DNA of 64,000 nt from Thelephora terrestris (Eukaryota; Basidiomycota; Agaricomycetes; Thelephorales; Thelephoraceae): the NCBI GenBank assembly GCA_015956445.1, contig WIUZ02000022.1, forward strand, positions 186,001 through 250,000, read 5' to 3'. This document shows, piece by piece, positions 1 to 64,000 of this stretch (position 1 is the first letter of the stretch; every line of letters begins with the position of its first letter). The notes under the pieces were generated by a model. The model made no database searches and was not told the DNA's origin. It saw nothing but the letters and a program-made list of their open reading frames with translations. The position numbers and the translations under genes were made by a program.

Positions 1-847
1 TTCGAGGCGAAGCGGAAAGGGGTTTTTGTTTAATGCTACCGAAGAGTTCACGGTGTACCATCAGATATGCCAGCAACGACGCAAGCGGCAACGGGAGAAC
101 TTTCGAGCCCTCGGATGGAACTTCAAGTGAGCGAAACCGCAGATAGTGAGAGTCCGGAGTGTCGTAAGTCACTTGTTTTCTTTGGGAGGCAAGCAGACCT
201 GGCACGCCTGGTTATGTACGTGTGCATATCTATTCGGGGTTGTCCACAAGCGGACAAAGGGAGGCGTCCCCGTAACCAGCTCCTACTGAATGACCCACTA
301 CTTGACGACCACCCGGTTATGAAGTCAATCACTGTTTCGACAGCTCTTCAGATGGAAACGCGATCCGAGCACAATGACAAACCGCCGGCCGAGGGGCGAG
401 TAGGATGAAGTGTTTTTCACCTCCCCGAGTCTAGTACTGTGAGTTCCTCTCCTTCTTATCCTCCTCTTATCCGGTAGGTCTTATGTTTTGTGCCAGTTGA
501 AATTCGATCGAGTGTGTGAACGGACACCGTCAACGTGTCGGAAGGCACGCATCGACTGTCTTCGGGTACTCCGGCGGCGTACGCTATACGTGACCTGGAT
601 CCTCGGCTACTTGTCTTTCATTCTCTTTCTGATTGGTTGGGTCAAATTTACACCCACGACGGACACCGTAACCAACTCTTGGATCGCCATCTCGATCAGC
701 ACCTGATTTTGCCACCTGCGTGAGGGTGGCTGCCACCTCGGCCCGTGTGGTCTCCAAACGTTCTTGCTCTTATTCAAGCCCCATACGGTTCGCTACCCCG
801 ACCTTGCTGTCGTTGTGGGCACTTGCCCACCCAGCCGCCTGAGCCAC
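1..847. other. Intergenic, no gene supported
   Basis: This stretch holds only short open frames (the longest, at 67-408, would encode 113 residues) with no recognisable domain and no convincing exon joins. It lies upstream of the transcription factor gene starting at 848 and probably includes that gene's promoter and 5' leader. The end of a neighbouring gene lying off the left edge cannot be excluded. Confidence 0.5.
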
Positions 848-3751
848 ATGTCCTCATTTCGAGAGGAGTTTTCAGTCTCCCCCGCCAACGCAGATATCCA
901 GGAAGCCCCGCCGTTCACCGATCCAAGCTCTCTGCACTCGATGACAGTGCACACTGCACCCGGTCAAAGTTCCCTGCCTCCTCCCACCGCGATCCCTTTG
1001 GTTTTCTCCGACCCTGGGCCGTCCAACTCCACATCCTTCGCCTTATCTCTTTCTCCCGAAGAGCCCCCACAAGCGAGAAGGAAGTCCACCCACAAATCGC
1101 GAAGAAAACGTCAACACATCGAGCTTTCTAGTAACCAACCTTTGACCGTCAAAGGCACTCAGCGTACGCGTGTTTATACCGCTTGTCTTCCGTGGTAGGA
1201 TATCTCTCTTTCAAACTGTGCCATTACTCGTCTGACGTAAGGTAAACACTATCGGTCGCCAGCCGAAGTAGAAAAACTCGATGCGACGGTGCCCGTCCTG
1301 CTTGTAAAAATTGTGTCAATCGTGCCTCGGGGGACCCATGTTTGTACGACGAGATGCCCAACCGACGCGGCCCAGATAAGGATCCTGGGGCCCGACAGCG
1401 AGCGAAGATTTTGGGTCTTCCTTCCGAACCACGTCGACGGCGTAGAAACACCTCCGAGTCGGGGGCGACAAATGACGACCTTACACAGGAAGATGTGGTC
1501 CAGGACCTACCCCTACACTCGAATCATTGTGGATCGGTTTCGCAACATCCGGACGATGCATTTGACCTTCCTACCTATCCTAATCCTCATGATCACCCCC
1601 CGATTAATGGTTATGATACTCCAGCGCGGCCCGTTGCACATGACCTACAACCCAAGCTAAATCATTCGTCACCAACCCGACTGCCAGGATACAATGGGAG
1701 CAACTCACCCCCAGACTCCTACTTGTACATTACTTCACCTGCCTACGTCTCTGCTCAGCAGGCGCCGTCAGAGACCTACTTCGACACCAGTCCCACAATC
1801 ATCCCTGGGCCCTCTCTGAGTTATACCCGGCAAACTTGGTGGGATTCCCTTCTAACCCTGTACGCTACGTCTGGCGATTCCCTTGAATCTGTCTCCCTCA
1901 CCCTCACACACACTCAGAGAGAATCCGCATCCAACCACATTCTCTTCGACATCAAATTTTTGTTCAGGGTAGCACCTCCGTCGTTCTGCTTCTTCAATGT
2001 CCCTAGGTTCTCCTCACTCTTCTCTAACCACTCCCGCCTCCTGGAAATGCAGCCCAGTTACATTTTGGCAATGTTGGCCCTTGCCACATTCCTACAAAGT
2101 TCGGAAACCGGGCTCGGAGCTGAGGGGAGGAAGAGGGCTCTACGACTCCGAGATGAAGCCCAGAGCGCAATGGAAGCCAGCGTGAACGCAGGGAGGGTGA
2201 ATCCCGACCTCGCAAAGGCTGCGTGGGTACGTTGGCTTTCTTCAAACAGGACGCTGGGTCCAGAACTGATGCGCCCCTTAAGCTCATTGCATTCTTCGAG
2301 GTTTGTTCACACCCTCGACATTCGACACAACGTGTAACCTCTTCGATGGCGATGCTCGACTCGCTTGTTGGTTATATGCACCTCATGACAATTGACGTAG
2401 GAGACGCGCGCGTAATCCGTTGGCCGGAGGGCGTTCTACCCATCGTTCCACGACCTCGGCGGAGAACCCTCTCCACGTTGCAGACCACTCCCTCGTCCGA
2501 TCCATGCAGTTGCAGGGAACAGACGCTTGGACAACACTGGCCACTTGCTGCGAACATCGTACCCTCATGGACTTCCACGCCCGCATGGCCGGACGAATCA
2601 CTTGAACCCGAAATTCAGAAGGAGGAGTCTCGACGATTAGTCTGGAGTTCTATCCAGCTGTTCGCCGAGTATAACTCTTATTCCGTCGCCCGAGGGACCG
2701 GTGTCATGGACTTTGCACTTTGTAAGGCTTCAAACGTTAGTTCCATTCACAGGTTTTCGCTAGCACTTCTGCTCAACTTTCTGGGATCTAGTATGCATTC
2801 CTCTTCCCCGGGGAGGTCACGACCGGTCCAAGTGCGAGAGATACCGTATGGAGCATATACTTCAGGGCGACGCTGTTGTGGAACGGATGCATCGGGATGA
2901 GAGGGGAAATGAACGTCAGCGATTCCGCCAAGGCAAAGTACGCGATGGAGGCTTGGAAGGAGAGTTGTGAGCTGGATAACCTCTTGGATCACCATACATG
3001 CGACACGGAGCGGGCATTTCTTTTCGTTGGAAGAGAGTTTCTCTTCAAGTAAGTCATATCTACTCTGGAACTACTCAAACACATTCTCCTGACACGATGC
3101 TCAGTGTCAGGACGTATATATCGCAGGAGTTTCGTCAGGTCATTCCGCTCGCCCAGTCGTGAGTCCTGTGTGGAATTTCTATCCGTTTCCGTGACCCGAT
3201 ACTTTCTTCGTAGGGACTCGATCCGGCGTAAGGCCGAGGAGTGGTGTGCGTGTATTTTCCTTTATCGCGATGAGCGATGAGCTCAAAGCGAATTTCAGTA
3301 TCACATCAGGCTATGTTGATGAACCATCTTATGGAAAGTCTCCCAAAAGTCACTGGCCATAGTAACGGTTCTTTGATGTATCGACCATTCTTCGTCTTCT
3401 GGTTTATGGGACAGATATTCCGAGCTCTCACCTCCTGGTCGATGGACAACTCACTCCTAGTCGCCCTTGATGTCGGGAAAGCCATAACGATTCCGGCCGA
3501 GTACCTGATGTCGCTCTTTCCTTGCGATTGTACGTTTTCGGTTATCTCCGCGGCTAGTAAATCACTGACCTGGTTTCCAAGCCCAACGCGTTACATATGA
3601 AAGCGTCCGTGAGCAATTAGTGGCTGCATGCATTAGCGCCAGGATACCCCCGCCTCCTCCTCTGAAGGTAACTCTTAGGACTGTCACTGCTTTCGTTGGT
3701 ATGCCGGAGCACCTGGAGGGATACCACGACCTACCACAAAGCCGGGGCTGA
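848..3751 (+). CDS. Zn(II)2Cys6 fungal transcription factor
   Basis: This is a fungus-specific regulator expected to bind DNA in the nucleus. The Zn2Cys6 cluster is seen only after splicing an intron at 1195-1262. The exons then read CLPCRSRKTRCDG followed by ARPACKNCVNR and SGDPC, which gives the six cysteines in the standard spacing. A basic linker (RRGPDKDPGARQR) follows. Downstream is a Pro/Ser-rich spacer, then a region resembling the fungal_trans middle homology domain around 2010-2400 (FFEVCSHPRHSTQR, then a leucine-rich stretch). The gene continues through several short introns to a C-terminus with a polyproline stretch and a TGA ending at 3751. I chose the ATG at 848; an in-frame ATG lies at 764. 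The class is certain but no target can be named. Exon borders beyond the first intron were not all resolved. Confidence 0.8.
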
Positions 3752-4001
3752 GGTTTCCGATTATCGTACATGTAATAATTAATGCTATTTTACGTTGTCT
3801 GTGGTAATGAGCCACTCATGTGTCCCGGCAGGTGCGTCCCGGATCGCCGTCCTCCTGTGGTCCCCCGGAGCGTAAATCCAATCGAACGTCTCCCGAACTG
3901 CTTACACCAACACCATCACGGTCGTTCGTTCACCTGCTTCATTCCATCACCAATTTCTGCAGAGACCCGTTTCTGGACTATATCTAGTACCGATTCCAAC
4001 G

Positions 4002-5870
4002 ATGGCGGCCATGTTACCGTCCACGAGCACACTTGGGGTCGAGCATATGGAGACCGCTAAGCTCGACAGCGACTCGCCGAGTCAAGTTGAACAGGAGGAA
4101 TTGGAAGTAAATCTACACATCGAAGGGAGTGGGAGGAGGAGTCTCAAACGAAGAGCTTCTTTGAGTTGGGGCGAGGGTTCTGCTGAATCCCCGAGCGGGA
4201 AGCGACTCAAGGATGAGCATGCCGGCCAAGAGGAGTCTAAAGATTTCCCAGCCAATCCCCCAACAAACGCCATGAACAGACGAACTCTGATAGACGATTT
4301 GGCCCAAGAACTGGAGTGTGGATGCTGTGCAGCTCTCGTGTACAATCCTGTCACCATCCTCCCTTGTCAGCACTCATTCTGTGGAAGGTAATATCACCCA
4401 TTTGTTTCCAATTCAGGCGCATGCTAAGAACGATGCGTATAGCTGCTGCGTATTATGGATCAAGGTGAAGAGCAATCAGGTGGCAATATGGCATCCACGG
4501 CTTAACGATTTCTCAGAACGGTGGCACGACCTGCCCCTCATGCAGAGGTTTATCAACCTCGGTCATACCTTCCAGGGCACTCCAATCCATGGTCAACGTT
4601 CTACTCCGTGCAGACCCATCCAGGATCCGAACACTGTCCGAACGTGCTCAAGCGGACGAGGTCTACCGGTCCGGTCAATCACTCAGAGTACGTGATCGCT
4701 TCCCCGCCCGGCATCAACAACTCAACCGATGGACGCACAGATCCCTCCACCTAGGGAGCCCTCACCAGAACCAGCTCTTCCTCGTAACACGGACTACGCA
4801 CTACCCTGTCCCCACTGTATCCCAGGGAATCCATTTCGGTGGAAGTCCGTGTTTTACGCGCGTCACCGTAGCCCTTTTGACTGAATCCATTCCAGCTGTC
4901 CAAATCCCATCCCTGATCCAGAAACTAATCAAGACCATGGGTGGCTTCTGGAGGACGGTGCGCCTCCTGGTCACGGGTTCTGTGGGCACTGGCAAGTCCC
5001 TTTGTCTTGGTCCTGTTTACCTGACTCATCCGATTACAGCGAAACGCTTGTGGCTCTGCGAGCTCCCTCCACGTCTCGCTGTGACTTTTGCCAAGTCTCC
5101 TTTTGTGGAATCGGAATCCCAGAGAGATGCTGCGCAACTTTACTCCACTCTCAGCACTTGAACGGGTTCTCGGACCTCGGAGACCTAATACAGGCCGCAG
5201 ACATCTACGAATGCTTTGAGGGAAACACCGTCGAAGTCGAAATCCTTTTCGATTACTTAACTGAGCATCGTATGGCTCCAAAGCAGATTTACCAAGAAGT
5301 ACGTGTTTCCCAAGTATTTCACCCCAGGCCTTCTAATCGTTCTCCCAGATTGTCCAACACATCCAGAACACCCCTGAACAGTTCACGCCACTATTTGACC
5401 AGGACCTCTTCACTGAGATCCATGGGGTTGCCGGAGGTGCTGATCCCGATCCCGCCGCCCCTCGTCAAAAAATCTGCAGGTGGTGTGCCACCGAGGTTTT
5501 CTTGTGGGGCATCCGTGATTGGTGGATTCTAGAGAGAAGAAAGGGCCGCGTTTCGGCTACTATCCTTGGAAAACCGGACTGCGCCGGTGGAAAATCTTGT
5601 AGAAATCAGAAGGATCCAGGTGAAGCTCTTCTCTCCTCTCGACGTGACCTAATGCTTACCCCGAGCTCATTGCAGATCACGCGCGAGAATGTACGCCCTC
5701 GCTAAACACGCCCCCGGGTGACGTTGTGCTGAATCCTGTTTCTAGTTAACCATATGATCGGCGCGGAATCAGGGGAGACCGTAGTGCCAGTAGCAGGTCC
5801 ATCCCGCACCTCCGCAAGCACCTTGGGAATGATCCTGAATGATCCCGAACCTCAAGTAGCAACAAGCTAA
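4002..5870 (+). CDS. CHFR-like RING-finger E3 ubiquitin ligase
   Basis: This is a probable ubiquitin ligase. After an acidic/basic N-terminus of about 100 residues, a C3HC4 RING is split over three exons: ECGCCAALVYNPVTILPC, then QHSFCGSCC and TTCPSCRG. Introns begin at 4388 and after the codons for VLWIK. A linker with RTLSERAQADEVYRSGQSLR follows, then a Cys/His-rich region (CPHC, GHGFCGHW, RCDFCQVSFCG) and a conserved tail (EGNTVEVEILFDYLTEHR, CRWCATEVFLWGIRDWW). These features match fungal CHFR relatives. The last two introns are 5620-5675 and 5691-5745, giving an ending DHAREFNHMIGAESG and a TAA at 5868-5870. No FHA domain is seen, unlike animal CHFR. The start at 4002 is the first ATG of the open frame, and another lies at 4011. 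Substrates are unknown. Confidence 0.75.
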
Positions 5871-6147
5871 TGTAACAGAGCGCTTTTCACTCTTTCTTTC
5901 TTTCGTGGTACCAGGGGACTTGCGTCAGCATATGTACAAGAGTAGTTCAACAGATGTAGCGATGATAGCTTAGGAGACACAATATTCATTCCAGTTGGGT
6001 ACAATACGGCAAGGTGTGATCCAGCGAGGGAATACAGCATAAAAATATATAGGGTAAAACAGTCAGAGCCCAGCAGAAGCCTATAATGACAACGTGGTCA
6101 GCTGTACTCGAACCTGATAATTACGAGTTTACGAGAACCCAACAAAC
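5871..6147. other. Convergent 3' intergenic region
   Basis: This 277-bp A/T-richer gap separates the ends of the RING ligase gene (plus) and the hypothetical gene (minus). It should hold both 3' untranslated regions. No gene is seen. Confidence 0.5.
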
Positions 6148-7746
6148 CTAGAAGATACCATCCATTGAATACATCGCCCCACCCTCCTCCCACGCTGCCA
6201 AAGCTTTCTTGGAGGCCGTGGCGCGGGAGGAGGTCCCCCGATCCGCCTCCTTGGTCTGTTGGAGTTCCTTGGCCCTCAACTGGGCCGCCAGTTGTGCCCT
6301 CTTTTCTGCCTTTTCCACCCTTTTCTTCTCCTTGCTAGATGACTTGCTCGAACTCGTGGCAAATGACCTGGCATCCACCGGCTGAGAAGTCGGAGGCTGC
6401 GTTTTGATAGGATCCCGGCCCTTCGGCCGTTTCAGTTCTTTTGAAGAGCTGTTATGGGAAAAGAGAGACTGGAACATCCTTCGCTTAGGGCTTGGTGCGG
6501 AGCGGACATTGATGGGTGGCGGGTAGCCTACAAATCCGAGGCTGATGCTTGAAGTCGGGGAATACCTGCCGCCGAGAGCACCCGGCCCGTAGGGTGAGTC
6601 GACATCAGGTTGAGCGCTGCGTGTAGGAACCGCACTCGAGTTGGAGAGGTATACATGGTCAAAACCGGGATCGAGGTACCCAGTCTCCGTCATTTCAGAA
6701 GCGTCATCGTCCGAAAAGCGCGAAGACAAAGATTGGTCGGCCTGCGATTCTACATGGTTCCTGTGGTCGTCCATTATTGTGATTTCGGAGGAAATCGAAT
6801 CTTTTCCACGACGGTGTAAAAATGAGTCCTCCGGTATCACAGTCCTTATGGGGGGCAGATTGGTGTGATGAGCTCGCCGGGTTTCACTTGAGATACTGAG
6901 ACTCCTTTCCCGAGTGAAGTATTCTGGAATCCCGGGTGAACCAGTGGAGCATGCTTCAGAGTGGCCGGGATGCCCCTCGCGTCCAAGGTAATCGGAAGTG
7001 GAAGCCTTGCGTTCAGGAACGGTTGCGAGAGAAGGGGGGCTCCTCCACCCATCAGTGGAAGGTGTGATGGGGGTGAAACTCCTTTTGGATTTGAGAGATG
7101 GACTCTTCGTCGGCGAAAAATACGAACCCTTCGAACTTCTGGGGCTGGACGAAGTGAGCGGAGGGGTATCAGGATCACTGCCGAACAACGTGCTGGCCGT
7201 CACCAATTGTGGGAGCGGAGAGTCGAAGTACAGTTGTGGACTGGCAGTTCCGCCTGTGGGGGATAGCTCTTCTGGCAGGGGGAGCAGAGGCGCAGATGAC
7301 ATGGTGACCCTCTTCGAGTGGTAATCCGTCAACGCTTCCAATAACCCATCGATTTCCGTCTCCAGATTCTCCTCCAAGCCAACTTCTGAAGGATCTTCGT
7401 AGTGACATACTCCATCCACATTGAAGTCATCGATTATATCTGCATCTTCACGAATAGGCCCGACGCTAAACCTCCTCTTGTGGAGGTAGTTGTTAGGGAC
7501 GCCGGGACTCAGAAAGTTGTAACCGCCTGTGCCTGTTGGCAGCATTGGTATGTCCCAGCGGCCGAAATCCTTCTCCGAAGGGGATCTGGAACCTACGTTC
7601 GAAGGGGATGGGGCTGGTGATAGTTCGGAGGCATGCCGAACCGAATACCTAGTCGTGAACAGTGATCGCGCTGGAGACGAAGGCCCGTCGTCGGTCCAAC
7701 AGAGAAGAGGAGGATCTTGGTGACTATCGCAGAAAGTGGAGGTCAT
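6148..7746 (-). CDS. Hypothetical low-complexity protein with C-terminal coiled coil
   Basis: I do not recognise this protein. The frame is a single long exon rich in Ser, Pro, Thr and charged residues, so it is probably largely disordered. There are many SP/TP sites (SPAPSPSNVGSRSPSEKD, SPRSSKGSYFSPTKSPS), which suggests phosphorylation. A short hydrophobic motif (SISLGFVGYPPPINVRS) precedes a basic/charged helix near the C-terminus (KEKKRVEKAEKRAQLAAQLR) likely to form a coiled coil. The protein ends AAWEEGGAMYSMDGIF. The frame stays open upstream to 7875 but there it begins with GTG, so I use the first in-frame ATG at 7746. A short 5' exon joining into the 7747-7875 stretch is equally possible, because that stretch looks coding (DVDYLYYKENNG). 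Confidence 0.6.
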   Translation of the reverse strand: MTSTFCDSHQDPPLLCWTDDGPSSPARSLFTTRYSVRHASELSPAPSPSNVGSRSPSEKDFGRWDIPMLPTGTGGYNFLSPGVPNNYLHKRRFSVGPIREDADIIDDFNVDGVCHYEDPSEVGLEENLETEIDGLLEALTDYHSKRVTMSSAPLLPLPEELSPTGGTASPQLYFDSPLPQLVTASTLFGSDPDTPPLTSSSPRSSKGSYFSPTKSPSLKSKRSFTPITPSTDGWRSPPSLATVPERKASTSDYLGREGHPGHSEACSTGSPGIPEYFTRERSLSISSETRRAHHTNLPPIRTVIPEDSFLHRRGKDSISSEITIMDDHRNHVESQADQSLSSRFSDDDASEMTETGYLDPGFDHVYLSNSSAVPTRSAQPDVDSPYGPGALGGRYSPTSSISLGFVGYPPPINVRSAPSPKRRMFQSLFSHNSSSKELKRPKGRDPIKTQPPTSQPVDARSFATSSSKSSSKEKKRVEKAEKRAQLAAQLRAKELQQTKEADRGTSSRATASKKALAAWEEGGAMYSMDGIF

Positions 7747-7875
7747 CAATGATTCCCTTGCCAGCAGGTGCCGGGGCTTTGATGCAATGGGCGAGAGCGA
7801 TGCGGATGTTGAGCCCAATTGGGCAGTTCCATTGTTCTCCTTGTAGTAAAGATAATCCACATCTGTCGGGGCCAC

Positions 7876-8311
7876 GAATCAGACGTTGAGTGTTAACTTC
7901 CGGTGCCCAGTGAAACGAACCAACGGGACACAGACACGAATTAAGCGAAATGACAAAGGAAAAGAAACCAGAAAGGGACTAATACCAACAAAAGGGACAG
8001 ACACTAAAACGCACTGTCACTGGAATTCCCACCTCCGTTTCTCAACACAAGACCGTTAGCGTGCGGATCTGTCGGTGCCCTCTGCATGAACGAAGCGTCA
8101 GACATCCCCCTGGGTCTGGCCGCAGCAGAATCAGTCCCTCCTCCAGCAGTTCCGTCCCTGCTACCCCCATCCTCCCTGTCCCTGGTTCTACGCGCGGGTC
8201 TCCTCTGACTGTACGCCTAAAAATAATAGTCGTGAGAAAACGATGTGGTTTATGGCTAACGCTGTCAAAATTACCATCACGACACGTAAGGCACTAGCCG
8301 CGAAAATAACG
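7876..8311. other. Intergenic region between two minus-strand genes
   Basis: This 436-bp region lies upstream of the hypothetical gene and downstream of the kelch-BTB gene, both on the minus strand. On the minus strand it reads pyrimidine-rich near 7960-8000, as fungal core promoters often do. No coding exon is convincing, although a short 5' exon for the hypothetical gene could be hidden here. Confidence 0.4.
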
Positions 8312-10358
8312 TCAGCCTACAGAACAGGGATAGGTCGTCAAAAAGTCGCACCGTATTTGAAGGCTTCTACAATTGCATAGTGTTGACACGCCATAAATAC
8401 CCACGGAAGTTGCGTAGGTCAAAGCACGGTGCATCGCATGCTTGACCAGGTTTTGCAGGTGTCCCAGATTATATGTACTTGAGAGCAACAAGAGTTGGCT
8501 AAGAACTGCCGGGGCGTGTTGCAGCGGGGTGATCAAAGCCTTGGTGTAGAAATACTGTACGAGGGCGAGCGATATTGGATATGACTCTGAGAGATTTAAC
8601 AGTCTGGATGATAGCCTGGGATCGGCTCTCGATTCCTTGGACAGGCTGGCAACCTCCGGCAGCGGCACATCCGTCCCAGCGCCAGCGACAGGTTGGAGGG
8701 TATTCACGACGCGGGCGGCATTCTGTAAGAAGAGATTCCGTTGCTGTTTGAACCATGGCCACCGTTCCTCCAGAATCTTCCTCGATACAGCAATCTTCCT
8801 TCCGTCATCGCAAAGGATGTCGAAATCTGTCATGACGCCTTCCTCGAGAGCAGCCAACCCAAGCTGTTGCTCCTCGATTGACATGTACAGCTTAGGGTAT
8901 TGGTAGATGCCGAATGCCTCAAGGTCTATGCACGCGACGTGATCCCAACTGAGCAAGCGGCGATTGTAATCGGAAGCCAGGTTTCCGCTGGCATTTCCAA
9001 AAATGACAAGTTTGTTGGCTTCGGCCCACAGACAACTCCTGAACCAGGACCCAGAACCCAACGCGCTACCTGGGTCTATTCTGGACCAGGTCATGGTAAC
9101 AAGATCAAGGGCCCAGATAGAGAACGATTGGTAGGACTGGGTGAGGTAGGTCCCGGCGACAATGAAGTGGGTGCCGAGCATCGCACCTGTGGGGAAACGG
9201 AGGCCTGGTGGGAAAGAGTTGCCAGTCATCGATTGAGAACGGTCGCTAACGATAAAGTCGGATGCCGATATGGGGGAAAGGACTTCAAGTTCACGTTGTA
9301 CATTTGTGAACTGCACGGCGGGTAAAGTCATAAGCGGTTGCTTCGTGACGATCATAGATATACAGGAAACTCACGTTGTAGTTGCTGAAGAGGTAAATGT
9401 CGCTTGGATGTTCTTCGGTGGGAACGGCAGAGTATGGGAGGTGGATCAGAGCGTCCTGAGCAGTGAATTCCTTGGTCGTACTTGGGTTCCGGGAGAATCT
9501 TGTCCCGGAGGGGCCGAGTTTGGATATGTGCGAGCCGTTGTGAATTTCATCTTGGGGAAACCGGACGATGAGGTTCGAACAGACAGCGACACTTCGATAT
9601 GTGCCGCAGTGACGGGGATAATCCCGCCTCTGAGTCCAGGTCTGAGTACGGAGGTCGAAAACGTAGATGTCGTCAAGCCAGACGTTAGAGAGGTCTTGTC
9701 CGCCGATAATGAATAGCCTATTTGATGCAACTGATGAGAGATGAGCGTAGCGAGCTTTTGGGATCAACTCTTGGGGGCTATTTGTGGAAGGCGGTAACCA
9801 ACGCCTTGTCGTGAGGTTGAAAAAGCGGACGTCGTTCAAGACGCATAACTCCTCCGGATTGGTCGAGTCCGGTTGGAGGGCCATACCCCCGAAGACGATC
9901 AAATTGTTATTCCCTGAGGTTTCAAAACGCGGGATGGGGAGAAAGCGGTCAACGTGGGTTGGAGGCTTTGATGTTAACCGAGGGTCGGGAACTCACAGGC
10001 GTCCGTACTGTGAAAGTACCTCGCTCTGGGCTGATCCGAATCAGGGCTCGGCGGGATCTTTTCCCAAGTGAAGGTTTCGATGTCAAACATGTATATGTCT
10101 GTGACCATCCGCCGTTCTGCAACGAGGCGGCCACCCTAGGAGGAGAAGAGTGAGGACGAGGCTGGTGTAGTATGGGGAAGGCTTGGCCCTACGTATAGAT
10201 AAACTTTGGAACCGACGACGGTAGTAGACGCGCCCTGTAAGCGAGTATGAGCAGTTACATCGTGACGGATTAAACGGCTGGGTACACACCACAAGTTTTG
10301 GTGGGACATCGCCGAGGGTTTTTCTGCAGAAAGTTGTGAGGTCTGAGATGGGATACAT
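8312..10358 (-). CDS. Kelch-repeat protein with C-terminal BTB-like domain (Ral2/LZTR1-like)
   Basis: This is a probable scaffold or ubiquitin-ligase adaptor. The start ATG at 10358 sits in a strong context (gccaccATG). Exon 1 ends at 10290 and joins 10234 in phase, giving PPKLVGASTTVVGSKVYLYV, the opening of a first kelch blade. Further blades follow: RMVTDIYMFDIETFTWEKIP, NLIVFGGMALQ, RLFIIGGQDLSNVWLDDIYV and IWALDLVTMTWSRI. The C-terminal third contains a BTB-like fold: a DFDILCDDGRKIAVSRKILE start, then WPWFKQQRNLF, a spacer, and SYPISLALVQYFYTKALITP. The order kelch then BTB matches fungal Ral2/LZTR1-type proteins, an assignment made from architecture only. Its start codon lies 110 bp from that of the divergent PDX3 gene. 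The exact exon edges around 9300-9360 and 9905-9990 are inferred. Confidence 0.75.
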
Positions 10359-10468
10359 GGTGGCCAGGGCTGGCCACCCGAGTGGGAAAGGAGAGGAGTG
10401 GGAGCTGGGGAGGAAGGGGATGACGGATGCGTCCTAGTACCGGAAAGGGAAGTGGGCAATAGGCGAAA

Positions 10469-11265
10469 ATGATCTTGCTCTCGTCCGTTCGTCCACGACC
10501 GCTCTTCAGTAGGCTAATGGCGAGCAACATCCAGACGTCATCGGATACCCTCAAAGTTCTCCCCCGTTCTCAATACGAGACCGAAGGATCACTTTCACCG
10601 TCGAATGTCGCACCTGATCCCATCGCTCAGTTTCGCATCTGGTTCACAGAGGCTTCCGCTAAAGTCTCCGAACCAGAGATCATGACCGTTTCCACGGCTA
10701 CCGCTTCCGGAATTCCCTCCGCCCGCACAGTTCTCTTCAAGCAAGTCGACGCCACCGGTTTCGTCTTTTTCACAAACTACACGAGTAGAAAGTCGAAGGA
10801 ATTGCTTGAAAATCCAAACGCCGCTCTCGTGTTCTACTGGAAGGAGCTACACAAACAAGTGCGGATAATCGGCAAGGTGGAAAAGCTGAGCAAGGAGGAG
10901 AACGAAGAGTATTTCCGCACGAGACCCGTCGGCAGCCAGCTGGGGGCCTGGGCCAGTAAACAGAGCACGGTGATTGGGGATGGCGAGATAGACCGGCGAT
11001 TGGAAAAATACAAACAAAGATTCAACGTGAACGAGGGCGATCCCTCTCTAGCACAAATCCCATCTCCAGACTTCTGGGGAGGATGGCGCGTGGTTCCCGA
11101 GTGAGTTCGATTCCAAAACATGCCACCCATATCTCAAGTTTACCGAAACACTGCAGCGAAGTCGAGTTTTGGATGGGAAAACCCTCTCGACTGCACGACC
11201 GTGTCGTCTACAGACGGTCGGATGATGGTCAATCTAACTGGTCAATCAATCGTCTCTCGCCTTGA
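10469..11265 (+). CDS. PDX3: Pyridoxamine/pyridoxine 5'-phosphate oxidase
   Basis: This FMN-dependent enzyme oxidises pyridoxine or pyridoxamine 5'-phosphate to pyridoxal 5'-phosphate in vitamin B6 metabolism. Exon 1 runs to 11100, the intron is 11101-11156 and exon 2 ends with TGA at 11265, giving 246 residues, close to the usual family length. Diagnostic stretches include [44 protein letters not shown] (FMN site), [30 protein letters not shown] and the C-terminal [17 protein letters not shown] with NWSINRLSP. The ATG at 10469 adds a short basic N-terminus ([10 protein letters not shown]); a second ATG at 10517 gives the more usual cytosolic form. Two starts could produce two locations, but this is inference. 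The gene diverges from the kelch-BTB gene. Confidence 0.93.
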
Positions 11266-11491
11266 TCCTCAGATTTTCAATCGGTCAGCATCGCTCGCAA
11301 TAGAGGATGTTGATAGCCATTGATGCAGTTGAAGACAGGCGGAAATTTGAGCGGTCATTTGGAACATACCTACGGTAGATCTAGATATCACATGAACAGA
11401 AGTAGCAATCGTGAGAACTTCCAACATCCCCTGCTCTGTCATCCGGTTCCTCGACGTCAACTTTCTACACCAGGGAGTCGATTGTAACAGA

Positions 11492-11968
11492 ATGTTGCGT
11501 CCCCGGATACACCTCGGAAGCCTTAAAACCCCTAGGTCATGGCGGTCGGCACGACAGAAATCCACCCTTGAAGACCTCACTCAGCAGTCGAGGGTCAGAT
11601 CACCAGAACCGGAACCCCCGACCACGTACAAGTCAGGAATAACCAAGTTCTCAAGGGTCTTACAATGGACGCTGGTACCGGGTGAGTCCTACCATGGACA
11701 CCCAAGCCTGACGCGGTTTGACCCCACGCAAGGCGTGTTTGGATACATGGCCTTCTACGGTGACTTTGGCGAACACGAGCATATATTCAGTCCTGTGAGT
11801 GCCAGGGGTCATGCCCGCCGGACTATTCTGACGTAGGTATCTTGTGGACGGACGCAGTTGAGGAGATGGGTGCAGAAGAGCAAGGACGAATTTTGGCAGC
11901 TTTCTCCAGAGGAAAAGAGGATCCTTCAGAGCGAAACTTTGGGCGATCCGGCAGAGTCGCGGAAGTAG
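11492..11968 (+). CDS. Small protein of unknown function, probable mitochondrial
   Basis: I do not recognise the family. Two exons, 11492-11794 and 11858-11968, join in phase 0 and encode 136 residues. The N-terminus MLRPRIHLGSLKTPRSWR is rich in Arg and Ser with no acidic residues, which is typical of a mitochondrial presequence. The body carries FSRVLQWTLVPGE, FGYMAFYGDFGEHEHIFSP and then a helical charged tail, RRWVQKSKDEFWQLSPEEKR. The splice signals (GTGAGT donor, CGCAG acceptor) and the continuity across the junction support a real gene. It lies between PDX3 and the H15 protein gene, on the same strand. A role as a small inner-membrane or matrix factor is only a guess. The frame extends upstream to an ATG at 11411. 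Confidence 0.5.
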
Positions 11969-12032
11969 CTTAGACGAGATTTATTGTGATAGTTGCTGCA
12001 GCAATGCGAGGTTGGATGGGAGATCGTGAGTG

Positions 12033-13471
12033 TCAGGTGAACTTTTTGATTTCGAAGCGACTGTACATGAACTGTACAGTTTCAACAAATGGCCACCGCA
12101 AGCCCAATCCAACCTTACCACTCGTCATATCAGCAAGGTAACGAATCAGTTTACACCTCGTTTCCACTCCTTGCTAGACGCATCTCCAGTCCTTCCAGAT
12201 GACCCCGAAACAGTCGCCCTCAAACGCACCTACCTCTCCCTCCTCACCAACCAACAGGTGACGGACATCTGCATAACCCTCGACCTCTATGCTCCAACAC
12301 ACATCCGAAACTCGGTATGGCCCTACGATCTAAAGGCCACAATCGCGATTTTACTCGCGAACCAAACAAAACCCGCTCCGTCCGAAAAACCTACCCAAGA
12401 CGATGAACCGAAACCGACTGATGGCTCCGACCAAACCGCAAATGGCTCTGAACCACCTCCGATGGCCTCTCTAGGTCACCCACCTCCCCAGAAACCCCAC
12501 CTAGAGGCGCAGGACCATACCCAACAATCGCAATCTCATCCGCAACCTAACCTTCCACCACCCCCACCCGCCCAACACTACCCGCACCCATCCCCACAAG
12601 TCCCTCCTTACCCTCACGCTCCCTATTACGGTCATGGTCAGTACCATCCACCTAGTATGCCAGGGTTTTTACCCCCTCCGATGCATTACGGTACTATGTA
12701 CACTCGCCCACCCGTAACTCGCCCAGACGGTTCGACTGAGGATCTACCGAGTTATGAGGAAATGATCGTCAACGCTCTGATGGAGCACCCAGATCCGGAG
12801 GGAGCGCCTCCGAAGGATCTGTTCGCATGGATGGCAGCGAGGTATCCCTTGCAGACGAATTTTCGGCCATCTGCAAGTCAGGCGTTGCAAAAGGCATTCA
12901 AGAGGGGTAGACTGGAGAAGGGGCCTGGCGGTAAGTACCGTCTGAATGCGAGCTGGGAAGGAGGATCGGTGGGTGCCTTTTGCTGTCGCCAAGGATTTGC
13001 CTGTTGGGGCTGATGTTCACTGTGTAGACTTCACGTCGAACGACAAGACGTCCACTAACGCATCAGGTCGTCGTCCCCCCTCCACACCAACCATCTCCGT
13101 TTACACAGATTCCTCTCCCTCCCCACGGGCAATTCAATTACCAACACCCTGGGTACCCTGGGCAACAGCATAAACTTGAACATGCGCCTTTGAACCAAGA
13201 CACGTCCGCTGCTTCGACAGTGATCGATGAATCAGGGGAGGGGAGCGATGCATGGGAGGCCGCTCAAAACATTCTCAAAGCTCTCAACTTTGGAGGTCTT
13301 CTCCAACAAGTTGAGCAACAGGCGCAGCAGGCTGCGGCTGTCGAGAAGACTCCAGTGGAGACTTGTCTGGATGTCACACCGATAAAGGACGAGAGAGCTG
13401 CCTTACAGTCCGATCTGGTCCTTCTCGCCGCTCAGTTGGCTGAGGTTTCGGAACGGGGCGACGCAGGTTAA
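12033..13471 (+). CDS. H15 (linker-histone-type) winged-helix protein
   Basis: This is a probable chromatin or DNA-binding protein. An N-terminal helical domain (FDFEATVHELYSFNKWPPQA, then LKRTYLSLLTNQQVTDIC) is followed by a Pro/His/Gln-rich linker with polyproline. A GH1/H15 winged helix then begins at SYEEMIVNALMEHPDPEG and runs through DLFAWMAARYPLQTNFRPSA to KRGRLEKGPGGKYRLN. An intron at 12969-13027 joins the basic motif TSRRTTRRPLTHQ. The C-terminus has a short amphipathic coiled coil (NILKALNFGGLLQQVEQQAQ). The start is unresolved: the frame opens with a GTG at 12030 preceded by an in-frame stop and no in-frame ATG, so a short upstream exon or an unusual start is needed. The family resembles uncharacterised Agaricomycete H15 proteins. 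The single H15 domain and Pro-rich linker make it unlike a canonical H1. Confidence 0.7.
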
Positions 13472-13657
13472 GGGTTCGGGTCGGTATCTTTGGGCACGAT
13501 ATTTGATCAGAGGTTACCTATCTATCGCCTGTATGCTACTTTACTCCACACAGAATGCTGATCGAACACCTCTGTTTCTACACCACTTCGCGGTTTTAAG
13601 GGGGGCCTCTCGGAAATGATGACCCTCAGAAGTGTCTACAACAGGCCGGTATTGCCC

Positions 13658-14024
13658 TCAGGCGAGATAAGCCATAACCAGCTGGTACTCAATGAAAGGG
13701 AGAAGATCATTCTTGGGGTAAGTACGCGGGGTGAAAGATACGGAACCCGGCGGCGTTTTCTCAAATTGGAGTGCGCCGACCTCGGATTCTGAGGTTGTAA
13801 TGCTGGAGGTTGAAAGTTCTGCCTGGCTACGACCTCGTCGGATTTGATTGCCTCCGCGCTTGGTCGCATAATTGCCTGAGAATGAGCGGGCTCAGACCCC
13901 AAGGTAATCGGTCCAGTTCATCGCAGTTGAAAACGAACGGTTTGCCCTGACTGGAGATCACCGGCTATCTAAACGACATCCGACCGGTCGAAATGCAGCC
14001 AAAATATTGTTCCGATTTGCACAT
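13658..14024 (-). CDS. Possible small two-exon protein
   Basis: This is a tentative gene found by joining exons. The downstream exon, 13658-13875, reads in a frame that ends with a protein-like tail: EVGALQFEKTPPGSVSFTPR followed by YPKNDLLPFIEYQLVMAYLA and TGA. A clean CAG acceptor lies just upstream. An upstream ATG exon at 13985-14024 (MCKSEQYFGCIST) joins it in phase, making 85 residues. However, its GTCGGA donor is weak and the 109-nt intron is longer than most in the window, so the first exon may be wrong. I do not recognise the family. The gene would diverge from ATP17 and converge on the H15 gene. Confidence 0.3.
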
Positions 14025-14226
14025 ATCGGTCGAGGAATACAACGAACGCGTGGCAAATGCGTGACTCGAGGTCGCTAACCCGAACGTGGATTGGCCGGGA
14101 AGAATGTAAGCCACGTTGGAAGGCCACGGTTGTTTGCTGTTGTTTGGTGTTTGAAGACGCCGTCGGTAATAGCCGTGAGACTGCAGACTCGTCTTGCAGT
14201 GAGGAAACACACTCTCAGAAATAATT

Positions 14227-14763
14227 ATGCAGCCCTCTCTTGTTCGTCACCAGCTTGGCGGCATCGTTCCACCCAAGGTCGCTTCCCCGACTCTCCTAGT
14301 ACGCCTTGAAAATTCTCCAGTGATTTCGTAACCTCTAACCACACTTCGTTTTCTTCGGTTCAGACCGGAGGGTCGGGAGGAAGCCTTACTCCCCTCGTCA
14401 ACTTTTACTCTAAACTCCCAAAGGGACCAGCTCCTCAGACGAGCTTTGGAGGATTGAAGGCCAAGTTCTTTTCCGGAAAGAACGCGTCTTCCGCCCCAGT
14501 CTTTGCCACGATCCTCGGAATCTTCGCCATCGGTTACACCATCGACTACCAGAGTGCGTATCACGTTCGCTCCGCTGTCCCCATACTCGCTCACACCGCT
14601 TTCGTTCACACTCTATATGATCTGTTATTTGCGGACCGGGTTTCACGTTATATGCAGTGCATCTGAGTGCGTCACGACCTTGAAAGTTTTCGGGTTATGG
14701 AATGACCGCCGCTAACGCTCTTTTTTGTTGTTCTTAGAACACCACAAGAACCACGCTCACTGA
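14227..14763 (+). CDS. ATP17: Mitochondrial F1Fo-ATP synthase subunit f
   Basis: This is a small Fo subunit of the inner-membrane ATP synthase. Three exons (14227-14298, 14364-14553, 14738-14763) encode 95 residues, close to the roughly 100 of yeast Atp17. Exon 1 gives MQPSLVRHQLGGIVPPKVAS. Exon 2 gives LTPLVNFYSKLPKGPAPQTS, a loop and one membrane span (APVFATILGIFAIGYTIDY). The last exon supplies the short His/Lys tail HHKNHAH, which matches the positively charged end of the family. Placement of the last junction (after DYQ) is inferred from phase; an additional tiny exon cannot be excluded because the second intron, 184 nt, is long for this window. Confidence 0.8.
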
Positions 14764-15606
14764 TTCTCGAAGCTAGTTGGAGATTGTAGTGCGGTGCATG
14801 ATTGGTTGAGGAGGGCATTACAAACGTGCATTCATTTGATAATATAGAGGGCAACTCCGCCAAGTCTCACAGCCTGGAGAGGGTACCCTATAATCAGAAA
14901 GCAGCCCCAATATAGAATCGTTCGTTCTTCAGGTCTTAATGTTAGGGGACAGGCCAGTCATTAACGGCGTCAATTACGAGCGCACCGACTGAGGGGCCGT
15001 GATGAACGCTTGGGCCGTCGGTATGCCGGACGCGCACGTACACCGACCGAATGTCCGGCGATGAGCGACCCGAAGGCGCGGATGATGCAATGAGCACAAT
15101 TTTGAAATCCTAAGCATTCAGAATTACGCCATGATTCTCCCTTTTCGCCTAAACCTAAATAAAAGGTGTGCTCGTCAGTCAGCGGACGATGTGGTGTGAT
15201 TCTCGGGTCGGACGACAGCGTTACGTCGGTGGAGACACTTCAAAACGTCGGAGAGGCTCCCGGATGGTCAGGCACGTTCGCGCGTGTGGTTGCAGGGATA
15301 CCATCAATACAGTCAAGAGGAGTGGAAGGGTTGATAGCCGCGCCGAAGGTTTCCGCAGACTTTTGCACTCGTGATCACGGAGGGGTCGTCCCATGAAAGA
15401 TGGGCTCGAGGCTGCGTCACTGAGCGGTCAGCTGACGGGGTACATACAGGAAAACATGTTGATTGATGGCTAAGATACAGGTGACAACAAGTATATGGAC
15501 AATGCAATGACGGGGGTGGAACAAGTGGAGGGTAGTGCACGTTCGCGATGAGGAACAAGACCGGACGGGTATGCGGCGGGACAGGGCGCGCGGTCGTTTT
15601 GGGCTG
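14764..15606. other. Intergenic region, no gene seen
   Basis: This 843-bp stretch follows ATP17 on the plus strand and the 3' end of the Cys/His-rich gene on the minus strand. Open frames on both strands are short and show no domain or plausible exon join. It should contain both 3' untranslated regions. Confidence 0.45.
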
Positions 15607-16048
15607 TCAGGTGGAGACCCGCCTGGCCGCTGCGGCTCGACAAGCGAAACAGTAGTCGTCGACTTTGTCGATGTCTTGTTGGAGTTCGTCCCCGAACGTC
15701 TGCGAATAGGTGTACGGTAATCGAGATCAGCAATCGCGGTGTCCACCCGAGCAAGGCGCGATCGGCATCCCCGTGTCGCGCGGCGTACCTTTGTGCATCT
15801 CGTGTGGTTCTTGCAAGGGTTTACGTGCTTGATGCTTTTCTCGCAGTGAGCGCGGTTGCAGTCTATGATTGCGACAATCATGTGTCTTTGGAAATGCTAT
15901 ACGAGAGAGCATGAGATGGATGCAACGGTTTCTGTCGAGCGGCTCACACCACACTTTGACCATCGGGTTCCTTCACTGTGCGAGTGCTCGTGGTCAACGC
16001 GTTGTTGGGTCAGAAGGGAGGAGAGACGTACGCGATCCTGCGGCACAT
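15607..16048 (-). CDS. 81-residue Cys/His-rich small protein, four exons
   Basis: This gene appears only when four short exons are joined: 16032-16048, 15948-15975, 15789-15896 and 15607-15699. Every junction keeps phase and uses GT-AG with good donors (GTACGT, GTGAGC, GTACGC). The product starts [20 protein letters not shown]. It continues with a Cys/His cluster (DCNRAHCEKSIKHVNPC, then NHTRC) and a helical tail (TFGDELQQDIDKVDDYCFAC). Eight cysteines plus several histidines suggest zinc binding. I recall similar small MC...CGH proteins in mushroom-forming fungi but cannot name a characterised family, and no function is known to me. There is no signal peptide, so it is probably intracellular. 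A TATA-like element lies at 16141-16147 upstream of its start. Confidence 0.6.
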
Positions 16049-16140
16049 TCTGTAGGCGTTTGGAAGAAGGGGGAGAACAGGTAGAGGAGGGGAAGGGGGA
16101 GAGGCGGTATTAAATGCCCATGGTTGCGAAATTGCCGAGA

Positions 16141-16147
16141 ATTTATA
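16141..16147 (-). promoter_or_regulatory. TATA-like element upstream of the Cys/His-rich gene
   Basis: On the minus strand this reads TATAAAT, within tgcTATAAATtc, 93 nt upstream of the ATG at 16048. Position and sequence suit a core promoter element, but the match is short and could be chance. Confidence 0.3.
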
Positions 16148-16250
16148 GCAAGGGAGAGGGAAGCAGTGGGCCAGAGGTGACGGGCGCTGGAAGGCCGAGT
16201 TGTCACTCAATCATCTTTTTTTCCGATTCCTTTGGGCAGCCACCGCCGCC

Positions 16251-16399
16251 ATGGTCCTCTTTTCCCGTAAATCCTCTAATGTATCCTAACTATATTCTTC
16301 CCTATTTCCGAACAAGGCACATACCCCGGTTATCGCCCACAATCCCCTTCACAGCCCCACTTCAAACCGCGCTTTGCCCAAACCAAGTCCAGAGGTTAG
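16251..16399 (+). CDS. Possible 32-residue microprotein, two exons
   Basis: A start codon in a strong context (gccgccATGg) opens an exon of 16 nt (16251-16266). The intron 16267-16316 has a GTAAAT donor, a CTAAC branch-like sequence and an AAG acceptor. Exon 2 continues in phase as TYPGYRPQSPSQPHFKP and ends with TAG at 16397-16399. The product, 32 residues, is basic and Pro/Arg-rich with no known domain. It would share a 202-bp divergent promoter with the Cys/His-rich gene. A longer gene with further exons to the right is possible. The case rests on start context, intron signals and composition only. Confidence 0.3.
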
Positions 16400-17336
16400 A
16401 GAGACCAAGTGCAGGTCACCGGTTCGAGAAACTGTGGCCAAGACCGGTGTTCCCCACTAGAAAAAATGCCGAGTCAGCCCAAATGTACTTGCGCTGCTCA
16501 ATTGTACACGCCATTCATGCGAACAACTGCGTGCATACTGCACCCTTGGCTTGCACCTTGCCGAATTGGTGCGTGGGTCGTATGTCCGTCCGTTCGCGGT
16601 TCAACGCATAACACGGATTCCGGAAGCAAAAGGACCAAGGGGAAAGGGGCCAATTCCCAATTCGCCCATTTTGCGGAGGCTATGCGAGTGCGGCGAGGAT
16701 CAAGCCACAGTTATTTTGTTCAAAGGAAAAGTCTCCTAGCATTCCGCATACACCGCTTTGGCCGTTCGAAAGGAGATTGCGTCAACGATATCTTATCTTA
16801 GACCGTTCTCGTCCATAACACCGCTGCTTGACATGAAGCGATCATCCCTTTCCATTACCTACTACCCCTACGTCCGCCTTTCTCGAGTCGACGGTGACAA
16901 CCAGATAAGCAGACTTCCTCCCCGGTTCACCGCTCCCGACATGCCGCTTGCAGATACACCCTTCGGGTTCTCTGTCTAACGTGACCAAGCTGATCCGTGT
17001 CACTCGAAAGTTTACCGCCTCTTCGGCGTTCTTTGGCTGCTCGTGGCAAAATCTCCCCTTTCCGAAACCCCCCGTGATGCCATGGTCTACGAACGTAACG
17101 ATTGAAAGTTTGGGCGACCGCTAGTCTCGCTAGGCCCATCACTCCGGGTCACCTGAGAGCAGTGACTGCGAACGGGGTCAGCAACCCTCAGGTTTTTCAT
17201 CTTCTCGGCCTTTCCTTTCATATTCGCCAGTGATCGTTCCCATGAATCTATCGTAATCAACACAGGGCCCAGTCGCACACGTTGCAGAGGGAAAAAGCAA
17301 ACACGCGCGTAATAGCATTCCAGAAATCAGAGAGCA
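16400..17336. other. Intergenic region, no gene supported
   Basis: This 937-bp region lies 3' of GPI16 (minus) and 3' of the putative microprotein (plus). Overlapping short frames occur in all phases, but none shows a domain or coherent exon structure. Additional exons of the microprotein gene could lie here. Confidence 0.4.
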
Positions 17337-19352
17337 TCACAATTCACCACCCTTTCCTCCGGTCCTGCCCGCCTCTCGCTCTTCTCCATCTCCAGATTTC
17401 TCGTCACCCTCCATCTTGACCACGATGAATTTCCTCGTGAGAAGATTGAAGATGCTACCGAATATGAACGTGATGAGCGTCGAGCTCATAATGATCACGT
17501 TATACGGCATGCTGAAATCCGGAGTGGCCAGGTCGACCAACAGAATAGGCGTATAAACCCGCTCCACCCCGTCCCACCCTTCCCCATCTGTCCTGATCGG
17601 AACGAATACCGCGGGTGGCAGGTCCCAACCTCTCTGAGCGTCGGGCGGATGTTCCGTATACCGTAAAAACGCCTTCGTCACATCCAGCGTCATATAGACG
17701 GTAGATCTAGCCGGAATCGTCAACGTTGATTGGTACAGCGTCGGTCGCGAGTGAGGGATCGGCGGAGTGAACGTAGCGCCACGCAGTAGGTCACCTGTTC
17801 GTATCCCAACGCCCAAAAGGTACCCCACAATAGGAACACGGTCAGCACGTTCCATTGTCTGGTGTGAAAGGGGATCGAACCTCGCCTCGTGCCGTTACAC
17901 TCGATGCGGAGCGTGTGAAGGTACAACTGAACGAACCATGGCAACGTTTCCAGATATGTCGTTTGCATGTCATCACCCCCATTATTCGTTACGGCAACCT
18001 TCAACGACCCGCGATATTTGTTGACGCTCTCTAGCGTTCTTCGAACCGAAAGTGCGGATACAGGCTCCTGCTTTCCAGTAGCTGCTCATCCGTCAGCAAA
18101 CTTCTGGCAAACGAGCATCACACGGCAATCTCACGGTTTTCGAAAGATGCCTCCTCGTGCCAGCGCATTTCAACGTCTGCAGCTACAAACGCGTGGCGGA
18201 ACCGTTAACGAACCCAAAAAACGGAAAACGAAAAGCAACCGACTGTTGGACACATCAAACACAGCGTACGATCCGTCCACCCTGCTCGGTTGCGGCGTGA
18301 ACAGATGCGGCTGATCTTTTGGAATGGAAACTCGTATCTGACTTGCCGAAGAAACCGGGCAGGATTGCGCGATCTGACGGTCAAAAAGCGATTTCAATGA
18401 CCAATCTTGAGCCAAAAACACTAATAAGCTCTCTCAATTACTCATTACCCAACTGCACAAGACACACCTCGTTTGTTGTTCCACGAATTACGTACTGGAT
18501 CCAGCACAGCTTGGAACGTGAGCCGGACTTGTATCCCAACGTCTTCTTTCCACAGAACGTGGACAGACATCCCGTGCCAGTCCGCGTCAAACAATTTGTG
18601 AGGATTCAGAAGGGTCGCTATCCCAGAAAAAGATTTGCACGGCAAGAGCTTGTAGAATGGCGTTAGGTTCTCCGTGCAGACATGTTCCGATGGAAGGAAC
18701 GCATGTCTCAGGTGATGAGCGTGACCCCAGTCGGGCAGAGATCCCTCTGGTCGGAAAGTCCGTGATGGTGACGTCGTCCGCTGCTCGTCCATCACACCAA
18801 GAGATGCGCAGAACAATCCTGCCAACGCATTACGCAGTCCTTGCCATCGTCGGTCAACTCTGAAAGCCTACGAATTAGCGAGATAGAGGCTAAGAGGGGG
18901 AGGTGAACCCTGCGTACGATGTCGGCGCCCCATCGCCAATCCAGGCCCACAGCTCGCCACCGGTCGCCACGCCTGGTTCGTCTGGCATGCCCCACGTGTC
19001 GTAGTTCCATTTGCCAGCGTTCAGCGACAGATGTAGCTCGGTGATTGCATATTCCCGGAGGATTTGACCGAGAGTGAGCGGGAAAAGGGTATAGTGCTGG
19101 GCTGGGGTTCCGGTTCAATCAACACCCGACCCAAGAACGTTCATACATACAATCGTCGTCTTCACCCAGGAGTTCCGGGTTTCGGGGTGATTTGTTCTCC
19201 AGAGTGGTCGTGAAAGAAAACCGAGCGCTGGTTCGACCGTCCTTCAGAGGGCGTATGACCAGGTCTTCCTCGAAATGTTCTGATTCGATCCTGGGGTCTG
19301 CGTAGACTGACCACACGGCCAAGAGCACGCAGAGCACGCGAGTCAAGATCAT
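17337..19352 (-). CDS. GPI16: GPI transamidase subunit Gpi16/PIG-T
   Basis: This is a subunit of the ER complex that transfers glycosylphosphatidylinositol anchors to proteins. The N-terminus from 19352 is a signal peptide (MILTRVLCVLLAVWSVYA) followed by ESEHFEEDLVIRPLKDGRTS, the typical start of the mature luminal domain. Mid-region pieces include LREYAITELHLSLNAGKWNY, ELWAWIGDG, TPFYKLLPCKSFSGIATLL and RVDGSYAVFDVSNSR. The C-terminus has the family's hallmark PTPDFSMPYNVI-like sequence (ATPDFSMPYNVIIMSSTLIT), then one membrane span (IMSSTLITFIFGSIFNLLTR) and an acidic cytosolic tail. The gene has several short introns. An in-frame ATG lies upstream at 19394, but 19352 places the signal peptide correctly. 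It diverges from AFG2, with 134 bp between start codons. Confidence 0.88.
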
Positions 19353-19486
19353 TTTGGCGGCCAAAGAGTCAGGATGTTCACGAACACATAGCAAGATTCG
19401 TGCAACGGAAGTCGTGGATGCGTCACAGATTTAGACGCCCATATTCACCTTGATCCACCGCACGACGATCACCTGGATATTGGATC

Positions 19487-22423
<2,937 letters not shown>

Positions 22424-22675
22424 ACATCTACAGCCTTGTCTCACCCCTGAGGTTCATTCTTGTGCTTCTCACGGTCGCTCATCCTTGTAAAGACAGAAAA
22501 CTCAGTCCTGGTCCCATTGGCTCTCTGATAGACCTTATAGCCCATACCCCAACATTATACGGGATAGTGTAAAATCGTTATATTGCCCCAAAATGATATG
22601 ATACGCGCGCGTTGTGTGGTCCATCGTGATCCTCTGATACCTGACCCACGCATCCTCTTCTTTCGCTCTCGACAA

Positions 22676-23713
22676 ATGACGACGGCTTTTCGTGACAGAG
22701 TCGCGGAATACATCGTCGGTCTCCAAGATAAGATCGTGGCCGGCCTCGAGCAGCTTGACTTCTCTGCTCCAAAGTTCAAACGCGATAGCTGGACTAGGGC
22801 AGAGGGCGGTCGAGGTCTCTCCTGCGCATTCGCCATACCGAACCCCACGAGATTGGAGGATACGAATACCATACTCGAGAAGGCCGGGGTCAATATTTCC
22901 ATCGTCCATGGATCCCTTCCTCCCGCTGCCGTCAAGCAGATGAAATCTGAGCATGCGACCCTCCCCTGGGATCCAGATTTCGAGGACACGCTCCCCTTCT
23001 ACGCTGCCGGCATCAGCTTGATAATCCACCCCCGAAACCCTCACGCACCGACCGTGCACGCGAACTACCGCTACTTCGAGGTCTGCGATCCGAAAGATCC
23101 CTCAAAAGTCGTCGCTTGGTGGTTCGGAGGAGGATGCGACCTGACTCCGTGCTACATATACGAAGAGGACGCGAGACATTTCCACGAGACCCTTAAAAAC
23201 GCCTGCGACAGAAACGCGCCGGGCGTACTCTACCGTCCCTTCAAGAAGTGGTGCGACAAATACTTTTATATCCCCCACCGGAAAGAAACGAGAGGCATCG
23301 GAGGCATTTTCTTCGACGACCTCAATTCCGCCGATCACCATCTCCTCCCGTCCGAGAACGACCCTTCGTCCAGACCGCGCTCGCAAGAAGAGATCTTCAA
23401 CTTCGTCAAGTCGTGTGGGGATTCGTTCCTACCCTCTTACCTGCCGATCCTCGAGAAGCGGGCCAAGACTCCGTTCAATGAACAACAGAGAAGGTGGCAA
23501 TTGCTCAGGAGGGGGCGCTACGTCGAGTTTAACCTCGTATACGACAGGGGTACCAAGTTCGGTTTGAACACCCCCGGAGCGCGTATTGAAAGCATTCTTA
23601 TGAGTTTGCCTGAGACGGCACGGTGGGAGTACCAATCGGAGATGGGTACAGACCCCGAGAGTGAGGAAGGAAGACTGTTGGAAGTGGTTCGGAATCCGAA
23701 GGATTGGGTGTAA
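22676..23713 (+). CDS. HEM13: Coproporphyrinogen III oxidase (oxygen-dependent)
   Basis: This enzyme converts coproporphyrinogen III to protoporphyrinogen IX in haem synthesis, using oxygen. The single exon gives 345 residues, near the family norm. Signature stretches are WTRAEGGRGLSCAFA, GVNISIVHGSLPP, HPRNPHAPTVHANYRYFE, AWWFGGGCDLTPCYIYEED, DKYFYIPHRKETRGIGGIFF, RRGRYVEFNLVYDRGTKFGL and TGARIES-like TPGARIESILMSLP. I chose the ATG at 22676 (MTTAFRDRVAEYIVG); the frame is open further up to 22583 but that extension looks non-coding. No targeting sequence is present, consistent with the cytosolic enzyme of fungi. Confidence 0.95.
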   Translation: MTTAFRDRVAEYIVGLQDKIVAGLEQLDFSAPKFKRDSWTRAEGGRGLSCAFAIPNPTRLEDTNTILEKAGVNISIVHGSLPPAAVKQMKSEHATLPWDPDFEDTLPFYAAGISLIIHPRNPHAPTVHANYRYFEVCDPKDPSKVVAWWFGGGCDLTPCYIYEEDARHFHETLKNACDRNAPGVLYRPFKKWCDKYFYIPHRKETRGIGGIFFDDLNSADHHLLPSENDPSSRPRSQEEIFNFVKSCGDSFLPSYLPILEKRAKTPFNEQQRRWQLLRRGRYVEFNLVYDRGTKFGLNTPGARIESILMSLPETARWEYQSEMGTDPESEEGRLLEVVRNPKDWV

Positions 23714-24030
23714 ACCTTCGTGAGAGGGGAGGGAGTGCGTTGTGGGAAGCCCTCGTTGCTTGGGTTATCTAGGGTTTATAGATACGGAAACGTCGCAGAA
23801 GTTACAAAGCTTGTATTTGGAAAGATGTACACACAAACTCTGTCATTGTCCAATAATTAGCCAAAGAGAACAGTGAATACGGAAACTTGAAACCAGCAGG
23901 GAGAGAAGATGAACGGTCAGGTCATTTCGTTTGATGTAAATTGGATACATGCTTGCGGAAACGGAAGAGTAAACGGTCGTAATGTGTGTCGTGGGCTATT
24001 CAGTCGTTAGGTCTCCATGCGTTAACACCT
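23714..24030. other. Convergent 3' region between HEM13 and chitin synthase
   Basis: This 317-bp gap separates two genes that end facing each other. It is richer in A/T than the flanks and has no open frame of interest. It should carry both 3' ends. Confidence 0.5.
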
Positions 24031-27000
24031 TCACTCCCCGGCGAACAGTCGGACAATCATATATGTCGTGGCCCCGACAAAGCGGACGACTGAAAACCGT
24101 CAGATCCACTGGGCGCGTAGCGCTGGTAGATCACTTACAGGCAAGGCCAGCAACCGAGAACAACAGGAACGCTGTGTACCCACTCGTGGTGGAATTAGCA
24201 CCCTTCACCGCCGCATTCCCGATTGTTGTCCTATTCGAAGAGCCTCTATCAGTAGACGTGATTGGGTGGTGATCCCACACGTACGTGATGACCGCAGCCA
24301 ACAATGCCTGCGTAAAACGTTCAGTCAAGACGTCAGGGAGTCCTGAGAGCGGAACTTACGTTAGACAGAGTCCAGGCAAGTAAAACCTGTGTGCGCGTGC
24401 GTCAGATGGATCAGATTAATGTGAAATCGCTCAACGCGTCTATGGGGATTGACGCACGCTAAGTCCGATGAGTTAGTGGGGTACATTAGCGCAAGATGGA
24501 GAATGCTCACTTGGTCCTGAATGTCCTGTAGTAATCTTCCTGTTCCGTGGCGGCGTCTGGCTTTGATACCACCGGTAGTGGTTTGGTTGTCAGGACGTGC
24601 AGTGCGTCTTCGTACGCGGCGTTGATATCCGTTTCGGCAGTGGGCACAGCAACTTCGACTTCATTCTTATTCTTCCCTGTATTGACGACACCGAGATCCG
24701 TGCCGACTTTGTTGTCACCCTTTGTGCCCCAGGAAACGTCGTGTACGTTGGCAAACTATCGGAAAGGGCGTAGGGTGAGGGAGATATATCAGGCTCATGC
24801 TAGAGCCCACTCACAGCATAAACGTTCAGGACGTTGATGTAAGCAGGTGCCATCAAAAGGTATTGAACGAAGGAAGTAATCATATGCCAGGGTTCGAGCT
24901 ATTATTTGGTCAGCTACCGGTCTGACGAAGGTGTGATGGAACTGCGTACGAAGATCAAGGAGGAAATCAGATACAGGCCCGTCGTCGCAGCGATTGAGAG
25001 CACGATGTTCCTGAAGACCGAACTCTGGATGACATCGGCAAAAGTAAGGCTGCCCTTCTCCTGCGCGACGCCCTGGATACCCTTGACCGCGATGAATATG
25101 GCAGCGAACTGAATGACGAGACATCAGAAATGTAGGTTCGCTATGCCCTGAGGGGTTTCCCACCGTCATATAAGCAGTTAGGATAGCGAAGCCCACGAAC
25201 GCAAGCGTAAACGTCCATTTAGAACCTTGAGGACGATTTCCGAGAGCAAGGATGAAACACATTATCAACAGACCGATGTAGAAGTATTCCAAGATAAGGT
25301 TTGCAATGTGGATTCCCTTGAACCCGAAGGAGGGATCCTCCATGGCGTTGGTCAAAACCCTGAAGGCGATATAGTAGTTCCCCTAGGAGTAACAATCATC
25401 AGTCACGATCGCAGAAAGTTAGGGGGAGGACGCCTTACAAGGGCAAACCAGGAGAAGATGAGATTGAAAACTTGGTAAATCAGCTCGATATGGATCCAGA
25501 ACTTGCGCATGAAACTGTGCGACGAGCGGTAGATGTAGTGGAAATGGAAAGTACTGTGGATAGCAGCAAAAAATGAGCCATTTAACCATCGCCTTCGCTG
25601 AGAAACCAGCTCAGGAACCTATGGGAACGCGACTCAGTTATGTGGTGACGATAAATTAGGATTTCTAGATGATAAACCTGATCAGGCGTGTCCGTCACGC
25701 CATACGCAGACTTGACGTAGTGCAAAGTCCAAGCGGCTCCCCGTTTTGATACGAGCTCCCAGCACAAGATCTATTGAATCCATGAGATAGCACAAAAAGA
25801 TATTACGATGGGGACGTACACGATCCTCAGCGAGATACATGTTCGCCGTGAAGATATCCGCCCCAGCACCATGCTACGCAGGATTAGCAAGGGCGTGGCA
25901 GAAAACCGTGTCCTTACCATAGTTTCGCCGAGGAAATACTTGTGCAATGGTCCCTCCCCGGTAACATCGTTCTGAAGTGCAATGTACCTGTAGGCACTGA
26001 AGGCGCCGGGAAGTACGGTGATATAGCCAAACACAGATTCCCTGGAAAAAAAGGTTGAGTAAACTCGGGCAGAATGAAGAGTCTCCGCCCATTACAATGG
26101 TTTGTCCAAGATATTTGAGACCTTGTACTCGAAGTTTTGAGCGGCAACTGCCGGCAGAGTGAGATGAGAACTGGGCAAAGTGTTGGGGAACGCACCGAGA
26201 GGATTGAGCAAGTGCTGCCCATATTTTCCCTTCAGAGCGACAATCTCACCGCAGGCTCCGCCAACGTTCGAGTTGATATCGAACGCCTTCCATAAGTGAT
26301 AGATCGAAGTGGGTCCAGGCATAGTTCCGACATCGATAAGAACGCAAACGTTGGGCTGGAGAATTGGACCGAAAGCGTTGAAGAACCAGCGATGAGAATT
26401 GATCTTTTTCTGGTTCTTCTCCTTCAGACAGAATAAAACTTGCACAGGGACGTTGCCGCGTTCGGCCCCCTCGATGTTGAGCGAAGAGGGATTGATGGAA
26501 ACTAGGGCGCTGCCGCTTAGCTGAAGGGGACGGGCCGAGAGTACAAAAATACATGCCCTGGGTGGTATACTCATATATATGAGCGGTCACAGGCTTTCCG
26601 TTGATGGCGTTCTTTGCGATTCCCTCTTGGTAGATACCCATAGCAGCGATAGCACTCAGCGTACGGGAGTTGACTTTGGCGCGTCCATCGGAAACGATAC
26701 AGACGACGACCTTCTTCCAACCATCCTTTCCCCAGGTTTTACTCCGATCTCGCTTGCACAGGTGTGTGATATTCTTTATGACACCGTGCATGGATCGAGC
26801 GAAAAGTTCCTCGTCTTCATTGTACATGGTGAGAACGATGAACAGTTCAGTCCTCCTGGGAGGGTCGTACAGGACTTGACGCAGGGTGAACCCAGAGTCC
26901 TTGAAATCATTGGGATCACAAGTTGCAGCTGAATATCGCATGTAGGTGAACTCCCTTTCGGTTTTGACCGCACACCGTTCGAGTAGCTTGGTGGGGACTG

Positions 27001-27801
27001 CAGAATCCAGGACAAAGTTTCCATGGAATAGCCTAATGCAACGATCAAAATACGTTTGGGGTAAACGATAAAAACGCGCATACTCTACTTTCTTGATCGT
27101 CTTATATCGCCTTGGGACCCTCTGGGGGATACGACCATACCGGATGTTGGTTTCTGAATCGGGTTCAGCAAAGCCCCCGGGAAATGATTGAGGAAGAGAG
27201 AAGGTCGAAGTGTGAGAGGTCCTTCTCAGTAGAGGCATATCTCCAGGGTCCTCGCCTTCGTCTGGGGAATCATCTTGATTGTTGTTGTAGCTGGAGGAAG
27301 GGGTGAAGCCGGGCATCGGGGGTGCCAAACCGTGCGGATCTAAGCCGTAAGGACTGTGGACGGGGTCTGGAGTGTGGGTGGGAAGAGGTGGCGGGGATAA
27401 AATTGAGACAGGCGCTGGGATATGCAGTTGAGCTACGCATTACGGCTGAATGGAGGACGGACAACTTACGTTGGTTCCAATAGGACGAAGTGGGACGGGC
27501 AGCTTGTTCAGTGAACTGATCATAGGGCGGTGAGTACACGCTCTGGCGTGGTGGAGGGGAATGAGAAGTGTACGGGTCCGGGGTATGGGAAACCTGGGAC
27601 ATGTACGGTTGAGGCTCGTAGCCTGCATAATGGGGCTGAGGCGGAGGCGGAGGGGAATTATGAGGTTCATAGGGATTTGGCGCTGTGTACGGAGAGACGT
27701 AAGGGTTCTGTCTTGGATCGTTTGGCTGCGATGATTTCTAATGAACAAATCGAAAGTTTTAGGGCGAAAATTGGACTCACATCTGGGTGGTAGTGGGACA
27801 T
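24031..27801 (-). CDS. Chitin synthase (division I, class I-III)
   Basis: This plasma-membrane glycosyltransferase polymerises N-acetylglucosamine from UDP-GlcNAc into cell-wall chitin. Exon 1 starts at 27801 with MSHYHPD. A long Pro/Tyr/Gln-rich N-terminus follows, then the conserved block [40 protein letters not shown] (catalytic start), [54 protein letters not shown] and the QRRRW motif near 25595, with WLNGS after it. The C-terminal half is a series of membrane spans ([35 protein letters not shown]). The final exon reads [19 protein letters not shown] with the stop at 24031-24033. About ten short introns are present. The motif set indicates division I; I cannot assign the class with certainty. 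Confidence 0.93.
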
Positions 27802-28668
27802 CGCGGTACTCGCTAACTAGGACGTGTCGATAGCGAAGAGCAGGGAGGAAACGTTCAAGGGAAGAAAGGTGGTTATTGAAGTGAATGCGGGCGGTGCTGG
27901 CGCCGTTGCGTAGTCCCACTGCGCCAAATCAGAATCGCTTGCTGCGTAATACACAGGTTTGAGAACTGTTCCTGTTTCAAAAATTCAGACTCTCAGCCTC
28001 AGATGCGAGATAGTTGGTGATGGTGCGTGACCAAGGACCAAGTGCTGGACGAGCGGCGGTACCTCAACAAGGGGTAGGAAAGATATCTCTTGGGGCCAAG
28101 AGAGAGACTGTTGAAGCCCCTGGATCACGTGACGTGCCGGCTATTTGTGCAGCCAATCGATTTGTCACCCGTCTATCATCACTACTAAGTATACACACTG
28201 ATATCAACGCCTTTCGTGATTCTATGCGCCGCTCAACTCAACGTGCAGTTTTTCAACGAAATCTCTCTGATAGGACGTTTTTGACTGGATGATCTGTCCA
28301 CGCAGTCTGATGTCTCCTCGTTGTCTGTCTCCCGGAGCTGTCCTTTCTAAAGGAGTACTACCGGCCATCTTGATGCACAAATAGCCGTGGCTCTCTCCCA
28401 ATCAATCCGAAATTTGCGGGGAGGCTGGCTAATCACCGCGAATCCTTGTCTGTGCTCAATGGGCACCCGCTTGATCCCCTGATCTATCTAACATAAATCT
28501 ACGGTCGACTTCTCCAACGTCAGTTGTATTCATATGAACACACGGCGCGTTTCCTAGTCACCAGCCGTGTCAAACGGCAATGGTCGCACATTTAAGATGC
28601 ACTCCACGGCTCATTCCCCCTCCTTCTCTTCGTTGATTTGTTGAACCTAACTCCCGCTCCTCCAAGTC
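27802..28668. other. Divergent promoter region, chitin synthase / MFS transporter
   Basis: This 867-bp region separates two start codons pointing away from each other. It includes CCAAT-type pentamers near 28153 and 28386. Pyrimidine-rich stretches lie just before the MFS start. No credible coding exon is seen. Confidence 0.45.
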
Positions 28669-30224
28669 ATGATCCCTCTCCTCAACTTCGCACACGCTCA
28701 ACACCGAAATCATTCAGAGCTCGAAAGCCAAGCCAGCTCGCACCTTTCTTTGTCTGGGAAACAAAAGCACCCGGCCCTAGATATTCCAATTTGGAGACGG
28801 TGGCTTGTCGTGTTGGGAGCCTTCCTGGCTTTGTTCTGCACCTTTGGGCAGTTGACATCGTTTGGGACTTATCTGTCATGGTACAAACAAAATCAGCTCA
28901 GCTCCTACTCATCCTCCACAATATCGTGGATCGGTTCACTACAGCTTTGGATGTTCTTCTTTTCGGTGAGTAGTTCGCTGTCCACCACACCACAGAGGGT
29001 TCTAAAGCGCTCGACAAGGGTGCGGCTGTAGGGTGGTACTTCGACCATCATGGTCCGCGGCCACTGCTCGTCACAGGTGCCGTAATCTACACGTCAAGTA
29101 TAATCATGATTAGCTTTTGCAAAAGCTACTATCAGTATCTGTTGGCACAAGGTGTCCTATTTGGATTGGGAGTCGGGCTGATGTGGGTTTCCACCATCCA
29201 GTGTGTTGTGTCCAGCTTACTTACCGCCGCATTCTCAAGGTTCTATCCGCCGATATCTTCGGTCGCCACTCACTTCTCAGAATACCGCGCCACCGCTCTA
29301 GGGATCGCAGCGGCTGGATCCAGCGCCGGCGGGATCGTCTTCCCTATCATGCTCCGTCGTCTCTTTCTTCATGTCGGCTTCCCGTACGCGGTCAGGATAT
29401 CGGGTTTCCTCTCCCTTCTTTGTTGTGGGATCTCTGCCCTTACAATCACATCCGCCCGTCCACCATCGTCCACTCGCTTCAAATTGGAGGATTACACCAG
29501 CTCCTTAAAGAACATCAAATATTTGTTGCTACTCTCAGGGAGTGCTCTGATATCCCTCGGTATCGATCCACCACATTCAGATTAACCTACGACTGACTTT
29601 GCAACAGGTCTTTACGTCCCATTTTTCTACATTCCCCAATTCGTACAAGCGCGGGGCTATGGCGCTGGATCTCCCGAAGATCACGTTTCTACCTACATCC
29701 TAGCCATCATGAATTTCGGCGGCCTGCTCGGCAGAATCGTGCCTGCGGCGTTGTCCGACCACGTCGGCCGTTTCAACATGATATTCCTGTGTGCTTTGTT
29801 CTCGGGGGTTTCGTGCATGGCTTTGTGGCTTCCAACTTCATTTGTCTCCACTCCAGGTGGGCGGATCGCACTCGAGATTACCTTTGCTTTATCGTTCGGT
29901 TTCTTCTCTGGTGGGTTCATAGCCCTCATCAACGTTTGCATCGCGGAGATTTCGGAAACCGAAAAAGTCGGGAGCAGAATCGGCCTTCTCTATTGCCTAG
30001 TTTCTTTCCCGTCAGTTTTTTTCTCGTTTAATCCCAAGGAAACGGCTCACATCCGTTTCCCCAGATCTATGGCGGGCGGGCCATTGGCTGGGCGTCTTCT
30101 TGGCAGCCACTCCCACGCCTACGTCGGAATGATCCTGTTCACAGGGGCGACAACCATAACCGGTTCTTTGTTTATCTTATGGACTAGACTCCGCGTCGAC
30201 TCGCGTCTCTTTGTACGTGTGTGA
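28669..30224 (+). CDS. MFS transporter, monocarboxylate-transporter-like
   Basis: This is a membrane carrier of the major facilitator superfamily, most like the fungal monocarboxylate porter group, which includes riboflavin-type Mch carriers; the substrate is unknown. After a hydrophilic N-terminus, the first membrane span reads WRRWLVVLGAFLALFCTFGQ and is followed by TSFGTYLSWYKQNQL and SWIGSLQLWMFFFS. After an intron come GGWYFDHHGPRPLLVTGAVI (the loop 2-3 motif) and later spans, including AQGVLFGLGVGLMWVS, EYRATALGIAAAGSSAGGIV and MNFGGLLGRIVPAALSDHVG. The C-terminal part after an intron at about 30012-30065 reads SMAGGPLAGRLLG and the last span ends in the tail RVDSRLFVRV. Start at the first ATG, 28669. 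It diverges from the chitin synthase gene. Confidence 0.82.
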
Positions 30225-30498
30225 TAAGACGCTTCCGCGGGTTTTGTACAATACCTGTAACTTGACGTCCTCTGACAATCTCATTTGCATCAATGTAACA
30301 GTAGTTTTTCCGCATCCAAACCCAATATAACATTACCCCTATCGTGGGAATCAAGTGCTGCAAGTCCTACGCTCAACTGAACCTCGACCAAGTCAACTAG
30401 AGCACCGGTGATACATAATCAGGTTCATGGCCAAGAGCCGCTTGATTAGATGTTTCTCCTCACGTCAATATACAACAAGTTGTGAAACATGAAGAAGG
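30225..30498. other. Convergent 3' intergenic region
   Basis: These 274 bp lie between the 3' ends of the MFS gene and the DUF4470/MYND gene. No gene is seen. Confidence 0.5.
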
Positions 30499-33400
30499 CT
30501 ATTTCTTACACACCAGCTTATGCTTCTTCCAATCCTCTTTTTGGCACCCAGCCGAGCAATAGCTGCTGCTCTTGCAGGCGCTACAGACAAGTAACTTCGG
30601 CTTTCCCGGACCGCCGCAACGCGCACATCTGCCGCTAGGCTCCTTGGGCTTTTCTTCGAGCTCCTGTGTCATCGCTCCTGTGAAAACACCGACATCCTCA
30701 ACGTATGGCACCCCGAAGATTGGCCCGATGGCGATACGGGTGACAAACGGTCTCGCGGACTCCCACTTCTTTTCCTTCATAAACGCTACGCTGATGTCCT
30801 TCCCTTTCCCGCAGCTGCACAGGGGGTCGTTTTCGTGTTCCAACGTGAGCGGGATCGTTTTTGTGGCCAGAAACTCGCAGTTTGGGCCATGCTTCCACGT
30901 GCGACACCTCTCCGCCAGAGTCGGCATGAGTCGCTTCCAGCTTGCAACTTCGCCGCCCCACAGGTTGACGGTGATCATCTCGCCCATGATCGCTCCCAAC
31001 GTTCTCTCGACCTTCCTCAACCGGCTTTTCTTCAGAGGAAGTACGTACGCATCGGCAACAAGAGTGTGGGCTGCGAGGTCGAAGCGCAAGGCGGGGATGA
31101 AAATGATTGTGTCGATATTCCCTTCGGCACTCAGTCCAAAAACACGTGACTTGTGCTGCTGCACCCCACTTGCATCGACGAGGATGGCATGGATAGTCTC
31201 TTTGACATTAGCGAGAGTATCCGTGCGATCGTTTCGTTTCGCAAGGGCCCGCTCCCTGTCTGTCTTAGCGAGTCCTAAGTGCGGACCGATCCAATCCACG
31301 CGGGAGCGATTAGAAACATCCAAGAGAGGGAGGCGGTCCAGCTGGATGCTATGGAAGTTCCAAGGCGCCCCGACCTTGTCGGTGAGCGGAATTGGGAACC
31401 GATTGAGGGCAAAACCGTCTGGTTCAAGTGGCTCTGCGAGCGGAGCGACAACCTATCCCGTTATTGTGAATAAAGGACGTAGATACAAAAAAACGAGCGA
31501 AATACCTCTACATAGAATGTTTTTCGGGCGATCCTAAGTTTTGAACGACTTCCAATCACAGGGAAAGGGTAGATCAGGGACCTTCTCGCCTGACCGATTC
31601 TAACCTCCATAACGTACGGAGATGTTTGCCGAGACGAAACGTCCGCGCCACTTGAGAGGATGTCTCTGGTCGGAACGTCCGTGATGTCGACCCGGGCGGT
31701 TAGAGAAGCGATGCGACAGCTCTGGGGATCAGTCGTCACGGAAACTTTATTTTCTAGGCGGTCATTGATAGCGAAAATCTTGTCAAGGGAGTCGTCCAAT
31801 CCTCGAGGTTCATCCGGTATCACGAAAACGCGGGAGTGATCCATTAGTGGAGCAGCGAAGATTTTGAGGAACATGCCCAGTTTCGGTATGAACATCATGC
31901 TTGTTTGAGGAGTCGAGCGGAGGCTGAAAGAGACGCTCATGCGATTCGGATGTTCGATGTGCAACGCGCAGGAAGGGACAGAGAATGAGACGATGAGGGA
32001 AGAAGTTCCGGTCCAAGGAGAAGGGTCCGGCTCGAAGATCACCCCAGGACGGGCATCGGTACCAGAGGGTGTGACCTCTCCAAACCCCACTTTTAAGGAA
32101 GCGAAGATGTTGTGTGTCATCGGGCCGTGAAGGTTACCGTGCAGGACGGGGGTTCCTACTTTGTTAGGATCCATGTCCGATAAAACCCGGAGTTTTTCGC
32201 GAGGGACGACCAGAATGACGGAAACCGTGAGGGGAACGTGAGTCCATTCCTGGAACCTTCCTTCCTTCGTAATGGGAGTTCGCATGAGCTCGGGAGCGTA
32301 CACTCCCGCCAGACACAACTGGGTGCAGAAGTCTTGGTAGTTGGACATGCCCATCAGCAGGGACCTGTCATTGTTCAATCGGTCGAAAAATGAGGCCATG
32401 GCGGCGTCCCAGTCAACGCTTACACGCCGTTTGACTATCGCGAGAAAAACGGCGAACGTTTCCCGGACGTAGTGTACTATCTGCGAGTCTTGCATAGTTT
32501 CTAGAACACTGGATAGGCGAGACATTGTGTCATCGGATGCGAACATTTTGAGGTAGATACCGAACAAAAGCCTGCCGAGGCTCTGGGGTTCGAAGGAGAT
32601 GGGGATACGACTTGGGCGATTGGGTTGCGATGCAATCATCTGGTCGCCAGTCATCGGCCGCTTCCACGTGATCCTCTCGTGGTACTGCTTGAAGCCGCCC
32701 GAGTGAAGCCTCGCCGCCAGGATTTCCTCTGCGTTAGAGCGTGTATTGAAGTTCGAGAGGTAGTTTATGGGGGCAAGATCGAGGAGCAAACTGATCGTCG
32801 ATACTTCAGCGCAGAATTGCGTGGTGAGGTTTTTGGTGGCATCTTTTCCTGTGTACAGGAGAGCTTCCGTGAACATGGTGGCCGACGGATCGGGGGATAA
32901 GAGAGGGAGCGCGGCGACGAGGATGTTCAACAACCCAACGTGATCCATTATGTTTGAGGTTTCGATGACGTTGAACGAGGTGGGTGCGCCGCCATCGAAG
33001 CCGTAATCCCCACCATCGAGGATGAGAGGAGCGGTATTCCACGGCGCAACGGTAAGGTTCGCGGGTATTTTCCCCGTGCCAACGTGGTGGACCAGAGCCC
33101 GACAAAGAAAGAGAGCGTCACCAGCGAAGAGCCGGATGGTAAGCTTTCCCGGTTTATCTCGAACGAATGCGCAAAAGTGCTTGACCCAACTGGAGAATTG
33201 CGATCTTGCGCAATCAACGAGTTCCGGCATCGTAGGAATGGGTTTTTTGCTGATCAAGAAGGCGGGGGCCAGATGGAAGGGAGAAATCGGAGTTGTACCG
33301 TAGTGCAAGGCGAACCCTTCCCCGGTCAGGGAGTAGAGAAACGTCGGGTTGACGAACGTCGCCGCCGAGATGACTTGCGGGTTGAGAGATGTGATCCCAG

Positions 33401-34161
33401 TCTTCCAATAATGCCGGAAAACCTTGGTCGCCGGTTCCCCGGATTGGTGGAAATAAGGGCCAGCAGAACGACACGGAAAGTTTCCGGATACCCCATGCTT
33501 GACAGATCTTGTGGTTCCGATACTCGACAAGACCATCTCTCTCAATCGCTTCTTCCTCGCGGATGGAAGTTGGCCAGCCTGAACATAAAGATTCCAGTGA
33601 CGGCGAAGGTCGAGAAGAGTGTTCGCGTTGCACATGCGGATAAACTTGGCGTACTTTGAGCCGTTCCACGCCGCGATGGATCCGGAAGCCTCGATGAGGG
33701 TCTGGCATTGCGCGATCAGGAACGAATGAGACTTTTCGTCGAGGAAGAAATGGAAGAACGAGTTCCAGATTTTTAAAAGTGCTTCGTTGGACAACTCGAT
33801 GTCCGTGATCATCGTCAAGAGGAGGACATTTCGAGCTGCAGCACACAAAAAGAGCCTCGGTGAGCGGGCGAGTTACTTTTGGCTCGAGACGAAGAACATA
33901 CCCAAGACTGCGGGTTCGACGTCGCAACAAGTGAAGTCCAACGTTCTCTCGGCTGGGGATCTAGTGGTAAGCTAAAGAGACCTGAGCCGAGTCTTGAGAC
34001 TTACTGTCATTTGCTTGGCTGTAAACTGTGAAAAGGATGTTGCGAGGATCTCCACAGCCCAATAGCAAAAGGTTCGCCGGTTCCTCGGGCACAAGTGAGT
34101 CGGTCAGGACAACAGCTGAGGTGTTCCCGATGGGATAGAAGAAGTTTTTTGAGGGGTACAT
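30499..34161 (-). CDS. DUF4470 and MYND zinc-finger protein
   Basis: This large protein belongs to a family common in Agaricomycetes, of unknown role. The first exon starts at 34161 (MYPSKNFFYPIGNTSAV) and continues LLLLGCGDPRNILFTVYSQ, the DUF4470 signature. After an intron comes RNVLLLTMITDIELSNEAL and a single exon of more than 2 kb. A second intron near 31463-31505 joins the C-terminal exon, which ends with a MYND finger: CARCGGPGKPKLLVCSACK, then SSYCSAGCQKEDWKKH and LVCKK. The finger has the C-x2-C...C-x2-C...C-x3-C...H-x3-C layout and usually mediates protein contacts. The 3' exon also carries a long open antisense frame (30572-31537), which I treat as chance. Confidence 0.82.
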
Positions 34162-35140
34162 GGCGGTATGCGCCATAGTCGATGGTGGACGCAAAGTACA
34201 ACGTACAGTCCGCCACACTTTTGAGGACTGCCATATATAAACGGGCGGCAATGTGACAAAACCGAGCCTTTCGTCATCCCGTGGGGTTCACCTGGCGGGG
34301 CCCGCCCTAGGCCTGGGTTTCCCGCTCATCACGACGGACGTTCTCCCCCGAGCCCTTGAAGGCTTTGAAAAATCAGCCTGGACTAGAATCAAGTTAGATC
34401 AAATCAAAGAAGATTGACGTGGATCCTTTCGATCATTCGACCCAAGCCTCCACCGGAATCACGACCTCAACCACAAAGCCGATAAACCCTCCAGCAAGTG
34501 GGTCAACAGTAGTAGATTCGTAACCATCATAACCATTCGGTTAGGAGACGGCAATAGCGTTGATTTACGGCAAAGGTGTCTGCCGCGGGAGCCCAATGGT
34601 CTTTCTTTAGGTGGCTCGGAGATCTCGACCAAAGTGAGAGGTGCTTGAGGGACTTCCAGCGAGCTCGAGGACCCCAAGGGGATCATAACTTTGGGCAAAC
34701 ACGTCACCACACCAGGTACCCCTGATGATGGTGAAGGTTAGAATTCGACTTCTTCCTATTCTTGCGATTATCTATAGCCGGCGACAATGGAATCCGTTGC
34801 CTCGTGAGCCTATGATAGTGGTATTGTCAAGACTGCATATGTAGGCAGGGTCAGGGGAGATTCGGCGTCAACCTGATTACAGCACCAGCGCGTGGCACCT
34901 CTTAAAGTCGGTATCTACAGTAGTACGTTAATCATAGATAAGTGCAAGAGGAACAAAACGGCAAGGGGAAAGAGTCAGTGGAAGATATAGAAGAAATGCA
35001 CATCGACAGTGTGATAACTGGCAACGACGAGCGTGACTCGGGAAATACCGTCCTTGTACAAAACGTGAAAATGTCAGGAGATATGCAACCGGAAAGTTCA
35101 TGAGAATTGCTAGAGAAGAGAGGAGGGACGTCCATGAGCA
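34162..35140. other. Intergenic region, promoter of the MYND gene and 3' end of the transporter
   Basis: This 979-bp gap lies between two minus-strand genes. It contains only short frames, such as one of 83 codons at 34459-34710, with no domain and no good exon join. It presumably holds the DUF4470/MYND promoter on its left and the transporter 3' region on its right. Confidence 0.45.
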
Positions 35141-36788
35141 CTATTGCACAGGGACCATGGTAGCTCGCCTGGACATCCAAGAATCGAAGTCTGTCTCCTG
35201 TTGATGGCTGTGCAGGGGCGGGCTTGCCGGTGGGGAACCTACGGATTCTGGGGGAGAAGGGTACGAGGCCTTCAAGTCACCGTCACGGGGCGGAACCGGA
35301 ACAGAAGGTGGGTGGGCCTTAAGGTTGTGGGTTTGAAGGGGTTGAAGGGAGTTACGCGGGGACTGCGGATAGACGGTAGTGGGTGAAACTATCTCAAACG
35401 GTTTTTGTGGTGGCGTGTGGTGGGTCATGAGAGGGAAATTATCGATTGGACGAGCTTGTACGGGAGAAGTCCAGGACCGATCTCGAGCGGATGTGACGGA
35501 GACGTTTATTGCAGTGGGGTGAAGGGCTGTGACCAAGTCTTGGGTAGAATCCTTGGCGATGGGAAGCCTCATGTCACGAGCGGCTTCTACTCTGCGCATC
35601 TTGTGTTCGCCCTTTTCTACATCACCCTTGGCCTGATTGTACATGTATAGGCCGGTAAAGGCCATGACGATACCAAAGGCCTGTACGGGGTGAACGGGTT
35701 GCGCAAACCAGAGGATGGCGATGCAGATGACGGCGACCCGTTTGATGAGGGAAGCGATCGAGTAAGTGACGGGGGATGTAGATGCGAGGATTATGAAAGC
35801 GATGATGTTTTGGGCAAAGTGTACGGTGCCGTTGAGGAAGAAATAATATGTGACCGAGTGAATGGTCGCAGCACGTTTCTCATCGTCACCTCCGAGGTAG
35901 GTGTAGTGTTTGGGGGCGTAGTACGCGGCCATGAGCTTTGGAAGATCGTAGTAGAGCCAAACGGGGATCATGAGGACGAAGGCTGTACCAGAGGAATAGA
36001 ATAATAGGTTTAATTTATCCAGTTTGTGGGAGGACGACTGATTGCCAGAAGGCATGACCTTCTTGAAGAAGATGTTGGAGCTGACGAAGATGATGGCAGA
36101 ACCGAAGGCACAAGATAGACCGAGAAAGTTGGAACCAGAGACATCGAATGTGCAAACGAGCATAACGCCGATAGTGAGCGGTAGGAGGGAAACGTAGGTC
36201 TTTGGTGAGTAGCTGACATTGAAGAGGAATGCGTATGCGGCAACTGTGAACAACGGAGAAAGTGCCTAGGGAGAAGGTTAGGAGGGGGGGGATTGAGGGG
36301 TGATATCGAGTGAATACCTTGATGGTGTGAACGGTGCTAACGGGGATCCGAGAGATGGCCATGCTCGAAAAGATATGACCGCCGACTTGGAAGGCACCCA
36401 TAGGCAATGTGGCATTAAAGATAGCACGAGTCGGTGGGCGGAACTTGGAGAAACGAACGAGAGGGGACATGGAAAGAGCGCAAAAGGAGGCGACGAAGAA
36501 GAATTGGACAAAGGTAAGGGTTACGGGGTAGCGAAACTGGTTCATGATGGATTTGCCCGTGTTGGATGAGAGGGCGGATGATGCGTACCAGACGCAACAC
36601 TGGAAGATGAATTTAAGGGTGGGAAGGGAGGGTACGGGAGATAAAGATGAAGTCCTCGAATGACGGGTGAGGGTTGTCCTGTCGGGATTATCCCAAAATG
36701 CCAGCTTTCTGCGAATGGTCCGCTTGAGATTGGATGGAAGGAGCCATGTAGGAGTGGGAGGACGGTTCTTAGCGTCTTGGGGACTCAT
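35141..36788 (-). CDS. Triose-phosphate-transporter-family protein (Sly41-like)
   Basis: This is a drug/metabolite superfamily carrier, probably in ER or Golgi membranes, resembling yeast Sly41. Two exons, 36318-36788 and 35141-36265, join in phase 0 across a 52-nt intron (AISRIPVSTVHTIK then ALSPLFTVAAYAFLF). Conserved features include NTGKSIMNQFRYPVTLTFVQ, GAFQVGGHIFSSMAISRIPV, YSPKTYVSLLPLTIGVMLVC, GLSCAFGSAIIFVSSNIFFK and SPVTYSIASLIKRVAVICIA, together about ten membrane spans. The C-terminal 130 residues are a Pro/Ser-rich cytosolic tail not needed for transport. The start is the first suitable ATG, at 36788. The open frame extends upstream to 37070, but that overlaps the UspA gene's 5' end and looks non-coding. 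The substrate is unknown. Confidence 0.85.
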
Positions 36789-37050
36789 CAGAGTCAAGTG
36801 TCTGTGGCAGTAGACGCAGTTGGTCGACGGGGAGGGAGGAGTGACACGGAAGTTGCCGATGAAGCCGGTGCCGAGGCTTGGCGGAAGATCGGTTGGAAGC
36901 CTTGGCGGAAGGAAAGACCGCCAAGAGCGGTGGAAGATGCCGAAAGAGCCTTGAACTCTGCCTGAGGTGAGTGTTCTACATTCATATCGGGAACGAGAGA
37001 AGCAAATAAGAGACCTGGATCCGGCCTTCGTTTCGTCCGTCTCCCCTTCC

Positions 37051-38878
37051 ATGCTTCCCTCAGAGAACACAGAGACCCGTTCCCGATCAACGAGACGTTC
37101 GTGGGCGAGTTACGCTCGCAGACCTGGAAGCAGCGGTAGCACTTTCAGCTCTCTTTCTTTTGACTCTCTATCCCGCAAATCTTCGATATGCACCCTCACT
37201 CAGTTTCAACAGACACCACAGCAACCTCCAACACCCTCAAAGACCCCGACGCCACCCGAACCAACCACACCGCACAGGAGCAGAAGGATGTCCGTCAGAT
37301 CCATGATGGGTGCTCTTTCAATCTTCCCATCCAACACCGATACAGCTGCGGAGAAGGAACGAGGGAGATCTTGGTCAAGAAAGAGCAAAACCTTTGGCAG
37401 GGCTCCTTCCGCCCCAGAAGACGCTGCTCCCGATAGCAGGGCATCCAGCAGATCTCGAAGCAACTCTCCTTTCGTGTTCAGGAGAACTCGCACCAGGGAA
37501 TCCTCCCCGGCCGTGGGCGCTCTCAAGACGGATGTCGACTCAGACTTTGAGCCGTCCTCTAGGATCCGTACTAGGAACGCATTCACCCCTCAGTTGGACG
37601 ATGAGAATTCAGGAGACGAAACGGAAGTCTACGAGGACTCTGAAGATTCTTGGAGCGACGACCACTTCGACCCAGTGACCGAAAGAAACACCGAAACCAA
37701 CGCCGCCCTCATGTCACCAACCGTCCAAGAGGAAGGTGCATTTTCCGACCCTCTTGGCGAAGGCGTCAACGTCGTCATCCCTCTGGAGCCCTATTTCCCC
37801 TCTACTCTCAACGACTCCTCTCGTCAGCCTCGACGGAGAAAATCCACAAAATTGCACGCTCACGACAGACTACCTGTCATCACCTCTCGGCCCCTATTCC
37901 AGAGGGATCGATGCACCATTAGGCTCACCCAAGGTAACCCAGAGGCTGCGCTGGAGAAACGGAAGGGGAGGACCTATTTGGTGCTGAGCGATCTGAGTGA
38001 GGAAAGCCGATATGCGACCGAGTGGGGAATCGGAACCGTTATCAGGGACGGGGACGAATTGTACGTCACATCACTTCTTCTTTCACAATTCGATCCGACT
38101 CGTTTTCCAGAATCATCGTCACCGTCATCGAGAATGAAAGCAAAGGTATGTGGATTTCCTTAAACATTCCCATTCACTGATCCGCTTCCAGTCGATCCTC
38201 CGACCCCCAATCCAGCTGATCGTTCCGCCAAGATCCGTAATCAGCAAGAGGTTGTTCCATTCCTCTTTCTCTCTCCGATCTACTCGATAATTAAATCCCT
38301 CTGCAGCGCCAAGGCTTGGCTTACATCCTCGTCAGGCAAGCAATCAGCCTCTTGCAACGAACTCAACTCAACGTCACAATATCCTGCCAAGCGTGGCACG
38401 CCAAGAATGCAAGACATATGTTACTCGACATCGTCGACCACGTGGCACCAACCATGGCAATCGTCGGTTCCAGAGGCGTCGGCAAGCTTCAAGGGTGAGA
38501 TATCTTCCTCATCTCTCGCTTTCACTCCCCAACTGATCCTCTTCTCCCCTCAGCATCCTACTTGGTTCCACCTCCCACTATCTTGTCCAGAAATGCTCTG
38601 TCCCAGTGATGGTCACCCGCCGTCGCTTGAAGCGTCCGCCCCGAAAGTCTGCCCACCTCACCCAACACCGTGCCAGAGTTTCTCTCGCAGAAGCTGCCGG
38701 TAAAGACACTATGGCACGGAAGGTCGACCAAGATGTTGCCGCCCTTCGCGACCAGATGGCCAGAGACGAGAAAGAGGCTGATCCTCGCGCACCGCCCAAG
38801 TCTCATCCCGACGAATTTGACGACGATGAAGACGCCGACGACACCGTTGTCGGTTCCAGAAAGGTCGCCGGTGAATAA
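37051..38878 (+). CDS. UspA-domain protein with long disordered N-terminus
   Basis: This is a eukaryotic universal-stress-protein-like nucleotide-binding protein. Exon 1 (37051-38149) encodes a Ser/Arg/Pro-rich segment and the start of the Usp fold (YLVLSDLSEESRYATEWGIG then TVIRDGDELYV). Exon 2 is 38192-38250 (DPPTPNPADRSAKIRNQQE). Exon 3 from 38307 gives QGLAYILVRQAISLLQR and QAWHAKNARHMLLDIVDH, then IVGSRGVGKLQG. Exon 4 completes ILLGSTSHYLVQKCSVPVMV, forming the ATP-binding G-x2-G-x9-G-S/T motif. An acidic tail (FDDDEDADDTVVGSRK) ends at 38878. I chose the ATG at 37051; the frame is open to a GTG at 36967. It diverges from the Sly41-like gene. A stress or signalling role is inferred from the domain only. 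Confidence 0.82.
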
Positions 38879-39059
38879 CAAACCTCAACTTTCCCTCTGC
38901 TCCATGGGCTCTTGTGGTCATCTTATGACTGGGTAATTTATCGGTATATTCGATGTCTCAAACACCGCCGTTCCATCAAGCTTTTAATCCCCATCAGTAC
39001 CTCGTTCCCATCATGTCTGTAACATATTAGATAAGGAGTGGTGTGTGTAATGTAAAAAT

Positions 39060-41861
39060 CTATATGGGTCTCTTTTCTTCCGCTTGGGTGTAATCCGTCA
39101 CCTCGTCGGTTCTCACGTCCTCGTCGACTGGGATAGCCCCTTCACTCACGACCACCGATTCTCCGGCCATCTCGCCCACTTCTACCGTCTCAGAGGGCGC
39201 CCCATCCCACTCGACCCGATCGATACATGCCTCAGGTTCTCCCCAGATCAACTTCGGCCGACCTTTTGCCTTCTCCGACATCAACTCCATGTCAGCCTTC
39301 CCCTGCATTGACAACTCTCTCAAAAACCTGACGTTCTTGCTTGGAACCGCAAAGGACGACGGATCGAACGTCGTCTCTCTCTCCTCTAAGGACCCGTTGT
39401 TCCCTGAAGATGCCTCCGATGTCTCCTCCAGCCGTCGCTGCTTTCCGCCAAAGTCGAGCTGGTTCCAAATATCTTCCATTTCCTCGATAGAAACCCCAGG
39501 AGGAAGGCAGTAGCCTCGCCGCTGTCGTTCCTTCGAATTTTCAAGCCTGCGTTCCTTCTCCTCGTGCGAAAGAGACGTATGGCAAATCGACCAGTGCAAG
39601 TCCCCTACCAGACCGTGAGCGAGGAAGGCGATAATATGAAGAAAACAAAACGTACACGAGCCTGACTTGGCTACCGCACTCCCGCTGTCTGTACGACTTC
39701 CGTCGATGAAGCTGGTGGACTTCACCTCAAGGTGAACGAGCGGGCGAGGTCCCTTGCTTTCATCGTGAGCTTCAGGTTCGACAAAGATATTCAACTTGTC
39801 GCCACGGGTCTCAAACAGACAGCGGACGGTCTGTTTATCAGAAGTCAGTAAAAGCCGCGCAACAGCAAGGCCCACGAGTCGCACCTGTGCGGGGAACGTG
39901 CTTATAACCTCCATCAAGATCTCCTCTAGTAACAACACACACTTCTCAAACACCGCCTCGCCCCGGTCTGGTCCCCCGAATAAACACGTATCCATCTCCG
40001 AGAGCGGGATGTACCTGAAACCGAACATCCTCGCCGTGTTATGGTGTACCACCAGAATCCCGTCCATGTTCCCAATTCGCGCTTGGAAACCGTACTTCAA
40101 AAACGCAGAGCGCATTAAATCGTGGTACTCCCGTTCGAAGCTCTCGAATTCTCCCTGCAGCGTCCGTATAAGATAAGTCGAATGCTGCTTGTAGTTCATG
40201 AGATCCATTCGAACTGGCAACGCAGCCCGAGTCTTGAGGTCGAAAACTCCTGTACCCGGAAGTCGGGGATCTCGACAATCGAGTTGTGAGCGCATCACGA
40301 ATTTCCCTGACTATTGCAAGACTGTCAGCGTTTCGATAAGATCCAAACAGGCCCTGCGAACCTTTGCGTAGCGGTAAGCTTCGCGATCTCCGTCGCAATC
40401 AGCTGCAGGGTTTGGGGAGTCACGAAGCAGCCGTTGGAACTCTTCCGGAGGCATCGTTAGGAACTTTTCAAGCAGCGTACCCTGCAAAACATTTTAAGTA
40501 TATCCCCTCAGATCAAACGCGCGACTTACGAGCCAGGTAAGAACGTTCTTTTCCGGATCATCCCCGTCCTTGTAAGCCGAGTCGATTGCGTACGCTCCAT
40601 CCCTGTAATTCAAAAGGACCGAGACCGGCATTCGCTGACCAGGCGTGAAATCGGCGGGCTTTGAGTGTCCTACTGTGAGCGGACTCGACGATGATGCCAC
40701 GGAATATACGAACCAAATATCGGAAAGGTTGGCTGAGAGACGAAGTATCTGGCGGTCGGCAACCCGAGATGAGGAAATACACTTGTGACAGCATGCCGGT
40801 CAAGGATGAAGTAGAACCGCAAAATAACCTTCCCTCCCGTTTTGCAAGCTCCCACAAATCCTAAAGACGTGAATTAAAAGACAGAGCCAGATTATCTGTT
40901 AGGCCACTCACTTCATCTCTCGAACTCTTCACGAACGCGGGTAAGCGCTCGAACGCAAAGTCATTCACGTCAGGTATGCTTTGCAACCAAGGGGCGAAGT
41001 TATATACTCCAGTTCTGGGTTCCTGTAGCCAGTGGACGCCTGGGCTGAAGGTCGTGTGAGACAACAGGACGGTATGAAAGAACTTGGACGTACTTGAAGA
41101 GGACTCTGTCAAGCTTATGGGCCAAATTCGCGACTGGACGGTGTTTCGTTAGGGGTACCACATCTGCGAGGACAGTAAGCGTGTGGGAATGCCAAATATA
41201 CCAGGAGTGGCCACCTTGTAGCACAGGGGAACCCAGGGGTCTGAGCACTCCTTCGAGTTTGCGGGGATATGTGACTTCACTCTTTCGTATTCGTTGACTG
41301 GGCTGCGACTCAAACTCTCCGAATCCCGACTTCAAACCCTTAGGCTTCTTAAGTTCAACGATTGGATCCGGTCTGGATTTGGGTCTCAGTTCTGTTCGTA
41401 GTTTCGTCGTGATCAGTCCGCTCGACGGTGTAAATGATTGATATGGGGAACGTACTATCCGAACCCCAATTTTCGGACTTCCAGTTCTCGCCTGGCCAGC
41501 CAGTTGCAGTACGCCTCGGTGGTTTCTTATTGCCAGCGACCGCTGCAACTGCCTTGAGGATCCGCACTTCGCGAGTCCGGGCATCCGGAAGGTTCTTGAC
41601 GTGTTTGGGCCGGAGTGAATCAGGACCCTTTCCCTTCCTTGCTACCTGTTTCTTCAAGGGCCTACTAACTTGAGCATTTTCAATGCCAGAACGCGGTTGG
41701 GACCGTTTTGGTCGATTTGGCCGTTGATTTTCAAACGCCCACGACAAAAAGTCTGCGAACCCGTGTCGTCCAGTGTCCGTTGATTTAAGACGAGGTTGAA
41801 GCTGGTGAGAAACAGACCGAGCCTGGCGACGGACTAGCAGTCGTACACCCCGAGGCAGCAT
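39060..41861 (-). CDS. PET127: Mitochondrial Pet127-family protein
   Basis: In yeast Pet127 is a mitochondrial membrane-associated factor needed for RNA 5' processing and stability, and the family is related to nucleases. The N-terminus MLPRGVRLLVRRQARSVSHQ is a clear presequence. Core blocks are TYPRKLEGVLRPLGSPVLQG, HSWYIWHSHTLTVLADVVPL, GVHWLQEPRTGVYNFAPWLQ, RSQLDCRDPRLPGTGVFDLK, RAALPVRMDLMNYKQHSTYL and RSAFLKYGFQARIGNMDGIL. These match Pet127 well, including the D-x-R-L-P-G-T-G-V-F-D-x-K segment of the nuclease-like core. Several short introns are present. The C-terminal region after LENSKERQRRGYCLPPGVS is acidic and low complexity. The start at 41861 lies 71 bp from the divergent ARL8 start. 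Confidence 0.88.
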
Positions 41862-41932
41862 ATGACGAAGTGACCGTGATCGACGGCGCCACAGCGTTGG
41901 CTGTATCTCCGACTTCCATCCTCTTTATTGCA

Positions 41933-42986
41933 ATGCCTTGGTACACCCCTTTGTTCCAGTGGTTGTCGGGGTACGTCTGACTGCAAACCTGCTCGATGGC
42001 GTTCATAAGCCGTTACAAAAAATATGTAGACTCTTTTTCACAAAGACTGCGGATATCTCCATCGTTGGGTTACAGGTACTTGCTGCCAAAACTCGAGCCG
42101 TCGGCCTTCGCAGGGATTTGACTTTGGAACCGTATACAAGGCATCTGGGAAGACCTCTTTTGTGAACGTTATAGGCTCTGGTCAGGTCAGTACCTTTCCC
42201 CACAACCCTGTTCTGTGATATTGATCCACCTGGACTTAAGTGGAGCGAGGAAGTGGTGCCGACCGTCGGGTTCAACGTTCGCAACGTTCGCAAGGGAAAC
42301 ATCACGCTCAAGATTTGGGATATTGCTGGTGCGTTAACACGCCAGTTCCAACCAATCCGCTCATTGGGCCTGTCACTCTCCACAGGTCAACCGAAATTCC
42401 GCTCGACCTGGGAACGCTATTGCAGCGGTGTAGATGTAATCATCTTCATCGTCGATTCGCACGACGTATGTACATGCTTTCCACCAGTGCTCTGCCTTGG
42501 CCATTTCTTACCCCTGCTTTAGAAGGAAAAGTTTGACGCTGCTCGATTCGAGCTGCATCAGCTGCTATCATATCAAACCTTAGCCGCCGTCCCTTTACTG
42601 GTGGTATGTCTGTCCTGGTTTCTGCTTCCCTCTACAAGTGTTCACTCCACATCTTAGTTGGGAAATAAGAATGACCTACAGGACCATGCTACTGTCAACG
42701 AACTTATCAAAGCCCTCGAACTTGACAAAATCCGAAGCCGAGCGGTCTCCGTAAGTGTTTCTGCCGTCCCCAAAATTTTATAGTGCTGATTTATATTCAC
42801 CTAGTGCTATTCAGTAAGTTAACCCCCCCCCTCCCCGCGTAAGACATCCTCTAACCTGATTGTGAAGTGTTCAATGAAGAGCCAACACAACTTGTTCGTC
42901 ATTTTACGGATGTCTTGCGGTTCCCACTGACTCATGATATCTCCAGAGACATTGTACTCCAATGGCTCACCAAGCACAGCCATTAG
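41933..42986 (+). CDS. ARL8: Arf-like small GTPase Arl8
   Basis: Arl8 is a lysosome/vacuole- and axonal-transport-linked GTPase in animals, with conserved orthologues in filamentous fungi. Small exons join well: 41933-41970, 42030-42075, 42141-42185 and from 42241. They give [18 protein letters not shown]-loop [15 protein letters not shown], switch region [40 protein letters not shown] and [20 protein letters not shown] (N-K-x-D motif), ending [12 protein letters not shown]. There is no Gly2, so no myristoylation is expected, as for other Arl8 proteins. The usual DIGGQ reads DIAGQ here. The protein is about 180 residues. It diverges from PET127 and has at least seven exons. Confidence 0.88.
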
Positions 42987-43078
42987 TTTTGGGCATAGAA
43001 TGAAACCTCACGACCCCTATCTTTGTTTCATCCATAATGCTTTGCACACCATACATCTGTGCTACAACTACACATGAC

Positions 43079-44215
43079 TTAATCCGTCTGCATCGAATCC
43101 TCGCTGGCCGCTTGATCTTGGATGGCTTTTAGGAACGCCTCAACACTTGCGCCCGCTTCTTCAGGGAGACCAAGACTGCGAACGAAGCCGCCCAAAAGAC
43201 CTGTTCTCAATGCCTGGTCTAAGTTGCTCACAGCAGATCGGAATTGGGGGGATGCAATGATTTGAGTAACGGTTTCTTCGTTAGGGGGGTTGGGTAAATC
43301 AGATGGGAGATGAGGGAACAATGTTGGTACAAGTTCGGGGTGGGAGGTAAAGAGTGGGTTTATGTTTGCGGGTGTCAAGATATCTGTAAGCGAATACTCT
43401 GCGACGTTTGGATCAGTGCGCTATCGAAAAATACTTCTGAGCCTTCCCACCTGGTGGAGCGGTGGCGGGGGCAGCACTACCAGCACGGTAAGATGATAAT
43501 AGTCTGCGCAGAGTTTCCACCTGCTCTGAGGTGGCCTGTTGGACCGGCCGGGATGGGCCACTGGTACTGGATCCCCAGGTGAACGGGACGTATTGGGACG
43601 CGGGAAAATTCCCCCTCACTCACGAAGACGATGCAGCAGGAGGAGTCTCGGTATTCCATGTAAGAGAGAAATCGGGGTCTTGTAGAAGACCATTCAAATT
43701 TCTAACAAAGTCAGTGTCGCGCTCCGAAGATGCGTCCTGAGGTCAACGTCAGCGAATATGATGCGGCCCTCACTCTATTGGGACATACCTGCATCCAGAA
43801 CTGTCCGTGATGTAAGTACATGCGGGAAAGATTGAGGTCACTTAAAAACTCACAAAATGCCTCTGGTCTGAGGACTGGAATTTGAGGACGAAAGTCCTCC
43901 CTCCAGGCGCGTTGGGGATCTGAGTGAACGAGGCATCACCCTCGAACATGATTAGATCCTACAAGGGTGCGCAACTCAGTAGTCTGTCCGATGACCGGTA
44001 ACCGACAGAGTACGGATGATACAGGTCATACGCACTTCTCCGACGCTCCCGGTCGTCCTGTCCTTCCAGACCAAATGTAGTAGATCGTCCTCGCCATCGT
44101 AAAGGATAATGGCACCCTTTTCTGGTTTTGGTTCAACCAAATTGGTCCCATCGCGTCGAAGGGCACGGCCGGCCTTGAAAGCCAGGATATATCGTTGGGT
44201 GTCGATGTATTCCAT
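43079..44215 (-). CDS. RPN13: 26S proteasome ubiquitin receptor Rpn13
   Basis: Rpn13 (ADRM1) binds ubiquitin and the deubiquitinase Uch37 at the proteasome. The N-terminal Pru domain starts MEYIDTQRYILAFKAGRALR and continues LYDGEDDLLHLVWKDRTTG, DLIMFEGDASFTQIPNAPGG, RTFVLKFQSSDQRHFF and WMQ. A flexible linker follows. The C-terminal DEUBAD domain is ILTPANINPLFTSHPELVPT, then LFPHLPSDLP and RTGLLGGFVRSLGLPEEAG. Splicing in short exons is needed, and the last exon runs from about 43385 to 43079. The ATG at 44215 is used because the upstream extension begins with TTG. It diverges from the SCOC-like gene, with 138 bp between starts. Confidence 0.88.
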
Positions 44216-44353
44216 TGGACGGAGAGTGAACAGATCCAAGAACGCTGCTGGTCTCGAGTCCGAAGATGACGCGTATGCTCAAGCCTAAGCTAACGACGAG
44301 ATCAACCTCAGCTCACGTGCGCTCTGTCCACCCCAATTCCAATCCATCCAATC

Positions 44354-44717
44354 ATGGAGTCGTTTATGTCTTTGGAGGAGGAAGACGCTACTTGGGTTCA
44401 TCCTCCAAAGGAACCGGGCGACATCGTAAAGGATGCTATTAAGAAAGAGCAAATGATAAGGTATGTCACCTCCGATGAGCGCACGCAACCGTCGACCTTC
44501 ATTGATCCTCAGAGAAATAACGTCCGCACAAGAGGACCTACGAGGTTAGTCGCCGTTCATGACACACTCTCTTGAATGCCACATCCAAGTCTCCCTCGCA
44601 GCTCTTTTAGCTAGAGTGAAAGCCGTCCAAGCCGACGTCGACAAGTTGACATCCGGCAATGAAACCCTTCAGATGTATGTGGACAACCTCAAGCTGCAGG
44701 TGGCCAAGCAACGTTAA
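44354..44717 (+). CDS. SCOC/Slo1-like short coiled-coil protein
   Basis: This is a small adaptor-like coiled coil. Human SCOC and yeast Slo1 bind Arl-family GTPases at the Golgi. Three exons, 44354-44460, 44513-44544 and 44602-44717, join in phase to give 84 residues. The N-terminus is acidic (MESFMSLEEEDATWVHPPKE), and the rest is one heptad-rich helix (EDLRALLARVKAVQADVDKL, then ETLQMYVDNLKLQVAKQR) resembling the conserved SCOC core with its Asn-rich, L-x-x-Y pattern. Assignment rests on length, heptads and the motif around the LQMYVDNL segment. It diverges from RPN13; ARL8 lies 1.4 kb upstream, which may be coincidence. Confidence 0.68.
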
Positions 44718-45139
44718 ACTGTGACGGTATCTAACTCGTTGGCCAATCCTTCTTCTGCACGGCGAAAGGACCGAGATTGGTGTAAATACCAACCCACTTC
44801 CGGTACATGGATCAAGGTTGCGGGAGAAAGGCCCCTCTGAAAGTCTAGTAATAACAGCGAGCGATTATCGATTAAACATAACAGTAGAGTACAAAACATG
44901 ATCGGCGTGGATAGCAAGGAAGGGGAGATGTACATTAGCTTATGGTATTCACAAAGAGGACGACATGCAGAAACAACAAAAACAGATGCTAAGACGAAGA
45001 ATAGAGTAGGAGGTTGTAAATAGGAGGTATTACGGATGCGTCGGGGAATGGAAAGTGACATGTACAACGTGTTCGAACTTCGAAGTGTTGAATAGCGCAG
45101 TCCAGCGAATAAATGATAAGAAGATGGTAATCGACCCGT
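44718..45139. other. Convergent 3' intergenic region
   Basis: This 422-bp A/T-rich stretch lies between the 3' ends of the SCOC-like gene (plus) and the RasGEF gene (minus). Open frames are short and uninformative. Confidence 0.5.
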
Positions 45140-48100
45140 TCACGCTGATGTAGGCGTCAGCGCTGAAGGTTGTCGGGTAGCCCAGCTGAAAAGCTGTCGG
45201 ACATCACTAGTTGGTGGTGTGTCTGCGGGTTGCCTAGGCTCGATGAGAAGACTGCAAATCGTGGAATCAGTGCTTGCATGTGACACATCCATACCAAAGG
45301 CTCTCACCTCCTCCGGTAGAGATCCTGAAGATCACCCTGTCGCTTCGACTTCTCCAAGGAAAACTTGAGATATTCATGCACTTCTGGAATCTCCTTGAGG
45401 TAATATGGAACCTGGAAACGCTGCATGTCTATCGAAGCGTAAGTTGCTTATCCTGGCTCGTACTGAAAAAAATTACCCTGAACGATCCTCGCTAGCTTAT
45501 GGTACTTGTTGAAGTTAATCAGCTTCTTTTCCGGCGCCGTTGGTGAGGGTCGGGTAGAGGGGTTGCCCTCTCGACAGAATGTGAGATCCGTGAGATACAA
45601 ACCTGAGGTATGTCAAGCAAATGTAACCCAGCAAGATCAAGATTACCCACCAAGGAAAGGAACTGCTGGTGGGCTCGTGTTCCTTAGCCTACTCCGATAC
45701 TCGCTATAGTTCCTCGCATGATCTGCGAGTTTCCGCAAACCCTCCAGTTGCACCCTGTATTTCTGGGGAAGGCCAGTCCAGGTCTGTTGGAGGCGGGATA
45801 TAGTTGATGAATCTAGCGCGGCGAGGATAGCTCTTGAGGTGCTGAAGTTGCACAGGGTATTGCACCTCTAAGGAACAATTTTTGAGGAAATAGACCGCAA
45901 AAAGGTAGAGAAAGACATACATCGGCTAGCTTGATGAAGAATTTGACCAGTGCCGTCCTCTTCTTCGCGTCCGTCTCGTCCAGTATCGTTTCTGCAACCC
46001 ACCCTGTGATAGCGGTACTGACTGAGGTGACACCCTTCACGTTCGGATTAGGTGTTGTCATTCCACGTGGAGCCTCCTTGCCAGCCTCAAGGACTTCCTC
46101 GGCCGTGATCGCACAGTATAACTTCGACTCCATGATCGTCAACTGACGAGCGAGTTCCAAGGCGTCGAAATCAAGTGGAGATATGACACCGAATCCGCGG
46201 GCCCTGAGCTGAGTCAACAGGGCTTTGGTCATGATCGGTCTTGGGATATCCGAGGAGACTCCAGCGGAAGGGGGATTAAGGGGCAATCCAGCATCCTTTG
46301 ATCGGTCCGCACGGGGGCTGATTATGGAGTTGGTTTGTTGGCTTCGCAGTATTATCAACTCCATGACCCTTTGTGAAGGATTGGGGAACATCACAGAAAG
46401 AGCATCACGGGTGAAGGCCATGAGTGTTGCCAAAACTGCATCATCAGTGCCCGACCTCCAGAAGGTTTCGAGCCACAACTTCAGAAAGTTTGCGACTCTC
46501 AACCGCACAGGGACACCTTTCCTCTGTTGCCAGACGTAAAGGTCTTCGTCATCCAACCCTGCGGGGGGCAAGAGGTTGTAACGCCTGATGACTGCTGCGA
46601 CGAGTTCTTGAGGTGTAGAAAACATCCGAAAGGTCATGAAGAAAACAGCAGAAAAGGCGGGCTCGACGATGTTGTCATGGGGGGTCATCTTCTCGACAAT
46701 GCACTCTAGGGAAGCCCCGACCAAGACGCCGTCCTTGTTGTAGGCCACATCCTCCAGAGAATAGTCGTGAGAAAGCAGCAGACGGCTATCCAACTCGCTC
46801 TTAGCGTATCGAGGCGTTGTCCTGCCACTTCTCGTGGTATCGTGGGATGATCGACTATGCAGATTGTGGCTGCCTTCCCATGTCGTACCATCATCGTCTG
46901 TACGGGCAAAAGAAACCGGGGAGGGTAGTGTTGGGGCAACAGGTTCGCTGGTGAATACCAATGGGGAAGGCAGCGTCCCATGCGCGTGCGCAGGGCGTAT
47001 CGAACATGCACTATCCCTTCCGTCGGATAACACCTCAGGGGTGAGAGTAGTCCCTTCATTAATAGTTGCGACCCCGTTGCCTACAAAGGGCTGCTGGGGG
47101 GATATGAGAGGCAAGAGGTCCCCCTGTACGGTTGCATCCTCGTCAATCTCCAGGGTGAGCTTGGTAACGCTCTGTGGCTCTTGATCGAGAAGTTCTGGCC
47201 GTTTGGAGGCACCTAGGACTCCAGGAGCAAGCTTTTCGGGAACCGGGAGTTGGAGAAGGATCGGTTCATCGACCACCGACAATAGCAAGCATTTCTTGAC
47301 CTCGCTGACACAGTCACTCCCAGCCTTTGAAGCGTCTGTCGCTAGCTTGAGCAAACCGGCCCTCTCATCCTCTTCGGACCCTTCCTCTCCGTTGGCACCG
47401 CTCGTAAGGACCCGAACCGACTCGGCGAGGCAACTCGTTACGTTGTACAGGCCGTGTTTCGCGGCTTTCAGGTTCAGGATTTTTGGAGCGGGAATACCAG
47501 GGTGTTTCATCACGCCGTCCACGATCGTCAGCAACCTGCAGACCATCTCGACCACTTCCCGCACAAGTTCCAGCATGTGGCCGGTACTCGAGGCGTGGGA
47601 TGTTCTAGAATGAGAGTGGACGTGGCCGATGAAAGCTGCAATGGTAGAGAGGTACTGGTCGTGAGTATTCCGGAGGGTTTCAATCACCTCCGCAACTGTG
47701 CATGGACCGTTTGGGAATTGTGGGGTGGCTGGTGTCTTGACAGAGTCAAGTGAAGACACAGAGGAGGAGGATGACATGCTGCTCAGGGATGGTCCCCGTT
47801 GGTGATTTGGAGGTGGAGGAGCGGGCCTTATAGGAGTAGGGGACATGTGTTGCGGTGATGGCCGGGGTGGGCTCCGGAGAGGTGAGGTTGGGGACGCGGC
47901 CTTGGGAGCAGGCTTGCTGTTTCGAAGGTCACCCATGCTCTTGGTTCTGAGGGCAGCGCGAGGAGTTGTTTGGCTATTTGTTGTTTGGAAACGAGAAAAC
48001 ACGGGTCGATGCACAATTCCGTTGGTTGTCCGCACGGTAACGGGGGTCTTGCGTCGGTAGGTATCATCCTCGTCTGGGTCATCATCATCATCTGAAGTGT

Positions 48101-49229
48101 CGCCATCTTCAAGGGTGGGTTCCCTAGAGCGTACCCTGCCGCCTCCCACCGCTGATGAAGGACCAGCGGTCGATTCGTCGTCTTCATCACCTTCTGGAAG
48201 TTCCACGCCGCATTGGACAGCAAAGGCTAAAAACCTCCGAACGCGGGCGAACACTCTGCCCCCCAGCCGCATCAAAGCGTCACTCTCGATTGATTGTTTT
48301 ATTTCGCCCAAATTCCCCGCGGAGGCTGTTTTGGCTTGCGTAACTAAGGAGGCGAGATCTGAAAGGATCTTTTTGCGTTGTTCTGCTAACATCGGATGTT
48401 TTCGGAGGACGACCGCATCTCGCGATAAACAACCAGTCGTTGCGAGAATTGATCGTACACAGGAAATTATGCAGGCAGTGGAAGGTTGGAAGTGCGCCAG
48501 TCGTCCGGAGCGGATGGCATTCTGGAGGAGCGAGAGCGCGTGTAGAAGGGAGACCATTATCGATGGACAATACCCATCTACATTGGATACGATGGACTCG
48601 CTTGCAGACTGTCGATGTCCTTTCCCACTGGGGGTCGCGCGTTTTGGGGACGATGGGTTGGACCAAGTACTCGAGGTAGCTTGCCTAATGAGGGGAGACT
48701 AGATGAAGAGTAGCTAACTCAAGAACTGTCCGTGAAGAGGTTCCAAGAGAAGACACACCTCAGCTCCAGGAAATACTTCTTCAGTCAGAGAGGAAGCAAC
48801 GGCAGTAGTCGCAACATAGTTGCTGGGGAACCAGCCCCTACGGCCGTCAACCTCACCGTCCCACCATCCGCTTGGGTCACGGTTCAATACATGTATGACC
48901 TGGCCAGCGTGAAATGCCAAACATGTCGCATTACGATGGTCGGGAGTGAAGTCATGCATAGCCAGCACATAGTCTGGGTCTCCGTCTTCGGAGAAAGACG
49001 GAGAAGGGCTCGGAGTATAGCGCTGAATAGGGTGTGTGTCTATTGGGGATGAGGAGGAGGAGGAGGGAGCGGGGGATAAAAGGTTTGGAGATGATGCTCG
49101 GGAAAACATGCTATGACCAGAGGCAGCAGAGCTTGGATCCGGGGTCTTTGACCTGGAGCCACGGGCTGGTTTCTGGGGAGAATTGTTCTGTTGGACAGCC
49201 CGAGGAGATGTATCAATCTGTAGGCGCAT
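45140..49229 (-). CDS. SH3-domain Ras guanine nucleotide exchange factor (Cdc25-like)
   Basis: This protein probably activates Ras in nutrient/cAMP or mating signalling. The first exon from 49229 has a disordered start, then an SH3 domain (YVLAMHDFTPDHRNATCLAF, VIHVLNRDPSGWWDGEVDGR, RGWFPSNYV). The large exon carries a helical region (HALSLLQNAIRSGRLAHFQP), a long Ser/Pro-rich spacer, the RasGEF-N module (VAYNKDGVLVGASLECIVEK; FMTFRMFSTPQELVAAVIRR; RVANFLKLWLETFW) and the catalytic start (ALELARQLTIMESKLYCAIT). Downstream small exons complete the catalytic domain: LTDLTFCREGNPS-like sequence, KLINFNKYHKLA, FQVPYYLKEIPEVHEYLKF and LYRRSLLIEPRQPADTP. The stop is at 45140-45142. The architecture SH3 - RasGEF-N - CDC25 domain matches Cdc25 orthologues. 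Exact 3' exon borders are partly inferred. Confidence 0.88.
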
Positions 49230-50033
49230 GGTATGGAGAGGTTCTGGTAGTTATCGTTAAAAGTGATCGTTGGAGGGAGCAAGTAGAATGGGTCTGGACG
49301 TATGCACGGCGATGCGCAGAAAAATGAGCTAAACGCCTAAATACGGGAAATGAAATCGGAAAGCTCACATGTTGCGAGGGTGTTGTACCTTGAAATAGGT
49401 CAGGGTGAGGCGCCCGGGAAAAAGGCGGCGTTTTGGTGGAGACGAAGGAGCGGCTACCAAAAGTCGCTGAGCACGGTAGTGGTGGCAAGGGAGTATTACA
49501 AGAGCGAGAAGATTCGATGGAGATTACAAGAGAGATTGGCGATAGGCTGGCTTGAGGATATTCTTCTTGGGTCTGTAGGCTATGGTTCGTTCGTACACGA
49601 TCGTGTCGAGTGCTCCGTAGGTCTAATTAGGCGTGTCGTGCGACCTGCTAGGGACGTACTGGACGTACAACGCTGAATATGGCGCGCGCGTGGGCTGGAC
49701 GTTGCGGCTGGCGTCGAGGAGGTGGATGGGTGAACCAGCAACAAACAGGCACAAACTCTTTGCCCACGATCAAGTTCAACGCAAAGTTCAACTGATGGCC
49801 GTTCCTACTAAACCTCGTTCAAGAGAGACGTAGAGGTAAAATTGTTGGGTGATTATTCGAAATCTTGGTAATTGCCAGGGTAAGAAACGTCAGTATGTCT
49901 CAGCGAGCAGTTCCCGGCTCCAGCGCCTTTAGTAGATTTCGAAGCGATACACCTATTTAAATATTTTGTTGTGTGTGCTTCCGACACACACATCCCCCCT
50001 TGTTCTTACCTTGTTCGTTTGTGGGTGCGGCAA
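49230..50033. other. RasGEF upstream region and nickel transporter 3' region
   Basis: This 804-bp region lies between two minus-strand genes. Frames in it (such as 108 codons at 49350-49676) have no domain. It contains a perfect 7-bp inverted repeat, listed separately, and AT-rich runs near 49955. Confidence 0.45.
49971..49991. repeat. Perfect inverted repeat, possible hairpin
   Basis: Arms gtgtgtg (49971-49977) and cacacac (49985-49991) flank a 7-nt loop, cttccga. It lies 50 bp past the nickel transporter stop codon, so in that gene's 3' region it could form an RNA hairpin. The arms are simple dinucleotide repeats, so it may mean nothing. Confidence 0.4.
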
Positions 50034-51887
50034 CTAAGGATTAGACAAGATCGACCCTCGGCCACCCGACCTTCTCCTTAACGCCCAGCGTGAGCCATAC
50101 CAGCCAAGGACAACGGCAAGGAAAGCCCCGACAATGGCAGCCCCGATGTAACCAGACTGTTCGTTTGCCTGTGCCCATCCTCTCCACCACCTTGCTGCCA
50201 GGGAATGGTTGTCCTCGTCCTCGGCTGCTTCACTGCAGGGTCTACACTCTTCTCCGATGAGGCCCATTATTGTGATTAAGGATATGCTGGACAACGGGTA
50301 AACCTAACCGGTCGCAAATTCTTAGAAGGCATACCTGAATGCAACGAGGATGCTCATCACCGTTAGGACTATGCTCAACCCAGACATCGCGTTCATCTTC
50401 ACTCTTATATCGATCTTTTCTGGTCGATCCTCATCAAGGTTCGGCTCGTGGGCAACCAGAGAAGCCTCTATGGGAGAGCCGGGGGAACGAGGCTCGCCCC
50501 GTTGCACGAAAAGGGCGAACTTGCGTTCTGGAAACCCGGTGTAAGAATACAACATCAAGATAGAGTCGAGGGAGTCGATGAGTGTCATGCCCGCCGTGAA
50601 CAACAACTAGGTGTGGAAGTGAGTGAGCGTGAAGAAAACGGAATGAAAGCGCTCACGGGGAGAATGATTATGTGTGCGGGGCTGATACCTTCGCCATCCG
50701 GTCCACGTTTTGCTATTGCAGATATCGCCAGAATTGCAATCGACGATGCAGTGTCGAACCCTGGATTCGCTTTCAGTCACGGTCCAAATTGCCAGTCTGG
50801 AACGCTTCACCAAAACCGAACAGTAAGCCCACCGGATACATCTGTATTTGATGTCTGTACTTTGTCTCGTCAAGTCAAACCTACACTCACCTTCCAGGGA
50901 CGGTCTACAAAGGTGATTACAGGACCAATTATCTTCATGAGTAAAGTGTTTCCCTGATGGTGAGATCTTGACAGATAGCAATCGTTGGCACTGAGCGTCC
51001 TCTCGTCGCCACCAGGGGGCGATGTCGTCGAGTCAGTCTCTTGCACCCGTTCCTGAGTGGTTTCAGCGGAGTTGGATAAGTGCGGGCGGCCTCAATACCC
51101 TTCTGCGTCGTTTTATAATTCGATACAAAATGATGGAGTTTGCTACACCAACAATGAACAGAAAAGATCCACTTATCGCGGCACCTAAGGATTCGAGTCA
51201 GCTATGAAATGGATGGTAGCACCAGTCACACCAATGATGCCTCCGACGCGACCAAGGCTATCCATCTTGTCGTAGATATCCGTACTGATTGCAATCGCTA
51301 CGTTCTGAATAACTCAATTAACGACATCCACAGGTAGGTTATAGAAATGATTGCATACTACGACGATGACAATGGTGCTGTGACCGAGTGAGAAGTACAG
51401 GCCACAGGTGACGGGTAGCTGGCCCATGTTGATCAGCCCCCTGGTCGCATTATCTATTGCACTGTGCGAACGATGGTGAGCGGGGCGGGAGATCTTGGAA
51501 TGGTAGGTTTAACAAGAGCGTATTCAAGACATGACTTCATGCGTACCGGGCAACAGCTGCGGCGTCGCGAACCTTATATGGTCGGCGTCCAGCGCTGAGA
51601 AATGATTTAGATGTTGGACTCGGCGAACAAGAACGTGCGATGCGCGCACCGTGCCTTAGACCAAGGGTCTGAGGGTTTCGTTGAGCGACTGCGAGGACAC
51701 ATGGAGATTTGGGACGTACCCATGCAAGAAGTGCCAGGTTCAAGATCGGTCGTGTATCATCATTTCTCCCGAACAAAATCCCGGCCATTATCCAGAACAG
51801 AGCATTTGAGCAGACTTCAAGCGAGATGAGAAGGAGCGAGCGACCAAAGATAGTGAGCCCGGGGATCCGTAAGCGTTGCAACGACAT
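50034..51887 (-). CDS. High-affinity nickel transporter, NicO/NiCoT family
   Basis: This membrane transporter takes up Ni2+ (or Co2+), mainly to supply urease in fungi. The start at 51887 gives MSLQRLRIPGLTIFGRSLLL, then the first membrane span. The family's metal-binding H-x4-D-H motif is created by splicing: LRHALDADHI, followed by SAIDNATRGLINMGQLPVTC and GLYFSLGHSTIVIVV, the second hallmark. Later exons give LFTAGMTLIDSLDSILMLYS, the loop with RKFALFVQRGEP, VKMNAMSGLSIVLTVMSILV and finally AQANEQSGYIGAAIVGAFLA with a basic tail. At least six exons are involved. The frame is open upstream to 52007 but without an ATG. No nickel-responsive regulatory element could be identified by eye. Confidence 0.88.
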
Positions 51888-52785
51888 CCCGCAAGAAGCT
51901 GGCCCGGTGCAATCGCGAGAATGCTCAGTGAAAACGAGGTTTTCGAAACTGCCAAGAGATAGGCAAATTATCGGATATACGAATAGATACGGTGGGAATG
52001 TCTGCACCCCAGATCACGAGGTTGAGGCTGGCTAGTAAGGCCAACGCATATGGATTATTGATGATCATCCTGGTATCTCGGATGAAGGCTTTAGGCTACT
52101 TTCCACGGTCGGTGTGTATCAAGTAACAGAAGGTCTTGCCAGTTCAATCTATTAATGCCTCCGCCTCGCACTCGGTACTACCTGCACGCGCGACTAATCA
52201 CTACTGAGATTAGAAGAGCGTATAGTGCATTACGGAGGCTATCCAATGCACGGAATAGTTTCCTCAGAGGAATTCCCCGGGGTGGTAGAGAGGCTGTGAA
52301 CTGGGACGCTGAGTTAAGCTCCGACAGACGGGGAGAGTCACCCTATGTACACGCTCACAAATTTACTTAGCGGTCGGTCCGAACGCAATGGTGATGGTTC
52401 AACTTTCAGGAGCTAAAGAAGGTGCTTTGAGTGATCTGGAGAGTGCGGAGGAGGTTCAGAAGGACGCCATGTTAACTAGAACCGGACAGGTAACTTCACC
52501 CACTATGAAAGTGGGGCTCTTGAACGATAGCGGAGTTTTCCCAATGGTATATATTGGTACGTAAAGTGTAAGACCTGCTTTCTGGAGTTCCAAAAAAATT
52601 CTCCGCAAAATCACACCTGTTAGCACCCCTAAGAAAATTATCGATCAGGGTGTGCAATCATTGGGGGAAGTAAAACGGACGCACCGTGCGCACAAGCTGC
52701 TTCGCTCTGGCCAGTTGAAAGCGTCCATTGACCATATAATTTGGTTTGTATCTGCAGAGCCGATAGACTTCTGCCCAGACGAGGG
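51888..52785. other. Upstream region of the nickel transporter gene
   Basis: This 898-bp region lies between the nickel transporter start and the 3' end of the F-box gene, both on the minus strand. No domain-bearing frame or convincing exon is seen; the longest plus-strand frame (52155-52370) looks random. Confidence 0.45.
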
Positions 52786-54249
52786 TCAAGGTAACTGAGA
52801 GTGGCGCCATGTGGTGACATAGTATCCTGGACCGTCCTCCTGTTTCTTCAACGCCCTAGTCTCTGCCCTGGTCGAGCGAAAGGGTGGGAATGTATCTTCT
52901 ACAACACCTTGCCCAAAGTCGTAAACAAAGGGCCTTGCTTGGGTTACCCCAAATAGCCGCGAACTTTCTAAAACCATGGAGTACACGGGAGATGAATCAT
53001 TCCCTGGAGCATAAACGCTCCACCCTGATGACCTGCTGTTACGGATGTCCCAGAACGCAACCATACCGTGCCGCGCGAGGCCTGCGGCAACGTAGCTGGA
53101 TGAACCTCCGCCTGTCGCGACGCAGTAAATCGGATCGACGGAAGGATCGACAAAGGACAATACTGGAAGAAGGTGGGGCACAGATGATGGGGAATATGAG
53201 TCGTGGGGGCGCGTGGAAGTACGTAGGTCGTGGATGTTGACGCTCCCGTTGTACCATCCAGAAACAATGACCTGCTCTGAACCCCACGCAGCCCGAGGTG
53301 GTGCACTGCATATGCCGAAGACTGCGGACTTGGAGTGAGTGTCCTGAGAAGTAGGATCTAGGATATGAGCGGGCTGTGTGGATATTCCAGAAGGCCGTAT
53401 AGCGTGGACTATCAACGGGGTTTTGGATGTCAAACCGAACATTGCGTGATTCGTGGAAAGGTGACAAATCCAGGCCCGAGTTTTGAGGTCCAAAGTTTCG
53501 ACACAACCTGCAATAGATACTGTAGCGATACCGTTCTGGGATACACTGAGCAGTGTATCCTCCTTGGATGACAAGGCGAGGACAGAATCTCCCAGGTGAA
53601 CTGCTTCTGTTACCGGAGGGAGGTGGAGAGTCCCAGAACCGCTAACGTCGACCGACGTCCGTGCGATAATTCCGCTCGCAAGCCCGATGTAAAATTCTGC
53701 GCCATTTGGATCGTGTACGGGCGCGACACTCGTGATAACATCAGCTGCCGCACCACCTCCCAACGTTACGCTTGTTTCATTTCGAATCTGAGGAGACTGC
53801 GTGGGTATTTGGGGTGAATGAAAGGTGTATGAGTCGACAAGATTTCTGGAGGCAACGACGAGACGGGAATGGGAGACGGCGAGGGCAGGTCTGCGGAAGG
53901 CTCCTGGCCAAGCAGAGGATAACGGTCGAGCAACAAAACGTTCTTCGCGCCATGCGATGTCGGAGAGATGGTGGTATTTCACCTGATCTCTTGGAGGGCG
54001 AAGGGATAGGGCATGTCTCGTGCTTGGTGAAAAACGGGTATTCGCAAGCAAGTGTGATGACCAGCCAAACCGGTTGACCTATGACGCAACTGGATGGGTG
54101 ATTGATTCCCGGGCGGCCGTATAGGTCTCACTCACCGCAAAGTGTAGATGATGGCACGCTTGAGAGAGAGCAGCAAGAGTTTGTATGCTCAACGACTCGA
54201 AAATTATGACCAAGACATCGGTCGGGAGTGAGATGATATGTGTGACCAT
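52786..54249 (-). CDS. F-box protein with WD40-like propeller
   Basis: This is a probable substrate receptor of an SCF ubiquitin ligase. Exon 1 from the ATG at 54249 encodes an F-box-like helix set (ISLPTDVLVIIFESLSIQTL, then AALSQACHHLHFAVSE). After an intron near 54070-54130 a long exon encodes about 400 residues with propeller features: RLVVASRNLVDSYTFHSP, FYIGLASGIIARTSVDVSG, VIVSGWYNGSVNIHDLRTST, YVAAGLARHGMVAFWDIRNS and WSVYAPGNDSSPVYSMVLES. The HDLR and WDIR strings are typical WD40 blade ends. Frame upstream of 54249 begins with TTG, so 54249 is the likely start. No orthologue with known substrate can be named. It diverges from GEM1. Confidence 0.72.
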
Positions 54250-54507
54250 GAAGAAGAATAAAGTAGTCCCAAGGAAACTAGCCCCTGAATTTATGCATGT
54301 TTCCCAGGCGGTGCTCAACGTCAGGTTGACTCAAGTTGTGAAGGAGAGTCATTCACGACTTGGCATCACCGATTCACCCGCAAGCGAGGGAGATCACGTG
54401 GATACTAGGATGATCGTTGGCATGCTTGCGCTCAGCTTCGTTGACCAACCTTCGCGTTCTACGCGCAACTGAGAACACGACTATTCTATTGCCTCCTATA
54501 GAGGGAC

Positions 54508-57051
<2,544 letters not shown>

Positions 57052-57391
57052 TCCCTAATATTGGACTATTACGATATCGAGTGCCGGGTAATACAGTAGC
57101 AACTAATTTCTGGTCGGATGTGATCAACAGACGCACTGTCTTCGTACTTGATCAGACACGCCGCCTTTGCGTTTCCTCATCGGCCTCGAGGTGTAAAAAT
57201 CGAAATAATAAACTTACTTTGCCATTTTTCACAACCTTTCCAGCTACTACCAACATCCAATCGATTCTGTCCCACAATACTGTCCGTGAGCCACAAAAGA
57301 ACGATCAAGAGATCCCCTTCAAATCATCTAATCCAGCTCCTCTCTACCCTTAACCACCACTCCCCCAGGATCTCGCAAAAGCGTTAGACAT
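57052..57391. other. Region between GEM1 and the vWA gene
   Basis: This 340-bp stretch contains the GEM1 3' end and the upstream region of the next gene on the same strand. It turns pyrimidine-rich from about 57310, as expected of a fungal core promoter. No gene is seen. Confidence 0.45.
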
Positions 57392-59205
57392 GGATGAAGA
57401 CATGGATTTCGACTCCGGCTCGTCTTCGACGAGTCAGCCCTCTTACAACCCGACTCCGCAGTCGCAGGATGGCAGGAAGATGTTGTAAGCCCGCCGTTCC
57501 TGCAGTCGTCACCACTACCCTCGTCCCTACCAATCCCCCTTCTTTTGTGCGGACTAACTGATCAAATCTCTCTTACCCAGGGATCTCGTATTTGTCCAGG
57601 ATTGTACAGGAAGCCAGGGGAGCTACATTACCTCCGCTACCAAGAACATCGAGTCCATCTCCGCCCATATCTTCGAATCAGGAAAGCTGCAGTCACAAGA
57701 GGACCTCCGCATCGGATTGGTTGCCTACCGTGATCACCCACCACAGGATCACACTTATGTAGTCAAAAACTTTGGTTTCTCCTCGGACATCTCCAAAGTC
57801 CATAAGGACCTCAGCTCTCTCTACGCATCTGGAGGAGGGGATGGCCCCGAAGCCGTCACCGCTGCTCTCAACGAAGCCCTGAACATGGATTGGAGAGAGT
57901 CCGCGAGCAAGATGGTCGTGTTGATCGCAGATGCGCCGCCCCATGGCATCGGCGAATGTGGCGATGGTATGCTTCACTCATCAAGATAACTTCCGGGACG
58001 ACGTTAACCTTGGCGAAGGCTTCGAGGAGGGATCTCCTGATGGCCACGACCCACTGATAATTGCCAGACACATGGCCAGTAAGGGTATCACCTTGGTGAG
58101 CTCACAATTCCACCCTAGAATGGTCCCTCCTCTGACCGCCGTATCGCAGTTCTTCGTAGCCTGCGAACCAGCATTGAGCGGGTACTCCGTGAGCAAATCC
58201 ATGTATCTGGGCTTGCACCCCGCGTTGACCTCCCCCAGTTTGCCACCGACTTCTTCAAGGCACTCACCACCATCACCTCCGGTCTCATGCTCCCCTTGAC
58301 CACTGCGGATCTCCTCACACACGCGATAGTGGGCAGTGTGTTGGAAAACCTTGATATGGAACGTTTGGTCCGGGAGGTTGGTCAAGCTGTTGCCCAAAGA
58401 ATTCTCGGGAACAACGAAAGCGTGGACGACGTTGCTCGAGAATTACATGAACGGCTTTTGCTCAGAAATGAGAGCACGAAGAAAGTCGTCATTGAAAGCA
58501 TCTATCGCGAATCTGAAGAAGGAACGCACAATGTCAACGTGTTCATCGATGCCCCGACCCTTGCCGACGCCAGGCCACATCTCAAAAAAGTATATCTGAC
58601 TGAAATCTTCATCCAGAACCATCTGTTCACTGCTTGTGCAGGTTCCTACACCAAGGTTTACGGACAAGTATCTAGCGGCTCGTAGTTCTGGATCTCGATT
58701 TTCCGCACGTGCGTGCTCGACCTCTTCCACTTTATCACGCAATTAACCATCATCTCAGTCTACTCGCCGTCAATACCCCCGCGATCCCCCGAGAGGAGGT
58801 CATTGTTCGGCTCTTCTTCGTCCTCGTTTTCTTCGGGGATCCCCCCAACTCCAACCAACTCACCACCGCGTAAGGTTGTCACGGATTTTGCAACGTTTGG
58901 CGCCCCGTCCACGACTAGCGTGTTCGGAACTGCGGTGAAGTCCAGCCCTTTCTCGCTGGCTGGCAGCAATTCTGCTTTCGCAGCAATTAGAGGTGTACGT
59001 GGGGGTATGGATGAAGACGAAGACGACGAAGACGGAGATTCGCCTTCTATCCCTGGCCGACAGAAAATCGAATTGCGTGAAGGCTCGATTACACTCGATC
59101 AGGTATGCAGCCTCCTTGCATCTTTCGAACCTCACTAGATCCTCAAGTCTTTCATAGGCACGTAGAATCACTCTGCAGAGCGCTTGGCGTAGCGCGCGCA
59201 CATAA
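57392..59205 (+). CDS. von Willebrand A-domain protein
   Basis: This protein has a vWA fold of the type also found in VwkA-like alpha-kinases, but no kinase domain is present. The acidic start MDEDMDFDSGSSSTSQPSY is followed, after an intron, by LDLVFVQDCTGSQGSYITSA, where D-C-T-G-S is the metal-ion adhesion (MIDAS) motif. Then come LRIGLVAYRDHPPQDHTYVV, ASGGGDGPEAVTAALNEALN and SASKMVVLIADAPPHGIGE, all classic for the group. The next part reads DPLIIARHMASKGITL and FFVACEPALSGYS, then TITSGLMLPLTTADLLTHAI. The C-terminus is Ser/Pro-rich, with an acidic patch and a last exon ending at 59205. The role is unknown; a metal-dependent protein-binding role is inferred. Confidence 0.78.
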
Positions 59206-59380
59206 TATTCATCGTCCTGCCCACCGTTCCTCGCCCGTTCTTCCTGTGTTACAGAGAACTAACCCCACTTCTGTACGCTTGGCAAGACCCCGTCTTTTGT
59301 ATTCTCATTCCAGACGGAAGCATTGTACTATTGTATAATCAAATGAAGTGCAATCTACCATAAAATCCAGTCCGCTGCAT

Positions 59381-60350
59381 TCAATCGTCGTGATGGGCTA
59401 CACTTTCCTTGTCCTTATGTTTCCGTTTCCTTTTTTTCTTATGATCCTTCTTGCGAGAATGACCAACACCACCATCGCCATGGACTAGGCCCTCTGAGGG
59501 GTCTAGCGTCTTGGGAGGTCCGGTTTCGACACAGCCGTCCGTCTTAATCTCAGAGCCTTCCCCTTTCTCTGCCGCTTTCTTCGGGTTTTGGAGCCTCCTT
59601 TTATTCCTTTCATCTTTTGTTCCGTCTCCCCCCTCCTGCTTCCTTCTCTTCTGTACTATCGCCGTCTCGCCTACCTCCAGACATTTGCGCCTTTTGTTCC
59701 TTTTTTCTGTGATCGATGTACTGTGCTCCAATCCGTTTGATTCGATTCGAGATGGTGACAATTGATTGACGGCCTCGGGGGCCGGTGGATCTCCAGCTTC
59801 AGGATCTGGGCCAAGCACCGGGCCGCGGAAGAATCGAGAGTAGAGACCCCGCCTCGCAGTCTCTCTCTTGGCAAGAGTCATGATGCTCACTCGGTTACTC
59901 TGCAGTGCAACAGGTGCCTCAAGGACTGAGAGCCCAGCCTTCTGAGGTTTGTTCGAGAGTATGCCGGTAGATGTGCGGTCAAGAGGGGTACGCGAACCGG
60001 ATTGTGGCGGGGTATCCTGATGAGGTCTAGTAAGGGTGGAGGACGAGTGCGAGAAGCATCGGCTTACAGTGTCGTCCTCGTCATCGTCATCGTTGTAGAG
60101 TTTCACATTTATCGATGTGGCCGCGGCAGTGAATAGACTGCTCAGGAAGTTGGTATGAATTCTTGCATGATTATGAAGAGAGAGCTTACTGGTCCCAGAA
60201 CGGGAACGCTTCGTCTCGATCCCTGCCGACTCCTGTGAGGCTTTTCTTCTGTGCAATGATCACCGGCCGGCTGATTGCGCCTTCTCGAAGTGCCTTCCCC
60301 GTGCCCTGCCATCCTTGAGCGACGAGGTAAGAGTGGCTGTTTAGTGGCAT
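59381..60350 (-). CDS. Tma23-like G-patch-related nucleolar protein
   Basis: This protein resembles yeast Tma23, a nucleolar factor linked to ribosome biogenesis. Exon 1 (60190-60350) starts MPLNSHSYLVAQGWQGTGKA and continues REGAISRPVIIAQKKSLTGV and GRDRDEAFPFWDH. A 49-nt intron (60141-60189) joins exon 2 in a new phase at SLFTAAATSINVKLYND. Conserved parts then include RTSTGILSNKPQKAGLS and SIMTLAKRETARRGLYSRFF with RGPVLGPD. The C-terminus is strongly basic (KKDHKKKRKRKHKDKE), a typical nucleolar signal. The frame of exon 2 is open to 60256 in the wrong phase for exon 1, so the splice is needed. Its start lies 48 bp from the divergent CDC123 start. Confidence 0.75.
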
Positions 60351-60398
60351 ATAGCCAGTCCAGACTGAAGGAAATTCTCAGTCATTTCCCACGCCAAA

Positions 60399-61668
60399 AT
60401 GCCAGCGGTCGTCCAACGCCAGGCTACCTTCCCTATCTCCAGCCCGGGCACTATCCTTGCCTTCCAGTTCTCGTCATGGTACCCAAGGTTCAGACAGATT
60501 AGCATAAAATCAACAATCATAAAACCGTTGGACGCTTCATTTTTACAGTACTTGAACTCCGATGGCGTATTTCTCCCAGACGGATCGGAAAATGGGTACC
60601 GCATTTGATCGCTCGGTTTGTCTGCAAGCTGATCCTGAATACCATAGTTCCTCTCAAAGCACGTTATCTGACGACGAAGATGAAGTGGAGGATTCTAGCA
60701 GCGAACCAGACAGTGAATATGGGAGAGAACGTTTTGCTTTCCCAGAGCTGGACAAGCAGATAAGACAAGCAATATCTGAATATGGGGCTGTTTTCCCGAA
60801 ACTAAACTTCTCTTCCCCGAGAGTGAGCGCTCCCTCGTAGCACCCGCCGACGAATATGTACTGAGGGGCGCAGGATGCCGCTTGGGTGCTCCCTGTGTCA
60901 TCCCCGCTACGGTGCGCAAGCCCAGCGGACGTTTATCTCCTCCTGAAATCGTCCGATTTTATCTCCCATGATCTCGACCAAGATATGGTCTTCCAATATT
61001 GCGAAGGGCGTCCACAGGCTTATGAGTTGGAACTTGTCTTGAGGAAATGGTACCCGGTTGACCGGGTACGGGAGTTTCGATGCTTCGTTCGGCAGGATGT
61101 GCTCCTTGGTATATTGGATGATCATTCTTACCATGTTCGGCTCTGACAGCTTGTGCACAGGTATTTCTCAACGGGACCCAAACTACTACCCGTTTCTTAA
61201 CGAGCGGGATATGGAAAGACGAGTCACAGAGGCGATATCTCGAGTTTGGGAAGAGAACGTGAAGGGAAATTGGGAAGTTACACGAGGAAACTGTCAGTCG
61301 TCAACATTTTTTGCTGAATCCAAAGTTTCATCACGAATCTAGATACGTTTGACGTCCTACTGACAAGAGATCTGAAGAGGGGCCACATCATAGACTTCAA
61401 TCCCTATACTTCCAACACCGACCCGCTTTTGTTCACATATGACGAGTTGCTCACCCTATTGCAAGATAGACTGTCTGGAGACTCATCTCGGACTCTCCCT
61501 GCTTTCAAGGTTATTGACTCACCCGCCCACCCTGTCGCGGCGAGCAATGCCCCGATCCACCAGCACAACATGGTTCCATTCGAGGCGCTGTCACTGAGTA
61601 GTGGGAAGGACATTGAGGAGTTCGCAGAGACTTGGGCAAATGAGATTCGGACTTCGATGAGAAACTGA
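60399..61668 (+). CDS. CDC123: Cell division cycle protein 123 (D123, eIF2 assembly factor)
   Basis: Cdc123 is an ATP-grasp-like protein that helps assemble the translation factor eIF2. The first exon gives [20 protein letters not shown] and [19 protein letters not shown]. An acidic stretch follows ([20 protein letters not shown]) and then [20 protein letters not shown] with FPKLNFSSP, a hallmark of the family. Later exons give [60 protein letters not shown] and [20 protein letters not shown], and the protein ends [17 protein letters not shown] at 61668. The usual CDC123 order is complete. It pairs head to head with the Tma23-like gene, and both work in ribosome or translation pathways. Confidence 0.9.
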
Positions 61669-61702
61669 AGTAGCCACTGGGCCGGAATATACATTTTGTT
61701 GT

Positions 61703-64000
61703 TCATACAAGTGGCCTAGAAAAGTCCCCGCTCCGCCCACCGGATTTCTTGCTTACGATGATACCCCGGATCACCATCTCTCTCCCCGCAACGGCCTTGA
61801 GCATGTCCCAGACATTGAGCAGGGCGACAGAAACTGCGGTCAGGGCCTCCATTTCTACTCCAGTCTTACCCGTACACGATACTGCGGCCTCGCATTTGAC
61901 ACTATACTCTTTGCTGGCCCCATTATTCTTTACCTCAGCGGTCAGGGATAGATCGATGTGGGTGATCGGCAGGGGGTGACAAAGGGGGATAAGGTCTGCA
62001 GTGCGCTTGCAGGCCATTATTCCAGCTAGTTGTGAGACAGCAAGAACATCCCCCTTCTTCCCCTTTGCCTCCCGCAGTCCCTCGGAGTCACCTTCGACAG
62101 TTGCTGGAGACCCTTGCGACACGAGATCGTAGGCCACTTTCGGAATCAGAATGCTACCACTCGCGGTAGCGGTCCTTTGGGTGCTGGGCTTGGAACCGAT
62201 ATCGACCATGCGCGCTCGACTAGTTTTGACATCAAAATGAGTGAGGGTCTCAGAGAGCGGTGCGTATCGTCGGGCCGTTGTGGTAAAGAACCGCGAGTGT
62301 TGAGTGGACGCTGTTTTGTTCGGCCGTGAATCTGTTTGTGCCATGGTTTTGAGGAAGTAGGGTGCACGGTCTCTCGAACTAAATGCGGAGCTGGATCGCT
62401 GAGGATCTGCGAATTCTGCAATTAGAGTGCGAGGTGACATGGGATACAGGTGAATAGAGGCTGACTCAACCTCCAATCAAGATCATCGGCCTGTTGGTGG
62501 CAACATCGATTTCTTCCATTCCAGCATGTTTTTCCTTCTTACCGCGAACGGCGATACTGACAGTCTGCATCACAGTATCATCGGTTTCCCCACTCCTAAG
62601 TAGGTCTCGGAGGGACGTCTCCTTCGGGTCGAACAGGCACACCTTTGAGACGCGGGGTTAGGCAGTTAATTATTTGATCCGACGTCAAAACCCCACCTTG
62701 ATTTGACCATCCGCGGTGAGCCTCAGTCTGTTGCATGAAGAGCAGAAATGGTCGGACATGCTGCTGATGAATCCGAAACTGCCTACGTAACCAGGAATCC
62801 TGTAAGAACGAGCAGTATCGTTGAGTTCATCCGCGGCCTTGATGATTGTGGGGTAGCGTTTTTGGAGGTTTGACAACAGGACAGATGATGGCACCATCCT
62901 AGCTTTGTCCCATCTGTTCCCTAGATGTCGTGTTGTTAGATAGCAGAGGAAAGTCGAGTTCTACACCTGCACAGACCTGTAAAGGGCATAAACTCGATAA
63001 ATCTAATAGATATATCCTTCTCTCGGGTCATTTCCACGAAGTCAGGGACTTCGGCGTCATTGAGGTCCTTGATGACGACGAAGTTCAGTTTGACCGACTG
63101 AAGGTCCGAAGACAATGCGATGTCAAGGGCTTTGAGCACTGCGCCGTGGCCCCTTCGCCGTGCCATAATTTCAAATTTGAAAGGGTCGAGGGTATCAAGG
63201 CTGGCTTTGCGGTTGAGCTTGAGCCTAAGAACAAGATTTGTGGACGGTGTTCACCTGAGATTGAGGTGAGTTAGCCCGTTTTCCACCAGTCGAGGGAGCG
63301 TTCGGTGGAGGGCGATTCCGTTGCTTGTCATTCCAATGGAGCGTAGACCATGCTGACGTAATTCACTCAATCTGCCTGTTTGGTTTGAATGGATTCAGGA
63401 TCGGCGCATGGAGCGCAAGGAGCAGGGCGGGATTCACCAATAAGGTCGACAACCCCTGCTCTGACCATTGGCTCGCCACCAGTAAGCCTGATCTTTGTCA
63501 CTCCTTGTTTGACAAACATTTTAGCCAGGCGAACAACCTCGTCGTCTGTGAGAAGATGCGGTTTTGGTGTGAGTTCTACCCCCTCCTCCGGCATGCAATA
63601 GAAACCTTGGAGAGCGGTCAGAAAATCGCAATGAAAATATAGGAAGCGACACAACATCGTAGGTTACATCGTTCAGTGAGGCCTAGGTTTGTTGTTGAGA
63701 GCTCCCGGGCGGTGTGCAAGGGCCGAACAAGCACGCACTGATTCGCAAGTAGTTATGCATACGCCCAAAAGTATCTCGTAGGGGCGGAGGAGGGCCCTTC
63801 TTGAGGTCCACCTCCACAATCCTTGCCTTTCAATTTGAGAGGAATGAGTGGGATCTGCGTTCCTGAAGATGGCTTGAATAATACCTTTGCAGTGATGGAG
63901 TTCGCGGTGATACTTCTTATATGACGGAGAGCGCGCGGGGTGTCCCCCAGGATGCGATTAGGAAGGGTACAACAACGTGACAGACAGACAGCGCCGAACA
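61703..64000 (-). CDS. Molybdenum cofactor synthesis MoaA-MoaC fusion (MOCS1 type), 5' end off window
   Basis: This gene makes cyclic pyranopterin monophosphate from GTP. The MoaA part is a radical SAM enzyme. Splicing of exons 63885->64000, 63739-63826, 63656-63682 (27 nt) and from 63605 gives [13 protein letters not shown] and the cluster motif CNLRCFYC, then [20 protein letters not shown] and [17 protein letters not shown]. Later: [51 protein letters not shown] (second cluster). It ends MILIGG-stop at 62466. The MoaC part reads [52 protein letters not shown] and [20 protein letters not shown], stop at 61703. A 55-nt intron (62416-62470) would remove the last Gly and the stop and fuse the parts. 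No start codon is visible before the right edge; exon 1 has presequence character ([15 protein letters not shown]). Confidence 0.88.

Follow-up and report, generated by a model that had tools for sequence, protein, structure and literature searches.

A candidate intron-retention switch at the Gly-Gly-stop of a MoaA-MoaC gene in Thelephora terrestris

Locus and gene model

The DNA analyzed (the window, 64,000 nucleotides) corresponds to positions 186001-250000 of contig C15 (WIUZ02000022.1) in a 40.6 Mb assembly of 60 contigs. An agaricomycete origin agrees with three weak DUF6534 matches in the genome (E 5.5e-5 to 8.9e-5, interrupted by stops), against none in 14 prokaryote control genomes. 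The gene model was built by hand on the minus strand and continued past the window end; the start codon and intron 1 were also placed by hand. Window positions of the features are listed below, with slashes marking splice or cleavage boundaries.

64001, minus strand: A of the start ATG, one base beyond the window, placed by hand.
63885-64000, minus strand: exon 1, encoding a presequence-like N-terminus that ends ITAK (hand model; amphipathic moment).
63826-63739, 63682-63656, 63605-63438, 63375-63255, 63200-62977, 62920-62697 and 62642-62471, minus strand: MoaA exons 2 to 8, with CX3CX2C and Mob_synth_C.
62541-62542, minus strand: alternative donor GCG/GTAAGA, which keeps the frame with the acceptor at 62416 (intron of 127 nt) or at 62461 (82 nt); its use would delete the MoaA tail.
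62466-62474, minus strand: GGA GGT TGA (GGA 62474-62472, GGT 62471-62469, TGA 62468-62466), C-terminal Gly-Gly and stop of the retained MoaA, read from the sequence.
62455-62475, minus strand: 9-bp hairpin predicted by folding, UGGAGGUUG-AGU-CAGCCUCUA, over the Gly-Gly-stop and the 5' splice site.
62416-62470, minus strand: intron 8 (55 nt, GTTGAG...TTGCAG, phase 1), the final intron in the model, from sequence, pair enumeration and gene finder.
62438-62440, minus strand: ATG within intron 8 in the MoaC frame, 25 nt past the MoaA stop by sequence, a possible re-initiation site in unspliced mRNA.
62264-62415, minus strand: linker encoded by exon 9, starting EFADPQRSS (sequence; weak coding signal).
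62261-62272, minus strand: R-R-Y/A, a site like those of mitochondrial processing peptidase, directly before the MoaC core (motif rarity, post hoc).
61703-62263, minus strand: MoaC core ending SGDFSRPLV plus stop, identified by domain matches and intronless in the hand model.

The hand model describes a complete MOCS1-type gene, MoaA followed by MoaC, with eight introns of 50 to 62 nt (58, 56, 50, 62, 54, 56, 54 and 55 nt for introns 1 to 8). Introns 2 to 7 lie inside the stretch aligned with the MoaA model and intron 1 lies upstream of it. The spliced product is an in-frame MoaA-MoaC fusion of 617 residues (MoaC stop at 61705-61703), and the product with intron 8 retained has 381 residues and the C-terminus RPMILIGG. 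TIGR02666 (MoaA) matched at 350 bits against a cut-off of 284, residues 55-380 aligning with model positions 1-335 of 336, and TIGR00581 (MoaC) matched at 150.7 bits against a cut-off of 141.5, with PF01967 at 156 bits. Pfam domains in the gene are Radical_SAM, Mob_synth_C and MoaC, the radical SAM CX3CX2C is present as CNLRCFYC, and solved relatives comprise bacterial MoaA (1tv7, 1tv8, 2fb2 and 2fb3) and several MoaC structures. The gene belongs to the MOCS1/nit-7/cnxABC class by its MoaA with CX3CX2C, its downstream MoaC in the same frame after splicing, and its Gly-Gly-stop. A search of the genome found a single match to Mob_synth_C and a single match to MoaC; if no match was missed, this locus appears to be the source of both activities.

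Intron 3 (63655-63606, minus strand) has a very poor donor, GAT/GTTGTG, at -5.26 bits. It splits the radical SAM CX3CX2C, so that its splicing is required for any active MoaA, and it is a second possible weak point for regulation.

Intron 8, its donor and the linker

A sequence-only reading had proposed that the Gly-Gly-stop of MoaA overlaps a 55-nt intron and that the donor GT lies within the second glycine codon. Both points were confirmed on the minus strand: the codons read ATT GGA G/GT TGA G, and the intron runs from GTTGAG to TTGCAG at 62470-62416 with the sequence, coordinates and length proposed. Splicing joins the two parts in the MoaC frame, as claimed, through I-L-I-G-E-F-A-D (ILIGEFADP). 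The frames likewise agree with the reading's two products, in that retention would give MoaA with a C-terminal Gly-Gly and splicing a fusion without the second glycine. Stop-codon read-through was rejected as a route to MoaC, since an intron of 55 nt (3n+1) shifts the frame and cannot join MoaA and MoaC when left in place.

Pairs of GT and AG at least 40 nt apart were enumerated with donors from 62640 to 62441 and acceptors down to 62263, an open MoaA-MoaC frame being required. This gave 43 in-frame pairs, only one of which (62470-62416) fell within 50-62 nt; a 64-nt pair uses the same donor as intron 8, and several pairs are longer, including those from GTAAGA at 62542. The intron 8 junction is beyond chance, being the only in-frame pair that matches the lengths of the gene's other introns. 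A gene finder self-trained on 268 kb of the Thelephora assembly (61 genes and 302 introns; intron length median 54, quartiles 52 and 59, 95th percentile 82.8 nt) picked exactly 62470-62416 unprompted. Its errors at the locus were an internal ATG start, four missed introns (1 to 4) and two spurious introns past the end of MoaC. It scored the fusion at a cost of 2.1 nats versus 7.6 for a separate start, values that depend on priors set by us. Donor learning from ORF-joining GT-AG pairs was dropped because GT pairs (235) were not commoner than several control dinucleotides (149-264), and the self-trained gene finder was used instead.

Complete frames ending in Gly-Gly-stop were found in prokaryote genomes for 80 of 80 bacterial MoaA relatives among the matches listed (567 confirmed); with only bacterial MoaA among these 80, the scan is informative on the Gly-Gly end and not on fungal junctions. 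Judged from these sequences and from the TIGR02666 alignment, which reaches model position 335, the Gly-Gly end is genuine MoaA anatomy. The C-terminal tail of MoaA extends into its active site. In Neurospora NIT-7A the double glycine is described as needed (PMC7232280). Viral contigs searched for relatives gave eight pattern matches and no relatives.

Every stop codon begins with T, so where the GT of a donor also finishes a GGT codon followed by the stop, the donor is forced to GTT, and to GTTGA where the stop is TGA. Among the 302 predicted introns, T at +3 occurs in 25, and T at +3 without G at +5 in five. The intron 8 donor motif scored -3.93 bits (as weak or weaker in 4 of the 301 other predicted introns), and the acceptor is strong, at the 87th percentile. 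A branch-site match, CTAAT, lies only 6 nt from the 3' end of the intron; distances of 8 nt or less occur in at most 8 of the 135 predicted introns bearing such a motif. The alternative donor at 62542 scored 2.35 bits, the 40th percentile of predicted donors.

Opening of the donor from -3 to +6 was calculated to cost 11.4 kcal/mol with 30-nt flanks, a cost that 1 of the 301 other predicted introns also attains, and 13.1-13.5 kcal/mol with 50- or 80-nt flanks, reached by about 1% of introns or fewer. Motif strength and opening cost were hardly correlated (r = 0.06). With the two combined, the intron 8 donor was the worst of 302 (0 of 301 others worse), a rank that should be read as post hoc, the hairpin having been spotted before it was tested, and as relative to a comparison set of mostly predicted introns. 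When the 40-nt donor region was shuffled 1000 times with its dinucleotides preserved, eight of the shuffles folded equally well. The 85-nt fold is unremarkable (z = -0.96, 34 of 200 shuffles as good), and the mean unpaired probability of the donor, at only the 9th to 17th percentile, is less striking than the opening energy. Such a weak donor with predicted structure is, short of proof, what an inefficiently spliced and regulable intron would look like. Note that donor weakness alone does not imply retention: the donor of intron 3 is weaker, yet that intron must be spliced.

Ahead of its core, the MoaC frame runs without a stop for 71 codons, back to 62476, and the linker shows a weak codon signal. 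The linker contains a Met codon in the MoaC frame (62344-62342), which stands in the context ACCATGG. The amphipathic moment places the protein N-terminus in the top 0.4% of proxy windows and the linker in the top 2.7%; net charge is not distinctive, the linker value being reached by 9.7% of proxy 27-mers. The pattern RR[YFL][AS] occurs 5 times in 29,303 residues of proxy coding frames (0.0017 expected in the ten residues before the MoaC core), and the broader pattern ending -x-[YFL]-[AS] occurs 47 times in the same 29,303 residues (0.016 expected). We take RRY/A to resemble the cleavage sites of mitochondrial processing peptidase plus Icp55. The alignment with bacterial MoaC proteins of solved structure begins at LTHF, so a cut at RRY/A would leave a MoaC of bacterial size, and a peptidase-like site in the linker would explain release of MoaC after import. 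Mitochondrial targeting and fusion cleavage are represented here by computed features, the presequence-like N-terminus and RRY/A.

Switch reading and its alternatives

We consider it likely that this is a fungal MOCS1/nit-7/cnxABC gene in which intron 8 is a switch, with retention giving MoaA-Gly-Gly and splicing giving the MoaA-MoaC fusion. When the intron is retained, translation would stop just past the GGT codon that spans the donor, yielding free MoaA with the catalytically needed Gly-Gly. When it is spliced, the second glycine and the stop would be lost, and the fusion, with its altered MoaA tail, would serve to deliver MoaC. Retention would be easy because a donor that must also encode Gly-stop is necessarily poor (GTT at +1 to +3), because the predicted hairpin is stable and because the intron is the last. 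With the last intron unspliced, the MoaA stop would not be followed by any exon junction that could mark the mRNA for decay. The fusion would be imported through the N-terminal presequence and cut at ARRY/A in the matrix, which would free MoaC. The central proposal of the sequence-only reading, one gene making both enzymes by intron retention, is partly supported. It fits the sequence anatomy and reading frames, the single genome matches, a donor that is weak and probably structured, and the nit-7 precedent, from which we infer the two transcripts.

The idea of a retention switch is already known in a fungus. Neurospora crassa nit-7 is likewise a single MoaA-MoaC gene, whose unspliced mRNA gives NIT-7A ending at an intron-encoded double glycine and whose spliced mRNA gives the fusion NIT-7AB; the unspliced mRNA is described as increasing on nitrate, and a second donor lies 9 nt downstream (PMC7232280). 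The Thelephora gene has the same switch feature, an intron that overlaps the Gly-Gly-stop and leaves an in-frame A-B fusion on removal. It differs in having eight introns, a switch intron of 55 nt and a donor that splits the second glycine codon; in nit-7 the double glycine is encoded in the interior of the gene's only intron, which spans 237 nt at positions 1460-1696 (PMC7232280). NIT-7AB, which has N-terminal mitochondrial targeting, is described as being imported and then losing its A domain, free NIT-7B not being imported (PMC7232280); in the Thelephora gene both targeting and the cut after import are predicted only. The passages on nit-7 consulted in PMC7232280 mention no donor hairpin, in contrast to the one predicted here, and name no protease for the fusion cleavage.

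The likeness to human MOCS1 is looser than had been proposed: two forms arise there through alternative splicing in exon 9, and true retention with an intron-encoded Gly-Gly is the nit-7 arrangement, which the sequence-only reading had not brought up (PMC9607355, PMC7232280). Human MOCS1 shares the domain order, splicing before its last exon decides between MOCS1A and the fusion, and MOCS1AB is cut at residue 432 to free MOCS1B; it differs in relying on alternative splicing in exon 9 instead of plain intron retention and in using an internal targeting motif upstream of MOCS1B (PMC9607355). At the Aspergillus nidulans cnxABC locus the two parts are fused in the same way, and the gene has been discussed as bicistronic (cited in PMC7232280). 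Fungal SKI7/HBS1 also serves two functions from one gene by conserved splicing, with the differences that its proteins are unrelated and that alternative 3' sites and other means are used (PMC3597508). Among alternative splicing events in the mushroom Schizophyllum commune, retention of introns is reported as the most frequent (33% overall; PMC5034255). No paper on a MOCS1 splicing switch in basidiomycetes was found among the open-licence PMC literature.

Three alternatives were weighed against the switch. MoaA and MoaC might be separate proteins and intron 8 no switch, MoaC being made by re-initiation on a bicistronic mRNA (ATG at 62440) or from its own transcript starting at Met 62344, with its own mitochondrial presequence. 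The in-frame ATG 25 nt past the MoaA stop, the ACCATGG context of Met 62344, the presequence-like leader and the weak coding signal of the linker are consistent with this, as are the traces of re-initiation described for a human MOCS1 mutant (PMC9607355). We nevertheless regard it as unlikely, given that no stop interrupts the MoaC frame for 71 codons, through the whole linker, that an intron of typical length joins the frames exactly, and that free NIT-7B made from an internal Met in Neurospora is described as neither mitochondrial nor functional with NIT-7A (PMC7232280). A fusion made from another 5' splice site, GTAAGA at 62542 joined to 62416 or 62461, would delete the conserved MoaA tail and leave the 62470 donor unused. 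Both pairs are in frame, the motif is far better (2.35 versus -3.93 bits) and in Neurospora a pair of donors separated by 9 nt is used (PMC7232280); against this, the introns would be 127 or 82 nt long, compared with a predicted median of 54 and 95th percentile of 82.8 nt, and neither pair was selected by the gene finder, so that we hold this route to be very improbable.

Least probable, in our estimate, is constitutive splicing of intron 8, by which only the fusion would be made, the Gly-Gly-TGA would be a relic, and MoaA would either function with its end changed or be released by proteolytic cleavage. The strong acceptor, and the fact that other weak donors of the gene must be used, speak for efficient splicing. 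The intact MoaA tail, with Gly-Gly in all 80 bacterial relatives among the matches listed, speaks against a relic, as does a donor that ranks last of 302 once structure is included, and for Neurospora the A domain is described as lacking activity within the fusion (PMC7232280).

If both forms exist, a MOCS1 splicing switch would be common to animals, an ascomycete and this further fungus, here with the donor within the functional glycine codon itself and one intron setting the MoaA:MoaC ratio; why both domains stay in one gene would thereby become testable. New points for testing, as predicted from the sequence, are the donor inside the glycine codon, the masking hairpin (a concrete candidate regulatory element) and the matrix cleavage site, RRY/A being a lead to a concrete protease for the Neurospora cleavage. 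An extended model, which we put forward tentatively and consider doubtful as a whole, would give the Gly-Gly-stop a triple role as catalytic C-terminus, 5' splice site and arm of a masking regulatory hairpin. Unmasking by a protein, by temperature or by a metabolite of molybdenum-cofactor demand would set MoaA:MoaC, and the fusion would be cut by mitochondrial processing peptidase at ARRY/A.

Pathway and neighbouring genes

The genome also contains pathway genes for MoaE and for a molybdenum insertase of MoeA type (MoeA_N-type), the latter on the contig of the window at C15:174151-174764, about 74 kb from the MOCS1 gene. PF00174, PF03404, PF02738 and PF20256 (molybdoenzyme) and the MOSC domain PF03473 gave no genome match in a search made exon by exon, from which split domains can escape. 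Exon splitting probably accounts for the missing molybdoenzyme matches; otherwise the genome would hold, puzzlingly, a pathway without users.

A convergent gene of the D123/CDC123 family lies at 60556-61668 of the window on the plus strand, with PF07065 in three exons. Some 34 nt separate its stop from that of MoaC, so the two convergent transcripts must overlap in antisense at their 3' ends. Just outside the window, upstream of the MOCS1 gene and on the same strand, lies an EB1-like gene (C15:250437-251462, minus strand), with a weak calponin-homology match below the family cut-off and five introns of 49-58 nt predicted by the gene finder.
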